From an uncultured Paracoccus sp. (GTDB lineage Bacteria > Pseudomonadota > Alphaproteobacteria > Rhodobacterales > Rhodobacteraceae): a stretch of DNA of 64,000 nt. The notes below the pieces were generated by a model that ran no database searches, had not been told where the DNA came from, and worked only from the letters and a program-made list of their open reading frames with translations. A program made the translations under genes and the position numbers. Shown here in pieces: positions 1 to 64,000 of the stretch. The DNA is taken from positions 11,977 through 75,976 of the forward strand of contig CAKTBJ010000009.1 in assembly GCA_934533075.1 (NCBI GenBank), in the 5' to 3' direction. Each line of letters opens with the position of its first letter. The stretch's first letter is position 1.

Positions 1-1087
1 CCAACTCCAGCATGTCGCCCAGGATCGCCACCCGCCGCCCCTCGCCCGGCAGCGCCGCCAGCGAGGCCAGGCCCGAGGCCATGCTGGCCGGGTTGGCGTT
101 GAAGCTGTCGTCGATCAGGGTCAGGTCGCCCAGGGCCTCGACCCCGCCGCGCCCCGCCGCCGGGTGCCACGCCATCAGCCCCTGCGTGACCTTCATCGGG
201 TGGATGCCCCAGGCCATGCAGGCCGCCAGCACCCCCAGCGCGTTCTGCGCCATATGCGTCGCCGCGCCGGGCAGCGAGAAGCCCATCGCCCCGGCCCCGG
301 CCACGCCCAGCGGATGATCCGAGGCCAGTTGCGGCCCGAACCCCACCACCCGCGCCGCATGGGCATCGGCGATGTTGTGCAGGGTCGGGCTGACCGGCAG
401 CCCGTTGGGGATCACCGCCATGCCGCCCGGCTCCAGCCCCTCGAAAATGGATGCCTTCTCGCGGGCAATCCCTTCCAGGCCATCGGGAAAAGCCGCCAGA
501 TGCGCCGGGGCGATCGTGGTAATCAGCGCCAGGTGCGGGCGCGCCAGCCGGGCCAGCGGCGCGATCTCTCCGGGATGGTTCATGCCGATCTCGATCACCG
601 CGAAATCGGTATCCGCCGGCATCCGCGCCAGCGTCAGCGGCACGCCCCACTGGTTGTTGAAGCTGGCTTCGGCGGCATGGACCTTGCCCTCCAGCCCCAG
701 CACCAGCCGCGCCATCTCCTTCGAGGAGGTCTTGCCGACCGAGCCGGTGATCGCCATTACCTTGCCCTGCATCCGCGCCCGTCCGGCCCGGCCCAGCGCC
801 TCCAGACCCGCCTGCACGTCCGGCACGATCAGCAGCGGCGCATCCGCGCCCAACCCCTCCGGGATGCGCGAGACCATCGCTGCGGCCGCGCCGCGCGCCA
901 GCGCATCGGCGACGAAATCATGGCCGTCGCGGGCGGCGGTCAGCGCGATGAACAGATCGCCCGGCGCCACCGTGCGCGAGTCGATGTCCAGGCCCGAAAC
1001 CGCCCAATCCCCTTGCGCGCGCCCGCCGGTCGCCTTGGCGGCCTCGGCCGCCGTCCACAGGATGGCGTGTTGCTGGTCCTCGCTCAT
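1..1087 (-). CDS. murF: UDP-N-acetylmuramoyl-tripeptide--D-alanyl-D-alanine ligase (partial)
   Basis: MurF adds D-Ala-D-Ala to the UDP-MurNAc-tripeptide, the last cytoplasmic step of peptidoglycan precursor synthesis. The reading frame runs from the ATG at 1087 to the window edge, giving about 362 residues; the C-terminus lies outside. The Mur-ligase ATP-binding loop TGSVGKTS is at about residues 114-121, followed by EASFNNQWGVP near 140-150 and IGMNHPGE near 170, all typical of MurF. The start ATG overlaps the murE stop in an ATGA arrangement, so translation is probably coupled. It is the last visible gene of a minus-strand dcw cluster. The identification is firm; only the missing end is unknown. 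Confidence 0.97.
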   Translation of the reverse strand, partial: MSEDQQHAILWTAAEAAKATGGRAQGDWAVSGLDIDSRTVAPGDLFIALTAARDGHDFVADALARGAAAAMVSRIPEGLGADAPLLIVPDVQAGLEALGRAGRARMQGKVMAITGSVGKTSSKEMARLVLGLEGKVHAAEASFNNQWGVPLTLARMPADTDFAVIEIGMNHPGEIAPLARLARPHLALITTIAPAHLAAFPDGLEGIAREKASIFEGLEPGGMAVIPNGLPVSPTLHNIADAHAARVVGFGPQLASDHPLGVAGAGAMGFSLPGAATHMAQNALGVLAACMAWGIHPMKVTQGLMAWHPAAGRGGVEALGDLTLIDDSFNANPASMASGLASLAALPGEGRRVAILGDMLEL

Positions 1088-2574
1088 ATCCGGCCCTCCA
1101 GGGCTGCGACGGCGACGCTGGCCTGCTCCGCGTCGTCGAAGGGAAACACGTCATGCCCGATGATCTGCCCGCTTTCATGGCCCTTGCCGGCGATCAGCAG
1201 CGCGTCGCCGGCCTCCAGCGCATCGACGCCGCGCAGGATGGCCTCGGCGCGGTCGCCGACCTCGACCGCCTCCGGCCCGGCGCCCTCCATCACGGCGGCG
1301 CGGATGGCGGCAGGGTCCTCGGTGCGGGGGTTGTCGTCGGTCACGATCACCAGATCGGCGAAATCGCGCGCCGCCTGCCCCATCAGCGGCCGCTTCAGCC
1401 GGTCGCGGTCGCCGCCGGCGCCGAACACGACCAGAATCCGCCCCATCACATGCGGGCGCAGCGATTGCAGCGCCGAGGCCAGCGCGCCCGGCTTGTGCGA
1501 GTAATCCACGAACACCGCCGCACCATTGGCCCGCCGCGCCGCCAGCTGCATGCGCCCGCGCACCGTGGTCAGGCCCGGCAGCACGCCGATGACCGCATCC
1601 GCGGCCTCGCCCGAGGCCATCGCCAGCGCCGCCGCCGCCAGCACGTTTTCCGCCTGAAAGCCGCCGATCAGGTCCAGCCGCACCAGATGCGGCTTGCCGT
1701 GGACCGAGAATCGCAGCTCCTGCCCGGTCGCATCATACCGCTGGCCGAGGATGCGCAGGTCGGCCCCCTCCGCCCGGCCGATGCGGATGACCTCCAGCCC
1801 GGCCTTGTCGGCACGCGCCGCCATGCGCTGCCCGGCCGGGTCGTCGATATTGATGACCGCCGGCTGCCCCTCCGTCAGCAGGCGGTCGAACAGCAGCGCC
1901 TTGGCCGCGAAATAGCTTTCGAAATCGTGGTGATAATCCAGGTGGTCCTGGCTGAAGTTGGTAAAGGCCCCGGCCTCCAGCCGCACCCCGTCCAGCCGGT
2001 GCTGGTCAAGCCCGTGCGAGGACGCCTCCATCGCGCAATGGGTGATGCCCGCCACCGCGGCCTCGGCCAGCACGCGATGCAGCGTCACCGGCTCGGGCGT
2101 GGTATGGGCCAGCTTGGTGGTGAAATCCCCCTCGACCCCCATCGTGCCGAGGCTGATCGCCGGCCGGCCCAGCGCCTGCCAGATCTGGCGGGTGAAGCTG
2201 GCCACCGAGGTCTTGCCCGAGGTGCCCGTCACCGCCACCACATGCGCCGGCTGGGCGTCGAACCACAGGGCCGCCGCGCCCGACAGCGCGGCGCGCGCAT
2301 CCTCGACCACGACCAGCGCGGCCTGCCCGCCGCTGGCGGCGATGGCACCGGCGGCCTGCCCCTCGCCCGCGCGGTCGGTCAGGATCGCGCCCGCGCCCGA
2401 GGCCAGCGCCTGCGGGGCGTATTGCACGCCATGCGCCGCCGCGCCGGGCAGCGCGGCAAACAGAAAGCCAGGCCGCACGCCCCGGCTGTCCACGGCCAAG
2501 CCGGCCACCACCACGTCGCGCCCGTCGCGCGCGGTCAGGCCGAGAGCCGCAAGGTTGCGGTTCGTTCCCGTCAT
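1084..2574 (-). CDS. murE: UDP-N-acetylmuramoyl-L-alanyl-D-glutamate--2,6-diaminopimelate ligase
   Basis: MurE adds the third stem-peptide residue to UDP-MurNAc-L-Ala-D-Glu in the cytoplasm. The 496-residue frame has the ATP loop TGTSGKTS at about 116-123 and the motif DNPR at about 414-417, the signature that known MurE enzymes use to select meso-diaminopimelate, as expected in a Gram-negative. I chose the ATG at 2574 because GGGGA lies about 7 bases upstream; an in-frame ATG at 2595 would add seven residues without a better ribosome site. The stop overlaps the murF start by four bases. About 50 bases separate it from ftsI upstream. Confidence 0.97.
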   Translation of the reverse strand: MTGTNRNLAALGLTARDGRDVVVAGLAVDSRGVRPGFLFAALPGAAAHGVQYAPQALASGAGAILTDRAGEGQAAGAIAASGGQAALVVVEDARAALSGAAALWFDAQPAHVVAVTGTSGKTSVASFTRQIWQALGRPAISLGTMGVEGDFTTKLAHTTPEPVTLHRVLAEAAVAGITHCAMEASSHGLDQHRLDGVRLEAGAFTNFSQDHLDYHHDFESYFAAKALLFDRLLTEGQPAVINIDDPAGQRMAARADKAGLEVIRIGRAEGADLRILGQRYDATGQELRFSVHGKPHLVRLDLIGGFQAENVLAAAALAMASGEAADAVIGVLPGLTTVRGRMQLAARRANGAAVFVDYSHKPGALASALQSLRPHVMGRILVVFGAGGDRDRLKRPLMGQAARDFADLVIVTDDNPRTEDPAAIRAAVMEGAGPEAVEVGDRAEAILRGVDALEAGDALLIAGKGHESGQIIGHDVFPFDDAEQASVAVAALEGRI

Positions 2575-2627
2575 CAACGTTTCCCCAATATGCATGCGCC
2601 AGCGCGACGCGATGCCTTACTCGTTAC

Positions 2628-4442
2628 TCAGCCGCCTGTCACCAGCCTTAAGCCCTCGACAGCGGGGGCCGCGATGGCTGGCAGCGGATGTTCCACCTCA
2701 GGCGGCAGGCCAAGAATCGGCGCCAGCCGCCGCACCAGTTCGGCCGCGACGGGAACGGCGGTCCGCCCGGCGGTGCGGCTTTCCCCCGCACCGGTTTCCG
2801 AGCTGGGTTCGTCCAGCGTCACGACCAGAACGAATTGTGGATCATCCACCGGAAACATCAAGGCAAAGGTGGAGACAACTTTATTCGCATAATAGCCGCC
2901 GCCGGGGCGCGGCTTGTCGGCGGTGCCGGTCTTGCCGCCGACGCCATAGCCGGGCACCTCGCCGGCGCGGGCGGTACCGCGCACCACCACCTGCCGCAGC
3001 AGCGCCCGCGCCCGGCGCGCGGCATCGGGCGACAGCACCTGTTCGCCCGCCGGCCGCGCGGTGCGGTTGTGCACCAGCGTCGGGCGCACCCGGCGGCCGT
3101 CATTGGCCAGCGTCGCATAGGCCGCCGCCAGATGCACCGGCGAGGCCGCCAGCCCGTGCCCGAAGGCGATGGTCGCCGCCGTCACCGCCGGCCAGCGGGT
3201 TTGCCGGGGCACCAGCGGGCGGCCGGTCGGGGCCTCGATCATCTCCAGCGGCGTCGGCTCGAAGAAGCCCAGCTTGCCGAGGAAATCGCGCTGACGCTCC
3301 GGCCCGATCATCTGCGCGATGCGCACCGTGCCCACATTCGAGGACTTCACGATGATGTCGGCCACCGAAAGCTGGGCGCCGTAATTGTGGAAGTCGTTGA
3401 TGTTGAAGCGCCCGATGCGGATCGGCGTCCTGGCCGAGATCATGGTGGCCGGGTTGACCAGCCCCAGGTCCATCGCCTGCGCAACCGGGAAGATCTTGAA
3501 GGTCGAACCCAGCTCATACTGCCCCTGCACCGCGCGGTTGAACAGCGGGCTGTCGGAGGCGTCGCCCTTCAGCAGGGGCTTGGGCCGGTCGTTGGGGTCG
3601 AAATCCGGCAGCGAGGCCATCGCCAGGATCTCGCCCGTCCGCACGTCCATCAGCACGGCGGCGGCGCCCTTGGCGCTCATCAGCTTCATGCCGCGGGCGA
3701 GGATCTGCTCCATCGCCTGCTGGGCGGTCAGGTCGATGGACAGCATCAGCGGCGCGCCGCCATTGCCGGGATCGCGCAGCCAGGCATCGAAGGCCTTCTC
3801 GACGCCGGCGACGCCGATCACCTCGGCGCTGGAAACGCCTTCCTGCCCGAAGCCGGCCCCGCCAAGGATATGCGAGGCCAGATGCCCGTTCGGATAAAGC
3901 CGCATCTCGCGCGGGCCGAACAGCAGGCCCGGCTCGCCGATGTCGTGGACGGCCTGCATCTGCTCGGGCGAGATGACCTTGCGTATCCACAGGAATTTCC
4001 GCTTGCCGGTAAAGTCGGCGATCAGCCGGTCCTCGTCCAGCTCGGGGAAGACCTTGACCAACTGGCGGGCGGCGCGGATCGGGTCCACCATCATCGGCGG
4101 CTGCGCGTAAAGCGAATGCGTGGTCAGGTTGGTGGCCAGCACGCGGCCGTGGCGGTCCGTGATGTCGGCGCGCGAGGACAGGATGGCGGCGCCGGTGGCC
4201 TGCGCGCGCGGCTCGGTCGGCTGCGAGGAAGCCAGCACCCCCATGCGCGCGCCCACGGTGACGAAGGCCGCGCAGAACACCAGCGACATCAACGCCAGCC
4301 GGGCGCGGGCGCGGCGGCGGGCGCGCTGCTGGGCCTGCTCGTGGCGGCGCGCGCGGTTCTCGGCCTCGATCACGTCGGGATTCTCGCCGCGGTCGCGGGC
4401 GCGCAGGATGCGGGCAAGCGGGCGAAGGGGCGTGCGGATCAT
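2628..4442 (-). CDS. ftsI: Peptidoglycan D,D-transpeptidase FtsI (PBP3)
   Basis: FtsI is the septal class B penicillin-binding protein that cross-links peptidoglycan at the division site. The 604-residue protein has a basic cytoplasmic N-terminus, one membrane helix at about 49-72, a dimerisation region, and a transpeptidase domain with all three active-site motifs: STFK (catalytic Ser about 313), SSN (367-369) and KTG (504-506). The ATG at 4442 is preceded by GAGAGGAG. A longer frame starts at 4484 but would extend into ftsL without a ribosome site. It sits between ftsL and murE as in other dcw clusters. No unusual feature was seen. Confidence 0.97.
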   Translation of the reverse strand: MIRTPLRPLARILRARDRGENPDVIEAENRARRHEQAQQRARRRARARLALMSLVFCAAFVTVGARMGVLASSQPTEPRAQATGAAILSSRADITDRHGRVLATNLTTHSLYAQPPMMVDPIRAARQLVKVFPELDEDRLIADFTGKRKFLWIRKVISPEQMQAVHDIGEPGLLFGPREMRLYPNGHLASHILGGAGFGQEGVSSAEVIGVAGVEKAFDAWLRDPGNGGAPLMLSIDLTAQQAMEQILARGMKLMSAKGAAAVLMDVRTGEILAMASLPDFDPNDRPKPLLKGDASDSPLFNRAVQGQYELGSTFKIFPVAQAMDLGLVNPATMISARTPIRIGRFNINDFHNYGAQLSVADIIVKSSNVGTVRIAQMIGPERQRDFLGKLGFFEPTPLEMIEAPTGRPLVPRQTRWPAVTAATIAFGHGLAASPVHLAAAYATLANDGRRVRPTLVHNRTARPAGEQVLSPDAARRARALLRQVVVRGTARAGEVPGYGVGGKTGTADKPRPGGGYYANKVVSTFALMFPVDDPQFVLVVTLDEPSSETGAGESRTAGRTAVPVAAELVRRLAPILGLPPEVEHPLPAIAAPAVEGLRLVTGG

Positions 4443-4446
4443 GGCG

Positions 4447-4854
4447 TCACTCTCCTCTCGGGCGGGACGGGGGACGGGGGACAACCGCGCCGGCGGGGGT
4501 GCCCGGCAGCGGCTCGCCGGCGCCGGTCAGCACATCCTCGGCCTCGGGGGCGGCGGGGGCGTCGGCCGGATCGGGGAAGGCGATCTGCGGGATGGCGATG
4601 AACTGCTCGGGCGTCAGCGGCACCAGCAGCAGGCGCTCGAAATTCAGGTCCACCAGCTCGCGCAGGCGTTCGGGGCGGTTCAGATAGGCCCATTCGGCGC
4701 GCAGCAGGCCCAGCCTTTCGCGCAGCGCGGCAATCTCTCCGCGCACCCGCGACATCTCGGCCATGCGGGTCTGGGTCCGGTAATTCTCGCGATAGGCCCA
4801 GAAGGCCATGCCCATCACCGCGATGATCGCCAGCAGGTAGCCCAGTTGCTTCAT
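4447..4854 (-). CDS. ftsL: Cell division protein FtsL
   Basis: This 135-residue bitopic protein starts with [10 protein letters not shown], has one membrane helix at about residues 3-20 and then a charged, coiled-coil-prone stretch at about 30-60, followed by a Pro-rich tail. Sequence conservation in FtsL is weak, so the call rests on size, topology and its position between rsmH and ftsI. FtsL works with FtsB and FtsQ to activate septal wall synthesis by FtsW-FtsI. The ATG overlaps the rsmH stop by four bases, and its stop lies four bases before the ftsI start, so the three genes are likely translated as a coupled block. Confidence 0.9.
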
Positions 4855-5816
4855 CGCCCGCGCCGCCCCTGCGGCAGGCTGGGCAGGCCGAGACCCTCGC
4901 GCCCCGACCCGGCCGGCGCATCCGTGCGGATGCCGACGCGCAGATAGGCCGAGCGCGCACGCGGATTGGCCGCCAGTTCCGCGTCGTCGGCACCCACGGC
5001 GCGGCGGAAGGGCTGGGTGAAGCTGGGCGCGGGGCCTGCGGCCTGCGGCGCATGGCGCGAGGTGCCCGCCCCTCCGGCACGGTCCTGAAGGAACCGCTTG
5101 ACCACCCGGTCCTCCAGCGAGTGGAAGCTGACCACCGCCAGATGCCCGCCGGGGCGCAGCGCGCGCTCGGCGGCCTCAAGACCCGCGATCAACTGGCCGA
5201 ATTCGTCGTTCACCCAGATGCGGATGGCCTGAAAGCTGCGGGTGGCGGGATGGCTCTGGCCCGGCTTGGGGCGTGGCAGGCAGGCGGCGACCACCTCGGC
5301 CAGCTGCGCGGTCCGGGTCAGCGGGCGCGCGGCGACGATGGCGCGACTGATGCGGCGGGCGGCGCGCTCCTCGCCATAGTGATAGAGGACATCGGCGATC
5401 TCGGCCTCGGTGGCGGCGTTCAGCAGGTCGGCCGCGGTTGGCCCCTGCCCCGACATGCGCATGTCCAGCGGCCCGTCGCGCAGGAAGGAAAAGCCGCGAT
5501 CCGCCTGGTCCAGCTGCATCGAGCTGACGCCCAGGTCCAGCACCACCCCGTCCACCGGCCCGCCGGCGATGGCGTCAAGCTGGTCGAAGGTGCCCTCGAC
5601 CAGGTGCAGCCGGTCGCCATAGGCACCGGCCCATGCGGCGGCCATCGGGAACACGGACGGGTCGCGGTCGATGCCGATCACGCGGTCGGCCCCGGCCTCC
5701 AGCAGGCCACGCGCATAGCCGCCGGCGCCGAAGGTGCCATCCACCCAGACCCCGGAGACGGGCGAGACCGCCCTGAGGAGCGGCTCCAGCAGGACCGGCA
5801 GATGCGGCGCAGGCAC
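4851..5816 (-). CDS. rsmH: 16S rRNA (cytosine1402-N4)-methyltransferase
   Basis: RsmH (formerly MraW) methylates N4 of C1402 in 16S rRNA, in the ribosomal P site. The 321-residue protein has the SAM-binding loop [18 protein letters not shown] at about 25-42 and the family stretches [12 protein letters not shown] and [14 protein letters not shown]. It is the normal second gene of dcw clusters. The start at 5816 lies three bases downstream of the mraZ stop (5820), and its end overlaps ftsL by four bases. Length and motifs are typical. Confidence 0.97.
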
Positions 5817-5819
5817 GGC

Positions 5820-6335
5820 TCAGCCCTCGCCTTGCGCCGGCTCCAGCGGCGGCAGGAACGAGCGCGGATCGAAGCCCTCGGGATAGCTGGCGGCGAAGGC
5901 ATCGACGGCATTGCCCTCGGCCTCGGCATAGGTGTCGGGATTCCACAGGCGCAGGTAATCGCCCGAGGCGATGAAGAAGGCGCGGTCGTCCAGCCCGATC
6001 TTCTCGCGCAGCTTCTGCGGCAGCAGCAGGCGGCCGTCATTGTCGATCTCGGCCTCCTCGGCCGAGCCGTGCATCAGCCGCTCCAGCCACAGCCGCTCCG
6101 GGGTGCCGCGGGTCATGCGGTCGATCTGGCGGTCGATCTCGTCGATGGCCTGCATGGTATACAGTTCGAGGTGCTGCCGGGTGGCCTCGCCATAGACGAT
6201 GACCAGTTGCGGGCGGCGGCCGGCCTCCCAGTCGGGATCGCAGGATTCGAAGACGCGGCGGAACTTGGCCGGGATCGACAGACGCCCCTTGGCGTCCACC
6301 TTGACCTCCTCCTGGCCTCTGAACCTGCGTGCCAC
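5820..6335 (-). CDS. mraZ: Division/cell wall cluster transcriptional repressor MraZ
   Basis: MraZ is an AbrB-fold DNA-binding protein that in other bacteria represses its own dcw operon. Two SpoVT/AbrB halves are visible: KVDAKGRLSIPAKFRRVF near the N-terminus and EIDNDGRLLLPQKLREKI in the second half. I chose a GTG start at 6335 (171 residues, beginning VARRFRGQEE), because homologues begin just before the RRFRG stretch and a purine-rich GAGGCGCAGG lies upstream. GTG at 6350 or ATG at 6374 would add a basic extension. It is the first gene of the cluster and is preceded by an unusually long leader (6336 to about 6775). Start confidence is moderate; identity is high. Confidence 0.93.
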   Translation of the reverse strand: MARRFRGQEEVKVDAKGRLSIPAKFRRVFESCDPDWEAGRRPQLVIVYGEATRQHLELYTMQAIDEIDRQIDRMTRGTPERLWLERLMHGSAEEAEIDNDGRLLLPQKLREKIGLDDRAFFIASGDYLRLWNPDTYAEAEGNAVDAFAASYPEGFDPRSFLPPLEPAQGEG

Positions 6336-6614
6336 CGCCCTGCGCCTCACTGCCTTCGCTTTCCGGCCCGGCACCTGCCGGACATGGAAAGGGCGGATCG
6401 GACTGCTGCCACCGTCCGATCCGCCCGCCCTCGTCCCATTTCTGGGCCTCGGTCATGCCGAGGGATCGTCCCGGTCTTGTGCGCGCCACCTGGGGGTGCT
6501 GCTCATGCGCGAGCCGGGATCATGTTGCGGAAAAGGGGGTGCCTGTATGAGCTTGCCTCGCCGTGGGGTTCTTTGTGCCCCGTGCTGTCCCGTTTCCGTG
6601 ACCCAGATGTGGCA

Positions 6615-6629
6615 TGGGAATTCATGGGA
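6615..6629 (+). repeat. Ten-base-spaced TGGGA repeat inside the mraZ leader
   Basis: TGGGA occurs at 6615-6619 and 6625-6629, with ATGGA at 6635-6639, giving exact ten-base spacing as in MraZ boxes. However, it is read on the plus strand, opposite to mraZ, so its relevance is uncertain. Confidence 0.3.
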
Positions 6630-6774
6630 AGCAAATGGATTTTACCACCCCCTTCGGGGAGGCCGCCGAGCAGAATCGGAACATAATCAGAACACAAAAG
6701 CTTGATCGCGCACAAGCGGGAAGGTATGGCGGTCATTTTCTTGGTTAACACAAGATATAGTATGCGAGATTTTT

Positions 6775-6799
6775 CGCCACACTCGCCCAGAAAATCCCA
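6775..6799 (-). promoter_or_regulatory. Candidate MraZ box upstream of mraZ
   Basis: Reading the minus strand from 6799 there are three repeats, TGGGA, TGGGC and TGGCG, each separated by five bases. This is the TGGGN-N5 direct-repeat arrangement described for the E. coli MraZ operator, in the same orientation as mraZ. An AT-rich -10-like sequence follows immediately. Autoregulation of the cluster by MraZ is the natural inference; the approximately 440-base distance to the start codon is longer than usual. Confidence 0.55.
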
Positions 6800-6955
6800 C
6801 AAGGGCGCCCTACCACCCCGGATCGGGCACAAATCACCCACCGAATCGCGGCCGGAGGGGCCGGATCGGGGCGGATTTCCCGCTCACGCCGGGGTGATTC
6901 GCCGTGAATCCGCGGCGCGGCCGGAGGCCGTGACTGCGCCATGCCGGCCACGGGG

Positions 6956-7048
6956 CCATGAAATCCCACAAGCGCCATGCGGGGACAGGGCGGGACCACG
7001 AAATCCCGGATGCCGCCGGATCGGGCGGCACGGTGCCATGAAATCCCG
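6956..7048 (-). repeat. Three GGGATTTCRTGG direct repeats with a 40-base period
   Basis: Minus-strand copies lie at about 6956-6968, 6996-7008 and 7036-7048, exactly 40 bases apart. Each contains (T/C)GGGA, five bases, then TGG, and therefore resembles half of the MraZ-like box at 6775-6799. The first copy also shares the preceding CTTG with that box. Between copies two and three lies a GCCGCC/GGCGGC hairpin (about 7012-7029) that may help end mrp transcription. Confidence 0.45.
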
Positions 7049-7060
7049 GATCGGCGCGGC

Positions 7061-8140
<1,080 letters not shown>

Positions 8141-8540
8141 TGCGGCCTCCATCAGCATCCGGCCGCCCGGATCGGCCGCGCCGGCGCCCCGAGCATGGCG
8201 CCGGGGAGCCGGCTTCGCAAGGCGGCGGCGATCCATGCAGATGCAGCCACAGGCGCGCACATTTCCGCCGCATCGCAGCATTTGCTGGGTTTTACGTTGC
8301 GTCATTTGCATAACTGATCCGTGACCAGCGGCACCGTGTCGCAATTTCAAGACACGGTTAGCCTTATTTATCGGTGGTTATGCGGAAATTTCGGCAAAAT
8401 CAGCCATGCACAAGACGCATGCCTGATTTGCTTGCTTGTCCATTGTGCATCCGCAGCAATCGCGCCAAATATTGGACAACGAAACGGCGCGGGACCCAAA
8501 ACCGGGCAGCGCGCCAGAGAGCAGATGAATGAGGTTGGCC
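8141..8540. other. Divergent control region between mrp and the DUF1127 gene
   Basis: This 400-base gap is AT-richer at 8280-8480. It holds two inverted repeats: ACCGTGTC (8333-8340) with GACACGGT (8351-8358) around a 10-base spacer, and TTGTCCA (8436-8442) with TGGACAA (8473-8479). The second lies just upstream of the DUF1127 gene. In Rhodobacter sphaeroides the equivalent gene is driven by RpoH-type sigma factors; I could not place a clear RpoH promoter here by eye. Confidence 0.45.
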
Positions 8541-8759
8541 ATGTCGGTCCTCCATACCACCACCACGCCCGTCCGGGGCGGTTTCTTCGCCCGCATCGCC
8601 GAGGCGTTCCTTTCGGCCCGCGAGGCCCGCGCCCGGCGCGTCATCTACCAGCAGACCCTGCGCGAGCTGCGCAGCCTGTCGGATCGCGACCTTGCCGACC
8701 TGGGGATCAACCCCAGCGCCGTCGAGACCGCCGCCTATAACGCGACCTACGGCCGCTGA
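8541..8759 (+). CDS. ccaF1: DUF1127 small basic protein, CcaF1-like
   Basis: A 72-residue protein whose C-terminal half is a DUF1127 domain (QTLRELRSLSDRDLADLGIN), preceded by an Arg-rich helix. DUF1127 proteins are small RNA-associated proteins of alphaproteobacteria. In Rhodobacter sphaeroides the homologue CcaF1 (RSP_6037) lies directly upstream of, and is co-transcribed with, the CcsR stress sRNAs and promotes their maturation. The same layout is seen here: ten anti-SD hairpins begin 12 bases after the stop codon. I chose the ATG at 8541 because GAGG lies seven bases upstream; an ATG at 8529 is the alternative. The symbol is given by synteny and is therefore moderately certain. Confidence 0.82.
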   Translation: MSVLHTTTTPVRGGFFARIAEAFLSAREARARRVIYQQTLRELRSLSDRDLADLGINPSAVETAAYNATYGR

Positions 8760-8771
8760 GGCATTCCATTC

Positions 8772-8838
8772 CCGCGCCCCACTCCTCCCTGGGGGCGCGG
8801 GTCGGGCGACACCCTTTCCTCCTCCCTGGGGTGTCGCC
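8772..8838 (+). ncRNA. CcsR-like sRNA unit 1 (two hairpins)
   Basis: Hairpin 1 pairs 8772-8780 with 8792-8800 around the loop ACTCCTCCCTG. Hairpin 2 pairs GGCGACACCC (8805-8814) with GGGTGTCGCC (8829-8838) around the loop TTTCCTCCTCCCTG. Both loops expose an anti-Shine-Dalgarno CTCCTCCC, the hallmark of CcsR/cuckoo RNAs. A further hairpin without this motif (8847-8862, CGGGCC/GGCCCG) separates it from unit 2. Confidence 0.8.
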
Positions 8839-8869
8839 GTAAACATCGGGCCGAACGGCCCGGACATGC

Positions 8870-8934
8870 CCGGCCCTCTCCTCCTCCCCGAGGGCCGGCG
8901 CAGCGGTGGCGGCACCTCCTCCCGCCTCCACCGC
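8870..8934 (+). ncRNA. CcsR-like sRNA unit 2 (two hairpins)
   Basis: Hairpin 3 pairs CCGGCCCTC (8870-8878) with GAGGGCCGG (8890-8898) around TCCTCCTCCCC. Hairpin 4 pairs GCGGTGG (8903-8909) with CCACCGC (8928-8934), plus an inner CGG/CCG, leaving a loop that contains CCTCCTCC. The unit is closely similar to unit 4, from which it is about 148 bases away. Confidence 0.78.
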
Positions 8935-8941
8935 GACCATG

Positions 8942-9005
8942 CGCGGCCCTTCCTCCTCCCTGAGGGTCGCGGCTTGGCGGTGCCCTCTCCTCCCCGGGCG
9001 CCGCC
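8942..9005 (+). ncRNA. CcsR-like sRNA unit 3 (two hairpins)
   Basis: Hairpin 5 pairs 8942-8950 with 8963-8971 (one G-U pair) around TCCTCCTCCCTG. Hairpin 6 pairs GGCGGTGCCC (8976-8985) with GGGCGCCGCC (8996-9005, one G-U pair) around TCTCCTCCCC. It follows unit 2 after only seven bases (GACCATG). Confidence 0.78.
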
Positions 9006-9017
9006 AGAAATTCGGAT

Positions 9018-9078
9018 GCCGGCCTCTCCTCCTCCCCGAGGCCCGGCAGCGGTGGCGGCCTCCTCCCGCCTCCACCGC
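9018..9078 (+). ncRNA. CcsR-like sRNA unit 4 (two hairpins)
   Basis: Hairpin 7 pairs GCCGGCCTC (9018-9026) with GAGGCCCGGC (9038-9047, one bulge) around TCCTCCTCCCC. Hairpin 8 pairs GCGGTGG (9049-9055) with CCACCGC (9072-9078) around a loop with CCTCCTCC. It is nearly a copy of unit 2, which indicates tandem duplication. Confidence 0.78.
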
Positions 9079-9085
9079 GACCATA

Positions 9086-9160
9086 CGCGGCCCCTCCTCC
9101 TCCCTGGGCCTGCGTTGCGGCGGCGGTGCCCCTCCTCCTCCCTGGGCGCCGCCGCCTTTT
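9086..9160 (+). ncRNA. CcsR-like sRNA unit 5 with terminal terminator
   Basis: Hairpin 9 pairs 9086-9093 with 9106-9114 (one bulged T) around CTCCTCCTCCCT. Hairpin 10 is the strongest: GGCGGCGGTGCCC (9119-9131) pairs with GGGCGCCGCCGCC (9144-9156, one G-U) around CTCCTCCTCCCT and is followed by TTTT (9157-9160). It therefore doubles as the intrinsic terminator of the whole array. rlmJ starts 70 bases further on. Confidence 0.8.
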
Positions 9161-9230
9161 CATTGCCCGCGCCCCTGTCACCGGCCCAAGGCCTGCGCTA
9201 TGCTGGCGGGAAATCAATGGATTGCGGGCG

Positions 9231-10016
9231 ATGCTCAGCTATCAGCACATCTATCACGCCGGGAACCTGGCCGATCTGCACAAGCATGCGCTGCTGGCCT
9301 GGATGCTGGCGCGCATGGCGGAAAAGCCCAAACCCTTCCGCTATATGGAAACCCATGCCGGGCGCGGGGTCTACGACCTGCACGACGAGCATGCCCGCCG
9401 CACCGGCGAGGCCCGCGCCGGCATCCTGCGCGCCGAGGCCGAGGGCTGGCTGCCCCCCGACCACCCCTTGCCGCGCGCCATCGCCTCGGTGCGCTCGCGG
9501 TTCGGGGATACGGCCTATCCGGGCAGCCCGGCGATCGCGGTGGCGCTGCTGCCGCGCGACTGCCCGATGGACCTGGCCGAACTGCACCCGCAGGAATGCG
9601 CGGCGCTGCGCGCGGTGATGCCCTCGCGGGTGCGGGTGCATCAGCGCGACGGGTTCGAGATGGCGAATGCGCTGTGCCCGCCGATGCCGCGGCGGGGCAT
9701 GCTGCTGATCGACCCCAGCTATGAGGTCAAGGACGATTACGACCGCCTGCCCGGCCTGATCGGGCGCATCGCGCACAAATGGAACGTGGGGGTGATCGCG
9801 CTGTGGTATCCGATCCTGACGGTGCCCCGGCACGCCCCGATGCTGGCCGGCATGGCGGGCGCGCATCCCGGCCTGCTGGTCTCCGAAGTGCGCTTTGCCC
9901 CGGCGCGGGAGGGGCATGGCATGATCGGCTCCGGCATGGCGGTGATCAATCCGCCCTGGGGGCTGGCCGAGGAAGCGGCCCGGATCGAGGCGCTGTTCGC
10001 CGCCCGCGCCACCTGA
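9231..10016 (+). CDS. rlmJ: 23S rRNA (adenine2030-N6)-methyltransferase RlmJ
   Basis: RlmJ methylates N6 of A2030 in 23S rRNA. The 261-residue protein begins MLSYQHIYHAGNLADLHKH, matching the conserved YxHxxHAGNxAD start of the family, and has the catalytic (N/D)PP(Y/F)-type motif as DPSYE at about 161-165. The substitution of the second Pro by Ser is common in RlmJ. I chose the ATG at 9231 because it aligns with the family start; the frame extends upstream to 9126 through the last sRNA hairpin. No operon partner is visible. Confidence 0.95.
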   Translation: MLSYQHIYHAGNLADLHKHALLAWMLARMAEKPKPFRYMETHAGRGVYDLHDEHARRTGEARAGILRAEAEGWLPPDHPLPRAIASVRSRFGDTAYPGSPAIAVALLPRDCPMDLAELHPQECAALRAVMPSRVRVHQRDGFEMANALCPPMPRRGMLLIDPSYEVKDDYDRLPGLIGRIAHKWNVGVIALWYPILTVPRHAPMLAGMAGAHPGLLVSEVRFAPAREGHGMIGSGMAVINPPWGLAEEAARIEALFAARAT

Positions 10017-10091
10017 AACGCGACGGTGCCGCCTGCTTCGGGACGGCGCAGGCACGGCATGGATCGCCGCGGCATCCGCAGGCGGCGCGGG

Positions 10092-10332
10092 TCAGGCGAC
10101 AGCCTTGCGGCGGCGCACCACCGCCAGCCCGCCAAACGCGGCCAACAGCACCCCGACCGCCGGCAGCGGCACCGGCAAAGCCGTGCCGGAAACTTCCAGC
10201 ATCGCCGATTTCAGCATGAAACCGTCCGCCCCGAAGGTTTCGCTGAAGGAAAGCGGCGCGGCCCCGGTCAGGGCGGAAAGCCATCGTCGCGGCAAGCGCA
10301 AGCCCCGCGACCGAGAGAGGTTTCCGAACCAT
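10092..10332 (-). pseudogene. Frameshifted remnant of a VPLPA-CTERM sorted protein
   Basis: A typical signal peptide, MVRKPLSVAGLALAATMA, is encoded from the ATG at 10332. After it, a one-base frame change is needed to continue as LSALTGAAPLSFSETF and on to the C-terminal tail LPVPLPAVGVLLAAFGGLAV followed by RRRKAVA. That tail is the VPLPA-type exosortase sorting signal (motif, hydrophobic helix, basic end). The mature part would be only about 30 residues, far shorter than usual, so both an internal deletion and a frameshift seem to have occurred. An alternative is two overlapping short frames without function. Confidence 0.6.
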
Positions 10333-10340
10333 CCGTCCAT

Positions 10341-10647
10341 TCCGCCATGTCGATCAATCCAGAGGGGCGGAATTGCCCTGCTGCCGCGAGGCCGCCATCC
10401 GCGCCCCTGTCACGCGCCCAAGATCGAAAACGGCAATACCCTGAAAATACGATAGAAGTTCGATCGGCAGTATAAGGTCCCGAAACCCCTTCGCGCGCTG
10501 CGGGTCAGGCGCCACCGCTCTCCACGGATCGGCCTTGTCCGGCCGGTGGGCCGGGGAACGGGACAGGGCCGGCATGCCGCATGCCGGCCGGGGCGCAGCC
10601 TCGGACCACGCCCCGGCGCCCCGCGAAAGGGGCGCGCGCGGCGACTT
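10341..10647. other. Intergenic region with GC-rich palindromes
   Basis: No gene was seen. It contains an 11-base-arm palindrome GGCCGGCATGC/GCATGCCGGCC at 10567-10589 with a one-base centre, and a hairpin GCGCCCC/GGGGCGC at 10616-10635 with loop GCGAAA. The latter lies just after the end of the minus-strand gene 10648-11142 and could act as its terminator, but no U-run follows. Confidence 0.5.
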
Positions 10648-11142
10648 TCAGGGGACCAGCGCCGGCACCGCGCCGGTATTGAAGGCGGCGGTGGTAAAGC
10701 GGACATCCCGGCCGATGACCTCGATCGCCACCCGGCCCTCGGTGCCCGAGGCGCCGACCTCGTCCAGCGCGATCACCGCGGGCAGCGTGGTCCCGGCCGG
10801 CAGCGCGGCACAGGCCAGCAGCGCGGCGCTGGGCGAATCGGCGGCCGTCACCGCGATGGCCATGTCGCCGGCGGTCACCGCGTCGGCGCTGACGCGGTTG
10901 GTCTCTTCCTCCTCGATGCGCAGCGGTGCCGGCATCGGCGCGCCGTCGGGGGCGACCCGCGCCCAGTCGTCCAGCTCGTCGTCGTCCAGCTCCAGTTCGC
11001 CCAGATCCTTGACCACCTGCTCGGGCGCGAAGCCGTCGCAGGTGCCGCGGAACAGATAGGCGCCGAAATCGCCGTTATCGGCCAGGGCCGGCACGGCGCT
11101 GGCAGCGACAAGCGCGGCGGGCAGCAGGAAACGGGCAATCAT
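10648..11142 (-). CDS. Hypothetical secreted protein
   Basis: This 164-residue protein starts MIARFLLPAALVAASAVPALA, a clear Sec signal peptide with a likely cleavage after ALA (about residue 21). The mature part is acidic, with the run ELELDDDELDDW near 48-60 and single Cys residues near 33 and 107. I chose the ATG at 11142 because AGGAG lies about eight bases upstream. I do not recognise the family; it is probably periplasmic. Neighbours give no functional hint. Confidence 0.75.
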   Translation of the reverse strand: MIARFLLPAALVAASAVPALADNGDFGAYLFRGTCDGFAPEQVVKDLGELELDDDELDDWARVAPDGAPMPAPLRIEEEETNRVSADAVTAGDMAIAVTAADSPSAALLACAALPAGTTLPAVIALDEVGASGTEGRVAIEVIGRDVRFTTAAFNTGAVPALVP

Positions 11143-11188
11143 GATGGGACTCCTTCCACAGTGTCCCCCATAAACAGGATCGCGGCTC

Positions 11189-11626
11189 TCAGGGTTCCAC
11201 CCGCCTGGCCGCCTGCCGGAAGGCCAGCCAGAAGGCAAGGCGGATGAACAGGACCTGAATCGCCGTGATCGCGGCAAAGATCAGGACCAGCATCGGCCCT
11301 CCCGCATTGGAGAAGGCACGCCACAGGAACTTGTCGCCCGAGAAGCTGAAGACGGCGAGACCCGCCGACAGCACGCCGGAAACCAGGCCGCAGGCCAGCG
11401 CAAGGCGCCATGCGCGCCCGTTCGCCGGAACCGCCCCTTCGCGCAGGACCCAGTTCTGCGCCGCCGCGCTGGCCGCCGCAAAGACGATGATCAGCCCCAT
11501 CGCCGGATTGTCGAACGGAATGAACAGCACGAGGATATTCAACAGGACGGTCAGAAGGACGAACGCCGCAGCGAAGATGCCGACGATCATCAGGGGCGGG
11601 ACAGAACGCGCATCCGTGGGCTGCAT
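11189..11626 (-). CDS. Hypothetical membrane protein, four helices (possible ABZJ_00895 family)
   Basis: A 145-residue protein with four predicted membrane helices, at about residues 12-32, 37-55, 70-92 and 108-130, separated by short polar loops (WVLREGAVPANGRAWR between helices 2 and 3). The general layout recalls the ABZJ_00895 family of small membrane proteins, but this is from memory and weak. The ATG at 11626 has AAGGAT about eight bases upstream; the frame continues to 11824 without support. Function unknown. Confidence 0.7.
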   Translation of the reverse strand: MQPTDARSVPPLMIVGIFAAAFVLLTVLLNILVLFIPFDNPAMGLIIVFAAASAAAQNWVLREGAVPANGRAWRLALACGLVSGVLSAGLAVFSFSGDKFLWRAFSNAGGPMLVLIFAAITAIQVLFIRLAFWLAFRQAARRVEP

Positions 11627-11849
11627 CAAAGCGATCCTTTTGCAAAGCCGGCTCCCGACCTGCGTTTCGGGCCTGACCATCTGAGCAGAGTTTCCCCGCC
11701 GCCGCAACGCGGCACCGCATGCCGCCCTTGCGGCTTTCGCGGGCCGGGTGCCGGCAGGTCCCAGTGAAAACTTGCGCGCGGCGGCCTTGCGCGCTAGGCC
11801 CGCGACAGTCCGACCGGACTTCATCCTTCCTCAACCGCAAGGCCGCGTC
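11627..11849 (+). promoter_or_regulatory. metZ leader with palindromic element
   Basis: The 223 bases between the divergent membrane protein and metZ contain the palindrome AGTCCG/CGGACT (about 11806-11819) just before the metZ ribosome site, and upstream a GC-rich pair TTGCGCGCGG ... TTGCGCGC. SAM-sensing RNAs are common before methionine genes in this group, but I could not match the SAM-II or SAM/SAH consensus, so no riboswitch is claimed. Confidence 0.3.
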
Positions 11850-13040
11850 ATGTCCGCAAGCAACCGCCCCCTCGGCCCCCGCACCCGTGCCATCCATGCC
11901 GGCGCCCGCCGCAGCCAGTATGCCGAGATGTCGGAAGCCCTCTACATGACGCAGGGTTTCCTTTACCCCAGCGCCGAGGCCGCCGAGGCCCGCTTCAACC
12001 ATTCCGGCCCGGACGAGTTCATCTATGCCCGCTACGGCAACCCCACCAGCCGGGTGTTCGAGGACCGCATGGCCTCGCTGGAAGGGGCCGAGGACGGCTT
12101 TGCCACCGCCTCGGGCATGGCCGCCGTGCACGGGGCGCTGTTTTCCTTCATCCGCCCCGGCGACCGGGTGGTGTCCGCGCGGGCGCTGTTCGGGTCGTGC
12201 CTTTACGTGCTGGACCTGCTGAAGGCCTTCGGGGCCGAGATCGTGTTCGTGGACGGCACCGACAACGACCAATGGCGCGCCGCGCTGGCGACGCCGGCCA
12301 AGGCGGTGTTCTTCGAAACCATGTCCAACCCGACGCTGGAGGTCATCGACATCGAGACGGTCGCGGCGCTGGCCCATCAGGCCGGGGCCACCGTCGTCGT
12401 GGACAACGTCTTCACGACGCCCGTCTTTTCCCGCGCGATCGAACTGGGCGCCGATGTGGTGGTCTATTCCGCGACCAAGCATATCGACGGCACCGGCCGC
12501 GCGATGGGCGGGCTGATCCTCGGGACGCGCGATTTCGTGCGCGGCGTGGCCGAGCCGTTCCTGAAGCATACCGGCGGCGCCATCAGCCCCTTCAACGCCT
12601 GGCTGATGCTGGGCGGGCTGACCACGATGGACCTGCGCGTGCGGGCGATGGCCGCCAGCGCGCAGGCCGTGGCCGAGGCGCTGGCCACGCATGACGGCGT
12701 GCGGGTGATCTATCCGGGCCTGCCGGGCCATCCCCAGCACGCGCTGGCGCAGGCCCAGATGGGCAGCGGCGGCACCATGATCGCGATGGAGATCGCCGGC
12801 GGCAAGGACGCCGCCTTCCGGGTGCTGGACGCGCTGGAAGTGGCCTCGATCTCGAACAACCTGGGCGATGCGCGCTCGATCGTGACGCATCCGGCGACCA
12901 CCACCCACCAGCGGCTGAGCGCCGAGGAACAGCTTGGGCTGGGCATCACGCCGGGCCTGATCCGGCTGTCGGTCGGGCTGGAGGACACCGCCGACCTGAT
13001 CGCGGATTTCGAGGCCGCGCTGGCCGGGGCCGGGCTGTAA
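11850..13040 (+). CDS. metZ: O-succinylhomoserine sulfhydrylase
   Basis: MetZ makes homocysteine directly from O-succinylhomoserine and sulfide, using PLP. The 396-residue protein has the family signatures RYGNPTSRVFEDRMASLEG (about 61-79), a glycine-rich ATASGMAA (86-93), DNVFTTP (185-191) and the PLP lysine in SATKHIDGTGR (Lys about 210). This organisation is closer to MetZ than to MetB or MetC, which have different substrate-loop residues. The ATG at 11850 follows AAGG at about eight bases. It lies 55 bases upstream of folE2. Confidence 0.93.
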   Translation: MSASNRPLGPRTRAIHAGARRSQYAEMSEALYMTQGFLYPSAEAAEARFNHSGPDEFIYARYGNPTSRVFEDRMASLEGAEDGFATASGMAAVHGALFSFIRPGDRVVSARALFGSCLYVLDLLKAFGAEIVFVDGTDNDQWRAALATPAKAVFFETMSNPTLEVIDIETVAALAHQAGATVVVDNVFTTPVFSRAIELGADVVVYSATKHIDGTGRAMGGLILGTRDFVRGVAEPFLKHTGGAISPFNAWLMLGGLTTMDLRVRAMAASAQAVAEALATHDGVRVIYPGLPGHPQHALAQAQMGSGGTMIAMEIAGGKDAAFRVLDALEVASISNNLGDARSIVTHPATTTHQRLSAEEQLGLGITPGLIRLSVGLEDTADLIADFEAALAGAGL

Positions 13041-13094
13041 TATAAGGGGGCGCGCAAGACCGCGCCCCTTGCCCAGCGCGCCGCCCCGGCCCAT

Positions 13095-14048
13095 ATGCAG
13101 CGAATGAAGGACAACGCGCCCCCCAGCCGCCGCTATCCGGCCGATTTCCGGCCTGACGCCGCCTATCTGGCCGACCTGCCCGATTTGCAGAACGGGCCGG
13201 CCAGCCTGATCGTGGGCGCCCGCCGGCCGATCCAGCATGTCGGCATCGCGGATTTCCACCTGCCGATCCGCTACCTGACCCGCGACGGCGGCGAGGTCAC
13301 GCTGGAAACCGCCGTCACCGGCACGGTGTCGCTGGATGCCAACCGCAAGGGCATCAACATGTCGCGGATCATGCGCAGCTTCTATGCGCATGCCGAAAGG
13401 ACCACCAGCCTGTCGGTGATCGCCGCGGCCCTGGCGGATTACCGGCTGGACCACGAAAGCCTGGGCGCCCGCATCCTGATGCGCACCCGCTATCCGATGC
13501 GGGTGGCGGCGCTGCGCTCGGAGCTGGCGGGATGGCAATATTACGCGCTGGCGCTGGAACTGGTCGAGCGCGGGGACGAGCGCCTGCGCATCATGCATCT
13601 GGATTACGTCTATTCCTCGACCTGCCCGTGCTCGCTGGAACTGTCCGAGCATGCCCGCGCCAGCCGCAACCAGCTGGCAACGCCGCATTCGCAACGCTCC
13701 TGCGCGCGGATCTCGGTGGTGATGCGCCCCGAAGCGGGGAAATTGTGGTTCGAGGACCTGATCGAGGCCTGCCGCCGCGCGGTGCCCACGGAAACGCAGG
13801 TCATGGTCAAGCGCGTGGACGAACAGGCCTTTGCCGAGTTGAACGCCGCGCATCCGATCTTCGTCGAGGATGCGGCGCGGGCCTTTGCCGAGCAGCTGAT
13901 GGCCCTGCCCGCGGTCGGCGATTTCCGCATCATCGCCAGCCACCAGGAATCGCTGCATTCCCATGATGCGGTCAGCCTGCTGACCGAAGGCCCGACCTTC
14001 GCGCAGGACGTGCTGGACCCGGATACGTTTTCGGTGCTGCGGCGCTGA
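13095..14048 (+). CDS. folE2: GTP cyclohydrolase FolE2 (type IB)
   Basis: FolE2 converts GTP to 7,8-dihydroneopterin triphosphate, the first step of folate (and queuosine) synthesis, and replaces zinc-dependent FolE in many bacteria. The 317-residue length is typical. The motif STCPCSLELSEH carries the conserved metal-binding Cys (about 177), with Cys179 close by; GINMSR (about 86-91) and ISVVMRPE also match the family. The start could be 13095 or the ATG at 13104; neither has a strong ribosome site. The window also encodes queA, a later step of queuosine synthesis, though not adjacent. Confidence 0.95.
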   Translation: MQRMKDNAPPSRRYPADFRPDAAYLADLPDLQNGPASLIVGARRPIQHVGIADFHLPIRYLTRDGGEVTLETAVTGTVSLDANRKGINMSRIMRSFYAHAERTTSLSVIAAALADYRLDHESLGARILMRTRYPMRVAALRSELAGWQYYALALELVERGDERLRIMHLDYVYSSTCPCSLELSEHARASRNQLATPHSQRSCARISVVMRPEAGKLWFEDLIEACRRAVPTETQVMVKRVDEQAFAELNAAHPIFVEDAARAFAEQLMALPAVGDFRIIASHQESLHSHDAVSLLTEGPTFAQDVLDPDTFSVLRR

Positions 14049-14354
14049 ATGTTCTATCTGCTCACCGCCTTCATCGCCTTCCAATCGGCGAGATTGCTGG
14101 TGAATGATCTGTTTCTGCGCGACCGCTACCCGGCATGGCGCGAGCGCCGGCTGCGCGAGGGGCGGCGCGCCGGGTATCCGGCCTTCCTGATCCTCTACGG
14201 CAGCCCGCTTTTTGACGGTGCCGGATTTCTGGAATACATGCACCCGGACAACCGGCACTTTCGCCGGCGGCTCGCCCTGACCGGCCTTTTCCTTTTCGCC
14301 GCCCTGTTTCCCCGCCTGTGGCTGCTGCCGGCCATCGTGATCGCACAATTCTGA
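14049..14354 (+). CDS. Hypothetical small membrane protein
   Basis: A 101-residue protein whose ATG follows the folE2 stop codon without a gap (TGA ATG), so it is probably translated by termination-reinitiation. It has a hydrophobic N-terminus (MFYLLTAFIAFQSARLLV), a basic middle (RYPAWRERRLREGRR) and a C-terminal membrane segment at about 76-100. I do not recognise it. The tight coupling suggests co-expression with FolE2, but not necessarily a folate role. Confidence 0.65.
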   Translation: MFYLLTAFIAFQSARLLVNDLFLRDRYPAWRERRLREGRRAGYPAFLILYGSPLFDGAGFLEYMHPDNRHFRRRLALTGLFLFAALFPRLWLLPAIVIAQF

Positions 14355-14415
14355 CGACCCCTTGAAACCCCGCCCCGCCGCGCTATGTGGGTGCGGTGGA
14401 CCGGGCCCCTCTGGC

Positions 14416-14458
14416 GATGCACCCGCATCGTGATGTCGGCCACGATGCGGCATGCATC
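14416..14458 (+). promoter_or_regulatory. Strong hairpin in the terC leader
   Basis: CGCATCGTG (14424-14432) pairs perfectly with CACGATGCG (14441-14449) around an eight-base loop, and the flanks GATGC (14416-14420) and GCATC (14454-14458) extend it. It lies 65 bases before the terC start. TerC genes elsewhere are often under manganese riboswitches, but the yybP-ykoY core was not found, so the role is open: operator, attenuator or repeat. Confidence 0.4.
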
Positions 14459-14523
14459 GGTGGAACGACGGCCCCTGACCCCTCGCGCCCCCCATCCGTG
14501 CCGCAGCAACGCAAAGGTGGGAC

Positions 14524-15501
14524 ATGGAGCTGCTTTCTATCCTTTTTCTGGGCCATGCGCTTTGGCTGTGGCTGCTGTTTCTGGGGCTGGTGCTGGCGCT
14601 GCTGGCCTTCGACCTCGGCGTGCTGAACCGCGACGGGCACGAGATTTCGGTGCGCGAAAGCCTGTGGCTTTCCGCCTTCTACATCGCCTGCGGGCTGGCT
14701 TTCGGGGCCTTCGTCTGGTGGCAGCTGGGCCGCGATTCGGCCTTCGACTATTTCACCGGCTTCGTGGTCGAGAAATCGCTGGCAGTGGACAATATCTTCG
14801 TCATGGCGATGATCTTTTCCGCCTTCGCCATCCCCCGCGCGCTTCAGCACCGGGTGGTGTTCTGGGGCATCCTCGGGGTGATCGTGCTGCGCGGGATCAT
14901 GATCGGCATCGGCGCGACGCTGGTGGCGCGATACGAATGGGTGCTGCTGATCTTTGCCGGCTTTCTGGTCGTCACCGGCGCCAAGATGCTCATGAGCCTG
15001 CGCGAGCCGGAGGCCACCGCCCCGCCCGGCTGGATCACGAAGCTGGTCGGGCGCATGCGGGTGACGCGGCGGCTGCATGGCCGCGCCTTCTTCGTGCGCC
15101 GTCCCGACCCCGCACACCGGGGCCGCACCCGGCTGTGGGCCACGCCGCTGTTCGCGGCTCTGGTCGCCATCGAGGCCGCCGATCTGGTCTTCGCCGTGGA
15201 CAGCGTGCCGGCGGTGCTGGCGATCACCACCGATCCGTTCATCGTCTATACCTCGAACATCTTCGCCATCCTGGGCCTGCGGGCGCTGTATTTCGCGCTG
15301 GCGGCGATCCTGCATCGCTTCCACGGGCTGAAGCCCGCGCTGGCCGTGCTGCTGATCTTCATCGGCGGCAAGGTGCTGGTCGCGGCCGCCCTGGGCATCC
15401 ACAAGGTGCCGCCGGCGCTGTCGCTGGGCGTGACCGCGCTGATCCTGGGCGCCGGGCTGGCTTGGTCGCTGTTCAGCACGAGGGGCGCGAACAAGGCGTG
15501 A
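14524..15501 (+). CDS. TerC family integral membrane protein
   Basis: TerC/Alx proteins are inner-membrane proteins linked to manganese export or metalation of secreted proteins, and to tellurium resistance in plasmids. The 325-residue protein has eight to nine hydrophobic segments and the two family motifs with conserved acidic residues: FVVEKSLAVDNIFVMAMIFS (about 80-99) and EAADLVFAVDSVPAVLAIT (about 218-236). The ATG at 14524 follows AAGGTGG. It stands alone, without other tellurite genes, so a metal homeostasis role is more likely than tellurite resistance. Confidence 0.92.
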   Translation: MELLSILFLGHALWLWLLFLGLVLALLAFDLGVLNRDGHEISVRESLWLSAFYIACGLAFGAFVWWQLGRDSAFDYFTGFVVEKSLAVDNIFVMAMIFSAFAIPRALQHRVVFWGILGVIVLRGIMIGIGATLVARYEWVLLIFAGFLVVTGAKMLMSLREPEATAPPGWITKLVGRMRVTRRLHGRAFFVRRPDPAHRGRTRLWATPLFAALVAIEAADLVFAVDSVPAVLAITTDPFIVYTSNIFAILGLRALYFALAAILHRFHGLKPALAVLLIFIGGKVLVAAALGIHKVPPALSLGVTALILGAGLAWSLFSTRGANKA

Positions 15502-15544
15502 ACACCATCTTTTCATGGCGCGGCTTTCGGCCTATGGTCGCGCC

Positions 15545-17941
15545 ATGAGCGAATTCGACGAATACGACGCCTTCGAGGCGGCTGTCCCCCTGTCGCGCCG
15601 CGCCATGCAGGCGATGGCGCCGGCGCCCACCCCCTATCTGGACGGGCTGAACCCCGCCCAGCGGCAGGCGGTCGAGACGCTGGACGGTCCCGTCCTGCTG
15701 CTGGCCGGGGCCGGCACCGGCAAGACGCGGGCACTGACCACGCGCATCGGGCATCTGTTGGTGCAGCACCGGGCACGGCCGGGCGAGATCCTCGCCGTGA
15801 CCTTCACCAACAAGGCCGCGCGCGAAATGAAGGAACGCGTGGCCCGCCTGCTGGGCGAGGCGGGCGATGGGCTGCCCTGGCTGGGCACCTTTCATTCGAT
15901 CTGCGTGCGCATCCTGCGCCGCCATGCCGAACTGGTCGGCGGCGGCGGTCACAACCTGACCCCGCGCTTTACCATCCTGGACACCGACGACCAGTTGCGC
16001 CTGCTCAAGCAGCTGATCGCGGCCGAGAATATCGACGACAAGCGCTGGCCGGCGCGCATGCTGGCCGGGCTGATCGACGGCTGGAAGAACCGCGCCCTGC
16101 GCCCCGACCGGGTGCCGGCCGCCGAGGCTGGAGCCTTCGACGGCAAGGCCGTGGCGCTATATGCGGCCTATCAGCAGCGCCTGCTGGTGCTGAACGCGGT
16201 CGATTTCGGCGACCTGCTATTGCATTGCGTGACGCTGTTCCAGGCGCATCCCGACGTGCTGGAGGGCTGGCAACGCCGCTTCCGCTATATCCTGGTGGAC
16301 GAGTATCAGGATACGAATATCGCGCAATATCTGTGGCTTCGCCTGCTGGCGCAGGGGCACCGCAACATCTGCGTGGTCGGCGACGACGACCAGTCCATCT
16401 ATGGCTGGCGCGGGGCCGAGGTCGGCAACATCCTGCGTTTCGAGACCGACTTCCCCGGCGCGCAGGTGATCCGGCTGGAACAGAACTATCGCTCGACCCC
16501 GAACATCCTCGGCGCGGCCTCGGGGCTGATCGCGGCGAACAAGGGGCGGCTGGGCAAGACGCTGTGGACCGATGCCCCCGATCCCGGCACGCCGGTGCGG
16601 CTGATCGGGCACTGGGACAGCGAGGCCGAAGCCCGCTGGATCGGCGAGGAGATCGAGGCCCTGCATGGCGGCCACCGCGCCAGCCTCGGCCGGATGGAGT
16701 TGAACGACATCGCCATCCTCGTGCGCGCCAGCCACCAGATGCGCGCCTTCGAGGACCGCTTCATGGCCATCGGCCTGCCCTATCGCGTCATCGGCGGCCC
16801 GCGTTTCTACGAGCGCGCCGAGATCCGCGATGCGATGGCCTATTTCCGGCTGGCGGTCAGCCCCGCCGACGATCTGGCCTTCGAGCGCATCGTGAACCTG
16901 CCCCGCCGCGGCGTCGGCGAAAAGGCGTTGCAGGCCGTGCAGGCGGTCGCGCGCGAGGCCGGCCTGCCGCTGCTGGACGGCGCCGCGGCCGCCGTCGCCG
17001 CCGAGGCCGTGCGCGGCAAGGCGGCCACGGGCCTGCGGGTGCTGGGGACGCAGATGGCGCGCTGGCACGAGGAGGCGCTGACCGCCACCGTCAACCATGT
17101 CGAACTGGCCGAGCGGATTCTGGACGAATCCGGCTATACGGCCATGTGGCAGAACGACAAGTCCCCCGACGCGCCGGGGCGGCTGGACAACCTCAAGGAG
17201 CTGGTCAAGGCTTTGGAGGAGTTCGACAATCTGCAAGGCTTCCTCGACCATGTGGCGCTGGTGATGGACGCGGCCAGCGGCGAGCAGGCCGACGAGGTGT
17301 CGATCATGACCCTGCACGCCGCCAAGGGGCTGGAATATCCGGTCGTGTTCCTGCCGGGCTGGGAGGACGGGCTGTTCCCCAGCCAGCGCAGCATGGACGA
17401 AAGCGGCCTGAAAGGCCTGGAGGAGGAGCGCCGGCTGGCCTATGTCGGCCTGACCCGCGCCAAGCGGCTGGCCACGATTTCCTTTGCGGGCAACCGGCGG
17501 CTTTACGGGCAATGGCAATCCTCGCTGCCCTCGCGCTTCATCGACGAATTGCCTGAGAAGCATATCGAGGTGCTGACCCCGCCCGGCCTTTACGGCGGCG
17601 GCTATGGCGCGGCGGCGCCGGTGCAGACCCGCGCGGCGACGCGGACCGAGGAACGCGCGCGGGCGGCGGACCCGCACAACTCGCCGGGCTGGCGGCGATT
17701 GCAGGCGCATAAGGTGGCGCCGGTGTCGCACAAGCCGCCGGTGCAGATCGACCATGACGCGGCGGCAGGCATGAGCGTGGGCGGCCGCGTGCGGCACCAG
17801 CGTTTCGGCATCGGCACCATCATCGGCATCGCCGAGGACACGCTGACGGTGCAGTTCGAGGCCGGCTTCAAGACGGTGAAGGCGCCCTATGTGCAGGTGG
17901 TGGAGGGCACGGCGCAGACCTCGGACGATGTGCCGTTCTGA
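15545..17941 (+). CDS. uvrD: ATP-dependent DNA helicase UvrD/PcrA
   Basis: A superfamily 1A 3'-5' helicase acting in excision repair, mismatch repair and removal of stalled complexes. The 798-residue protein has motif I GAGTGKT (about 55-61), motif Ia TFTNKAAREM, motif II VDEYQDTN (about 251-258), motif III QSIYGWRGA, motif IV EQNYRST, motif V TLHAAKGLEYPVVF and motif VI LAYVGLTRAK. The C-terminal GxRVRHxxFGxGxI-type Tudor-like segment (VGGRVRHQRFGIGTI) is that of PcrA/UvrD rather than Rep. I chose the ATG at 15545; an in-frame ATG at 15515 overlaps the terC end region and lacks support. Confidence 0.95.
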   Translation: MSEFDEYDAFEAAVPLSRRAMQAMAPAPTPYLDGLNPAQRQAVETLDGPVLLLAGAGTGKTRALTTRIGHLLVQHRARPGEILAVTFTNKAAREMKERVARLLGEAGDGLPWLGTFHSICVRILRRHAELVGGGGHNLTPRFTILDTDDQLRLLKQLIAAENIDDKRWPARMLAGLIDGWKNRALRPDRVPAAEAGAFDGKAVALYAAYQQRLLVLNAVDFGDLLLHCVTLFQAHPDVLEGWQRRFRYILVDEYQDTNIAQYLWLRLLAQGHRNICVVGDDDQSIYGWRGAEVGNILRFETDFPGAQVIRLEQNYRSTPNILGAASGLIAANKGRLGKTLWTDAPDPGTPVRLIGHWDSEAEARWIGEEIEALHGGHRASLGRMELNDIAILVRASHQMRAFEDRFMAIGLPYRVIGGPRFYERAEIRDAMAYFRLAVSPADDLAFERIVNLPRRGVGEKALQAVQAVAREAGLPLLDGAAAAVAAEAVRGKAATGLRVLGTQMARWHEEALTATVNHVELAERILDESGYTAMWQNDKSPDAPGRLDNLKELVKALEEFDNLQGFLDHVALVMDAASGEQADEVSIMTLHAAKGLEYPVVFLPGWEDGLFPSQRSMDESGLKGLEEERRLAYVGLTRAKRLATISFAGNRRLYGQWQSSLPSRFIDELPEKHIEVLTPPGLYGGGYGAAAPVQTRAATRTEERARAADPHNSPGWRRLQAHKVAPVSHKPPVQIDHDAAAGMSVGGRVRHQRFGIGTIIGIAEDTLTVQFEAGFKTVKAPYVQVVEGTAQTSDDVPF

Positions 17942-18275
17942 ACGGCGGCGCCAGCCGGCCCGTCCGGGCAATCCTCGCGCAGCGGGTTGATGCGGCGCAA
18001 GCGCCGGAACGATATGCCACCATTCCCGCGCGGAATGGACACGGCCCTCGAACACCCGGACGGTTCCGCGCGGCAGGATGGTGCGGGATGGGCGGGCACC
18101 CGCTGCACTCCCGCCCCCCGGCTGACAGGATGCGGCCCCGGACCGCTTGCTCCCGCAGGATTGCCTCGCGCCGGCCCGCGATCTGCACCGAAAGGTGCAG
18201 CGCGCCGGGGATGGCCTTGGAGGCCATCCCCGGCGCGGCGCTGCCGCCCGGCCGCAGGCGGGCACCCGCAGCCGC
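17942..18275. other. Intergenic region between convergent uvrD and purD
   Basis: A 334-base gap without a convincing gene. Its second half holds the double hairpin at 18183-18237, described separately. The remainder is GC-rich, with no recognisable promoter. Confidence 0.5.
18183..18237 (+). ncRNA. Two abutting perfect hairpins, possible structured RNA or terminator
   Basis: CTGCACC and GGTGCAG pair around a GAAA tetraloop at 18183-18200. Directly after it, CGCGCCGGGGATGGCC (18201-18216) pairs over 16 bases without mismatch with 18222-18237 around the loop TTGGA. The GAAA loop is a GNRA type only on the plus strand. There is no U-run, so a Rho-independent terminator is not supported. It lies between two converging genes, which suits either a bidirectional stop or a stable 3' end or small RNA. 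Confidence 0.45.
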
Positions 18276-19547
18276 CTATCCCTTCGGCAAGGCCCGCCAG
18301 CCGATGTCGCGGCGATAGAAGCCGCCGGGCCAGTCCACCGCCTCGGCCAGCGCATAGGCCCGCGCCCGCGCCTCGGCCAGCGAGGCGCCGCGCCCCGTCG
18401 CCGCCAACACCCGCCCGCCATTGGCGACGATCCGGCCATCCCGCAACGCCGTGCCGGCATGGAACATCATGTGGTTGCTGTCGTCGGGCAGCCCCTCCAG
18501 CCCGCCGATCACCGCGCCCTTGTCCACCGAACCGGGATAGCCCGAGGCGGCCAGGACCACGCTCAGCGCGTGGTCGTCGGCCCAGGTCACGCGCATCTCG
18601 GCCAGCCGGCCCTCGGCGGTGGCTTCTAGCAGGTCCAGCACCTGCGCGCCCAGCCGCATCATCAGCACCTGGCATTCCGGATCGCCGAAGCGCACATTGT
18701 ATTCGACCAGCCGCGCCTGCCCCTCGTGGATCATCAGCCCCGCGAACAGCACGCCGGAGAACGGCATCCCGCGCCGGGCCATCTCGGCCATCGTCGGCCG
18801 CACGATCCGCTCCATCACCTGCGCCTCCAGCGCGGGCGTCAGCACCGGGGCGGGGGAATAGGCGCCCATGCCGCCGGTATTGGGTCCGGTATCGCCCTCG
18901 CCCACCCGCTTGTGGTCCTGGGCGCTGCCCAGCGGCAGGCAGGTCTCGCCATCGACCAGCACGAAGAAGCTGACCTCCTCGCCCGGCATGTAATCCTCGA
19001 TCACCAGCTCCGCCCCGGCCGCGCCGAACGCGCCCTTGAAGGCGGCGTCGATGGCGGCATGGGCCTCGGGCAGGGTCATCGCCACGGTGACGCCCTTGCC
19101 GGCGGCCAGCCCGTCGGCCTTCACCACGATCGGCGCCCCGCGCGCCGCCACGTAGTCATGCGCCGGCCCGGCGGCGTCGAAGCGCGCCCAGCCGGCGGTC
19201 GGCGCGCCGGCGGCATCGCAGACCTCCTTGGTGAAGCGTTTCGAGCTTTCCAGCCGCGCCGCAGCCGCCGAAGGCCCGAACACGCTGATCCCCGCCGCCC
19301 GCAGCGGGTCGGCCACGCCGGCGGCCAGCGGCGCCTCCGGCCCGACCACCACCAGATCGACGGCGTTCTCCTCGCAGAACCGGACCAGTTCGGCGCCGTC
19401 GAAGATGTCGAGGTCCACCAGCCGCGCGATGCCGGCCATGCCGGGATTGCCGGGCGCGGCGAAGATGCGGTCGCATTTGGGGTTCTGCCGGATCGCCCAG
19501 GCCAGCGCATGCTCGCGCCCGCCGCCGCCAAGGATCAGAATGTTCAT
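18276..19547 (-). CDS. purD: Phosphoribosylamine--glycine ligase
   Basis: PurD makes GAR from phosphoribosylamine and glycine with ATP, step two of purine synthesis; step one is PurF at 43955 in this window. The 423-residue protein starts [17 protein letters not shown], the standard GARS N-domain, and has ATP-grasp elements ([18 protein letters not shown], about 136-153) and the family signature RFGDPECQ. The ATG at 19547 has GGGGGAA upstream; the frame extends to 19628 without homology. It is divergent from xseA, with about 140 bases between starts. Confidence 0.97.
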
Positions 19548-19686
19548 CGCGATTCCCCCATGCGCGGCCCCGCGCCGCCTCGCGGTTCCTCTAGGCATAT
19601 CGCGGGCGCGAGGCAACCGCCGGGGCATTGACCCCGCGCCGCGCCCGCCCTACCCCCAAGGCAGGCGCGCAACCACAAGGCCCCGC

Positions 19687-21270
19687 ATGTCCGTCCTGTT
19701 CGACGACGACGACGCCCCCGCCGGCCAGGGCAACGCCCCGGCGCTGACGGTCTCGGAAATCTCCGGCGCGGTGCGGCGGGTGATCGAGGGCGAATTCACC
19801 CGCATCCGCGTGCGCGGCGAGGTCGGGCGGGTGTCGCGGCCGCGCTCGGGTCATCTGTATTTCGACCTCAAGGACGATGCGGCGGTGCTGGCGGCGATCT
19901 GCTGGAAAGGGCAGGCCGCAAGGCTGGAAACCCAGCCCGAGGAAGGGATGGAGGTCATCGCCACTGGGCGCCTGACCACCTATCCCGGCCAGTCGCGCTA
20001 TCAGATGATCGTGGAATCGGTGGAACCCGCCGGCCTCGGCGCGCTGATGGCGATGCTGGAAAAGCGCCGCGCGCAACTGGCCGCCGAGGGGCTGTTCGAT
20101 GCCGCCCGCAAGCGGCCGCTGCCGGTGCTGCCGCGGGTGATCGGCGTGGTCACCTCGCCCTCCGGCGCGGTGATCCGCGACATCCTGCACCGGCTGCGCG
20201 ACCGCTTTCCGGTGCATGTGCTGATCTGGCCGGTGGCGGTGCAGGGCGCCGGCTGTGCGCCCGAGGTGACGGCGGCGATCCGGGGCTTCAACGCGCTGCC
20301 CGAGGGCGGGCCGATCCCGCGCCCGGACCTGCTGATCGTGGCGCGCGGCGGCGGTTCCATCGAAGACCTGTGGGGGTTCAACGACGAGGCCGTGGTGCGC
20401 GCGGCCGCCGAAAGCCGCATCCCGCTGATCTCGGCCGTGGGGCACGAGACCGACACCACGCTGATCGACCATGCCGCCGACCGGCGCGCGCCCACGCCCA
20501 CGGCGGCGGCGGAAATGGCGGTGCCGGTGCGCGCCGACCTCGCGGCCCGGCTGGCGGATCTGGGCGCACGGCAGGCGCGGGCCTCGGTCCAGCGCATGAC
20601 CCAGACGCGGCAGCGGCTGCGCGACCTGGCGCGTGGCCTGGGGCGGCCGCAGGCCCTGACCGAAAGCGCCCGCCAGCGCCTCGACCTGACCGGGCCACGG
20701 CTGGAACCGGCCCTGCGCGGCCTGGTCTCGCGCCGCCGGGCCGAGCTGGCCGAGCTGGGCCTGCGCCCCTCGGCCCTGACCCAGCGGCTGCGTGCCGCCC
20801 GGCGCGAGATGGACAAGGAGGGCGAGGCGCTGGCCCGCGCGATGGAGCGGCTGCGCAGCGACCGCCGCCGCCGGCTGGCCGACCTGTCGGCACGGCTGGC
20901 CAGCGGCATGGCCCATCGCGCCACGGCGGCGCGGCAGCGCAACGCCGATTTCCGCATCCGGCTGGACACCATCGACCAGCGCCTGCACCCGGCGGTCACC
21001 CGCCGGATCGGTGTCGCGCGCGAAGGGCTGGAACGCCTCGACCGGCTGCGGCAGATGCTGGGCTATCCCGAAACGCTCCGGCGCGGCTTTGCCGTGGTCC
21101 ACGGGCCGAAGGGGCTGCTGAAAACCGCCGCCGCCGCCGAGGCGGCATCGGAATGGCGGGTGGAATTCGCCGATGGCAGCGTGGCCGCCGCCCCGCTGAG
21201 CCACCCGGCCCCGCCGCCGCTGAAGCCCCGCAAGCCCCGTGGACCGGGCGAGCAGGGCAGCCTGTTCTAG
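19687..21270 (+). CDS. xseA: Exodeoxyribonuclease VII large subunit
   Basis: XseA is the catalytic subunit of exonuclease VII, which trims single-stranded DNA during repair. The 527-residue protein has an N-terminal OB fold ([20 protein letters not shown], about 38-57), the catalytic core with [14 protein letters not shown] and [16 protein letters not shown], and a long Arg-rich coiled-coil region from about 290. The ATG at 19687 follows AAGG. The small subunit xseB is not in the window. Its stop shares the palindrome CTAG with the convergent queA stop. Confidence 0.96.
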
Positions 21271-22322
21271 CCCGCGCCGCGCCCCTCGGGCAGCAGCAGC
21301 GAGGCATCGCCATAGCTGAAGAAGCGATAGCCCCCGGCCAGCGCGTGGTCGTAGATGCGGCGGATGCGGTCGGTGCCCATCAGCGCCGAGACCAGCATCA
21401 GCAGCGTCGATTGCGGCAGGTGGAAATTGGTCATCAGCCCGTCGGTGACGCGGAAACGATAGCCGGGATAGATGAAGATCCCGGTCTCGCCGGAAAACGG
21501 CGCCACCCGGCCCTCGGGCGTCGCCGCCGATTCGATCAGGCGCAGGGCGGTGGTGCCGACCGGGATCACCCGGCGGCCCTCGGCGCGGGCGGCGTTGATG
21601 GCGGCGGCGGCCTGCGGGGCGATCTCGCCGCGCTCGGCATGCATCCGGTGGGTGGTCACGTCCTCGACCTTGACCGGCAGGAAGGTGCCGGCGCCGACAT
21701 GCAGGGTCACATGCACCATCTGGACGCCGCGCGCCCGCAGGGCCTCCAGCAGCGGCAGGTCGAAATGCAGGCTTGCGGTGGGGGCGGCGACGGCGCCGGG
21801 ATTCTCGGCCCAGACGGTTTGATAATCCTCGCGGTCGGCGGCGTCGGGGGGGCGTTTCGCGGCGATATAGGGCGGCAGCGGCATGGCGCCGACCTGTTGC
21901 AGGGCAGCATCGAAAGCCGCCCCCTCGGCATCGAAGCGCAAGGTCAGGTCGCCCTCGCCGATGACGGCGACCTCGGCCGACAGCGCGGTGCCGAAGCGGA
22001 TCACCTCGCTCTGCCGCAGCTTGCGCAGCGGCCGCGCCATCGCGCGCCACAGCCCCCCCGGCGCCGGCTCCATCAGCGTGACCTCGATGCGGGCCTCGGC
22101 CGCGCCGCGCCGCCGGGTGCCCGAAAGCCGTGCCGGAATCACGCGGGTGTCGTTCATCACCAGCAGGTCGCCGGGGCGCAGGATGTCGGGCAGATCGAAC
22201 ACATGCCGGTCGGTGATCGCGTCACCTTCGGCCAGCAGCAGCCGCGCCGCGCTGCGCGGGCGCGCAGGGCGGGTGGCGATGCGGTCGGGGGGCAGGTCGA
22301 AATCGAAATCGGACAGCTTCAT
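21267..22322 (-). CDS. queA: S-adenosylmethionine:tRNA ribosyltransferase-isomerase
   Basis: QueA transfers the ribosyl part of SAM to preQ1-modified tRNA, forming epoxyqueuosine at wobble position 34. The 351-residue protein starts [20 protein letters not shown], the canonical QueA N-terminus, and contains [29 protein letters not shown] and [16 protein letters not shown]. All are family hallmarks and the length is normal. It ends convergently on xseA with a four-base overlap (shared CTAG), and no other queuosine gene is adjacent. Confidence 0.97.
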
Positions 22323-22352
22323 GCCCGCCTGTTACGCCAGATCGCGGGCATG

Positions 22353-22378
22353 AAAAAGGGGCGGGACAGGCCCGCCCC
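22353..22378 (-). terminator. Rho-independent terminator after the Hsp20 gene
   Basis: On the minus strand GGGGCGGG (22378-22371) pairs with CCCGCCCC (22365-22358) around five bases and is followed by five T residues (22357-22353). It lies 20 bases past the hsp20 stop, so that gene is probably monocistronic and queA downstream has its own promoter or depends on readthrough. Confidence 0.85.
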
Positions 22379-22397
22379 AGCGGTCATCGGCCGCCGG

Positions 22398-22853
22398 TCA
22401 GGCGTCCAGCTTCTCCACCGGCCTGGCGGCGGGCTTGCTGATGGCGATCTGGCGGGGCTTCAGCGCCTCGGGCACCTCGCGCACCAGGTCGATATGCAGC
22501 ATGCCGTCCTGATAGCCGGCCCCCTCGACGCGGATATGCTCGGCCAGGGTGAACTTGCGCTCGAAGGCGCGGGTGGCGATGCCGCGATGCAGATAGGTGC
22601 GGGCCTCGTCGGAATCGGGCTTGCGGGCGGTCACGATCACCGCGCCGTCGCGCACCTCCACCGACAGGTCGTCGGCCGAGAACCCGGCCACAGCCAGCGT
22701 GATGCGATAGGCGTCATCGCCGGTCTTCTCGATATTGTAGGGCGGGTAGGTGCTGGCGGCGGCATCGGCGGTCAGCGCGCGGTCCATCAGGTCGGCCATG
22801 CGATCGAAGCCGACAGTGGCGCGGTAAAGCGGCGAAAGGTCAAGGTTGCGCAT
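22398..22853 (-). CDS. Small heat-shock protein, Hsp20/IbpA family
   Basis: A 151-residue alpha-crystallin domain chaperone that holds unfolding proteins during stress. It starts MRNLDLSPLYRATVGFDRM, as in class A rhizobial and IbpA proteins, has the alpha-crystallin domain at about 35-125 (YRITLAVAGFSADDLSVEV, GIATRAFERKFTLAEHI) and a C-terminal extension with KPRQIAI, the IxI-type motif. The ATG at 22853 follows AAGGATGG. Upstream lie a ROSE-like thermometer hairpin and an RpoH-like -35, and a terminator follows, so it appears to be a stand-alone heat-controlled unit. Confidence 0.95.
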   Translation of the reverse strand: MRNLDLSPLYRATVGFDRMADLMDRALTADAAASTYPPYNIEKTGDDAYRITLAVAGFSADDLSVEVRDGAVIVTARKPDSDEARTYLHRGIATRAFERKFTLAEHIRVEGAGYQDGMLHIDLVREVPEALKPRQIAISKPAARPVEKLDA

Positions 22854-22905
22854 GTCATCCATCCTTGCATCAAGCGATGTGTTGAGGCCCCCCGGAAACC
22901 GGGCG
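22854..22905 (-). promoter_or_regulatory. ROSE-like RNA thermometer in the hsp20 leader
   Basis: In the minus-strand transcript the last hairpin (22878-22861) pairs AUC-G-CUUG with CAAG-GAU around AUG, sequestering the AAGGA ribosome site. The anti-SD arm contains UCGCU, matching the U(U/C)GCU ROSE consensus, and its G is bulged, as is characteristic. A GC-rich hairpin (about 22905-22884, GCCCGCCCGG/CCGGGGGGC) precedes it, as in known ROSE elements of alphaproteobacterial small heat-shock genes. Melting on heating would release translation. Confidence 0.75.
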
Positions 22906-22967
22906 GGCGAAGCGTCGGCGCCGTCATGGCCCTCCGACAGGAACAAGGTGGGAATGGGCGGTTTGCG

Positions 22968-22974
22968 TTTCAAG
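22968..22974 (-). promoter_or_regulatory. RpoH-like -35 element upstream of hsp20
   Basis: The minus strand reads CCCTCTTGAAA ending at 22968, a strong match to the heat-shock sigma -35 (CTTGAA). A -10 is less clear: CCCATT follows after about ten bases and CACCTT after about 17. It lies about 115 bases before the start codon, which fits the leader length needed for the thermometer. Confidence 0.45.
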
Positions 22975-23122
22975 AGGGTCGAGGCCGCAGGTTTTCCACA
23001 GCCGGATCATGGGGTTGAAACCCATCCTTCACCGGAATCCGGGGCGGTGCCCTTCGGCCGTGCCGATGGAGCGAAGCGTCCGCCGGCGCCAGGAAGCCGG
23101 TCCCCGCCACCGGAGCCTGCGG

Positions 23123-24205
23123 TCAGAGACCGACCAGCGCCCGCGCGAATTCGTCGGGATCGAAGGCGTCGAGGTCGTCGATCTGCTCGCCCACCCCGAT
23201 GGCATGGATGGGCAGGCCGAACCGGTCGGCCAGCGCCACCAGCACGCCGCCGCGGGCGGTGCCGTCCAGCTTGGTCATCACCAGCCCGGAGACATCGGCC
23301 ATCTTGCTGAAGATCTCGACCTGGGTAATCGCGTTCTGGCCGGTGGTGGCGTCCAGCACCAGCAGGGTGTTGTGGGGCGCGGTCTCGTCCTTCTTGCGGA
23401 TGACGCGGACGATCTTGGCCAGTTCCTCCATCAGGTCGGCGCGGTTCTGCAACCGCCCGGCGGTGTCGATCAGCAGGATGTCGGCGCCATCCGCCTCGGC
23501 CCTGGTCATGGCATCGAAGGCGAGGCTGGCGGGGTCCGACCCCTCGGGCGCGGTCAGCACCGGCACCCCGGCGCGGCTTCCCCAGACCTGCAACTGCTCG
23601 ACCGCGGCGGCGCGGAAGGTGTCGCCGGCGGCGATCACCACCGACTTGCCCGCGGCGCGCAACTGGCTGGCCAGCTTGCCGATGGTCGTGGTCTTGCCCG
23701 AGCCGTTGACGCCCACCACCAGCACCACCTGCGGCTTTTTCGCATAGATCGGCAGCGGATGCGCCACGTTGCGCATGATGCGGGCGACCTCATGCGCCAG
23801 CGCCTGCCGCAGGTCATGGGCCGAGATGCGCCGCCCCATGCGCCCCTCGGCGATATTGGCGGTGACGCGCAGCGCGGTCTCCACCCCCATATCGGCCTGG
23901 ATGAGCATGTCCTCCAGCCCCTCCAGCATCTCGTCGTCCAGCACCCGGCGCGGTTCCTCGACCGGGGCGGGGGCCTCGGCGCGGCCCAGCAGGCGATCGA
24001 CAAGGCCGGGCTTGCGGGCAGGCTCGGGCGCGGGCACCGGGGCCTGCGGCGCAGGCGGCGTTGCGGAGGATGGCAGCGTGGCCTGCGGCGCGGGGGCCGA
24101 GGGCGGCGGGGCGGCATCGCCCTCGCCCACCAAGTCGTCCAGCCCGCCGCCGATGCGCGAGGAGGATTTGGTCAGCCGCTCGCGCAGCTTGGAGAAAAAG
24201 GACAT
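23123..24205 (-). CDS. ftsY: Signal recognition particle receptor FtsY
   Basis: FtsY is the GTPase that docks SRP-ribosome complexes at the membrane for co-translational insertion. The 360-residue protein has an amphipathic N-terminus (MSFFSKLRERLTKSSSRIGG), an Ala/Pro/Glu-rich linker to about residue 85, and an NG domain with GVNGSGKTTT (165-174), DTAGRLQNRADLMEEL, TKLDGTARGG and GVGEQIDDLDAFDPDEF. The ATG at 24205 follows AAGGGGG. The reading frame stays open 395 codons further upstream; a segment with a hydrophobic helix is discussed as a finding. Confidence 0.97.
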   Translation of the reverse strand: MSFFSKLRERLTKSSSRIGGGLDDLVGEGDAAPPPSAPAPQATLPSSATPPAPQAPVPAPEPARKPGLVDRLLGRAEAPAPVEEPRRVLDDEMLEGLEDMLIQADMGVETALRVTANIAEGRMGRRISAHDLRQALAHEVARIMRNVAHPLPIYAKKPQVVLVVGVNGSGKTTTIGKLASQLRAAGKSVVIAAGDTFRAAAVEQLQVWGSRAGVPVLTAPEGSDPASLAFDAMTRAEADGADILLIDTAGRLQNRADLMEELAKIVRVIRKKDETAPHNTLLVLDATTGQNAITQVEIFSKMADVSGLVMTKLDGTARGGVLVALADRFGLPIHAIGVGEQIDDLDAFDPDEFARALVGL

Positions 24206-25436
24206 ACCGCCCCCCTTGGCCCGCCTGTCGGCAGCCAACCTAAGGCTTCGCGTCGGCAAGGGAAAGGCGCCGGCGGCCATATGGCGGAAACCGGATGCGT
24301 TATTTCCGGGCGGAGGGCGCGGTTCGGCCGGGGGCCAGCAGGCCCGGCACGTGGCGCATGAATGCCTGCGCAAGCCCCCGTGGCCGGGCCGGGGCAGGCA
24401 GGCGCCGAATCGCCCTGGACACAGGAGCAGGATGATGGCGCAGATCAGGAAAAGGCTGGCAACCTCCTGAAGAAACGCTGGAAATATCATCTTCGTCCCC
24501 CGTTGACGGGTCACGCGACCCGATGGCGGCAAGCACGACGCACGGTCCCGCCGCCACACCCGCCAATGGCCGGCATAGCGGGAAATTCCTGACAAATCGT
24601 TCATATGATGCGTAAAATTGCAGATGTTATTCCGTGGCGAAGGCCGGCGCCGGCGGGCTACATGGACAGCAGGAGCCGCAACGCACCCCCTGCCCGCCCC
24701 TTCGCGCCGCACGACAAGGCGGGTTCCTTTCGCGTGGGATTGCCGCCCCCCGGCCGGACCGCGCCATCGCCCGGAGGCGCCGCGTCCGCTATCGGAACCG
24801 CTGACGGCAAGCATCCCGCACCGCCCGGATCGCCGCGCCAGCCCGATGCGCCCCTGCCCCGCGCCGCGCTGGCCGGGCCGGGCGCGGCCGCGCGTCATGG
24901 GCCGCCGGGTGAAGCGGAGGAGGGCGATGCCGCCATGAAGAAAGTATCCGCCACGAAACAGCACCCTCATGCGGGGGCGATCCGCCGGTTGGCGGAGACG
25001 ATGGATGACTCGCCTTGAGGCCGGGCGGCAGCGCCGCGCTGCGGGTGGTCCGGGGGCCACCCGCAACGCGCTGCACCCCCCGGCGCAGGAGGGGCGCATG
25101 CGAAATCCGCCCCGGACAGGCGGGGCGCCCGGAAGCCGTCGTCCCCATGCCGCAGTGCCCGCGCCCCGAGATGAAGGCGGCATCCCGGATCGGGCGCGGG
25201 GAGGCGCGCGGCATCGGAAACATCGACGGCAAGGGCCTGATCGGATGCCGCCTGTGCAAGGCGGGCCGGACGCGGGGCGATGCCATCGGAATAGCAGGCC
25301 CTGCCCGTCCATTCGGCCGCAGGGACAGCGCCCCGCGGGCGTCAGGGATCGGGCGCCGGGCCATCTCCTGCCGCCAAGCCGTTGTAACACCGCTGCCAGG
25401 CGCTATTCTTGCACCGCGCAAGAGGGGATCGTGATC
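24206..25436. other. Long non-coding stretch between ftsY and the hydrolase operon
   Basis: More than 1.2 kb without a gene I can support. Around 24590-24640 the sequence turns AT-rich and could hold promoters for either side. From 24650 on it is extremely GC-rich with open frames on several strands but low-complexity translations (Pro/Arg/Gly), which argues against coding. A long imperfect hairpin lies at 25028-25074. The stretch may be degraded accessory DNA; no repeats of mobile elements were noticed. Confidence 0.5.
25028..25074. repeat. Long imperfect hairpin in the non-coding stretch
   Basis: TGCGGGTGG (25040-25048) pairs with CCACCCGCA (25057-25065) around eight bases, and outer arms GCAGCGC (25028-25034) and GCGCTGC (25068-25074) extend it. 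No U-run follows on either strand. Role unknown. Confidence 0.4.
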
Positions 25437-27068
25437 ATGGCCGTGGCCCGCCGCCGGGTGCTGTATATTCCCGGCTACGACCCCATCCCCCCGCGCCGCT
25501 ATCGCGAGCTTTATCGCCGCGAAGGGGCCGAGCAGGCGCGGATCGCCGGCTATGCGCTGACCCTCGGCGCGCGCAGGGACCGGGGCGGCTTCGGCTGGGG
25601 CGTGACGGGGGTTTTCCCCGACGCCACCCCGGACACCACCGAAGGGGAGACGGCGGGGCGCTCCCGGCACGGGGGCACCGAATCCTCGAAGACCGCCGCG
25701 GGTGGGGACGGCGAGGCGAGGACCCGAGGGGAGGCCGGGGCTTGCGGCTGCTCTTGTCGGCCGGCGCCGGACGGCGCGCCGGGCACCGGGCGGAACGTGG
25801 ATGCCGCGCCGGCCCGTGCCTGCCAAGGGATGCCGGCGGAGGGTGGCCCATCGGCCGCCTCGACGATGGATGCCGGCCACGGCGAGAATCCCGGCGCCAC
25901 GGCCGGCATTGCGCAGGACAGGAACGGCACGAGCCCGGCCCCGACGGATAGCCATGCGCCTGCCGTGGCCACGGACAGGGAGAGGCGCCAGGCCGCCGGG
26001 CAGAGGATGGCGGCCGCGACACCGCGACAGGCCGGGACCGATGCGCCGCCGGCCAGCGCCGCCCCGGCCCGAAGGGTCGAAACCGAAATCGAGGTGCTGG
26101 TCTGGTCCGATGTCGTCGCGGCCAGCATGGGGCGGTCGATCCTGGCGACCTATGGGCAACTGCTCCGCACCGCCTGGATCTATGTCGCCTCGGGCGCGCT
26201 GGCGGCGATGATGCGGCTGCGGCGGGGGCCGGTGCTGGCGGCGCTCTATCCCGTGGCCGTGCTGCTGGTGCAGGCGCTGCTGGCGGCCGTCGCCGCCACG
26301 GCGGCGGGATGGGCCACGACACGCCTTGCGCCGTGGTGGGTGGCCCTGGCGCCGGCGGCGGTGGCCTTCGTGGCTGTCCTGATCGGCTGCAAGCGCCTCG
26401 ACGGGCGGCTGTTCGCGCATTACCTCATGCACGACTACGCCTTCACCGCCCGGCTGCGCGGCGCCTATCCGCCGGAGCTGGAGGCCCGCATCACCCGCTT
26501 TGCCGACCGCCTGGCCGAAACCCTCGCGGACGACTGGGACGAGGTGCTGGTCGTCGGCCATTCCTCGGGTGCCTATCTGGCGGTGTCGGTGCTGGCGGAG
26601 CTGACCCGCCGCGAGTCGCCGGACCCGAGGCTGGCACTGCTGACGCTGGGCCATGTGGTGCCGATGGCGGCGTTCCTGCCGCAGGCGCGAAGGCTGCGCG
26701 GCGATCTGGCCGCGGTCTCGGCCAGCCCGATCCCCTGGGTGGACGTGACCGCGCCGGGGGATGCGTGCAGTTTCGGCCTGTGCGATCCCGTCGCCACAAG
26801 CGGGGTCGAGCCGGAGACCCGCAACGGCCCGCTGGTCCTGTCGGCGGCGTTTTCGCAGACGCTTTCCCCGCAGCGGCTGCGCGCCCTCCGCCACCGCTGG
26901 TTCCGCCTGCATTTCCAGTATCTTTGCGCCTTCGACCATCCCGAAAGCTATGACTATTTCGCCATCACCGCCGGGCCGCTGACGCTGGCGGAACGCTTTG
27001 CCGGACGCCGCCACTCGCCGGGGCGGATCACCCGCGCCGTGTCTCCCTATCGGGACCGGGCGGCATGA
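25437..27068 (+). CDS. Alpha/beta hydrolase-like membrane protein with long disordered insert
   Basis: The 543-residue protein begins MAVARRRVLYIPGYDPIPPRR, a hydrolase-like first strand, and has the nucleophile elbow GHSSGAY at 374-380 followed by LAVSVLAELTRR. Two membrane segments are likely at about 262-288 and 298-318. Residues about 62-212 are a Gly/Ala/Pro/Thr/Arg-rich, apparently disordered insert with the cluster CGCSC. It separates GFGWGVTG from VETEIEVLVWSD, which look like neighbouring parts of one domain. The ATG at 25437 (after AGAGGGG) is preferred over GTG at 25431. The stop overlaps the P450 start by four bases (ATGA). The substrate is unknown. Confidence 0.8.
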   Translation: MAVARRRVLYIPGYDPIPPRRYRELYRREGAEQARIAGYALTLGARRDRGGFGWGVTGVFPDATPDTTEGETAGRSRHGGTESSKTAAGGDGEARTRGEAGACGCSCRPAPDGAPGTGRNVDAAPARACQGMPAEGGPSAASTMDAGHGENPGATAGIAQDRNGTSPAPTDSHAPAVATDRERRQAAGQRMAAATPRQAGTDAPPASAAPARRVETEIEVLVWSDVVAASMGRSILATYGQLLRTAWIYVASGALAAMMRLRRGPVLAALYPVAVLLVQALLAAVAATAAGWATTRLAPWWVALAPAAVAFVAVLIGCKRLDGRLFAHYLMHDYAFTARLRGAYPPELEARITRFADRLAETLADDWDEVLVVGHSSGAYLAVSVLAELTRRESPDPRLALLTLGHVVPMAAFLPQARRLRGDLAAVSASPIPWVDVTAPGDACSFGLCDPVATSGVEPETRNGPLVLSAAFSQTLSPQRLRALRHRWFRLHFQYLCAFDHPESYDYFAITAGPLTLAERFAGRRHSPGRITRAVSPYRDRAA

Positions 27069-28411
27069 TCCCGCCCCGCCCGGCCAGCAGCGAACGGCGC
27101 GGCGGCCTGCTGCGGCTGGCCCGCGCCTTCCGCCACGACCTGCTGTCGGCGCTGCCCGAACGCTTCTACCGCGCCTGGATGGCCGAGTTCCGGGCACCCT
27201 TCCTGCACAGCTTCGTCTGCAACGACCCCGATCTGGTGGCGCTGGTCCTGCGCGGCGATCCGGCGGAATTCCCGAAATCCAGCCGCCTGCGCGAAGGGCT
27301 GGCGCCGCTGCTGGGGCATTCGATCTTCGTCACCAATGGCGAGGAATGGGCGCGCCAGCGCCGCATCATCGACCCCGCCTTCGAGGGCGGGCGCCTGCGC
27401 GAGACCTTCCCCGCGATCCGCGACGCGGCGCTGGCGCTGGAAACCCGGCTGACCGCCCTGACCGGCACGGAAATCGACATCGAGCCGGAGGCCAGCCACG
27501 CCGCGTCCGACGCGATCTTCCGCACCTTGTTCTCGCTGCCGATCGAGCATGAGATCGCCGCCCGCGTCTTTGCCGCCTTCCGCGCCCATCAGGATGCGCA
27601 GCCGATCGTGAACCTCGCCGGCCTGATCCCCCTGCCCCGCTGGCTGCCGCGCCCGCATTCGCGCCGCACCCGCCGCACGGCCGCGACCATCCGCGGCCTG
27701 ATCCGGCAGCTGGTGGAGGCGCGGCTGGCGGCCATCGCCGCGGGCGAGGCGCCCGACGATCTGGCCAGCAAGATCATGACCACGCCCGACCCGCAGACGG
27801 GGCGAGGCTTCGACCGCGACGAGATGGTCGATCAGGTGGCGATCTTCTTCCTCGCCGGACATGAGACCTCGGCGGCGGCGTTGTCGTGGTCGCTGTGGCT
27901 GCTGGCCAATGCGCCGGACTGGCAGGCCCGCGTGGCCGAAGAAGCCGCCACCCTGCCCGCGGTCCCGGATTTCGCCGACCTGTCGCGCCTGCCCGTCACG
28001 CGGGCGGTGTTCCGCGAGGCCATGCGGCTTTATCCCCCGGTGCCCATGCTGGTGCGCGAGGCGGCGCAGCCACAGACCTTCCGCCAGCGCAAGGTGCCCA
28101 GGGGCGCGCAGCTGGTCCTGTCGCCCTGGCACCTGCACCGCCACGAACGGCTGTGGGAGGCCCCGCACGAGTTCGACCCCGGCCGCTGGGAGACCGAGAA
28201 CGGCCGCGCCATGATGCGCCGCGCCTATATCCCGTTCAGCGCCGGTCCCCGCGTCTGCCCCGGCGCCGGTTTCGCCATGATCGAAGGGGTGCTGATGATC
28301 GCGCTGGCGCTGCGGGCGGCGCGGCTGGAGACCGCCGGAACCCCGGTGCCGGTGGCCCGCCTGACGGTGCGCGGCCGCGACGGCATCCGGCTGCGGCTGA
28401 TCCCGCGTTGA
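27065..28411 (+). CDS. Cytochrome P450
   Basis: A soluble bacterial P450 monooxygenase of 448 residues. The I-helix oxygen-binding motif AGHETSAAALSW starts at about 264, the K-helix ExxR is EAMR (318-321) followed by LYPPVPMLVREA, and the haem loop is FSAGPRVCPGAGFA with the axial Cys at about 398. The redox partner is not in the window. Translational coupling to the upstream hydrolase suggests that both act on the same, probably hydrophobic, substrate. The subfamily (CYP number) cannot be assigned by eye. Confidence 0.95.
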   Translation: MIPPRPASSERRGGLLRLARAFRHDLLSALPERFYRAWMAEFRAPFLHSFVCNDPDLVALVLRGDPAEFPKSSRLREGLAPLLGHSIFVTNGEEWARQRRIIDPAFEGGRLRETFPAIRDAALALETRLTALTGTEIDIEPEASHAASDAIFRTLFSLPIEHEIAARVFAAFRAHQDAQPIVNLAGLIPLPRWLPRPHSRRTRRTAATIRGLIRQLVEARLAAIAAGEAPDDLASKIMTTPDPQTGRGFDRDEMVDQVAIFFLAGHETSAAALSWSLWLLANAPDWQARVAEEAATLPAVPDFADLSRLPVTRAVFREAMRLYPPVPMLVREAAQPQTFRQRKVPRGAQLVLSPWHLHRHERLWEAPHEFDPGRWETENGRAMMRRAYIPFSAGPRVCPGAGFAMIEGVLMIALALRAARLETAGTPVPVARLTVRGRDGIRLRLIPR

Positions 28412-28421
28412 GGCGGGGTTC

Positions 28422-28441
28422 GGTGCGCGCGGGCACGCACC
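28422..28441. repeat. Short palindromic repeat, copy E
   Basis: GGTGCGCGC and GCACGCACC form an imperfect palindrome followed by CTGCGGG. It belongs to the same family as the copies at 51538-52234. Confidence 0.5.
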
Positions 28442-28584
28442 CTGCGGGCGCGGCCGCCGCCCCTTTTCACGCCGCCAGCGCGGAGAAACGCCAGCCCGGC
28501 CGCCGCCCTGCCTCAGGATGCGCGCTTGCACGCACCGGCCCGAAATGGTCCCCCGCACCCGCTTGCCATCGTCGCGCAATTGCG

Positions 28585-28600
28585 GTATGCCATTGCATAC
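28585..28600. promoter_or_regulatory. Inverted repeat upstream of acnA, possible operator
   Basis: GTATGC (28585-28590) and GCATAC (28595-28600) flank CATT, a GntR-type-like symmetry. It lies 45 bases upstream of the -10 hexamer, a position suited to a regulator. No cognate regulator is in the window. Confidence 0.35.
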
Positions 28601-28644
28601 AGATCGGACCGCCTCGTTTGCCTGTGCAAGCCGGGGCGTTCCGC

Positions 28645-28650
28645 TATAAT
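28645..28650 (+). promoter_or_regulatory. Probable -10 element for acnA
   Basis: A perfect TATAAT, unusual in DNA of this GC content, lies 80 bases upstream of the acnA start. The -35 at 17 bases (CTGTGC, 28622-28627) is poor, which suggests activator dependence. Confidence 0.5.
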
Positions 28651-28730
28651 GCCGTCATCCGCCGCAAGGCGGCCCAGCCCGCCGCCCGAAGTTTCGGACA
28701 TCAGCCAGCCAAGGACAGGAAGGCCCAGCC

Positions 28731-31502
<2,772 letters not shown>

Positions 31503-31521
31503 GCGGCGGGTGAGACGCGGA

Positions 31522-31550
31522 AAGGCCCCGGCATTGCCGGGGCCTTTTTC
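31522..31550 (+). terminator. Rho-independent terminator after acnA
   Basis: GGCCCCGGC (31525-31533) pairs with GCCGGGGCC (31537-31545) around ATT, followed by five T residues and preceded by AAA, which lengthens the stem. Confidence 0.92.
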
Positions 31551-31754
31551 GTTGGCGGCGGGCGGTGATTCGCGCCGGCCTCCGCGCCGGTCGCGGCGGG
31601 ACCAGCGCCGGCGCCATCGCCAATTGCGGCGGCGATGCCGGCCTCATCCGGCGATTGCAAAATGACGCCGCGGGCGGGGGCGGGCAGCGATTGTATTTGA
31701 TGGGACCGCAGGCCGGCACTACGCAGAAGGGACTGTCACGCTGGAGGGCAGGAG

Positions 31755-32315
31755 ATGCCGAAATCCACAATACGCGCCGTCCTTGTTGGCCTGGCCATGC
31801 TGGCCGCGCCGGTCGCTCAGGCGGCCCCGCTCGACGGGCTTACGCTGTCGGCGGACTATCGGTTCCCCGACCTCGGCACCGTCTATCCCGCGGCCACGGC
31901 GACCGGGCCGTTCGTGGTCGGCACCGGGCCGGCCCCCGTCATCGAGGTCGAGGGCGTGACCACGATCTCGCTGGACTTCCTCGGCAATTCGCTGACCGTG
32001 CTGCTCAACACCGTGCTGGCCTCGCCCACCTGGAACGATACCGCCTTCAACGGGCTGCGCATCGCGCTGGGATCACCGGGCAGCTTCACGGGCTTCGGCG
32101 CGACCGGCGCGACCGCAGGGGCGGTGACCACCTCGTTCACGCCGGACGCGCTGCTGATCGACTGGGGCGGTCTCAGCTATGCCGATGGCACGAGCCTGAC
32201 CTTCGACATCGCCTATGCCGCGCCGGCCGCAGTGCCGCTGCCGGCGGGGCTGCCGCTGCTGGCGCTGGCCCTTGGCGGGCTGGCCGTTCTGGGCCGCAGG
32301 CGCCGCGCCGCCTGA
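31755..32315 (+). CDS. VPLPA-CTERM sorting domain protein
   Basis: A 186-residue exported protein. It has a signal peptide (MPKSTIRAVLVGLAMLAAPV, cleavage near AQA/AP at about 24), a beta-rich middle without Cys, and the C-terminal tail AVPLPAGLPLLALALGGLAV ending in GRRRRAA. That tail is the alphaproteobacterial VPLPA form of the PEP-CTERM signal, which exosortase (EpsH-type) cleaves and which goes with exopolysaccharide producers. The ATG follows GGAGGG at six bases. The function of the mature domain is not recognised. The exosortase is not in this window. Confidence 0.85.
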   Translation: MPKSTIRAVLVGLAMLAAPVAQAAPLDGLTLSADYRFPDLGTVYPAATATGPFVVGTGPAPVIEVEGVTTISLDFLGNSLTVLLNTVLASPTWNDTAFNGLRIALGSPGSFTGFGATGATAGAVTTSFTPDALLIDWGGLSYADGTSLTFDIAYAAPAAVPLPAGLPLLALALGGLAVLGRRRRAA

Positions 32316-32322
32316 CGGCGCC

Positions 32323-32850
32323 TTATTCGACCCCGTCCAGCAGGGGCCGGAACTGCTCGGCGATCACCCGCTGCGTGACCGGGCCGGCGAAGCGCATCAG
32401 GATCTTGCCCTCGCCATCGACCACGAAGGTCTCGGGCACGCCATAGACGCCCCATTCCAGCGCGTTGCGGCCGCTCTCGTCGGCGCCGGTGGCGCGGTAG
32501 GGGTTGCCCAGCTCGGCCAGAAAGCCCATCGCCGCCGATGCCCGGTCCTTGTAGTTCACGCCATAGACCGGGATGCCCTCGGCCGCCAGTCCGGTCAGGT
32601 TCGGATGCTCGACCCGGCAGGGCGCGCACCAGCTTGCCCAGAAATTCACCAGCTTGACCTCGCCATCGGCCAGCATCCCCTCCGGGATCGGCGGCAGGTC
32701 GGCCAGCGGCGTCAGCGCCAGTGCCGGCGCTTCGCGGCCCAGATAGGCCGAGGGCAGTTGCTTGTCGCCGCCCAGCCCGAAATAGAACGCCGCCGCCAGC
32801 GCGGCGAAGATGGCCGGGGGCAGCGCCAGCAGCGGGGAAATCCTAGCCAT
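32323..32850 (-). CDS. ccmG: Cytochrome c biogenesis thiol:disulfide interchange protein CcmG/DsbE
   Basis: CcmG is a membrane-anchored periplasmic thioredoxin that keeps apocytochrome c haem-binding Cys reduced. The 175-residue protein has an N-terminal anchor at about 4-24 and the active site WASWCAPCRVEHP (Cys about 75 and 78), followed by the cis-Pro segment YGVPETFVVD. The ATG at 32850 overlaps ccmD by eight bases. It is the last gene of the ccm block and runs convergent to the VPLPA gene, with only seven bases between. Confidence 0.96.
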   Translation of the reverse strand: MARISPLLALPPAIFAALAAAFYFGLGGDKQLPSAYLGREAPALALTPLADLPPIPEGMLADGEVKLVNFWASWCAPCRVEHPNLTGLAAEGIPVYGVNYKDRASAAMGFLAELGNPYRATGADESGRNALEWGVYGVPETFVVDGEGKILMRFAGPVTQRVIAEQFRPLLDGVE

Positions 32851-33007
32851 TGCGGTCGCCCTCCTCGGTCTCCAGCGCGCGGCGGGCACGGCGCGCGGCT
32901 ACCAGCGAGGCCGCGATCAGCGCCCCGATACCGGCCAGCCCGATGCCATAGGAGGCCAGCACCACGAAGGCATGTTTGCCGAGGATCAGCGTCTCGGGCA
33001 GGGTCAT
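32843..33007 (-). CDS. ccmD: Haem exporter protein CcmD
   Basis: A 54-residue single-helix membrane protein (helix at about 13-38), MTLPETLILGKHAFVVLASY at its start. CcmD releases holo-CcmE from the CcmABC complex in System I cytochrome c maturation. Identification rests on position, size and topology: its ATG overlaps the ccmC stop by four bases and its end overlaps ccmG by eight, the usual order C-D-G. Confidence 0.9.
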   Translation of the reverse strand: MTLPETLILGKHAFVVLASYGIGLAGIGALIAASLVAARRARRALETEEGDRNG

Positions 33008-33753
33008 GGCCGCACCTCCGCCATTTCGCGCGCCACCTGACGCGCGCGCAGGGCCGCCAGCCGGCGGCGGCGGATCTCGGTCCGGGTGCGCAGCAGCACC
33101 AGCGCCACGAACAGCAGCCCGAAGCCCAGCATGCACAGGTAGAGCGGCGCCTTGTAATCCCAGGCCATGCGCGTGCCGGAGGCCACCGACAGCGAGGCGT
33201 TCTGATGGATGCCCTGCGACCAGAACAGCAGCGCATAGCGCGACAGAACTGCGAAGACCGAGCCGACGATGACCATCATCGCCGTCAGGTCGGCGGCGGT
33301 ATCGGCATCCTCGACCACGTTCCACAGCGCGATATAGCCGATATAGAACAGCATCAGCACCAGAAAGCTGGTCAGCTTGGGGTCCCATTCCCACCAGGTG
33401 CCCCAGGTGACTTGCCCCCACAGCGCCCCCGTCACCAGCGCCACCGCGCACAGCACCGCGCCCACCGGGGCGGCGGCGCGGGCGGCCAGCGCGCTGACAT
33501 GGTGGCGGCGGACCAGCCAGATCAGCGAGGCCACCAGCATCATCGCCCAGGCATTGATGGCCATCATCGCCGCCGGCACGTGCAGGAACATGATCTTGAC
33601 CGAGGCGCCTTGCCTTGCCTCGGGCGGGGTGAAGGCAAAGCCCCAGACCAGCCCGACCGCGCAGCACAGCGCGGCCAGCACCGCGACAGGCGGCAGCACC
33701 CGCCCCGAGGCGTGCATGAACTTGACCGGATTGGCGTATTCCCAAAGCGACAT
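33004..33753 (-). CDS. ccmC: Haem exporter protein CcmC
   Basis: CcmC loads haem on CcmE. The 249-residue protein has six membrane helices and the tryptophan-rich haem-handling motif WGQVTWGTWWEWDPKLTS at about 112-129, with flanking conserved His (FLHVP, about 58, and SQGIHQNASL, about 184). Length and motifs are standard. It is separated from ccmB upstream by 41 bases and overlaps ccmD. Confidence 0.97.
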   Translation of the reverse strand: MSLWEYANPVKFMHASGRVLPPVAVLAALCCAVGLVWGFAFTPPEARQGASVKIMFLHVPAAMMAINAWAMMLVASLIWLVRRHHVSALAARAAAPVGAVLCAVALVTGALWGQVTWGTWWEWDPKLTSFLVLMLFYIGYIALWNVVEDADTAADLTAMMVIVGSVFAVLSRYALLFWSQGIHQNASLSVASGTRMAWDYKAPLYLCMLGFGLLFVALVLLRTRTEIRRRRLAALRARQVAREMAEVRP

Positions 33754-33794
33754 GGCATTCCTCTAGCCCCCTGCCGGAGGCGCCTCAAGCCCGC

Positions 33795-34451
33795 TCAGCG
33801 CATGTTGACCCGCAGGGCGGCGGCTGCGGCGAAAGGTGTCAGGGCAAGGCAGCCCAGGGTGATCGCCGCCAGGAAGGCCAGCGGCGTGGCGGCCGAAAGG
33901 CCGGCGGCGCCGCGCCGCACCGCCTCGGCCCCGAACAGCAGCGTCGGGATGTAAAGCGGCAGCACCAGCAGCGAGAGCAGCAGCCCTCCCCGCCTCAGTC
34001 CGACGGTCAGCGCGGCGCCGAAAGCCCCCAGCAGCGACAGCGCCGGCGTGCCGAGGCCCAGCGTCAGCATCAGCCAGGGCAGCGCCGCGCCGGGCAGGTG
34101 CAGCAGCGCCCCGAACAGCGGCGCCGCCAGCGTCAGCGGCAGGCCGGTGGTCAGCCAATGCACGGCGGCCTTGGCCAGCACCACGCCCTCCAGCGGGATC
34201 GGGCTGGTGGCCAGCAGGTCCAGCGAGCCGTCCTCGCTGTCCAGCGCATAGAGCCGGTCCAGCGACAGCAGCGAGGCCAGCAGCGCCCCCACCCACAGGA
34301 TGCCGGGCGCGATAGGCGCCAGCGCCCGCGCATCCGGCCCGACGCCGAACGGGACCAGCGTGCACAGGATCAGGTAGAAGGCGAGGCCGAGGCCAAAGCC
34401 CCCGCCCGCCCGCAGCGCCAGCCGCAGGTCGCGCAGCAGCAGGGCGCTCAC
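33795..34451 (-). CDS. ccmB: Haem exporter protein CcmB
   Basis: CcmB is the membrane part of the CcmAB ABC transporter in System I. The 218-residue protein starts (GTG) SALLLRDLRLALRAGGGFG and has six hydrophobic segments, as in Rhodobacter HelB. I chose GTG at 34451 because GGGAGG lies seven bases upstream; the GTG at 34457 would leave only one base. It does not overlap ccmA: 244 bases separate them, which is unusual since these genes are normally contiguous. Confidence 0.94.
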   Translation of the reverse strand: MSALLLRDLRLALRAGGGFGLGLAFYLILCTLVPFGVGPDARALAPIAPGILWVGALLASLLSLDRLYALDSEDGSLDLLATSPIPLEGVVLAKAAVHWLTTGLPLTLAAPLFGALLHLPGAALPWLMLTLGLGTPALSLLGAFGAALTVGLRRGGLLLSLLVLPLYIPTLLFGAEAVRRGAAGLSAATPLAFLAAITLGCLALTPFAAAAALRVNMR

Positions 34452-34695
34452 CGGCACGCCTCCCGCGCGCGGGTGGTTTGAAAAGCGATGGCCAAAGCGA
34501 CGACCTCACGCTGCCCGGTTGCATCGGCAAGCGATGTTGATGCAGGCCTTGCCGGCGAACACGACCCGCCCCCGCTCCGTCGGGCATGGCCTTGCGCATG
34601 CGGGCGGGTGCCGCCTTGACCATCACCCATCAGGGCGACGGCCCCGGCCCGGCCCTCGCGGACTGTGGCCTCACCCCGCCATGCGCGGCGCGGCC
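34452..34695. other. Gap between ccmA and ccmB
   Basis: No gene or clear structure was seen in these 244 bases. They interrupt the usual tight ccmA-ccmB junction and may be inserted non-coding DNA; they could also hold a separate promoter for ccmB. Confidence 0.45.
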
Positions 34696-35340
34696 TCATC
34701 CGAACGCCTCGTCGAAGCTGGCGCGGCGGCCCGGTTGCGGGCGGGTGCCGGGGCGGGCGCGGAACGGCGTGAGGTCGAGGCTGCGGGCGCCCGGCAGGCC
34801 GAGGTCGACATGGGTAGCGATCAGCGCAGCCCCCCCTTCGGCCAGATGCGCCCGCAACAGCGCGGCGAAGGCGGCCACCGAATCGGCGTCCAGCGAAACC
34901 GTGGGTTCGTCCAGCAGCCACAGCGGCCGCCGCGTCACCAGCAGGCGCGCAAGGCCCAGACGGCGCTTCTGCCCCGCCGACATCTCATGCGCCATGCGTT
35001 CGGCCAGGCCGGACAGGCCCAGCGCCGCCAGCGCCGCCGCCACCGCGCCGGCGGGGTCGGGATGGTCGAAGACCCGCGCCCAGAAGGCGAGGTTCTCGCG
35101 CGCGGTCAGGGTGGATTTCAGCCCGTCGGCATGGGCGGCATAGGCGACCAGATCGGACGCCATCGCCACCTGCCCGGCCAGCGGCGGCGCCAGCCCGGCC
35201 ACCACCCGCAGCAGCGAGGTCTTGCCGATGCCGTTCGGGCCGCGCAGCAGCACCGCCTCGCCGGGGGGCAGGTCCAGCGAGACCCCCTCCAGCACCGGCC
35301 GGCCGCCGCGCGCCACCGCGAGGCCCGACAGCCGCAGCAT
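34696..35340 (-). CDS. ccmA: Haem exporter ATP-binding protein CcmA
   Basis: The ATPase subunit of the CcmAB transporter, which provides energy for haem release in cytochrome c maturation. The 214-residue protein has Walker [10 protein letters not shown] (34-42), ABC signature [15 protein letters not shown] and Walker [13 protein letters not shown], with the switch His in ATHVDLG. The ATG at 35340 shares one base with the stop of the upstream Mth938-like gene (TGATG). Confidence 0.96.
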
Positions 35341-35693
35341 CAGACCGGGATCAGGGCGGCGGCGACGCGCCGGCCCTCGGACAGAAGCACGTTGTAGCTG
35401 CGCGCCGCCGCCGGGCTGGCCATCGCCTCGACCCGCAGCCCGAGCGATTCGGCGGCATCCAGCAACGCCTCGGGCGGGCGGGCGATCTCGGCCCCCATGC
35501 CCAGCAGCAGCAGGTCGGCGCGGCCGGCCAAGATGGCCAGCGCCCCGCTGTCGTCGAGGCCGCCCCAAGGGGCCGCGCCGCCCTCATGCACCAGCAGCGG
35601 CCCGCGCCAGACCGTGCCGCCCAGCCGGAAAAAGCCGGGGCCGTAGCCGTCGATCGGCACGGCCCCGGCAAAATCGGTGGGCGCCATCGCCAT
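35340..35693 (-). CDS. Mth938-like domain protein (DUF498)
   Basis: A 117-residue single-domain protein of the Mth938/NDUFAF3-like fold: [32 protein letters not shown] and [18 protein letters not shown] match the family. It typically lies next to secF or ccm genes in alphaproteobacteria. The mitochondrial relative NDUFAF3 is a complex I assembly factor, but the bacterial role is not established. It overlaps the secF stop by one base and ccmA by one base, so it is translated as part of the chain. Confidence 0.88.
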
Positions 35694-36670
35694 CAGGGCA
35701 GGTCCGCATAGGGACCGGGCACCTTCTTCTTCCTGGCCTCATCGCCCCAGTCGCGGCGCACGCCCAGCCACAGCACCACGTTCTTGGCCAGATAGACCGT
35801 CGAATAGGTGCCGACGATCACGCCCCACAGCATCGCGAAGACGAAGCCGCGGATCACGTCGCCGCCCAGCCACAGCAGCGCCCCCAGCGCAAGGATGGTG
35901 GTCATCCCGGTCATCACCGTGCGCGACAGGGTTTCGTTGACCGTCAGGTTCATGATGTCGCGCAGGGCCATCGTCTTGTATTTGATCAGGTTCTCTCGCA
36001 ATCGGTCGAACACGACCACGGTGTCGTTGACCGAATAGCCCAGGATGGTCAGCAGCGCGGCGATGGTGCTGAGGTCGAAGCGGATCTGGAACAGCGCGAA
36101 GATGCCCACCGTCAGCAGCACGTCATGGATCAGCGCAATGACGGCCCCCAGCCCGAACTGCCACTCGAACCGGAGCCAGATATACAGCAGGATGCCGAGG
36201 GTCGCCGCGCCGACCGCCTTGAAGGCGGTCATGATCAGCTCGCCCGAGACCTTGGGGCCGACCGATTCCACCGCCGCGAAGCGCACATCGGGATCGACGG
36301 TGCGCAGCGCGGCCTCGATGATGTTCAGGTCCTCGGGCGTGATCGAGGCGTCATCGCCCTCGGCCGCCAGCCGGACCAGCGCCACGTGGCGGTCGGCGCC
36401 GAAGGTGGGGTCGAAGACCTCGGTGATCGACACGTCGCCATAGCCCAGCCCCGACAGCGCGCCGCGATAATCGGCGACCTCGAAGCTGTTCGGGCTTTCG
36501 GTGCGGATCGAGGTGCCGCCCTTGAAGTCGATGCCGAAATTCAGCCCCATGACCAGCGTCACCACCACCGAGGCCACCATCAGGAAGATGGAGATGCCGG
36601 CGGTCAGCCACTGGATGCTGAAGAAGTCGATATTGGTCTCGTCGGGAACAAGTTTCAGACGGAATGCCAT
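35693..36670 (-). CDS. secF: Protein translocase subunit SecF
   Basis: SecF forms with SecD the RND-type complex that uses the proton gradient to complete protein export. The 325-residue protein has six membrane helices, the N-terminal GLNFGIDFKGGTSIRTE (about 43-59) before the periplasmic domain, and the transmembrane ILGYSVNDTVVVFDRLRE (about 210-227). It follows secD after 12 bases. The family is unmistakable. Confidence 0.97.
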   Translation of the reverse strand: MAFRLKLVPDETNIDFFSIQWLTAGISIFLMVASVVVTLVMGLNFGIDFKGGTSIRTESPNSFEVADYRGALSGLGYGDVSITEVFDPTFGADRHVALVRLAAEGDDASITPEDLNIIEAALRTVDPDVRFAAVESVGPKVSGELIMTAFKAVGAATLGILLYIWLRFEWQFGLGAVIALIHDVLLTVGIFALFQIRFDLSTIAALLTILGYSVNDTVVVFDRLRENLIKYKTMALRDIMNLTVNETLSRTVMTGMTTILALGALLWLGGDVIRGFVFAMLWGVIVGTYSTVYLAKNVVLWLGVRRDWGDEARKKKVPGPYADLP

Positions 36671-36682
36671 GACGTTTTCCCC

Positions 36683-38350
36683 TTACAGGACCAGTTCGGT
36701 CGGGCGGCGGCGCTCGATCCACCAGATGATCATCAGCCGCGTCAGGAAGATGGCGGTGAAGACCGAGGTGACGAGGCCGATGGTCAGCGTGACCGCAAAG
36801 CCCTTCACCGGGCCGGAGCCGAGGAAGAACATCACCAGCGCCGCGATGAAGCTGGTCAGGTTGGCGTCGATGATCGCCGACATGGCTTCCTTGAAGCCGG
36901 TGTCGATGGCCAGCGTGACGTTCTTGATGCGCCGCAATTCCTCGCGGATACGCTCGTAGATGATGACGTTGGCGTCCACGGCGGTGCCCACGGTCAGCAC
37001 GATGCCGGCGATGCCGGGCAGGGTCAGCGTGGCCCCCATCAGCGACATGATGCCGAGGATCATCACGATGTTGACCAGCACCGCGACCGAGGCGAAGAAC
37101 CCGAACAGCCCATAGCTGGCGATCATGTAGGCGACCACGGCGACGGTGCCGACGGTGCCGGCCAGCCGCCCGGCGTCGATGCTGTCCTGACCCAGTTCGG
37201 GGCCGATGGTGCGCTCCTCCAGGAAGGTCATCTCGGCCGGCAGGGCGCCGGCGCGCAGCAGCACGGCCAGCCGGTTCGATTCCTCGAAATCCATGCTGCC
37301 GGAGATCAGCCCGGTGCCGCCCATGATGGCCGAGCGGATCACGGGCGCGGAAATCACCTCGTCGTCCAGCACGATGGCGAAAAGCTGCCCGATATTGGCG
37401 GCGGTATAGGTGCCGAAGGCCTTGGCGCCCTGGGCGTTGAAGCGGAATTCGACCGCCGGCAGGCCGTTCTGGTCGCGGCTGGGAATGGCCGTCACCAGCT
37501 CGTCCCCGGTCACGACCGGGCTGGCGTCCAGCGTATAGTAGACGCCCGGCTCGTCGGCGGCGGGCAGAAGCATGTTGCCCACGCCCGGACGGGCATTCGG
37601 GTCGGTGCCGCGCCCCAAGACCGGGTGGAAGGTCAGCTTGGCGGTGGTGCCGATCAGCTGCTTCAACTCCTCGGCCGAGCCGATGCCGGGCACCTGGATC
37701 ACGATGCGGTTGGCGCCGGACAGCACGATGGTCGGCTCCCTCGTGCCCACCTCGTCGATGCGGCGGCGGATGATTTCGAGGCTTTGCAGCATCGTGCGCT
37801 CGTCCGTCGCGGCCTTTTCGGCCGCAGACAGCTGCACGGTCAGGCGGTTGCCGCTGGCCGAGACCTCCAGGTCGCGCTGGCCCACGCCGGTCAGGGTGAC
37901 GACCGGCACCGACAGGCCACGGGCGATCTCGGCCGCGCGGCTGATCTGGTCGGCATTGGTGATCTCGACCGCCAGGGTCGACGGGTCGGATTCGACGCGG
38001 CGAATCGGTCCCAGCGCGTCGCGCTGCGCCGCCAGCGCGTCGCGCAGTTGCGGCCACAGGCTGTCCATGCGGGCCTTGTAGACCTGTTCGACCTGCACCT
38101 CGCCCAGCAGATGCGCGCCGCCGCGCAGGTCGAGGCCCAGATTGACCAGACCGGAGGGAAGGAAGGACGGCCATTGCGCAATATCGGCCTCCTGCGCGGC
38201 GGTGGCGGTGCCGCCGCTGCGCTCGACGGCCTTGACGGCGTCGTTATGCGTCTCGACGCGGCCATAGAACACGTTCGGGACCGCCAGCGCCACGATCAGC
38301 GCCGTGACCAGCAGGATCAGAACCCGCTTCCAGGTTTCCATTTGCAGCAT
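36683..38350 (-). CDS. secD: Protein translocase subunit SecD
   Basis: The 555-residue SecD has an N-terminal helix (about 8-25), the conserved LGLDLRGGAHLLGEV, a large periplasmic P1 head domain with VQVPGIGSAEELKQLIG, and five further C-terminal helices with TVGTAVDANVIIYERIREEL. The ATG at 38350 has GAGG about eight bases upstream; a second ATG at 38341 is possible. It lies downstream of yajC by 23 bases, the standard yajC-secD-secF order. Confidence 0.97.
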   Translation of the reverse strand: MLQMETWKRVLILLVTALIVALAVPNVFYGRVETHNDAVKAVERSGGTATAAQEADIAQWPSFLPSGLVNLGLDLRGGAHLLGEVQVEQVYKARMDSLWPQLRDALAAQRDALGPIRRVESDPSTLAVEITNADQISRAAEIARGLSVPVVTLTGVGQRDLEVSASGNRLTVQLSAAEKAATDERTMLQSLEIIRRRIDEVGTREPTIVLSGANRIVIQVPGIGSAEELKQLIGTTAKLTFHPVLGRGTDPNARPGVGNMLLPAADEPGVYYTLDASPVVTGDELVTAIPSRDQNGLPAVEFRFNAQGAKAFGTYTAANIGQLFAIVLDDEVISAPVIRSAIMGGTGLISGSMDFEESNRLAVLLRAGALPAEMTFLEERTIGPELGQDSIDAGRLAGTVGTVAVVAYMIASYGLFGFFASVAVLVNIVMILGIMSLMGATLTLPGIAGIVLTVGTAVDANVIIYERIREELRRIKNVTLAIDTGFKEAMSAIIDANLTSFIAALVMFFLGSGPVKGFAVTLTIGLVTSVFTAIFLTRLMIIWWIERRRPTELVL

Positions 38351-38373
38351 GATGGCGGCCTCGGGCTTTCTTA

Positions 38374-38706
38374 TCAGCCGTTCGCGGCGACGGGAGCGGT
38401 CTTGTTGATGACGTGCTGCACGGCGTTGCGCACGATGCGGATGCGCACGCCCTGCGCGACCTCGACCTCCAGATCCTCGTCGCGGACATGGGTGACCTTG
38501 GCCAGGATGCCGCCCTGGGTCACGATCTGGTCGCCCTTGCGCAGATTGGCCACCATGTTGCGGTGTTCCTTCATCTTCTTCTGCTGGGGGCGGATCATCA
38601 GCATATACATGATCACGAAGATCAGGATCAGCGGGATGAACTGCGCGAAGGTTGCGGCGGCACCGCCGCCAGCGGCGGCCTGGGCGTAGGCGGGGGTCAC
38701 GAGCAT
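38374..38706 (-). CDS. yajC: Preprotein translocase subunit YajC
   Basis: A 110-residue membrane protein with one helix (about 20-40, FIPLILIFVIMYMLMIRPQQ) and a small cytoplasmic domain (GDQIVTQGGILAKVT). YajC associates with SecDF-YidC and with AcrB. The ATG at 38706 follows GGAAGGA. It is the first gene of the block running to ccmG. Confidence 0.96.
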   Translation of the reverse strand: MLVTPAYAQAAAGGGAAATFAQFIPLILIFVIMYMLMIRPQQKKMKEHRNMVANLRKGDQIVTQGGILAKVTHVRDEDLEVEVAQGVRIRIVRNAVQHVINKTAPVAANG

Positions 38707-38741
38707 CTGGGTTCCTTCCGGTCAATGCGGGTGCGCGCCAC

Positions 38742-38856
38742 GGACGAAGGCCGCCCGCGCGGATCGGCGCGCAACCTAAGGCCGCGCGGGGGGTTTGGCA
38801 AGGAATTGCCGGTCACAGCCCCATCAGCGCCGCATGCGCCGCGGAGGCCTTCGTCC
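38742..38856. repeat. Inverted repeat in the yajC-polA gap
   Basis: GGACGAAGGCC (38742-38752) and GGCCTTCGTCC (38846-38856) are perfect 11-base inverted copies 93 bases apart. The 218-base gap otherwise shows no gene. It may fold in the transcript coming from yajC's promoter side or terminate polA, but no U-run is seen. Confidence 0.35.
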
Positions 38857-38924
38857 CGGCCCGGCCATCGAGGCCGATCCGGGCCGCGCGGGCCGGCCCG
38901 CGGGCGTGCGCTGCGGGGCCGCTT

Positions 38925-41747
38925 TCAATGCGCCGCGGCCCAGTTGGCCCCCTGCCCCGCATCCACCACCAGCGGCACGTTCAGCCGCACGGCCGGCGCG
39001 GGCGCATCCACCATCACGGCGCGGGCGGCCTCGATCAGGGCGGGGGCCTCGGCTTGGGCCACCTCGAACACAAGTTCGTCATGAACCTGAAGCAGCATGC
39101 GGGCGTCGATGCCCTCGATAGCCGCCGGCATGCGGATCATCGCCCGGCGGATGATGTCGGCGGCCGCGCCCTGAATCGGCGCGTTGATCGCCGCACGCCG
39201 CGCGCCCCCCGCCGCCGGCCCGGTCTGGTTGATGCCCGGCGTATGGATCTTGCGCCCGAACAGCGTGGTCACGAACCCGTCCGCCTTGGCCCGCGCGATG
39301 GTGTCGTCCATATAGGCGCGGATTTCCGGGAACCGCTGGAAATAGGTGTCGATGAAGGCCTGCGCCTCGGCCCGAGGAATCCGCAGGTTGCGCGCGAGGC
39401 CAAAGCCGGAAATCCCGTAGATCACCCCGAAATTGATCGCCTTGGCCCGGCGGCGGACACCTGGGTCCATGCCCTCGACCGGGACGCCGAACATCTGGCT
39501 GGCGGTCATGGCGTGAATGTCGATGCCGTCGCGGAATGCCTGTTTCAGCGCCGGAATATCCGCGACATGGGCCAGAATCCGCAGCTCGATCTGGCTGTAG
39601 TCCAGACTGACCAGCACCCGCCCCTCGGGCGCGATGAAGGCCTCGCGGATGCGGCGGCCCTCCTCGGTGCGCACGGGGATGTTCTGAAGGTTCGGATCGG
39701 TCGAGGCCAGCCGCCCCGTCTGCGCCCCGGCGATGGAGTAACTGGTATGCACCCGCCCGGTATCGGGATCGACATGGCGCGGCAGCGTGTCGGTATAGGT
39801 CGATTTCAGCTTCGACATCGCCCGCCAGTCGAGGATCAGCCCGGCCAGCCGGCGCCCTTCCTCGCTGCCTTCCGCCGCCAAATCCTCCAGCACATCCGCC
39901 GAGGTGGACCAGGCGCCATTCTTGCCCAGCTTGCCGCCGGGCAGGCCCATCTGGCCGAAAAGAATGTCGCCCAACTGCTTGGGCGACCCGAGGTTGAAGG
40001 GACTGCCCGCGACCTGCTGGGCCTCCTCCTCCAGCGCGGCCATCTTCTGCGCGAAGGCCCCGGACATGCGCGACAGATGCGCCGGGTCGATCAGGATGCC
40101 CGCCATCTCCATCCCCGCCAGCACCGGGATCATCGGGCGCTCAAGGGTTTCGTAAGCCGTGGTCACGCGGGCCTCGGGCAGGCGCGGGCGGAAGGTCTGC
40201 CACAGCCGCCATGTCACATCCGCGTCCTCGGCGCCGTAGCCGGCGGCCTTGTCCAGTGCCACGCGGTCGAAGGTGATCTGCGCCTTGCCCGAGCCGATCA
40301 ACTCCTTGATCGGCAGGCAGATATGGCCAAGATAGGTCTCGGCCAACTCGTCCATGCCGTGATTGTGCAGGCCCGCATGCAGGGCATAGGACAGCAGCAT
40401 CGTGTCCTCGATGGGCGCCATGCGGATGCCGTGGCGGGCCAGCACCTTCCAGTCGTATTTGGCGTTGTGCAGCACCTTCAGCACTGCGGGGTCTTCCAGC
40501 AGCGGCTTGAGCAGGGCCAGGGCCTCGGCCTCGTCCATCTGGCCGGGCGCGCGGGCGCCGCCGCCGAACAGATCGGCCTCGCCCTCGACATGGTTCAGCG
40601 GAATATAGGCGGCATCCCCCGCCGCCAGCGCAATCGAGATGCCGGCCAGCCGCGCCTGCATCTCGTTCAGCGAGGTGGTTTCGGTGTCGATGGCCAGCGC
40701 CCCGGCCTCGCGGGCGCGGTCGAGCCATTCGGCCAGCGTGGCCCCGTCGCGGATCACCGCATAGGCGTCGCGGTCGATGGCCGGCCATGCGGGGGCGGCG
40801 GGGGCGCCGGGCTGCGGCGCGGCCTCGGCCACCGGCGCCGGGTCGGGCAGGTCGGTCTCGAAACGGTCGGCCACGCGCCGGGTCAGGGTGCGGAACTCCA
40901 TCCGGTTGAGGAAATTCAGCAGGGTTTCCGGCTCGGGATCGCGGATTTCCAGACTGTCCAGCCCGAAATTCAGCGGAGTCGCCGCATCCAGCGTCACCAG
41001 CTTTTCCGAAATGCGGATCAGCTCGGCATTGTCCAGCAGGGTCTGGCGGCGCTTGGGTTGCTTGATTTCCTCGGCGCGGGCCAGCAGGGTCTCGATATCG
41101 CCATATTCGGCGATCAGTTGCGCGGCGGTCTTGATGCCGATGCCCGGCGCGCCCGGCACGTTGTCGGTCGGATCGCCGGCCAGAGCCTGCACCGCCACCA
41201 CCTGTTCGGGCGGAACCCCGAATTTCTCGATCACCTCATCCGGGCCGATGCGCTTGTTCTTGATCGGGTCCAGCATCTCGACCCCGCCACCGACAAGCTG
41301 CATCAGGTCCTTGTCGCTGGAGATGATCGTCACCCGCCCCCCGGCCGCGCGCGCCTGTGCGGCCAGCGTGGCGATGATGTCGTCGGCCTCATAGGCCTCG
41401 ATCTCGATCGACGCGAGGTTGAAGGCCTGCGTGGCCTCGCGCGTCAGGGGGAATTGCGGGCGCAGATCCTCGGGCAGCGGCGGGCGGTTGGCCTTGTAGT
41501 CGGGGAAGATGTCGTTGCGGAAGGTGCGCGAACTGTGGTCGAAGATCACCGCCGCATGGGTGGGCGCGTCGCCATTGCCGCCCTCCTCGATATAGCGCCA
41601 GATCATGTTGCAGAAGCCCGCGACGGCGCCGATGGGCAGCCCGTCGCTGCGCCGGGTCAGCGGCGGCAGCGCGTGATAGGCGCGGAAGATGAAGGCCGAG
41701 CCGTCGATCAGATGCAGATGGCAGCCCTTGCCGAATGCCTCGCCCAT
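38925..41747 (-). CDS. polA: DNA polymerase I
   Basis: PolA fills gaps and removes primers. The 940-residue protein keeps all three domains: 5'-3' exonuclease (LHLIDGSAFIFRAYHALPPL, DHSSRTFRNDIFPDYKANRP) to about 290, a DnaQ-like 3'-5' exonuclease with an intact DxE motif (LAIDTETTSLNEMQ) at about 350-520, and the family A polymerase with DYSQIELRILAH, RRRAKAINFGVIYGIS and QVHDELVFE. I chose the ATG at 41747; it is divergent from radA with 97 bases between starts. Confidence 0.97.
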   Translation of the reverse strand: MGEAFGKGCHLHLIDGSAFIFRAYHALPPLTRRSDGLPIGAVAGFCNMIWRYIEEGGNGDAPTHAAVIFDHSSRTFRNDIFPDYKANRPPLPEDLRPQFPLTREATQAFNLASIEIEAYEADDIIATLAAQARAAGGRVTIISSDKDLMQLVGGGVEMLDPIKNKRIGPDEVIEKFGVPPEQVVAVQALAGDPTDNVPGAPGIGIKTAAQLIAEYGDIETLLARAEEIKQPKRRQTLLDNAELIRISEKLVTLDAATPLNFGLDSLEIRDPEPETLLNFLNRMEFRTLTRRVADRFETDLPDPAPVAEAAPQPGAPAAPAWPAIDRDAYAVIRDGATLAEWLDRAREAGALAIDTETTSLNEMQARLAGISIALAAGDAAYIPLNHVEGEADLFGGGARAPGQMDEAEALALLKPLLEDPAVLKVLHNAKYDWKVLARHGIRMAPIEDTMLLSYALHAGLHNHGMDELAETYLGHICLPIKELIGSGKAQITFDRVALDKAAGYGAEDADVTWRLWQTFRPRLPEARVTTAYETLERPMIPVLAGMEMAGILIDPAHLSRMSGAFAQKMAALEEEAQQVAGSPFNLGSPKQLGDILFGQMGLPGGKLGKNGAWSTSADVLEDLAAEGSEEGRRLAGLILDWRAMSKLKSTYTDTLPRHVDPDTGRVHTSYSIAGAQTGRLASTDPNLQNIPVRTEEGRRIREAFIAPEGRVLVSLDYSQIELRILAHVADIPALKQAFRDGIDIHAMTASQMFGVPVEGMDPGVRRRAKAINFGVIYGISGFGLARNLRIPRAEAQAFIDTYFQRFPEIRAYMDDTIARAKADGFVTTLFGRKIHTPGINQTGPAAGGARRAAINAPIQGAAADIIRRAMIRMPAAIEGIDARMLLQVHDELVFEVAQAEAPALIEAARAVMVDAPAPAVRLNVPLVVDAGQGANWAAAH

Positions 41748-41844
41748 ATCCCGCCCCCGTTTCCTGCGCTGGGGGTGATGTGCCACGAAACGCCGCCCGC
41801 TTCCAGCCGCTTGCCCCCGGCTGGGCCTTGGGCCAAACAGGCGC

Positions 41845-43212
41845 ATGGCTAGGCCCGTCACCACATTCACCTGCACCGCCTGCGGCGCCCGCTTTCCGAA
41901 ATGGTCGGGCCGCTGCGATGCCTGCGGCGAGTGGAACACCATCACCGAGGAGGCCCCCCTGTCCCAAGGCCCCGCCGGGCGCGGCCTCGGCGCGGCCAAG
42001 GGCAAGCTGGTGGCGCTGACCGGGCTGGATGCCGCCGAGCCGCCGCCCCCGCGCCGCGAGTCGGGGCTGGCGGAACTGGACCGCGTTCTGGGCGGCGGGC
42101 TGGTCGAGGGCAGCGCGATTCTGGTCGGCGGCGATCCCGGCATCGGCAAATCCACGCTGCTGTTGCAGGCGGCGGCGGCGTTTTCCCGCGCAGGGGCGCA
42201 GGCGGTCTATTTCAGCGGCGAGGAAGCCACCGCGCAAATCCGCATGCGCGCCCAGCGCCTCGGGCTGGCCGATGCGCCGGTGCGGCTGGGCGCGGAAACG
42301 GGCCTGCGCGACATCCTGACCACGCTGGACGCCACCCGCCCCGACCTTGCCGTGATCGATTCGATTCAAACCCTGTGGTCCGATACGGTCGAGGCCGCCC
42401 CCGGCAGCGTCAGCCAGGTTCGCGCCGTCGCGCATGAGCTGGTCACATTCGCGAAATCGCGCGGGACGGCGGTGGTGCTGGTCGGCCATGTCACCAAGGA
42501 GGGCCAGATCGCCGGCCCCCGCGTTGTCGAGCATATGGTCGATACCGTCCTGTATTTCGAGGGCGAACGCGGCCACCAGTTCCGCATCCTGCGCAGCGTC
42601 AAGAACCGCTTCGGCCCGGCGGGCGAGATCGGCGTCTTCGAGATGACCGGCGCCGGCCTGGCCGAAGTCGCCAACCCCTCGGCGCTGTTTTTGTCCGAGC
42701 GCGGCCAGCCCGTCCCCGGCGCGGCGGTCTTTGCCGGCATCGAGGGCACGCGCCCGGTGCTGACCGAAATTCAGGCGCTGGTCGCCCCTTCGACGCTGGC
42801 CAGCCCGCGCCGCACCGTGGTCGGCCTCGACTCGGGCCGGGTCAGCACCATCCTCGCCGTGCTGGAGGCGCGTTGCGCGATTCCCTTCGCGGGGCTGGAT
42901 GTTTTCCTCAACGTTGCCGGGGGGATGCGGGTCACGGAACCCGCCGCCGACCTCGCCATCGCCGCCGCCCTGCTGGGCGCGAGGGAGGATGTGGCGATTC
43001 CCGCCGAAGCTGTAATCTTCGGGGAAATCAGCCTGTCGGGGGCGTTGCGTCCCGTCACCCAGGCGGAAAACAGGTTGAAAGAGGCGGCAAAACTTGGTTT
43101 CACGCAGGCGATTTTGCCCGAAACCCAGAAGGTCGAGGGCGAGGGACAGATGCAGCTGATCCGCAGCGCCGACCTCACCCGCTTCGTGGGCGAGATGTTC
43201 GGCGCCGGCTGA
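41845..43212 (+). CDS. radA: DNA repair protein RadA
   Basis: RadA (Sms) is a RecA-like hexameric helicase that drives branch migration in recombination. The 455-residue protein has a four-Cys zinc finger (Cys 10, 13, 24, 27), Walker A GDPGIGKST (96-104), the diagnostic KNRFG motif (253-257) and a C-terminal Lon-like domain (IPAEAVIFGEISLSGALRPV). Length is standard. It is followed after 28 bases by cvpA. Confidence 0.97.
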   Translation: MARPVTTFTCTACGARFPKWSGRCDACGEWNTITEEAPLSQGPAGRGLGAAKGKLVALTGLDAAEPPPPRRESGLAELDRVLGGGLVEGSAILVGGDPGIGKSTLLLQAAAAFSRAGAQAVYFSGEEATAQIRMRAQRLGLADAPVRLGAETGLRDILTTLDATRPDLAVIDSIQTLWSDTVEAAPGSVSQVRAVAHELVTFAKSRGTAVVLVGHVTKEGQIAGPRVVEHMVDTVLYFEGERGHQFRILRSVKNRFGPAGEIGVFEMTGAGLAEVANPSALFLSERGQPVPGAAVFAGIEGTRPVLTEIQALVAPSTLASPRRTVVGLDSGRVSTILAVLEARCAIPFAGLDVFLNVAGGMRVTEPAADLAIAAALLGAREDVAIPAEAVIFGEISLSGALRPVTQAENRLKEAAKLGFTQAILPETQKVEGEGQMQLIRSADLTRFVGEMFGAG

Positions 43213-43240
43213 CGGCGCGCGCAAAGGGACGGGAACCGGC

Positions 43241-43840
43241 ATGGACGGCTTTACCACTATCGACCTCATCGTGGCGGCGATCATCGTCATCTCGGCGATC
43301 CTGGCCTATGCGCGCGGCTTCGTGCGCGAGTCGCTGGCCATCCTCGGCTGGATCGCGGCGGCCGTGCTGGCCTTCATCTTCGCCGAATCGATCCGGCCGA
43401 TGATCCAGAACCTGCCGGTGCTGTCGAAATTCCTGGGCGACAGCTGCGAGCTGGCGCTGATCGCCAGCTTTGCCGTGGTGCTGGCCGGCGCCCTGGTGGT
43501 GTTCTCGATCATCACGCCGCTGTTTTCCTCGGTCGTGCAGCGGTCGGCGCTGGGGGGCGTGGACCAGGCGATGGGCTTCCTGTTCGGGGTGGCGCGCGGC
43601 ATCCTGATCGTCGCCATCGCCTTCCTGGTCTATGACCGCGTGCAGGGCGAGCGGCAGATCGACATGGTGGACAATTCGCGTTCGGCGGCCATCTTCGACA
43701 GCATCAGCAGCCAGTTGAACCAGTCGATGCCGCAGGACGTGCCGACCTGGCTTCAGGCGCGCTTCGACCAGTTCACCGCCGCCTGCACCGCCGAAAGCAC
43801 CGTCTCGCCCCAGACCGAGACCCCGGCCGCGACCAACTGA
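43241..43840 (+). CDS. cvpA: CvpA family membrane protein
   Basis: A 199-residue protein with four membrane helices (about 7-25, 32-50, 68-90, 103-123), beginning MDGFTTIDLIVAAIIVIS, followed by a hydrophilic C-terminus. CvpA is needed for colicin V production in E. coli and is often upstream of purF, as here. Its physiological function is unsettled. A terminator lies between it and purF, so the genes are adjacent but may be separately transcribed. Confidence 0.93.
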   Translation: MDGFTTIDLIVAAIIVISAILAYARGFVRESLAILGWIAAAVLAFIFAESIRPMIQNLPVLSKFLGDSCELALIASFAVVLAGALVVFSIITPLFSSVVQRSALGGVDQAMGFLFGVARGILIVAIAFLVYDRVQGERQIDMVDNSRSAAIFDSISSQLNQSMPQDVPTWLQARFDQFTAACTAESTVSPQTETPAATN

Positions 43841-43861
43841 TCCGGCACGACGCCACGAAAA

Positions 43862-43896
43862 ACGCCCCCGCGCCCGCGCCGGGGGCGTGACTTTTT
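43862..43896 (+). terminator. Rho-independent terminator after cvpA
   Basis: ACGCCCCC (43862-43869) pairs with GGGGGCGT (43881-43888) around a GC-rich loop, and TTTTT follows at 43892-43896 after three bases. It separates radA-cvpA from purF. Confidence 0.8.
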
Positions 43897-43954
43897 GCCC
43901 CGCTGCGCCTATGTGCGGGGCAGCCCCCTTTGCCTGCGCCCCACGAGGTCCGCC

Positions 43955-45439
43955 GTGCCCAGCCAGATGCAGCCCTTCCTGTCCCATCCTTTCGATTCGG
44001 ACCGCCTGCATGAGGAATGCGGCGTGTTCGGCGTCATCGGCGCGGCCGATGCGGCGCAATTCGTGGCGCTGGGCCTGCATGCGCTGCAACATCGCGGGCA
44101 GGAGGCCGGCGGCATCGTCAGCTATGACCCGGAGGGCGGCTTCAACAGCGCCCACCGCTTCGGCTATGTGCGCGACAACTTCACCAAGCCCGACGTGATG
44201 GCCACCCTGCCCGGCGCGCTGGCGATCGGCCATGTGCGTTATTCGACCGCCGGCAAGAAGGGCGCCGCGATCCGCGACATCCAGCCCTTCTTCGGCGAAT
44301 TCGCGATGGGCGGCTGCGCGGTGGCCCATAACGGCAACCTGACCAATGCCGAGGCCCTGCGCCGCGAATTGATCGAGCGCGGCGCCATCTTCCAGTCCAG
44401 CAGCGATACGGAATGCATCATCCACCTGATGGCGCGGTCCATCCAGCGGTCGATCCCGGAGCGGATGAAGGACGCGCTGCGCCGGGTCGAGGGGGCGTTC
44501 TCGATCATCGCCATGACCCGCACCAAGCTGATCGGCGTGCGCGACATGCTGGGCGTGCGCCCGCTGGTGCTGGGCCGGCTGGGCGAGGAGGGCTATGTCC
44601 TGGCCTCGGAAACCTGCGCGCTGGACATCATCGGCGCCCGTTTCGAGCGCGAGATCGAGCCGGGCGAGATGGTGGTGATCTCCAAGGGCAAGGTGGAGAG
44701 CCAGCGGCCCTTCGGCCCCTCGCGCGGGCGGTTCTGCATCTTCGAGCACGTCTATTTCTCGCGCCCCGATTCGATCTATGGCGGGCGCTCGGTCTATCAG
44801 ACGCGCAGCCAGATCGGCGTGGAACTGGCCCGCGAGGCGCCGGTGGAGGCCGATCTGGTCTGTCCGGTGCCCGATTCGGGGACGCCGGCGGCCATCGGCT
44901 ATGCGCAGGAATCCGGGATTCCCTTCGGGTTGGGCATCATCCGCAACCAGTATGTCGGCCGCACCTTCATCGAGCCGAACCAGCAGATCCGCGACATGGG
45001 CGTGCGGCTGAAGCTGAACGTGAACCGGGCGATGGTCGCGGGCAAGCGCATCGTGCTGGTGGACGATTCGGTGGTGCGCGGCACGACCTCGCGCAAGATC
45101 AAGGACATGATCCTGGAGGCCGGGGCGACCGAGGTGCATTTCCGCATCGCCAGCCCGCCGACGGCATGGCCGTGCTTTTACGGGGTGGACACGCCGGAGC
45201 GGTCCAAGCTGCTGGCGGCGCAGATGTCCCCGGCCGAGATGCGCGACTGGATCGGCGTCGATTCGCTGGCCTTCATCTCGCTGGACGGGCTGTATCGGGC
45301 GGTGGGCGAGGCCGGCGGGCGCAACAACGACCGCCCGCAATATTGCGACGCCTGTTTCTCGGGCGAATATCCGGTGGCGCCCTATGACCAGATTCAGCAC
45401 GGCTTCCAGATGAAGGAGCCGCCCGAGGCGGCGGAGTAG
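43955..45439 (+). CDS. purF: Amidophosphoribosyltransferase
   Basis: PurF makes phosphoribosylamine from PRPP and glutamine, the first committed step of purine synthesis; PRPP comes from prs (46874-47902). The 494-residue protein has its N-terminal nucleophile as Cys about 22 in HEECGVFGVIG, so a propeptide must be removed, as in the B. subtilis type. YCDACFSGEYP near the C-terminus fits the [4Fe-4S] class. The PRPP loop is VLVDDSVVRGTTSRKI. I chose GTG at 43955 because GAGG lies six bases upstream; the ATG at 43967 lacks a ribosome site. Confidence 0.96.
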   Translation: MPSQMQPFLSHPFDSDRLHEECGVFGVIGAADAAQFVALGLHALQHRGQEAGGIVSYDPEGGFNSAHRFGYVRDNFTKPDVMATLPGALAIGHVRYSTAGKKGAAIRDIQPFFGEFAMGGCAVAHNGNLTNAEALRRELIERGAIFQSSSDTECIIHLMARSIQRSIPERMKDALRRVEGAFSIIAMTRTKLIGVRDMLGVRPLVLGRLGEEGYVLASETCALDIIGARFEREIEPGEMVVISKGKVESQRPFGPSRGRFCIFEHVYFSRPDSIYGGRSVYQTRSQIGVELAREAPVEADLVCPVPDSGTPAAIGYAQESGIPFGLGIIRNQYVGRTFIEPNQQIRDMGVRLKLNVNRAMVAGKRIVLVDDSVVRGTTSRKIKDMILEAGATEVHFRIASPPTAWPCFYGVDTPERSKLLAAQMSPAEMRDWIGVDSLAFISLDGLYRAVGEAGGRNNDRPQYCDACFSGEYPVAPYDQIQHGFQMKEPPEAAE

Positions 45440-45452
45440 ACGCCCTTTGACG

Positions 45453-45477
45453 GCCCCGCCCCCGCGCGGGGCTTTTT
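45453..45477 (+). terminator. Rho-independent terminator after purF
   Basis: GCCCCGC (45453-45459) pairs with GCGGGGC (45466-45472), followed by TTTTT. Confidence 0.9.
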
Positions 45478-45486
45478 CATGCCAAC

Positions 45487-45510
45487 GAATGTAAAGCACC
45501 CTTTACATTC
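45487..45510. promoter_or_regulatory. Operator-like palindrome 1
   Basis: GAATGTAAAG and CTTTACATTC are perfect 10-base arms around CACC. Its core TGTAAAG...CTTTACA is the same as in palindrome 2, 38 bases away centre to centre. Likely bound by the XRE regulator encoded at 45924-46121. Confidence 0.75.
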
Positions 45511-45523
45511 CCGACAGACCGCC

Positions 45524-45549
45524 CATATGTAAAGCGTGCTTTACATATG
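45524..45549. promoter_or_regulatory. Operator-like palindrome 2
   Basis: CATATGTAAAGC and GCTTTACATATG are perfect 12-base arms around GT. The right end touches the ribosome site GGAGG (45549-45553) of the membrane gene, so binding would block initiation directly. Shares TGTAAAGC...CTTTACA with palindrome 1. Confidence 0.8.
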
Positions 45550-45558
45550 GAGGTTCCG

Positions 45559-45927
45559 ATGCGTGACTTCATCTCTTTCCTGATCGGGCTGGCGGCTTAT
45601 GCCGCCATGCTGATCCTGTCGCAGAAGCTGCTCGCCGGCAGCATCGGGGGCAGCACCCCCCGCATTCTGGTGTCGCTTCTGCCCATGCTGCCGGCGGCTT
45701 TCATCTGTGCCACCGTGATCCGCAGCATCCGCCGCCTGGACGAAATGCAGCGCAAGCTCCAGTTCGAGGCCCTGGCGCTGGCTTTCGCGGGCACGGCCCT
45801 GATGACGTTCGGCTATGGCTTCCTTGAAGATGCCGGCTTCCCCCGGCTTTCGATGTTCGTCGTCTGGCCCGTCATGGCGACGCTGTGGGCCATCGGCGTC
45901 CTTCTGGGCCGGGCGCGCTTCCGGTGA
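45559..45927 (+). CDS. Small four-helix membrane protein paired with XRE regulator
   Basis: A 122-residue protein with four membrane helices (about 5-25, 34-54, 74-95, 99-117) and a charged central loop RSIRRLDEMQRKLQFEAL. The ATG at 45559 follows GGAGG at six bases. The downstream XRE gene starts inside its stop codon (GTGA), and two palindromes precede it. Small membrane proteins of this type (DUF2178/DUF3796-like layouts) commonly travel with such regulators, but their function is unknown, and I cannot assign the family with certainty. Confidence 0.78.
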   Translation: MRDFISFLIGLAAYAAMLILSQKLLAGSIGGSTPRILVSLLPMLPAAFICATVIRSIRRLDEMQRKLQFEALALAFAGTALMTFGYGFLEDAGFPRLSMFVVWPVMATLWAIGVLLGRARFR

Positions 45928-46121
45928 AGAACTGCGTTCAGGAACTGCGCCAGCAACGCGGCTGGTCGCAGGCCGATCTGGCCGGCCGCCTGGGCGTGTC
46001 GCGGCAGACCGTCAATGCGCTTGAACGGGGGCGCTACGATCCCAGCCTGCCGCTGGCCTTCAGCATCGCCCGGCTTTTCGAAGCAGCAATCGAGGAGGTT
46101 TTCCACCCGGACCCGCAATGA
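45924..46121 (+). CDS. XRE family transcriptional regulator, short form
   Basis: A 65-residue Cro/CI-type helix-turn-helix protein with almost nothing outside the domain: MKNCVQELRQQRGWSQADLA then GRLGVSRQTVNALERGRYDP, ending EEVFHPDPQ. The recognition helix lies at about 25-34. It starts at GTG 45924, overlapping the stop of the membrane gene by four bases, so both are made together. The two TGTAAAG palindromes upstream are the obvious candidate operators for autoregulation; there is no ligand domain, so control may come through the membrane partner. Confidence 0.9.
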   Translation: MKNCVQELRQQRGWSQADLAGRLGVSRQTVNALERGRYDPSLPLAFSIARLFEAAIEEVFHPDPQ

Positions 46122-46151
46122 GGTCCGGGGCGCTTTATGCCGGGCAACGAT

Positions 46152-46874
46152 TCACCCCCGCAGCGCCTCCTGCGGCGGCCCGTCCTCCAGCATCACCCGC
46201 CGCGACAGCGAGGCGAATTCGCGCATCATCACCCACCAGACGGTGATCGCGGTGGTGGCCAGCAGCCACCACGCCCCGATCAGCCAGCCCAAGGCGCCCA
46301 GCGCGAAGTAGACCGTCCGCAGCCCGGCACCGAAATGGCGCGCGGCGGCGATGTTCAGGTCGCCCGCCTGCCGGATGCGCGCCGCGCAACGCGGGTCCGA
46401 GGCGTCGTTCGGGATCGCCCCGATCATGATCGAGCAATAGCCGTGCAGACGGTTCGACCAGACGAAGCCCAGAAACGCCCGCGCCACCAGCGCCACGACC
46501 AGCAGCAGCTTGATGTTCCACGCCTCGATGGCGCTGCGGCTGACATCGAACTGGCCGGCCAGCTCGCGCAGCCAGCCGACATTGCCGATCAGCGCCACGC
46601 CGCCGCCGATGGCGATCATGGTGGTCGAGGCGAAGAAGGCCGTGCTTTCGCGCAGGCTGCCCATCGTGATCGCGTCGAATACGCGCGGGTCGCGGCTGAT
46701 GACCTGCGCGATCCACTCGCGCCGATAGCCGCGCATCAGCACCGTGACGGACGGGTGGCGGGCCGGAGGATGCTCGATCAGCCAGCCGCAGACCTGCCAG
46801 GCCAGCAGCAGCACCGCGACCGCCAGCAGGTCGAAGCCGGTCAGGCCGGGCGGCAGGCCGGGCAGCGCCCCCAT
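46152..46874 (-). CDS. DUF599 family membrane protein
   Basis: A 240-residue protein with four to five membrane helices. Segments such as RREWIAQVISRDPRVFDAI, FFASTTMIAIGGGVALIGN and RAFLGFVWSNRLHGYCSIMI match the DUF599 family, which has no established function. It follows prs with a one-base overlap (TGATG), so it is in the same transcript. It converges on the XRE gene, with 30 bases between the stop codons. Confidence 0.85.
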   Translation of the reverse strand: MGALPGLPPGLTGFDLLAVAVLLLAWQVCGWLIEHPPARHPSVTVLMRGYRREWIAQVISRDPRVFDAITMGSLRESTAFFASTTMIAIGGGVALIGNVGWLRELAGQFDVSRSAIEAWNIKLLLVVALVARAFLGFVWSNRLHGYCSIMIGAIPNDASDPRCAARIRQAGDLNIAAARHFGAGLRTVYFALGALGWLIGAWWLLATTAITVWWVMMREFASLSRRVMLEDGPPQEALRG

Positions 46875-47902
46875 CAGAACGAGACGGGGCCGCTGTAAAG
46901 CCCTTCATAGACGGGTTGCAGGGTCTCCATCTCGAACAGCGAACTGACCGAGGTGCCGTTCCAGATCGACATGATCGCCTGCGCGAACATCGGCGCGGTG
47001 GGCACGATGCGGATGTTGCGCGCCGCCTGAACATGCGGGGCCGGCTGGATCGAATCGGTGATGACCAGCGATTTCATCACCGACTTCTCGACCCGCTCGA
47101 CCGCCGGGCCGGACAGGACGCCGTGGGTGATATAGGCATGGACCTCGGCCGCGCCGTGATCGACCAGCAGCTGCGCCGCCTTGCACAGCGTGCCGGCGGT
47201 GTCGCAAATGTCGTCCACGATGATGCAGGTCTTGCCGGCTACCTCGCCGATCACGGTCATCTCGGCGATCTCGCCGGCCTTTTCGCGGCGCTTGTCCACG
47301 ATGGCCATCGGCGCCTTGATCCGCTTGGCGATCTCGCGCGCGCGGGCCACGCCACCCACATCGGGCGAGACCACCATCAGGTCGTCCATGCGCCCGGCAA
47401 AGCTGTGCAGGATGTCCAGCGAGAAGATCGGCGCCGAATAGAGGTTGTCCACCGGAATGTCGAAAAAGCCCTGGATCTGCGTGGCATGCAGGTCCAGCGT
47501 CAGCACGCGGTCCACGCCCGCCTCGGTCAGCAGGTTCGCGACCAGCTTGGCGGAAATCGGCGTGCGGGCCTTGGCGCGGCGGTCCTGCCTTGCATAGCCG
47601 AAATAGGGAATCACCGCCGTGATCCGCGCGGCGGAACTGCGGCGCAGCGCGTCGGTGATGATCAGCAGCTCCATCAGGTTGTCGTTGGCCGGGTTGGATG
47701 TCGGCTGGATGATGAACATGTCCTCGCCGCGGACGTTCTCATAGACCTCGACGAAGACCTCCTGGTCGTTGAACCGCTCGACCCGCGCATCGACGAGGCC
47801 GACATTCATCCCCCGATGCATGGACATGCGCCGCGCGATGGCCTGCGCCAGCGGCCGGTTGGCATTGCCGGCGATCAGTTTGGGTTCGGTCATGGCGGGC
47901 AT
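46874..47902 (-). CDS. prs: Ribose-phosphate pyrophosphokinase
   Basis: Prs makes PRPP from ribose-5-phosphate and ATP, feeding purine, pyrimidine, His and Trp synthesis. The 342-residue protein has the class I signatures [51 protein letters not shown] and the PRPP loop [14 protein letters not shown] chose the ATG at 47902 because GGAG lies about nine bases upstream; ATG 47893 (MTEPKL) is the alternative. It is slightly longer than the E. coli enzyme (315). Confidence 0.97.
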
Positions 47903-48029
47903 CGCGAAAGGCTCCATCGGCTTTGGGGACGCCGGGACCGGAGGGGGGATTCGGCGCAACTTGCCCCCGCCTTATCACCCGTCTAGCGTCGTCGCCACCT
48001 GTCTGGCACCTGATTTGGAGGGAATGCCC

Positions 48030-48629
48030 GTGGCCCATATAGATTACTATCTCAGCACGCCCAGCCCCTGGGCCTATCTGGCCGGCAACCGGCTGGAGGA
48101 GATCGCCGCCCGGCACGGCGCGACCATCACCTACAAGCCGGTCTCGCTGAAGGACCTGATCCTCAAGATCGAGAACGGCCAGCCGCGCCCCGAACGCTCG
48201 CCCGGCCGCATGGCCTATCGCGATCAGGAATTCTCGCGCTGGGCCGCGCATCTGGGCATGAAGCTGAACCTGCGCCCGGCCCATTTCCCGGTGAACGGCG
48301 CGCCCTCGGCCTATGTGGTCATCGCGGCGCAGGCGGCGGGGGCGGATGTGGGGCCGCTGGTGCAGGCGCTGGGCCGCGCCGTCTGGGCCGAGGATCGCGA
48401 CATCGCCGACGATTCGGTGCTGCGCGAGATTCTGGCCTCGCTGGGGATGGACCCCGGACTGGTGGATAGCGGGCTGTTGCTCGGGGCCGAGACCTTCGCC
48501 CGCAACCTTCAGGAAGCCGCCAATGCCGGCGTGTTCGGCGTGCCTTTCTATATCATCCGGGAAACGGACGAACGCTTCTGGGGGCAGGACCGGCTGGACT
48601 TCCTCGACCGGACGCTGGCGCGGCTGTGA
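48030..48629 (+). CDS. DsbA/GST-kappa family oxidoreductase (2-hydroxychromene-2-carboxylate isomerase-like)
   Basis: A 199-residue thioredoxin-fold protein without a CxxC: it starts (GTG) AHIDYYLSTPSPWAYLAGNR with the SPW motif of the HCCA isomerase/GST kappa group, and ends with GVFGVPFYIIRETDERFWGQ and DRLDFLDRTL, conserved in that group. These proteins use glutathione; the true substrate is unknown here. I chose GTG at 48030 (GGAGGG seven bases upstream) over ATG at 48024 (one base). The stop overlaps the next gene (GTGA). Confidence 0.87.
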   Translation: MAHIDYYLSTPSPWAYLAGNRLEEIAARHGATITYKPVSLKDLILKIENGQPRPERSPGRMAYRDQEFSRWAAHLGMKLNLRPAHFPVNGAPSAYVVIAAQAAGADVGPLVQALGRAVWAEDRDIADDSVLREILASLGMDPGLVDSGLLLGAETFARNLQEAANAGVFGVPFYIIRETDERFWGQDRLDFLDRTLARL

Positions 48630-49405
48630 GCGTCCATCCGCGCCACTGGCCGGGCGATCCGGCCCGCCCCGGCCTTGCGCTGCATTGCATGCTGGGCAGC
48701 GGCCGGGCCTGGGACGAGGTGGCCGCCGGTCTGGGCGGCGCGCTGGACCTGCGCGGCTTCGACCTGCCCGGCCACGGCCGCAGCCCGGACTGGCAGCCGC
48801 AGCAGGGGGTGGATTTCCACACCCATGTCACGCGGCTGGCGGCGGCGATGATCGACCGGCCGCTGGACCTGATCGGCCACAGCTTCGGCGCCACGGTGGC
48901 CCTGCGCATCGCGGTGGGCGCGCCGGAGGCCGTCCGCAGCCTGACCCTGATCGAGCCGGTGCTGTTCGCCGCCGCCGACCCGCAGGCCCGCGAGGCGGAG
49001 GACGCCCGCCATGTCGCGATGGCGCAGGCGCTGGCCGAGGGGCGCGACGCGGATGCCGCGCGCGATTTCATGGCGGTCTGGGGCATGCCCGGCTGGCAGG
49101 CGCTGCCGGCGCCGGCCCGCGCGGCGATGGTGCGCCAGATCCGCCTCGTGGCCGATACCCATGCCGCGCTGGCCGAAGACGCCCACAACATCCTGCGCGA
49201 GGGCGGGCTGGAGGGCATCGACGCCCCGGTGATGATCGTCACCGGCGGCGATTCGCCGCCCGTCATGGCCTCGATCGCCGAGGCGCTGGCCGCGCAGCTG
49301 CCCGATGTGGGCCGCGCCGTGGTGCCGGGCGCCGGCCACATGCTGCCGATCAGCCACCCGGCGCAAACCGCCGGCCTGATCGCCGCCAATCTGGAGCGCG
49401 CCTGA
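48626..49405 (+). CDS. Alpha/beta hydrolase
   Basis: A 259-residue soluble hydrolase. The elbow GHSFGATVALR carries the nucleophile Ser (about 87), FDLPGHGRSPDW is the usual loop after strand 4, and the catalytic His is in GAGHMLPISHP near 240. It starts at GTG 48626 inside the stop codon of the preceding gene, so the pair is coupled. Substrate unknown. Confidence 0.88.
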   Translation: MSVHPRHWPGDPARPGLALHCMLGSGRAWDEVAAGLGGALDLRGFDLPGHGRSPDWQPQQGVDFHTHVTRLAAAMIDRPLDLIGHSFGATVALRIAVGAPEAVRSLTLIEPVLFAAADPQAREAEDARHVAMAQALAEGRDADAARDFMAVWGMPGWQALPAPARAAMVRQIRLVADTHAALAEDAHNILREGGLEGIDAPVMIVTGGDSPPVMASIAEALAAQLPDVGRAVVPGAGHMLPISHPAQTAGLIAANLERA

Positions 49406-49444
49406 CGACTTGCCCCCCGCGATGGCTTGGGGCACAAGCGGGGC

Positions 49445-49609
49445 ATGATCATCCTCGGCTTCCTACTGTTCGGCATCGGCTTCGGCATCTGGCGGGCGCG
49501 CCGGCGGCAGGGCGACCGCGCCGACATGGCCCAATACGGTGCCGTGTTCGGCCTGATCTTCGCCACGCTGGGCGCCATCCTGACGGTCGTGATCCTGCGG
49601 CTGGGCTGA
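49445..49609 (+). CDS. Small hypothetical membrane protein
   Basis: A 54-residue protein with two membrane helices (about 1-16 and 33-53) joined by the basic loop RARRRQGDRADMAQ. It starts at the ATG at 49445, with GCGGGG just upstream, and ends three bases before the CoxE-like gene. Codon use is ordinary, and the tight spacing supports a real gene. Function unknown. Confidence 0.7.
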   Translation: MIILGFLLFGIGFGIWRARRRQGDRADMAQYGAVFGLIFATLGAILTVVILRLG

Positions 49610-49612
49610 CCC

Positions 49613-50794
49613 ATGTTCCGCCCCTTCCTCGATGCGCTGAAACGCGAGGGGGTGCCCGTCTCGCTGCGGGAATATCTGGACCTGATGGCGGCGATGCAGG
49701 CCGGGCTGGACGGCACCACGGTCGAGGGCTTCTACCAGCTTTCCCGCGCCCTGCTGGTCAAGGACGAGCGCCATATCGACCGTTTCGACCGCGCCTTCTC
49801 GGCCAGTTTCTCGGGGCTGGAAACCGTGCCGGTCGAGGCATTGGTGCATGAGCAATCCATCCCCAAGGCATGGCTGGAAAAACTGGCCGAGAAGATCCTC
49901 ACCCCCGAGGAACGCGCGAAGATCGAAGGCCCCGGCAGCTTCGAGGAGTTGATGAAGCGGCTGGCCGAGCGCCTGCGCGAGCAGCAGGCCCGGCATCAGG
50001 GCGGCAACAAGTGGATCGGCACGGCGGGCGCCTCGCCCTTCGGCGCCTATGGCTACAACCCCGAGGGGGTGCGCATCGGTCAGGACGAATCGCGCCACCG
50101 CAAGGCGGTCAAGGTCTGGGACAAGCGCGAATTCCGCGATTTCGACGATTCGGTGGAACTGGGCACCCGCAACATCAAGGTGGCGCTCAAGCGTCTGCGC
50201 CAATGGGCGCGGCACGGCGCGGCCGAGGAGCTGGACCTGCCCGCCACCATCCGCGCCACCGCCGATCACGGCTATATCGACGTGCAGACCCGGCCCGAGC
50301 GGCGAAACGCCGTCAAGGTGCTGCTGTTTCTGGACGTGGGCGGGTCGATGGACGACCACACGCGGCTGGTGGACGAGTTGTTTTCCGCCGCCCGCGCCGA
50401 GTTCAAGCATATGGATCACTTCTATTTCCATAACTGCCTGTATGAATCGGTCTGGCGCGACAACCGCCGCCGCTGGGACGAGCAGGTGCCCACCTGGGAC
50501 CTGCTGCACCGCTATGGCCGCGACTATAAATGCATTTTTGTCGGCGATGCCTCGATGTCACCCTACGAGGTCGCGGCGCGCGGCGGCGCCAACGAGCACT
50601 GGAACGAGGAGCCGGGCGAGGTCTGGCTTCGCCGCGCCGCCGAGACATGGCCCGATCACGTCTGGCTGAATCCGGTCCCGCAAGCGCATTGGCGATATAC
50701 CCCCTCCATCGGCATGATCGGCCAGGTTTTCGAGAACCGGATGATGCCGCTGACGCTGGACGGGCTGACGCGGGCGATGCGCGTGCTTGGCTAG
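49613..50794 (+). CDS. VWA domain protein, CoxE-like
   Basis: A 393-residue protein with a C-terminal von Willebrand A domain. The metal site is DVGGS (Asp about 241 to Ser about 245) in LLFLDVGGSMDDHTR, with a Gly replacing the usual first Ser/Thr side. CoxE-like proteins act with MoxR-type AAA ATPases in metalloenzyme maturation; no MoxR gene is in this window. The N-terminal part (FLDALKREGVPVSLREYLDL) is typical of the family. Confidence 0.88.
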   Translation: MFRPFLDALKREGVPVSLREYLDLMAAMQAGLDGTTVEGFYQLSRALLVKDERHIDRFDRAFSASFSGLETVPVEALVHEQSIPKAWLEKLAEKILTPEERAKIEGPGSFEELMKRLAERLREQQARHQGGNKWIGTAGASPFGAYGYNPEGVRIGQDESRHRKAVKVWDKREFRDFDDSVELGTRNIKVALKRLRQWARHGAAEELDLPATIRATADHGYIDVQTRPERRNAVKVLLFLDVGGSMDDHTRLVDELFSAARAEFKHMDHFYFHNCLYESVWRDNRRRWDEQVPTWDLLHRYGRDYKCIFVGDASMSPYEVAARGGANEHWNEEPGEVWLRRAAETWPDHVWLNPVPQAHWRYTPSIGMIGQVFENRMMPLTLDGLTRAMRVLG

Positions 50795-50821
50795 GCCGGA
50801 AGCAGGCCCCATATTGGCCCC

Positions 50822-51529
50822 ATGTTGAAATTCCTGCCCCTGCTTCTGATCGTCCTCTATGCCGTGGTGATGTGGCATTTCTCGATGCTGCGCACGCGGC
50901 GCGAGCTGGCGGCCAATTCCACCCCGCTGACGCATCCGCGGCTGGCCCCGCTGCTGAAGCGGCTGGGATCGGCGATGGACCTGCCCCCGGTGCAGGCGCG
51001 CGTCTACGAGGTCGCGGCGGTCAACGGCCTCGCCGCGCCGGACGGGCGCATCTATCTGACGCGCGGGTTTCTGGACCGGCTGGACAGCGGCGCCGTGACC
51101 GAGGCCGAACTGGCCTCGGTCGTCGCGCACGAGCTGGGCCATGTCGCCCACGGCCACAGCCGCCGCCGCATGGCCGATTTCGCCGGCCAGAACCTGATGC
51201 GGATGGTGCTGGCCGGGGTGCTGGGGCGGTTCCTGCCCGGCATCGGCGCGATGATCGCCAACCTGGCGGCGCGGCTGGTCGCCGCCCGCCTGTCGCGCCG
51301 CGACGAGTTCGAGGCCGATGCCTTCGCCGCCGCGCTGATGACCAAGGCGGGCCTGGGCACCGCGCCGCAGAAATCGCTGTTCGCCAAGCTGGACCGGCTG
51401 GCCGGCGGCGGCGGCGGCATGGGCATGCCGGGGGCGGCCTGGCTGGCCTCGCACCCGCCGGCGCAGCAGCGAATCGCCGCCATCGAGGCGCTGGAAACCC
51501 GCTGGCAGGGGCAGCCGCCCCAGCTTTAG
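50822..51529 (+). CDS. M48 family metallopeptidase
   Basis: A 235-residue zinc protease with an N-terminal membrane helix (about 2-20) and the motif HELGHVAHGH (HExxH at about 103-107). The third ligand is probably the Glu of RRDEFEADAFA near 160. It resembles HtpX/LoiP-type quality-control proteases but is shorter than HtpX. It is preceded by the CoxE-like gene after 27 bases. Substrate unknown. Confidence 0.9.
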   Translation: MLKFLPLLLIVLYAVVMWHFSMLRTRRELAANSTPLTHPRLAPLLKRLGSAMDLPPVQARVYEVAAVNGLAAPDGRIYLTRGFLDRLDSGAVTEAELASVVAHELGHVAHGHSRRRMADFAGQNLMRMVLAGVLGRFLPGIGAMIANLAARLVAARLSRRDEFEADAFAAALMTKAGLGTAPQKSLFAKLDRLAGGGGGMGMPGAAWLASHPPAQQRIAAIEALETRWQGQPPQL

Positions 51530-51537
51530 GCGGGGCC

Positions 51538-51557
51538 GGTGCGTGTAAACACGCACC
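51538..51557. repeat. Short palindromic repeat, copy A
   Basis: GGTGCGTGT and ACACGCACC, nine-base arms around AA, followed by CTACCG. Confidence 0.75.
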
Positions 51558-51586
51558 CTACCGCCCGCCACCCCGCGCATGTGCAG

Positions 51587-51606
51587 GGTGTGCGCTCACA
51601 CGCACC
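51587..51606. repeat. Short palindromic repeat, copy B
   Basis: GGTGTGCG and CACGCACC around CTCA, preceded by GTGCA and followed by AATCCCCG. An imperfect copy of A and C. Confidence 0.65.
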
Positions 51607-51633
51607 AATCCCCGCCACGCCCTGCAAACGTAG

Positions 51634-51653
51634 GGTGCGTGTTCACACGCACC
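51634..51653. repeat. Short palindromic repeat, copy C
   Basis: GGTGCGTGT and ACACGCACC, nine-base arms around TC, preceded by GTA and followed by AATCCCCGG, which it shares with copy B. Confidence 0.75.
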
Positions 51654-51820
51654 AATCCCCGGCGTCACACATGCCCCGGCAACCGGAAGGCCGCAGGCGG
51701 CGTTCACCCCTCGCCAACGGGGCGTTCTGCACTTCGAGACTGGCCCCCCAGCCTATTGCCGCTAGAACCGGGCGCATTCGTCGGCGCCCGCGCCGGACCC
51801 TGTTCAGAACGGAGATTTTC

Positions 51821-52209
51821 ATGGACGCCCTGAACCGTTACGCCCCGCAGATGCGCAGCGTGCTGCGCATCGTCGCCGCGCTGATCTTTCTTGCCCACGG
51901 CACGCAGAAGATCCTCGGCTTTCCCGCATCGGAGATGAACCCGCCGGCCTTCTCGATCTTCTGGACCGCCGGCATCATCGAGCTGATCACCGGCACGCTG
52001 CTGGTCCTTGGCCTGTTCACCCGTCCGGCGGCCTTCGTTGCCTCGGGCATGATGGCCGTCGCCTACTGGATGGTGCATGCGCCGCAAAGCCCGTTCCCAG
52101 CGCTGAACGGCGCGATGCGGCCATCCTCTACTGCTTCGTGTTCCTGTATCTGGCCCTCGCCGGGCCGGGACCGTGGAGCCTGGACGCCAAGATGGGCAAG
52201 GACAGCTAA
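51821..52209 (+). pseudogene. DoxX family membrane protein, frameshifted
   Basis: The ATG at 51821 opens MDALNRYAPQMRSVLRIVAA, then LIFLAHGTQKILGF and FWTAGIIELITGTLLVLGLF, a four-helix DoxX protein. After PFPALNG, near 52111, one base is missing: the expected GDAAILYCFVFLYLALAG and WSLDAKMGKDS are encoded in the next frame, ending with TAA at 52207-52209. The unshifted frame runs to 52225 with a nonsense tail. Either the gene is inactivated in its last helix or the base is a sequencing error in a GC run. The full protein would have about 129 residues. Confidence 0.85.
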
Positions 52210-52214
52210 GAAAA

Positions 52215-52234
52215 GGCGCGCATGAACACGCACC
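52215..52234. repeat. Short palindromic repeat, copy D
   Basis: GGCGCGCATGAACACGCACC, an imperfect copy, directly after the doxX-like stop and before the terminator. Followed by CTGCCGG, as copy E is followed by CTGCGGG. Confidence 0.5.
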
Positions 52235-52241
52235 CTGCCGG

Positions 52242-52266
52242 AGGCCCCGCGAATGCGGGGCCTTTT
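52242..52266 (+). terminator. Rho-independent terminator after the doxX-like gene
   Basis: GGCCCCGC (52243-52250) pairs with GCGGGGCC (52255-52262) around GAAT, followed by TTTT. Confidence 0.88.
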
Positions 52267-52366
52267 CTATCGGGGACGGATTCGTCAGGATGAGACAGAA
52301 TTCTGATAGCCGCTTTCGAGACGGAGCGGACGTTCGTCCACAGAAACCCCAAGGCGGAGGACAGCC

Positions 52367-52744
52367 TCACGCCGTCAGAAGGTTGGCGTCCCGTGCAAGC
52401 CGCCATTTGCCGTCGGCCTCTCTGCGCCAAAGAGTCAGGGTGTATCCCGATCGACTGACGGGATCGCTCCCGGACGAAGTCGCCCTCATCTCGATGCGAT
52501 TGCGGGTAAACGCCCAATTCCCGAGAATCTGGATTTCGACGACTTCGTTCGTGCCCTCTATCTGCATGTCGCCGCCGCTTTCCGAGGCCATTGCAAAAGC
52601 CTCCTTTCCAAACGGCTCATGCCCCGCCACCATGAAGACCGCATCATCGGTCATCAGCGTCAGGACGGTTGCAATGTCCCCCGCCTTGGTCGCGGTCATC
52701 CAGGTCTCAACGGCTTGCCGGATCGCCTTTTCGTCGTCGTCCAT
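52367..52744 (-). CDS. SnoaL-like/DUF4440 family protein
   Basis: A 125-residue cone-shaped NTF2-fold protein: DDEKAIRQAVETWMTATKAG, then DIATVLTLMTDDAVF and GYTLTLWRREADGKWRLARD, the usual SgcJ/EcaC or YybH-type pattern. The fold binds small hydrophobic ligands or acts as an isomerase or hydrolase; no specific function can be given. It stands alone between the doxX-like gene and glmS. Confidence 0.85.
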   Translation of the reverse strand: MDDDEKAIRQAVETWMTATKAGDIATVLTLMTDDAVFMVAGHEPFGKEAFAMASESGGDMQIEGTNEVVEIQILGNWAFTRNRIEMRATSSGSDPVSRSGYTLTLWRREADGKWRLARDANLLTA

Positions 52745-52835
52745 CTTCCGAGGCCTTCCACATCGCGATACCGTCCCACGTTAGCCTTGCTCTCGAATGA
52801 CCGCAAAGGGCTTCAAAGCGACTTTCCGCCCTGCC

Positions 52836-54653
52836 TCACTCCACCGTCACCGATTTCGCCAGGTTGCGGGGCTGGTCCACATCCGTGCCCTTGGCGACGG
52901 CGGTGTGGTAGGCCAGATACTGCATCGGCACCGCATAGACCATCGCCGCGAACAGCCCGCCGCCCGAGGGCACCGCAAGGCCGGCACGCACCCCCTGCCC
53001 CGCCAGCGCCAGCCCCTCGGCATCCGAGACCAGCAGCACCTGACCGTGCCGGGCCATGACCTCCTGCATGTTCGAGACCGTCTTGTCGAACAGCCCGTCG
53101 CGCGGGGCCAGCACCACCACCGGCATGTTGCGGTCGATCAGGGCGATGGGACCGTGCTTCAACTCGCCCGAGGCATAGCCCTCGGCATGGATATAGCTGA
53201 GTTCCTTCAGCTTCAGCGCCCCTTCCAGCGCGACCGGGAACAGCGGCCCGCGCCCCAGATACAGCACGTCGCGCGCCTCCGACAGCCAGTCGGCCAGCCG
53301 GGCGCAGTCGTCGGACATGTGCAATGCCTGCGCGATCAGCCCCGGCACGCTGCGCAGATCGGCCAGATGCACGGCCAGCCCGGCGGCATCCAGCCGCCCG
53401 CGATCCAGCGCCGCCTTCAGCGCCAGCACCGCCAGCACGCCCAGCTGGCAGGTGAAGGCCTTGGAGGAGGCCACGCAGACCTCGATCCCCGCCAGCGACG
53501 GCAGGGCCAGATCGGCCTCGCGCGCGATGGCCGAGGTGCCGACATTCACCACCCCCAGCACATGCGCGCCCTTGCTTTTGGCGTAATGCAGCGCCGCCAG
53601 CGTGTCGGCGGTCTCGCCCGACTGGCTGATGAAGATCGCCGTGTCGCCCGGCCCCAGAGGCGGCTCGCGATAGCGGAATTCCGACGCGATATCGACCTCG
53701 CAGGGCAGGCCGGCCAGACGCTCGAACCAGTATTTCGCCACATGCCCGGCATAGGAGGCCGTGCCGCAGGCCACCAGCACCAGCCGCCCGGTGGCCGAGA
53801 AATCGACCCCCTCGGGCAGCATCAGCCGGTCGCCGGACAGGTAATGGTTCAGCACGTCGCCCAGCACCGCCGGCTGCTCGGCGATCTCCTTGGCCATGAA
53901 ATGGCGGTATCCGCCCTTGTCGATGACGCTGGCGCCGGGATCGACGCGGCGCTCCTCGCGCAGGGCCGGCAGGCCGGCGGCGTCGAAGATCGCCACGCCC
54001 GCGCGGGTCAGGACGGCATGGTCGCCATCGGCCAGATAGGTGATGCGGTCGGTGAAGGGCGCCAGCGCGATGGCGTCCGAGCCGATGAACATCTCGCCTT
54101 CGCCATGCCCCACGGCCAGCGGGCTGCCGCGCCGGGCGGCGATCATCAGGTCGCGCTCGCCCTCGAAGACGAAGGCCAGCGCGAAGGCGCCTTCCAGCCG
54201 GGCCAGCGTCGCGCGCACGGCCTCGACCGGACCCATGCCGGCGGCCATGTTGCGCGCGGTCATCAGGGCGACCACCTCGGTATCGGTCTCGGACGAGGGG
54301 TTCACGCCGGCGGCGATCAGCTCGTCGCGCAGGGGGCGGAAATTCTCGATGATGCCGTTATGCACCACGGCCACCGGGCCGTGGCTGTGCGGGTGGGCAT
54401 TGGCCTCGGTCGCCGCGCCGTGGGTGGCCCAGCGGGTATGCCCGATGCCGGTGCGCCCGGTCAGCGGCTGATGCACCAGCCGGTCCGACAGGTTCACCAG
54501 CTTGCCCACCGCCCGGCGCAGGCCCAGCACCCCGGCATCGTCGATGGTGGCGATGCCGGCGCTGTCATAGCCCCGATATTCCAGCCGCTTGAGCGCGTCG
54601 ACCAGTTGCGGCCCGACCTCGTGCCGACCCAGAATCCCGACAATACCACACAT
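52836..54653 (-). CDS. glmS: Glutamine--fructose-6-phosphate aminotransferase
   Basis: GlmS makes glucosamine-6-phosphate, the entry to amino-sugar synthesis. The 605-residue protein starts MCGIVGILGRHEVGPQLVDA, with the Ntn nucleophile Cys2, and has two SIS domains (FISQSGETADTLAAL, GRGPLFPVALEGALKLKELS) and the conserved end DQPRNLAKSVTVE. It follows glmU with a one-base overlap (TGATG). No glmS ribozyme is expected in this group and none was seen. Confidence 0.98.
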   Translation of the reverse strand: MCGIVGILGRHEVGPQLVDALKRLEYRGYDSAGIATIDDAGVLGLRRAVGKLVNLSDRLVHQPLTGRTGIGHTRWATHGAATEANAHPHSHGPVAVVHNGIIENFRPLRDELIAAGVNPSSETDTEVVALMTARNMAAGMGPVEAVRATLARLEGAFALAFVFEGERDLMIAARRGSPLAVGHGEGEMFIGSDAIALAPFTDRITYLADGDHAVLTRAGVAIFDAAGLPALREERRVDPGASVIDKGGYRHFMAKEIAEQPAVLGDVLNHYLSGDRLMLPEGVDFSATGRLVLVACGTASYAGHVAKYWFERLAGLPCEVDIASEFRYREPPLGPGDTAIFISQSGETADTLAALHYAKSKGAHVLGVVNVGTSAIAREADLALPSLAGIEVCVASSKAFTCQLGVLAVLALKAALDRGRLDAAGLAVHLADLRSVPGLIAQALHMSDDCARLADWLSEARDVLYLGRGPLFPVALEGALKLKELSYIHAEGYASGELKHGPIALIDRNMPVVVLAPRDGLFDKTVSNMQEVMARHGQVLLVSDAEGLALAGQGVRAGLAVPSGGGLFAAMVYAVPMQYLAYHTAVAKGTDVDQPRNLAKSVTVE

Positions 54654-56011
54654 CAGTTACGCTCCTTCTTGGCGGCCTTGGCGGCGCGCAGGGATTCCAT
54701 CAGGCGTTTGGCGAGGCCAGGCTTGACCTCCTGCCGGGCGCGGGCGATGGCCAGCGCCTCGTCGGGCACGTCGCGGGTGATGGTGCTGCCCGAGGCGGTC
54801 ATCGCCCCGTCGCCCACCCGCACCGGCGCCACCAGCATCGTGTCCGAGCCGATGAAGGCATTCGCCCCGATCACCGTGCGGTGCTTCATCACCCCGTCAT
54901 AGTTGCAGGTCACGGTGCCGGCGCCGATATTGGTGGCCTCGCCCACATCGGCGTCGCCCAGATAGGTCAGGTGCCCGACCTTGACCCCTTCCGCCAGGAC
55001 CGAGTTCTTCACCTCGACGAAATTGCCGATATGGGCGTCGCCGCCGATCTCGGCGCCCGGACGCAGGCGGGCAAAGGGGCCGATGGTCGCGCCGGCGCTG
55101 ACATGGCAGCCCTCCAGATGGCAGAAGGGCAGGATCTCCGCCCCCGATTCCACCGTCACGCCGGGACCGAAGACCACGTTCTGCCCGATCACCGCGTCAC
55201 GCCCGACATGGGTGTCCAGCGCGAACCACACCGTCGCCGGATCGGCCATCGCCACGCCCGATTCCATCGCCTCGGTCCGGGCGCGGGTCTGAAAGCGGGA
55301 TTCGGCGGCGGCCAGTTCGGCGCGGGTGTTGATGCCCAGCGTCTCGGCCTCGTCGCAGGTGACGACCGCGACCGGGCGCCCCTCGCCCCGCGCCAGCGCC
55401 ACCAGGTCGGTCAGGTAATATTCCCCCGCCGCGTTGTCGTTGCCCAGCCGCCCGACCAACTCGCGCAGCAGGTCGGCATCCAGCGCCATCACGCCGCTGT
55501 TGCACAGGGTGATGGCGCGCTCGGCCTCCGTGGCGTCCTTGAATTCGACGATCCGCTCCAGCCCGCCCTCGGCGGTGGCAACCAGACGGCCATAGCGGCC
55601 CGGATCGGCGGCCTCGAACCCCAGCACGACCACGGCGGCGGGGTGCGACAGCATCGCCTCCAGCGTCTCGGGGCGGGTGAAGGGGGTGTCGCCGTAAAGC
55701 ACGATCACCCGGCCTTCGAACCCCTCCAGCAGCGGCAGGGCCTGCGCGACGGCGTGGCCGGTGCCGAGCTGCTCGGGTTGCAGGGCGATTTGCGCCTCCG
55801 GGTCCAGCCTGCCCACGGCGCGGCGCACGGAATCGGCGCCGTGGCCGACCACCACCACCACCCGCGCCGGGTCCAGCCTGCGCGCCGCCGCCAGCGCATG
55901 GCCGACCAGCGGCACGCCGGCCAACCGGTGCAGCACCTTGGGCAGGTCGGACTGCATCCGGCTGCCCTGTCCGGCGGCCAGGATGATGGCGGCATTCTGG
56001 TCCTGCGACAT
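54653..56011 (-). CDS. glmU: Bifunctional UDP-N-acetylglucosamine pyrophosphorylase/glucosamine-1-phosphate acetyltransferase
   Basis: GlmU acetylates GlcN-1-P and couples it to UTP, giving UDP-GlcNAc for peptidoglycan and LPS. The 452-residue protein has the pyrophosphorylase part with LAAGQGSRMQSDLPKVLH (about 12-29) and a C-terminal left-handed beta helix (hexad repeats, GANAFIGSDTMLVAPVRVG). The ATG at 56011 follows GGGGATAACG. It heads the glmU-glmS operon and is divergent from gph, with 99 bases between starts. Confidence 0.97.
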   Translation of the reverse strand: MSQDQNAAIILAAGQGSRMQSDLPKVLHRLAGVPLVGHALAAARRLDPARVVVVVGHGADSVRRAVGRLDPEAQIALQPEQLGTGHAVAQALPLLEGFEGRVIVLYGDTPFTRPETLEAMLSHPAAVVVLGFEAADPGRYGRLVATAEGGLERIVEFKDATEAERAITLCNSGVMALDADLLRELVGRLGNDNAAGEYYLTDLVALARGEGRPVAVVTCDEAETLGINTRAELAAAESRFQTRARTEAMESGVAMADPATVWFALDTHVGRDAVIGQNVVFGPGVTVESGAEILPFCHLEGCHVSAGATIGPFARLRPGAEIGGDAHIGNFVEVKNSVLAEGVKVGHLTYLGDADVGEATNIGAGTVTCNYDGVMKHRTVIGANAFIGSDTMLVAPVRVGDGAMTASGSTITRDVPDEALAIARARQEVKPGLAKRLMESLRAAKAAKKERN

Positions 56012-56110
56012 CGTTATCCCCTTACATCTTACCGCCGGGCTTCTACCGAGGGGCGGCACCGCGATACAAGACCCCCGCGAATCACGGTTTCATGCAAAGG
56101 ATTTCAGCCC

Positions 56111-56791
56111 ATGACCGGCACGGTGGTCTTCGACCTGGACGGAACGCTGGTGGACACCTCCGCCGATCTGATCGCGGCGGCGAATGCCTGCTTTCGCGCG
56201 CGGGGGCTGGGCGACCTGCTGGACCCGGCAGGCGACGCGCTGACCGCGTTCCACGGCGGCAGGGCGATGCTGAACGCGGGCTTCGCGCGGGTGGGCGGGG
56301 ACGTGCTGGTCCCCCCCGGCGCCGTCGAGGAGGATTTCCCGCGCCTGCTGGACTTCTATGCGCAGGACATCGCCCGCCACTCGCGCCCCTATCCGGGGGT
56401 CGAGGCGGCGCTGGACGCGCTGGCGGCGGCGGGCTGGCGGCTGACTATCTGCACCAACAAGCCCGAGGCGCTGGCCGAGCAGCTTCTGCGCCTGCTGAAC
56501 CTGCGCGACCGCTTCGGCGGGCTGGTCGGCGCCGATACGCTGCCGGTACGCAAGCCCGACCCCCGCCCCTATCACGAGACGGTGGCCCGCGCGGGCGGCG
56601 AGGTCGCCAACAGCTTCCTCGTCGGCGATACGAAAACCGACCATGCCACGGCGCGGGCGGCGGGGGTGAAGGTGGCGCTGGTCGGCTTCGGGCCGGAGGG
56701 CCGCGGGGTGTCGCGGCTGGCGCCGGATGCGATCCTCGCCAACTATGACGACCTGCCGGCGCTGGCCCGCGACTGGCTGCGCCCGGCCTGA
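56111..56791 (+). CDS. gph: Phosphoglycolate phosphatase, HAD family
   Basis: Gph dephosphorylates 2-phosphoglycolate from DNA repair or from Rubisco oxygenation. The 226-residue protein has HAD motif I FDLDGTLVDTSADL (about 6-19), motif II TNKPEAL, a Lys in VRKPDPRPY and motif IV GDTKTDHATARAAG, with a helical cap between. The family contains other sugar-phosphate phosphatases, so substrate is by similarity. The ATG at 56111 follows AAAGGA at ten bases. Confidence 0.88.
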   Translation: MTGTVVFDLDGTLVDTSADLIAAANACFRARGLGDLLDPAGDALTAFHGGRAMLNAGFARVGGDVLVPPGAVEEDFPRLLDFYAQDIARHSRPYPGVEAALDALAAAGWRLTICTNKPEALAEQLLRLLNLRDRFGGLVGADTLPVRKPDPRPYHETVARAGGEVANSFLVGDTKTDHATARAAGVKVALVGFGPEGRGVSRLAPDAILANYDDLPALARDWLRPA

Positions 56792-57215
56792 GCGGCGCCG
56801 CGGCCAGCCATCGGGGCAGCCGACAGACCGGACTGGCAAAGCCGATGCGGAAGCCCCCGGCGGGCCGGCACGACAGCTTTGGGGCGATTGCACCGTATCC
56901 GGCCGATACCGGCATGCCCACCCGCTTGCATCGCATCGGTCCGGCACGGAGGGATCGCCCGAAAGGCCGCGCCCATCCCGGCCCTGTCGGCCTGGGCGAC
57001 GCCCCGGCAGCGGCTGGGCCGGTGAGGCGAATTCCCCGCCTGCGGCCCGAGGGTGCCGCGCCGGCGCGGAAATCGGCGGCAGGCAACCGCCGATGCGCCG
57101 GCAAGACCTCGCCGCCGTTGCAGTTTGGCAACGATCCTGGCCTCTCGGCCCGGTGGCGCACGGATTGACGCAGGGGTGATTTGGCGTGCCCGGCGACCGG
57201 GGCTAAGGACGGAGC
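56792..57215. other. Intergenic region without recognisable features
   Basis: These 424 bases between gph and the DUF1223 gene carry open frames on both strands, but their translations look like noise. I saw no hairpin terminator, repeat or obvious promoter. Confidence 0.5.
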
Positions 57216-58205
57216 ATGACCAGCCCGCAGCCTTGCCCCAGCCCCGTCCTGACCGTGCGACACGCCGCTTTCGGCCTCGCCCTCGGCCTCGGGGCATGGC
57301 TGGCGGCGGTCGGGGGGGTTATGGCCCAGCCGGTGATCGACGCCGCCACCAGCGTTCAGGCCGCCGGCCCACCCGAGCGCCGGGCGCCCGAGCCGGAAGC
57401 GCCGCCGGAGGCCGATCTGGTCCAGCGCCGCGGCCCGGCCGAGGCCGACGCGGCCGGCATGAACAGCCTGATGGCTGCCCCCGCCGCCGGGGGGGGGGCC
57501 GGTCTGGCCACCCTGCCCGCCGGCCCGCTGCCGCCGCAGCCGGTGGTGGTCGAGCTGTTCACCGCGCAAGGCTGTTCCGCCTGCCCGCCCGCCGATGCGC
57601 TGCTGGCCGACATGACCGAGCGCGACGACGTGCTCGCCCTGTCCTTCCATGTCGATTACTGGGATTACCTGGGCTGGCCCGACGGTTTCGCCAGCGCCGC
57701 CTTCACCGCCCGCCAGCAGGCCTATGCCCGCGCCTTTCACGAGCGCGGCCTCTATACCCCGCAGATGATCATCGGCGGCACCGACACGCTGCTGACCCCG
57801 CGCCCGGCGGATCTGGGCGCGCTGATCGACGCCCATCGCGCCGCGCCCCCCGCCCTGACCCTGACGATGGAGCGCGAATCCGGCCGCAGCCTGCTGACAC
57901 TGACCCCGCGCCGGGCGCTGCCGGGCCGGGTCGAGGTGCTGTTCCTGCGCTACCTTCCGCAGCGGCAGGTCAGCATCGGCGGCGGCGAGAACGACGGCCG
58001 CCGCCTCGCCTATCGCAATATCGTGCTGCGCATCGACAAGCTGGCGGACTGGGACGGGCGCAAGGTGCTGCGCCTGTCGGTCAGCCCCGGCGCCGATACG
58101 CCCGACGACGCCAGGGCGGGCGACTTGCCCGCCGATACCCGCCACGCCATCATCGTCCAGCAGGCCGGGCCGGGTCCGATCCTGGCCGCCATCCGCCTGG
58201 ACTGA
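57216..58205 (+). CDS. DUF1223 secreted thioredoxin-like protein
   Basis: A 329-residue protein with an N-terminal signal or anchor (hydrophobic at about 17-37, VMAQP cleavage), a Pro/Glu/Ala-rich linker to about 105, and a DUF1223 domain containing the thioredoxin-like ELFTAQGCSACPPADALL (Cys about 118 and 121) and FHVDYWDYLGW. The family is periplasmic and of unknown function. The linker is longer than in most members. It precedes yciB by nine bases. Confidence 0.9.
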   Translation: MTSPQPCPSPVLTVRHAAFGLALGLGAWLAAVGGVMAQPVIDAATSVQAAGPPERRAPEPEAPPEADLVQRRGPAEADAAGMNSLMAAPAAGGGAGLATLPAGPLPPQPVVVELFTAQGCSACPPADALLADMTERDDVLALSFHVDYWDYLGWPDGFASAAFTARQQAYARAFHERGLYTPQMIIGGTDTLLTPRPADLGALIDAHRAAPPALTLTMERESGRSLLTLTPRRALPGRVEVLFLRYLPQRQVSIGGGENDGRRLAYRNIVLRIDKLADWDGRKVLRLSVSPGADTPDDARAGDLPADTRHAIIVQQAGPGPILAAIRLD

Positions 58206-58214
58206 GGAGACCCC

Positions 58215-58856
58215 ATGCCCGACACCGCCCCCCCCGCATCCGGCCAGCCCGAGGCCGCCATCCGCCCCGCCTGGCTGAGGGGCGCGCTGGAATACGGGCC
58301 GCTGGCGATCCTGCTGGGCGGCTTCCTGCTGTTCAGGAACCGCCCGCTGCATCTCGGCGGCCATGAATGGGACGGGCTGGTCGCCGCCACGCTGCTGTTC
58401 ATCCCGGCGCAGGTGCTGGCGACGCTGGCGATGTGGCGGCTGTCGGGGCGACTTCAGGCCATGCAGGTCGTCACGCTGGTGCTGGTCGTGGGCCTTGGCG
58501 GGATCACGCTCTGGGCCGACGATCCGGCCTATATCAAGATGAAGCCGACCTTCCTCTACCTGCTGATCGCCGCCGTGCTGTCGCTGGGGCTGGCGATGCG
58601 CCGCGCCTGGCTGGGCGTGGTCTTCGGCGCCGCCTTGCAGATGCAGCCGGAGGGCTGGCGCATCCTCACCCTGCGCTTCATCGGGCTGTGCCTGGTGCTG
58701 GCGCTGGCCAACGAAATCGTCTGGCGCAGCTTTTCGGAAGGGTTCTGGCTGGGCTTCAAGCTGGCGGTGCTGCCGCTGGCGATCTTCGGCTTCATGCTGG
58801 CGAATTACGGGCTGATCCAGCGCCACCAGCCGCCGGAATCCGCCGATCGGGGCTGA
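58215..58856 (+). CDS. yciB: Inner membrane-spanning protein YciB (septation protein A)
   Basis: A 213-residue protein with five to six helices. The stretches EYGPLAILLGGFLLF, DDPAYIKMKPTFLYLL and LRFIGLCLVLALANEIVWRS match YciB/IspZ, an intracellular septation and envelope-integrity factor. Length is typical. It is probably co-transcribed with the DUF1223 gene, given the nine-base gap. Confidence 0.94.
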   Translation: MPDTAPPASGQPEAAIRPAWLRGALEYGPLAILLGGFLLFRNRPLHLGGHEWDGLVAATLLFIPAQVLATLAMWRLSGRLQAMQVVTLVLVVGLGGITLWADDPAYIKMKPTFLYLLIAAVLSLGLAMRRAWLGVVFGAALQMQPEGWRILTLRFIGLCLVLALANEIVWRSFSEGFWLGFKLAVLPLAIFGFMLANYGLIQRHQPPESADRG

Positions 58857-58979
58857 CAGGCCCCCCGCCCGGCGGGAAAATCGCCCCCGACCCGTGCCAA
58901 GGCCCGCCGCAAGGGTTATCTTCCGCGCAGGAGGAGGCGCGGCCCGCCCGCCGCGCGGCGAAGGGAAACGGGACCAGCC

Positions 58980-60140
58980 ATGTTCACACGCCAGAGCCGC
59001 GACCAATTGCTGTCCGCCCTCGGCCGGGTGACGCATGGCGCCCTGCGCCTGACCACGCCCGAGGGCGAGACCCACGATTTCGCCGGTCCCCGGCCCGGTC
59101 CCGAGGCCGCGCTGGTCCTGCATGACTGGCGCGCGGTGCGCCAGGTGGCCGCGCGCGCCGATATCGGCCTGACCGAGGCCTATCGCGACGGCTGGGTGGA
59201 CACGCCCGACCTGGCCGCCCTGCTGACCTTCGGCCTGCTGAACGAGGACGCGCTGGACCGCTATGTCTATGGCAACCGCTGGCAGGAGCTGGCGATCCGC
59301 GCCGCCTATTGGCTGGACCGCAACACCCGCCGCGGCGCCCGGCGCAACATCGCCGCGCATTACGATCTGGGGAACGCCTTCTATGCGCTGTGGCTGGACC
59401 CGACGATGACCTATTCCTCGGCCCTGTTCGCAAAAGGCGACGACCTGACCGCCGCGCAGTTGCGCAAATACGACCGCATCATCGACGGCCTGCCCTCCGC
59501 CTCCGGCCCGCTGCTGGAGATCGGCTGCGGCTGGGGCGGCTTTGCCGAGCGGGCGCTGGGCCGGGGCGATTTCGCACCCAAGGGCCTGACCCTCTCGCAC
59601 CGGCAGGCCGAGTTCGCACGCGCCCGCCTCGGCCCCGGCGCGCGGATCGCCGTGCAGGATTATCGCGACGAATCGGGGCGCTACGATCACGTCGTGTCCA
59701 TCGAGATGTTCGAGGCCGTGGGCATGCGCTACTGGCCCGTCTATTTCCGCAAGCTGCGCGAGGTGCTGACCGATCGCGGCCGCGCCATGATCCAGGTCAT
59801 CACCGTGAGCGATCGCTATTTCGACCGCTACCGGCAAAGCGGCGACATGATCCGCAGCTTTATCTTTCCCGGCGGCATGCTGCCCTCGCCCCGCCGCTTC
59901 GAGGCCGAATCCGCCGCCGCCGGGCTGCGCATCGAGGACGGCTTCGCCTTCGGGCAAAGCTATGCGGACACGCTGGCCGAATGGCTGCGCCGCTTCGACG
60001 CCGCGCGCGACGGCGTGCGGGCGCTGGGCTTCGACGAGGGGTTCATCCGCGTCTGGCGGTTCTATCTCGCGGCCTGCCTGGCCTCGTTCAGGGTGGGACG
60101 CACGGATGTGATCCAGTATCGGCTGGCCCGCGCCGCCTGA
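58980..60140 (+). CDS. Cyclopropane-fatty-acyl-phospholipid synthase family protein
   Basis: A 386-residue SAM-dependent methyltransferase acting on unsaturated phospholipid acyl chains. It has the CFA domain with the SAM motif LLEIGCGWGGFAERAL (about 179-194), GLTLSHRQAEFARARL, VSIEMFEAVG (about 241-250) and FIFPGGMLPS. The N-terminal part (EAYRDGWVDTPDLAALL) also fits the family. Some relatives make other modified lipids, so the exact product is not certain. Confidence 0.92.
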   Translation: MFTRQSRDQLLSALGRVTHGALRLTTPEGETHDFAGPRPGPEAALVLHDWRAVRQVAARADIGLTEAYRDGWVDTPDLAALLTFGLLNEDALDRYVYGNRWQELAIRAAYWLDRNTRRGARRNIAAHYDLGNAFYALWLDPTMTYSSALFAKGDDLTAAQLRKYDRIIDGLPSASGPLLEIGCGWGGFAERALGRGDFAPKGLTLSHRQAEFARARLGPGARIAVQDYRDESGRYDHVVSIEMFEAVGMRYWPVYFRKLREVLTDRGRAMIQVITVSDRYFDRYRQSGDMIRSFIFPGGMLPSPRRFEAESAAAGLRIEDGFAFGQSYADTLAEWLRRFDAARDGVRALGFDEGFIRVWRFYLAACLASFRVGRTDVIQYRLARAA

Positions 60141-60203
60141 CCCGAGGTTGACAGCCCGGTCCCCCCGCGCCATCCCAAGGCACCAGCCAACAGGGGGGTC
60201 GGG

Positions 60204-61073
60204 GTGCAGATTCAGGTCATCGGGCTTTGCCGGTTCTCGCTGCTGGTCGAAGGCGGCTACAAGCGCGCGCCCGAGGACATCGCCGCCCGCGCCGCCTATC
60301 TGTTCGACCCGCGCCGGCTGGCCATGCGCTTTGCCTGGTTCCGCAACGTCACCCTGCCGGCGCTGAAGGCGCAGACGGAAAGGGATTTCCGCTTTATCGT
60401 CCTGACCAGCGAGGCGCTGCCGGAGCCGTGGCGGTCCACGCTGCTGGAACTGGTCGCCGGCATCCCGCAGGTCGAGGTCGAATTCGCCGGCCCCGGCCCG
60501 CATCACCAGGTCGCCAGCGACGCCCTGCGCCGGCGGATCGACCCCGAAGCGGAGGTGATCGCGCAATTCCGCGTCGACGACGACGACGCCGTGGCCCGCG
60601 ACTATATCGAGCGCGTGCATGCCGATTTCGCGGACGGGCTGGCGCCGCTGTTTTCCCGTTTCGGCATGGTGGCGCTGGACCATGTGCGGGGGCTGATCCT
60701 CGACGCGGACGGGCATGCGGCGCGGCTGTTCCAGACCTGGATGCTGAACTGGAACTGCGCCCAGACGGTCTATTTCCCGCCCGAGGAGCGCCGCGCCCTG
60801 TTCGATTTCGGCCATCACCGCCTGCATGCCACGATGCCCACGGTGACGATGGGCGACAGCAACATGTATGTGCATGGCCGGCACGGCACCAATGACAGCC
60901 AGTTCGACATCCCCCGCTTTGACACCCGGCCTTGGGACATGGGCGCCCTGCAACGCCGCTTCGACATCGACATCGACGCCTTGCAGGCCGACCTGCGCGC
61001 GGCGCATGCCGTGGCCGGCGCGGCCCCCGTGGGCGCCGAGCCGCCGCGCCACTGGCCAAAGCCCGGCCAGTAA
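60204..61073 (+). CDS. Putative rhamnosyl transferase family glycosyltransferase
   Basis: A 289-residue GT-A-like protein: VIGLCRFSLLVEGGYKR at the start, RFAWFRNVTLPALKAQTERD, and AQFRVDDDDAVARDYIERV, which contains the DxD-type motif (about 124-128). It matches the 'putative rhamnosyl transferase' family common in Rhodobacteraceae. The start is GTG at 60204, preceded by GGGGGG. Donor and acceptor unknown. Confidence 0.85.
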   Translation: MQIQVIGLCRFSLLVEGGYKRAPEDIAARAAYLFDPRRLAMRFAWFRNVTLPALKAQTERDFRFIVLTSEALPEPWRSTLLELVAGIPQVEVEFAGPGPHHQVASDALRRRIDPEAEVIAQFRVDDDDAVARDYIERVHADFADGLAPLFSRFGMVALDHVRGLILDADGHAARLFQTWMLNWNCAQTVYFPPEERRALFDFGHHRLHATMPTVTMGDSNMYVHGRHGTNDSQFDIPRFDTRPWDMGALQRRFDIDIDALQADLRAAHAVAGAAPVGAEPPRHWPKPGQ

Positions 61074-61148
61074 CCGCCCGATCCACCGCAAGATCCGCAT
61101 CCGCCCCCCTTCCTTCCCGCCAATCCAGCACAGACAGGTTGAGAAACC

Positions 61149-61970
61149 ATGAACGCCGCCCCCCTTCCCGACCGCGAAAACGACATGCGCGAGGCGATGG
61201 CCCGGCTGGCCGCGATCATGGCCGCCCTGCGCGACCCGGAAACCGGCTGCCCCTGGGACGTGGTGCAGACCCATGCCTCGCTGACCCCCTATGCCATCGA
61301 GGAAGCGCACGAAGTCGCCGATGCCGTCGCCCGCGAAGCCTGGGACGAATTACCGGGAGAGCTGGGCGACCTGCTGCTTCAGGTGGTGTTTCAGGCCCGC
61401 ATCGCGCAGGAGGCCGGCCGGTTCGACCTGACCGACGTGGCGAATGCGATTTCCGACAAGCTGGTGGCGCGGCATCCGCATGTCTTCGGCACCGAATCGC
61501 GCGACAAGACGCCCGAGCAGCAGGTGAAGGACTGGGAAACCATCAAGGCCGGCGAGCGCGCGGGCAGCGGCGCGCGCGGCGTGCTGGACGGGGTGGCGCT
61601 GGGCCTGCCGGCGCTGACGCGGGCGGTCAAGCTGCAAAACCGCGCCGCGCGGGTGGGTTTCGACTGGCCGGATGCCGGGCAGGTGCTGGACAAGCTGGCC
61701 GAGGAAACCGCCGAACTGGTCGCGGCCACCGACCCCGAGCACCGGGCCGAGGAATTCGGCGATCTGCTGTTCGTCATGGCCAATCTGGCCCGGCATCTCG
61801 ACATCGACCCCGAGGCCGCCCTGCGCGATGCCAACGCGAAATTCACCCGCCGCTTCAACCGGATAGAGGCCGCTCTGGCCGAGAAGGGCCGCCACCCGCG
61901 CGAGTCCACGCTGGCGGAGATGGACGCGCTGTGGGATGCGGCCAAGGCGGCCGAGCGCGCCCTAGACTAG
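61149..61970 (+). CDS. mazG: Nucleoside triphosphate pyrophosphohydrolase MazG
   Basis: MazG hydrolyses (d)NTPs to monophosphates and limits damaged nucleotides or ppGpp. The 273-residue protein has two MazG domains; the first has GCPWDVVQTHASL, EEAHEVADAV (ExxE metal site, about 55-58) and GELGDLLLQVVF. The second repeats the pattern with EETAELVAATD and EEFGDLLFVMANLARHL. Its end overlaps the convergent permease gene by nine bases. Confidence 0.96.
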   Translation: MNAAPLPDRENDMREAMARLAAIMAALRDPETGCPWDVVQTHASLTPYAIEEAHEVADAVAREAWDELPGELGDLLLQVVFQARIAQEAGRFDLTDVANAISDKLVARHPHVFGTESRDKTPEQQVKDWETIKAGERAGSGARGVLDGVALGLPALTRAVKLQNRAARVGFDWPDAGQVLDKLAEETAELVAATDPEHRAEEFGDLLFVMANLARHLDIDPEAALRDANAKFTRRFNRIEAALAEKGRHPRESTLAEMDALWDAAKAAERALD

Positions 61971-62780
61971 CGCCTTGCGCAGCATGTTCAGCGCCACGAC
62001 CACCAGGAACGCGGCGAAGATCCGGCGCAGCACCAAGGCATTGACCCGATGCGCCAGCGCCGCGCCAAAGGGCGCCGTCACCATCGTCATCGCCACCGTC
62101 ACCGCGAACATCGGCAGGCTGACCGAACCCACCGTCCCCGGCGGCGCCCTGTCGGCCGGCACGAACAGGAACATCAGCACCGAGGGCGCCGCGATCAGCG
62201 ACCCGAAGCCCGAGGCCGTGGCCACCGCGCGCCGCACCGGCTGGCCGTAAAGCGTCAGCGACGCCACGCCCAGGATGCCGCCGCCGATACCCAGCAGCAC
62301 GCCCACCAGCCCGATGGGGAAGGCCAAAGCCGCCCTCAGCGCGCCGGTGGGCAGGCGGTCGCCGATCCGCCAGTCGGGATTGCCGAACGCCATATAGGCC
62401 GCGAAAACCGGCACCAGCACGCCGAAGACGATCTTCAACTGCCGCGTATCCATCTGCGCGACCAGCACGGCACCCAGCACCGCGCCGACGCCGATCCACG
62501 GCGCCCAACCGCGCAGCACGACCCAATCCACCGCGCCCTTGCGGTGATGCGCCAGAGTCGAGCGGATCGAGGTCACGAAGATCGTGGACAGCGAGGTCGC
62601 CACGCAGATCCGCATCATGTCCGGGCCATAGAAGCCGGTGGCGGTCAGCACGGCGGAGAATGCCGGCACCAGCACCACGCCGCCGCCGACGCCCAGCAGC
62701 CCGGCCAGCAGCCCGACCACGGCCCCCACCGCCAGCAGCAGCGCGACCATCAGCGCCCAGTCGGACAACAGCAGATGCAT
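61962..62780 (-). CDS. Sulfite exporter TauE/SafE family permease
   Basis: A 272-residue membrane protein with eight helices and the duplicated glycine-rich TSUP motif: GLLAGLLGVGGGVVLVPAFS in the first half and GVLLGIGGGILGVASLTLYG in the second. TSUP proteins export sulfite, sulfoacetate or related anions. There are no sulfur genes next to it, so the substrate stays open. Its ATG overlaps the dusA stop by one base. Confidence 0.92.
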   Translation of the reverse strand: MHLLLSDWALMVALLLAVGAVVGLLAGLLGVGGGVVLVPAFSAVLTATGFYGPDMMRICVATSLSTIFVTSIRSTLAHHRKGAVDWVVLRGWAPWIGVGAVLGAVLVAQMDTRQLKIVFGVLVPVFAAYMAFGNPDWRIGDRLPTGALRAALAFPIGLVGVLLGIGGGILGVASLTLYGQPVRRAVATASGFGSLIAAPSVLMFLFVPADRAPPGTVGSVSLPMFAVTVAMTMVTAPFGAALAHRVNALVLRRIFAAFLVVVALNMLRKALV

Positions 62781-63736
62781 CAGGCCCCGACCGCCTCCAG
62801 CGCCGCGTCATAGGTGTGCAGGTTGCCCGCCGGCCCGGCCTCGGACAAGACCCGCTTCCACAGCCGCGCGCCGGGGCGGGCGTGGAACAGGCCCAGCATG
62901 TGGCGGGTGATCTGGTGCAGCCGCCCGCCTTCCTCCAGATGCGCCATGATGCGCGGCCGCATCGCCAGCGCCACCGCCTGCGGACTGGCGAAGGGCGGCT
63001 GCGCGTCCCATGTGCCGAGGATGTCGAAGGGCTGGTGATAGGCCGCGCGCCCGATCATCACCCCGTCCAGCCCGGCTTCCAGATGCGGCCGCGCCTCGGC
63101 CAGCGAACTGAGGCCGCCGTTGATCTCGATGCTCAGATGCGGGAAGCGGGCTTTCATGCGATGGACCAGCGGATAGTCCAGCGGCGGAATCTCGCGGTTT
63201 TCGCGCGGGGACAGGCCCTGAAGCCAGGCCTTGCGCGCATGGATGATGACACGCCGCACCCCGGCACCCGAGACGGCCTCGACAAAGCCGGGCAGAACGG
63301 TTTCCGGCTCCTGCTCGTCCACGCCGATGCGGCATTTCACGGTGATCTCGGTGCCCTGCCCGGCCTCGCGCATCGCCGCCAGGCAATCGGCGACCAGCGC
63401 CGGGTCGCGCATCAGCACCGCCCCGAAGCAGCCCGATTGCACCCGGTCGCTGGGGCAGCCGACATTCAGGTTGATTTCGGCATAGCCCCAGGGCGCCGCC
63501 AGCCGCACGGCCTCGGCCAGTTCGGCCGGGTCCGAGCCGCCCAGTTGCAGCACCACCCGCGCCCCGTCCTCGCCGCGCGCCAGCAACCGCGCGCGGTCGC
63601 CATGCAGGATCGCGGGGGCGGTGATCATCTCGGTATACAGCCAGGCCTCGCGCGACATCAGCCGGTGGAACTCGCGACAGAACCGATCCGTCCAGTCGAT
63701 CATCGGCGCCACGGAAAGGCGCGCGCCCCCGCTCAT
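62780..63736 (-). CDS. dusA: tRNA dihydrouridine(20/20a) synthase DusA
   Basis: DusA is an FMN enzyme that reduces uridines in the tRNA D loop. The 318-residue protein has LSVAPMIDWTDRFCREFHRL at the start, the catalytic Cys in NLNVGCPSDRVQSGCFGAVL, KCRIGVDEQEP, and the DusA-typical WLYTEMITAPAILHGDR. I chose the ATG at 63736, which overlaps the phosphate transporter stop by four bases (ATGA). Confidence 0.96.
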   Translation of the reverse strand: MSGGARLSVAPMIDWTDRFCREFHRLMSREAWLYTEMITAPAILHGDRARLLARGEDGARVVLQLGGSDPAELAEAVRLAAPWGYAEINLNVGCPSDRVQSGCFGAVLMRDPALVADCLAAMREAGQGTEITVKCRIGVDEQEPETVLPGFVEAVSGAGVRRVIIHARKAWLQGLSPRENREIPPLDYPLVHRMKARFPHLSIEINGGLSSLAEARPHLEAGLDGVMIGRAAYHQPFDILGTWDAQPPFASPQAVALAMRPRIMAHLEEGGRLHQITRHMLGLFHARPGARLWKRVLSEAGPAGNLHTYDAALEAVGA

Positions 63737-64000
63737 ACCGGCAATTGCCGCAGGGCCAGGAACAACAGTGCCGCCAGCGCCGCCGAGGCCGGGACCGTGA
63801 TCACCCAGGCCGCGCCGATGGTCAGCACATGCGCGCGGCGCACCAGCTTGCGGCGGCTGCGTTCGAGGGGCGAGACCTCCGCCGCCGGCAGGGCCATGCG
63901 GGCGCGGCGCAAGCGGCGCTCGGCATCCCATTCGCGGAAGAAGCCGACGCCGAAGATCGCCCCCACCGCGATATGGGTCGAGCTGACCGGCATGCCCAGC
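63733..64000 (-). CDS. PiT family inorganic phosphate transporter (C-terminal part)
   Basis: The frame enters from the right edge and encodes about 88 residues here. GMPVSSTHIAVGAIFGVGFF is the conserved C-terminal PiT signature, followed by a basic cytoplasmic stretch and a last membrane helix (WVITVPASAALAALLFLALR). PitA-type proteins import phosphate, often as metal-phosphate, with protons. The N-terminal bulk lies outside the window. Confidence 0.88.
   Translation of the reverse strand, partial: LGMPVSSTHIAVGAIFGVGFFREWDAERRLRRARMALPAAEVSPLERSRRKLVRRAHVLTIGAAWVITVPASAALAALLFLALRQLPV

Follow-up and report, generated by a model that had tools for sequence, protein, structure and literature searches.

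A conserved ccaF1-CcsR-type locus with ten anti-Shine-Dalgarno hairpins, and the possible control and independence of such arrays in its relatives

The window studied here, by which we mean the whole 64,000-nucleotide stretch of DNA that was analysed, holds a real and conserved locus in which a short DUF1127 gene is followed by ten tandem hairpins with anti-Shine-Dalgarno (anti-SD) loops. On account of its gene order, its loops and its sub-threshold matches to the Rfam models CcsR1 and ar14, it is assigned to the ccaF1-CcsR (cuckoo, CIN1-type) loci, here in a Rhodobacterales bacterium near Paracoccus, and it probably works by the steps of transcription, cutting and silencing described below. 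The array is one more case of a known locus type and is of ordinary size; the main interest lies in the comparative by-products of the analysis, above all a PhaR-type operator in relatives and arrays that stand without ccaF1.

The array, its neighbours and its known counterparts

The ccaF1-type DUF1127 gene (8541-8759, forward strand) encodes 72 amino acids (PF06568, 40.6 bits against a cut-off of 23.3, E 2.1e-10) and has a GAGG before it at 8531-8534. The array begins 11 nt after the gene on the same strand, and the short gene thus lies directly upstream of the hairpins, as expected of a ccaF1-CcsR (CIN1) locus. The neighbours are a divergent mrp/apbC-type ATPase gene (7061-8155, reverse strand, from its predicted start; PF10609) and, downstream, rlmJ (9231-10016, forward strand; PF04378), which gives the order mrp, DUF1127 gene, array, rlmJ; both neighbours are conserved in relatives. 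Mrp, CcaF1 and RlmJ occur together in 102 of the 177 fetched loci with any match, a set in which overlapping stretches were counted repeatedly and in which many stretches, their lengths being different, are too short for both neighbours. One more locus has these three with MetZ, and among the rest are 43 with CcaF1 and Mrp, 13 with CcaF1 and RlmJ, and 14 with CcaF1 alone. A tree of RlmJ puts the window, on a long branch of unsure placement, in a group (100/83) with five rows that come from four further genomes of the family, apart from the Paracoccus rows; the window's best RlmJ identity is 68%, to locus L192. Two other features of the window were seen along the way: a terC RNA at 14393-14447 (RF03067, 54.1 bits, above the gathering score), and an 82-residue open reading frame without a Pfam match at 10092-10340 on the reverse strand, whose hydrophobic C-terminal stretch followed by RRRK resembles an exosortase sorting signal.

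The sequence-only reading had described ten hairpins with anti-SD loops behind the DUF1127 gene. A hairpin finder set to loops that carry CCTCC returned exactly ten, from 8771 to 9156; in 300 dinucleotide-preserving shuffles of 8760-9170 the mean was 0.48 and the maximum 4. CTCCTCC is present in every one of the ten loops and seven contain the full cuckoo nonamer CCTCCTCCC, as read by eye from the finder output, so the loops carry the motif CCUCCUCCC of the cuckoo RNAs. When 8765-9162 is folded to minimum free energy, the same ten hairpins form (z -9.05 relative to 100 shuffles), and their loops are unpaired apart from a single additional pair within loop 1. Finder and fold together place the hairpins in five pairs on the forward strand, all within 4 bases of where they had been proposed: 8771-8801 and 8805-8838 (pair 1), 8867-8902 and 8903-8934 (pair 2), 8942-8971 and 8974-9007 (pair 3), 9017-9048 and 9049-9078 (pair 4), and 9085-9115 and 9119-9156 (pair 5, for which an alignment and covariation are also at hand). 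Between pairs 1 and 2 the free fold adds a further hairpin (8847-8862), which does not carry the anti-SD motif. As had also been noted, the last hairpin runs into TTTT (9157-9160), and 9119-9160 has the shape of an intrinsic terminator with an anti-SD loop; a T-rich tail after the last hairpin is found in many relatives as well, and we read the hairpin and its tail as the predicted Rho-independent terminator of the locus. Within the array there is a 48-nt direct repeat on the forward strand (8915-8962 and 9059-9106, 96% identical, 144 nt apart). Repeated blocks in locus L002 are spaced by about 180 nt, and from the spacing in the two loci we infer growth by block duplication, of which the 48-nt repeat suggests itself as the trace.

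It is worth stating how the array fares against the covariance models, since this was one of the checks that had been proposed for it. The array has no Rfam match at gathering score. In a permissive search, with E-values computed for 851 bases, CcsR1 (RF02791) and ar14 (RF02344) gave the best matches, the former at 9079-9160 (pair 5, 37.3 bits), 8764-8845 (pair 1, 33.9 bits) and 8862-8936 (pair 2, 28.5 bits), the latter at 8765-8867 (pair 1, 44.7 bits) and 8936-9054 (pair 3, 42.6 bits). The best CcsR1 score (E 2.3e-7) misses its gathering threshold of 65.3 bits and the best ar14 score misses that of 58.8. The arrays of eight relatives likewise stay under both cut-offs (best CcsR1 53.8, best ar14 58.0), and weak matches to the array also come from unrelated families whose loops are C-rich, namely 6C RNA (34.6 bits, E 0.011) and Scr3202 (27.1 bits, E 0.13). 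The assignment to the ccaF1-CcsR type with five two-hairpin units is borne out by gene content, synteny, loop motif and the covariation of the last pair, together with these sub-threshold matches.

In the part of the field's literature that was searched, nothing joined CcsR to Paracoccus, and nothing was found on "CIN1 loci" or RF02791. A cuckoo paper of 2015 is said to have surveyed many bacteria, and such arrays may already be listed there. Rfam names CcsR1 after the motif that the window's loops share, and the statement that a CcsR RNA has two hairpins comes from the sequence-only reading and from the shape of the Rfam model. Among the closest counterparts is the ccaF1-CcsR1-4 locus of Rhodobacter sphaeroides, in which, according to the available text, a DUF1127 gene likewise shares an operon with the small RNAs that come after it, and a terminator closes the operon (PMC10253847); the difference is that it yields four RNAs where the window has five pairs, and that the window scores below the gathering threshold. 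The cuckoo RNA family (Reinkensmeier and Giegerich 2015, as cited in PMC4504443) shares with the window a conserved loop motif on variable stems, but its RNAs are described there as having two to four hairpins each, whereas the window has ten in one array, which is taken to be cut into pairs. An older survey is reported to have termed the same loop motif anti-Shine-Dalgarno (PMC3927594). The ar14 RNAs of Sinorhizobium meliloti, among them NfeR1, have the same anti-SD loops; unlike the window's array, NfeR1 is a single three-hairpin RNA with an RpoD promoter, and neither a tandem array nor ccaF1 figures in the available part of its description (PMC10746234).

Covariation and array size among relatives

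The claim that the stems keep pairing by compensatory changes holds for the last pair, which is the pair that was aligned. The alignment was made with MAFFT over 50 sequences, being the window and 49 of 73 retained arrays (at least four hairpins, a T-rich tail and a close last pair). Judged by the window's structure, 94.9% of cells are paired, a measure biased in its favour because the reference structure was taken from the window's own row; changes on both sides occur in 13 of the 21 base pairs, and double-change cells number 55 against 10.7 in shuffles. None of the five measures used was reached by any of 500 shuffles, and when the partner is slid out of register the pairing falls to 35-60%. 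RNAalifold's own consensus has only 14 pairs, 9 of them with double changes. The terminal stems are thus variable yet paired, as in the cuckoo family, and the covarying stems in related genomes whose lack was to speak against the sequence-only reading are present in this pair. The aligned terminal pairs also differ in length by single bases.

These results bear on the thought that the array is some other kind of repetitive DNA, be it a mobile repeat, a run of chance terminators or a coding repeat. There are direct repeats inside the array, long open reading frames that cross it, and copies on plasmids, all of which would suit such an origin. But the open reading frames are long because of the high G+C content, and the single-base length differences argue against a kept reading frame; the terminal pair has compensatory changes, and ten hairpins stand in tandem on one strand, while the finder's matches elsewhere in the window are scattered (14 on the forward strand and 8 on the reverse). 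This explanation, already disfavoured, is one to which we give hardly any weight.

The array had also been called expanded, and this is true only in comparison with R. sphaeroides. Of 125 Paracoccus-genus genomes, 107 have a match to the window's DUF1127 protein. The 103 arrays of the genus with mrp or rlmJ nearby have 4-20 hairpins with a median of 10; 46 are longer than the window's, 42 shorter and 15 equal, where individual counts may be off since the finder overlooks weak stems. Included in the 103 is the plasmid copy L120; left out are L010, L012 and L013, which are not Paracoccus, and L067, a duplicate of L046. Ten further DUF1127 loci of the genus, in stretches without mrp or rlmJ, were tallied apart; seven carry 4-5 hairpins, and the range over all ten is 0-5. 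Outside the genus, the finder gives 1-17 hairpins in a family sample of 29 loci, the single hairpin being that of L175, which is without the motif, and 7-19 per array in a small genus of seven genomes. The longest arrays seen were those of L137 (genome G069, 20 hairpins) and L196 (genome G520, 19 hairpins). Expansion as a special trait was therefore dropped, ten being the median of the 103, and the suggestion of selection for loop copy number finds no support in this range.

Promoter-like element and proposed working

Upstream of ccaF1 there is a promoter-like element on the forward strand at 8443-8471, made of TTGTGC (8443-8448), 15 nt, and GCCAAATA (8464-8471), whose pattern is conserved in relatives. 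The form TTG.GC-N16..18-CAT.TT occurs in 94 of 110 upstream regions from the Paracoccus genus and in 17 of 29 from the family sample, and in none of the shuffles; it was found in none of the six upstream regions from the genus of G425. The window itself deviates, with CAAATA in place of CATnTT. The promoter determinants reported for RpoH of R. sphaeroides are TTG at -35, A-12 and T-9 (PMC3441632), and by our own alignment the TTG of the relatives and the A and T of their -10 fit these, with the spacing off by one base in some. An element that may be of the RpoHI/RpoHII type is in this sense conserved in relatives; the window's -10 departs from it.

The ccaF1-CcsR locus would then work as follows. 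Transcription would start from a promoter near 8443-8471, probably an RpoH-type one, and run through ccaF1 and the array as a single RNA up to the last hairpin, which would terminate it. RNase E, under the influence of CcaF1, would cut this transcript into the mRNA of ccaF1 and five RNAs, each of two hairpins and about 65-75 nt, whose single-stranded CUCCUCC loops may pair with the purine-rich Shine-Dalgarno regions of mRNAs and so lower translation under stress. These steps are likely by analogy with work on R. sphaeroides and S. meliloti, and they are set beside what the present analysis observed: the array, its predicted fold, the last-pair covariation, the gene context and the promoter-like element conserved in relatives. 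In R. sphaeroides, CcsR is reported to be cotranscribed with ccaF1 from an RpoHI/RpoHII promoter and processed by RNase E (PMC10253847), and the CcsR RNAs to bind Hfq, with the FlhR mRNA as a target (PMC8307010); the overall picture given in the available texts is of one stress transcript, CcaF1-influenced maturation by RNase E, and RNAs that act on mRNAs (PMC10253847, PMC8307010, PMC8625941). For NfeR1, the CCUCCUCCC loops are reported to occlude the ribosome-binding site of ntrB and so silence it (PMC10746234), and the same action by pairing at the translation start would be expected of the window's RNAs.

A rather less probable alternative is that the array serves as a dosage-tuned sponge, in which numerous similar loops soak up a common partner, whether Hfq, an RNase, CcaF1 or Shine-Dalgarno regions at large, instead of silencing single mRNAs. 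That the loops are alike while the stems vary, that copy number ranges from 4 to 20 among relatives, and that CcsR RNAs are reported to bind Hfq (PMC8307010) would all agree with it. However, ten copies are average, such wide variation fits duplication and loss without selection just as well, and single-target action is reported both for NfeR1 on ntrB (PMC10746234) and for CcsR on the FlhR mRNA (PMC8307010).

Candidate PhaR sites and arrays without ccaF1

The promoters of relatives have a second conserved element. The dyad CTGC-N3-GCAG occurs in 106 of 146 upstream regions, the window's not among them: in 89 of 110 from the Paracoccus genus and 17 of 29 from the family sample (shuffle expectation 0.65 and 0.05), and in none of six from the genus of G425. 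Where it accompanies the promoter element, it ends 17 or 18 nt before the TTG in 90 of 92 cases. At about this place the window has an inverted repeat, CATGC-N7-GCATG (8405-8421, forward strand). PhaR was considered as the regulator. The PhaR consensus reported for Bradyrhizobium, TGCRNYGCASMA (PMC6201568), was rejected as the site, since it fits only 1 of the 146 upstream regions. The reading was reinstated because the site of R. sphaeroides PhaR, a regulator that binds PHB granules, is given as CTGCNNNGCAG (PMC12542648, PMC3206438), which is the conserved dyad; PhaR of P. denitrificans is said in the same sources to bind a TGC-rich region over the -35 and -10 of phaR. A promoter with a PhaR site, as proposed for the relatives' arrays, is also known from the MmgR RNA of S. 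meliloti, which is repressed by PhaR/AniA in the available account (PMC12542648). MmgR is not known to be related in sequence, the window is without CTGC-N3-GCAG, and the relatives' sites are candidates.

A longer, 15-bp form of the dyad, TGCTGC-N3-GCAGCA, was searched for in eight Paracoccus-genus genomes picked by hand from the 125. It has 37 sites (1-7 in each genome), against 1 in all for a backward control pattern. By coordinates, it lies in the promoter of six of the eight main array loci and of two secondary arrays of G008, and just upstream of phaR (PF07879) in four of the eight genomes; three of these four sites are 149-162 nt before a phasin match. The remaining 25 of the 37 are at neither arrays nor phasin-phaR genes; G008, G064, G087 and G094 have no such site near phaR, and G064 and G087 have none at the array. 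As common descent alone can preserve a site, such counts over relatives are not independent. The same dyad can be seen upstream of arrays in, for example, L242, L237 and L239, and at the phasin-phaR loci L244, L246, L248 and L249. The secondary arrays of G008 (L069, L070) are, as counted by the finder, three-hairpin clusters without a DUF1127-query match, each with the dyad upstream.

The other by-product concerns arrays that have parted from the gene. No match to the DUF1127 query was found in 18 Paracoccus-genus genomes. Sixteen of these have rlmJ, and in 15 of the sixteen, loops with the motif lie upstream of rlmJ behind a slightly looser promoter pattern (L192, L211-L224). A sixteenth locus cut by a contig end (L225) and one without an array beside rlmJ (L193) are not among the 15. 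Each of the 15 has 3-8 motif loops, exactly three in seven loci, and the first loop comes 49-113 nt after the -35, which is too close to leave room for the gene, so that ccaF1 is gone from this place. A PF06568 search of three of the 18 genomes (G063, G013, G021) gave one match in each, elsewhere in the genome. A single clade of the RlmJ tree (100/98) takes in 14 of the 15, with the ccaF1-bearing L124 nested inside it, and L221 stands apart. All 15, like the window, are without CTGC-N3-GCAG but keep a TGC-N4-GCA in the spacer, which in the window is at 8446-8455, inside the promoter-like element. These loci weigh against the idea that the hairpins act mainly in cis on the ccaF1 mRNA, by affecting its stability, by attenuation or by pairing with the ribosome-binding site of that mRNA. 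The array does lie directly 3' of ccaF1 and ends in a terminator shape, and ccaF1 has the GAGG noted above; yet array and promoter persist without the gene in 15 loci, and we regard a mainly cis-acting role as improbable.

Copies are also found on plasmids. Plasmid pAK2 of Paracoccus sp. AK26 (NZ_CP041044.1, L227) has a DUF1127 gene with five hairpins, and pCBA4604-01 of P. jeotgali (NZ_CP025584.1, L228, L120) one with eight. The latter copy (L120, identical to the named record) agrees with the chromosomal L119 at 99.2% over 930 nt, a shared stretch that stops about 79 nt into rlmJ; one of the two is therefore a copy of the other. A weak match also came from a plasmid of Salipiger profundus.

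Taken together, we would tentatively propose, at somewhat less than even confidence, that across a large part of the Paracoccus genus and in certain other Rhodobacteraceae the array is both a PhaR target and a cassette independent of ccaF1, which in some species may have survived the loss of the gene and which may also have been duplicated onto plasmids. In the promoter layout that goes with PhaR, the putative operator would be placed 17-18 nt upstream of the -35, and another dyad, TGC-N4-GCA, between -35 and -10; of these two, the window itself has the second one only. A PhaR-type operator in the relatives' promoters would tie anti-SD RNAs to the carbon-storage state of the cell, and, if the proposal is true, the state of the storage polymer PHB would, besides stress, govern the anti-SD loop dose. 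The range of 4-20 hairpins among relatives is a natural dosage series, and the natural arrays without ccaF1 make it a testable question whether CcaF1 is needed to mature RNAs of the CcsR type.
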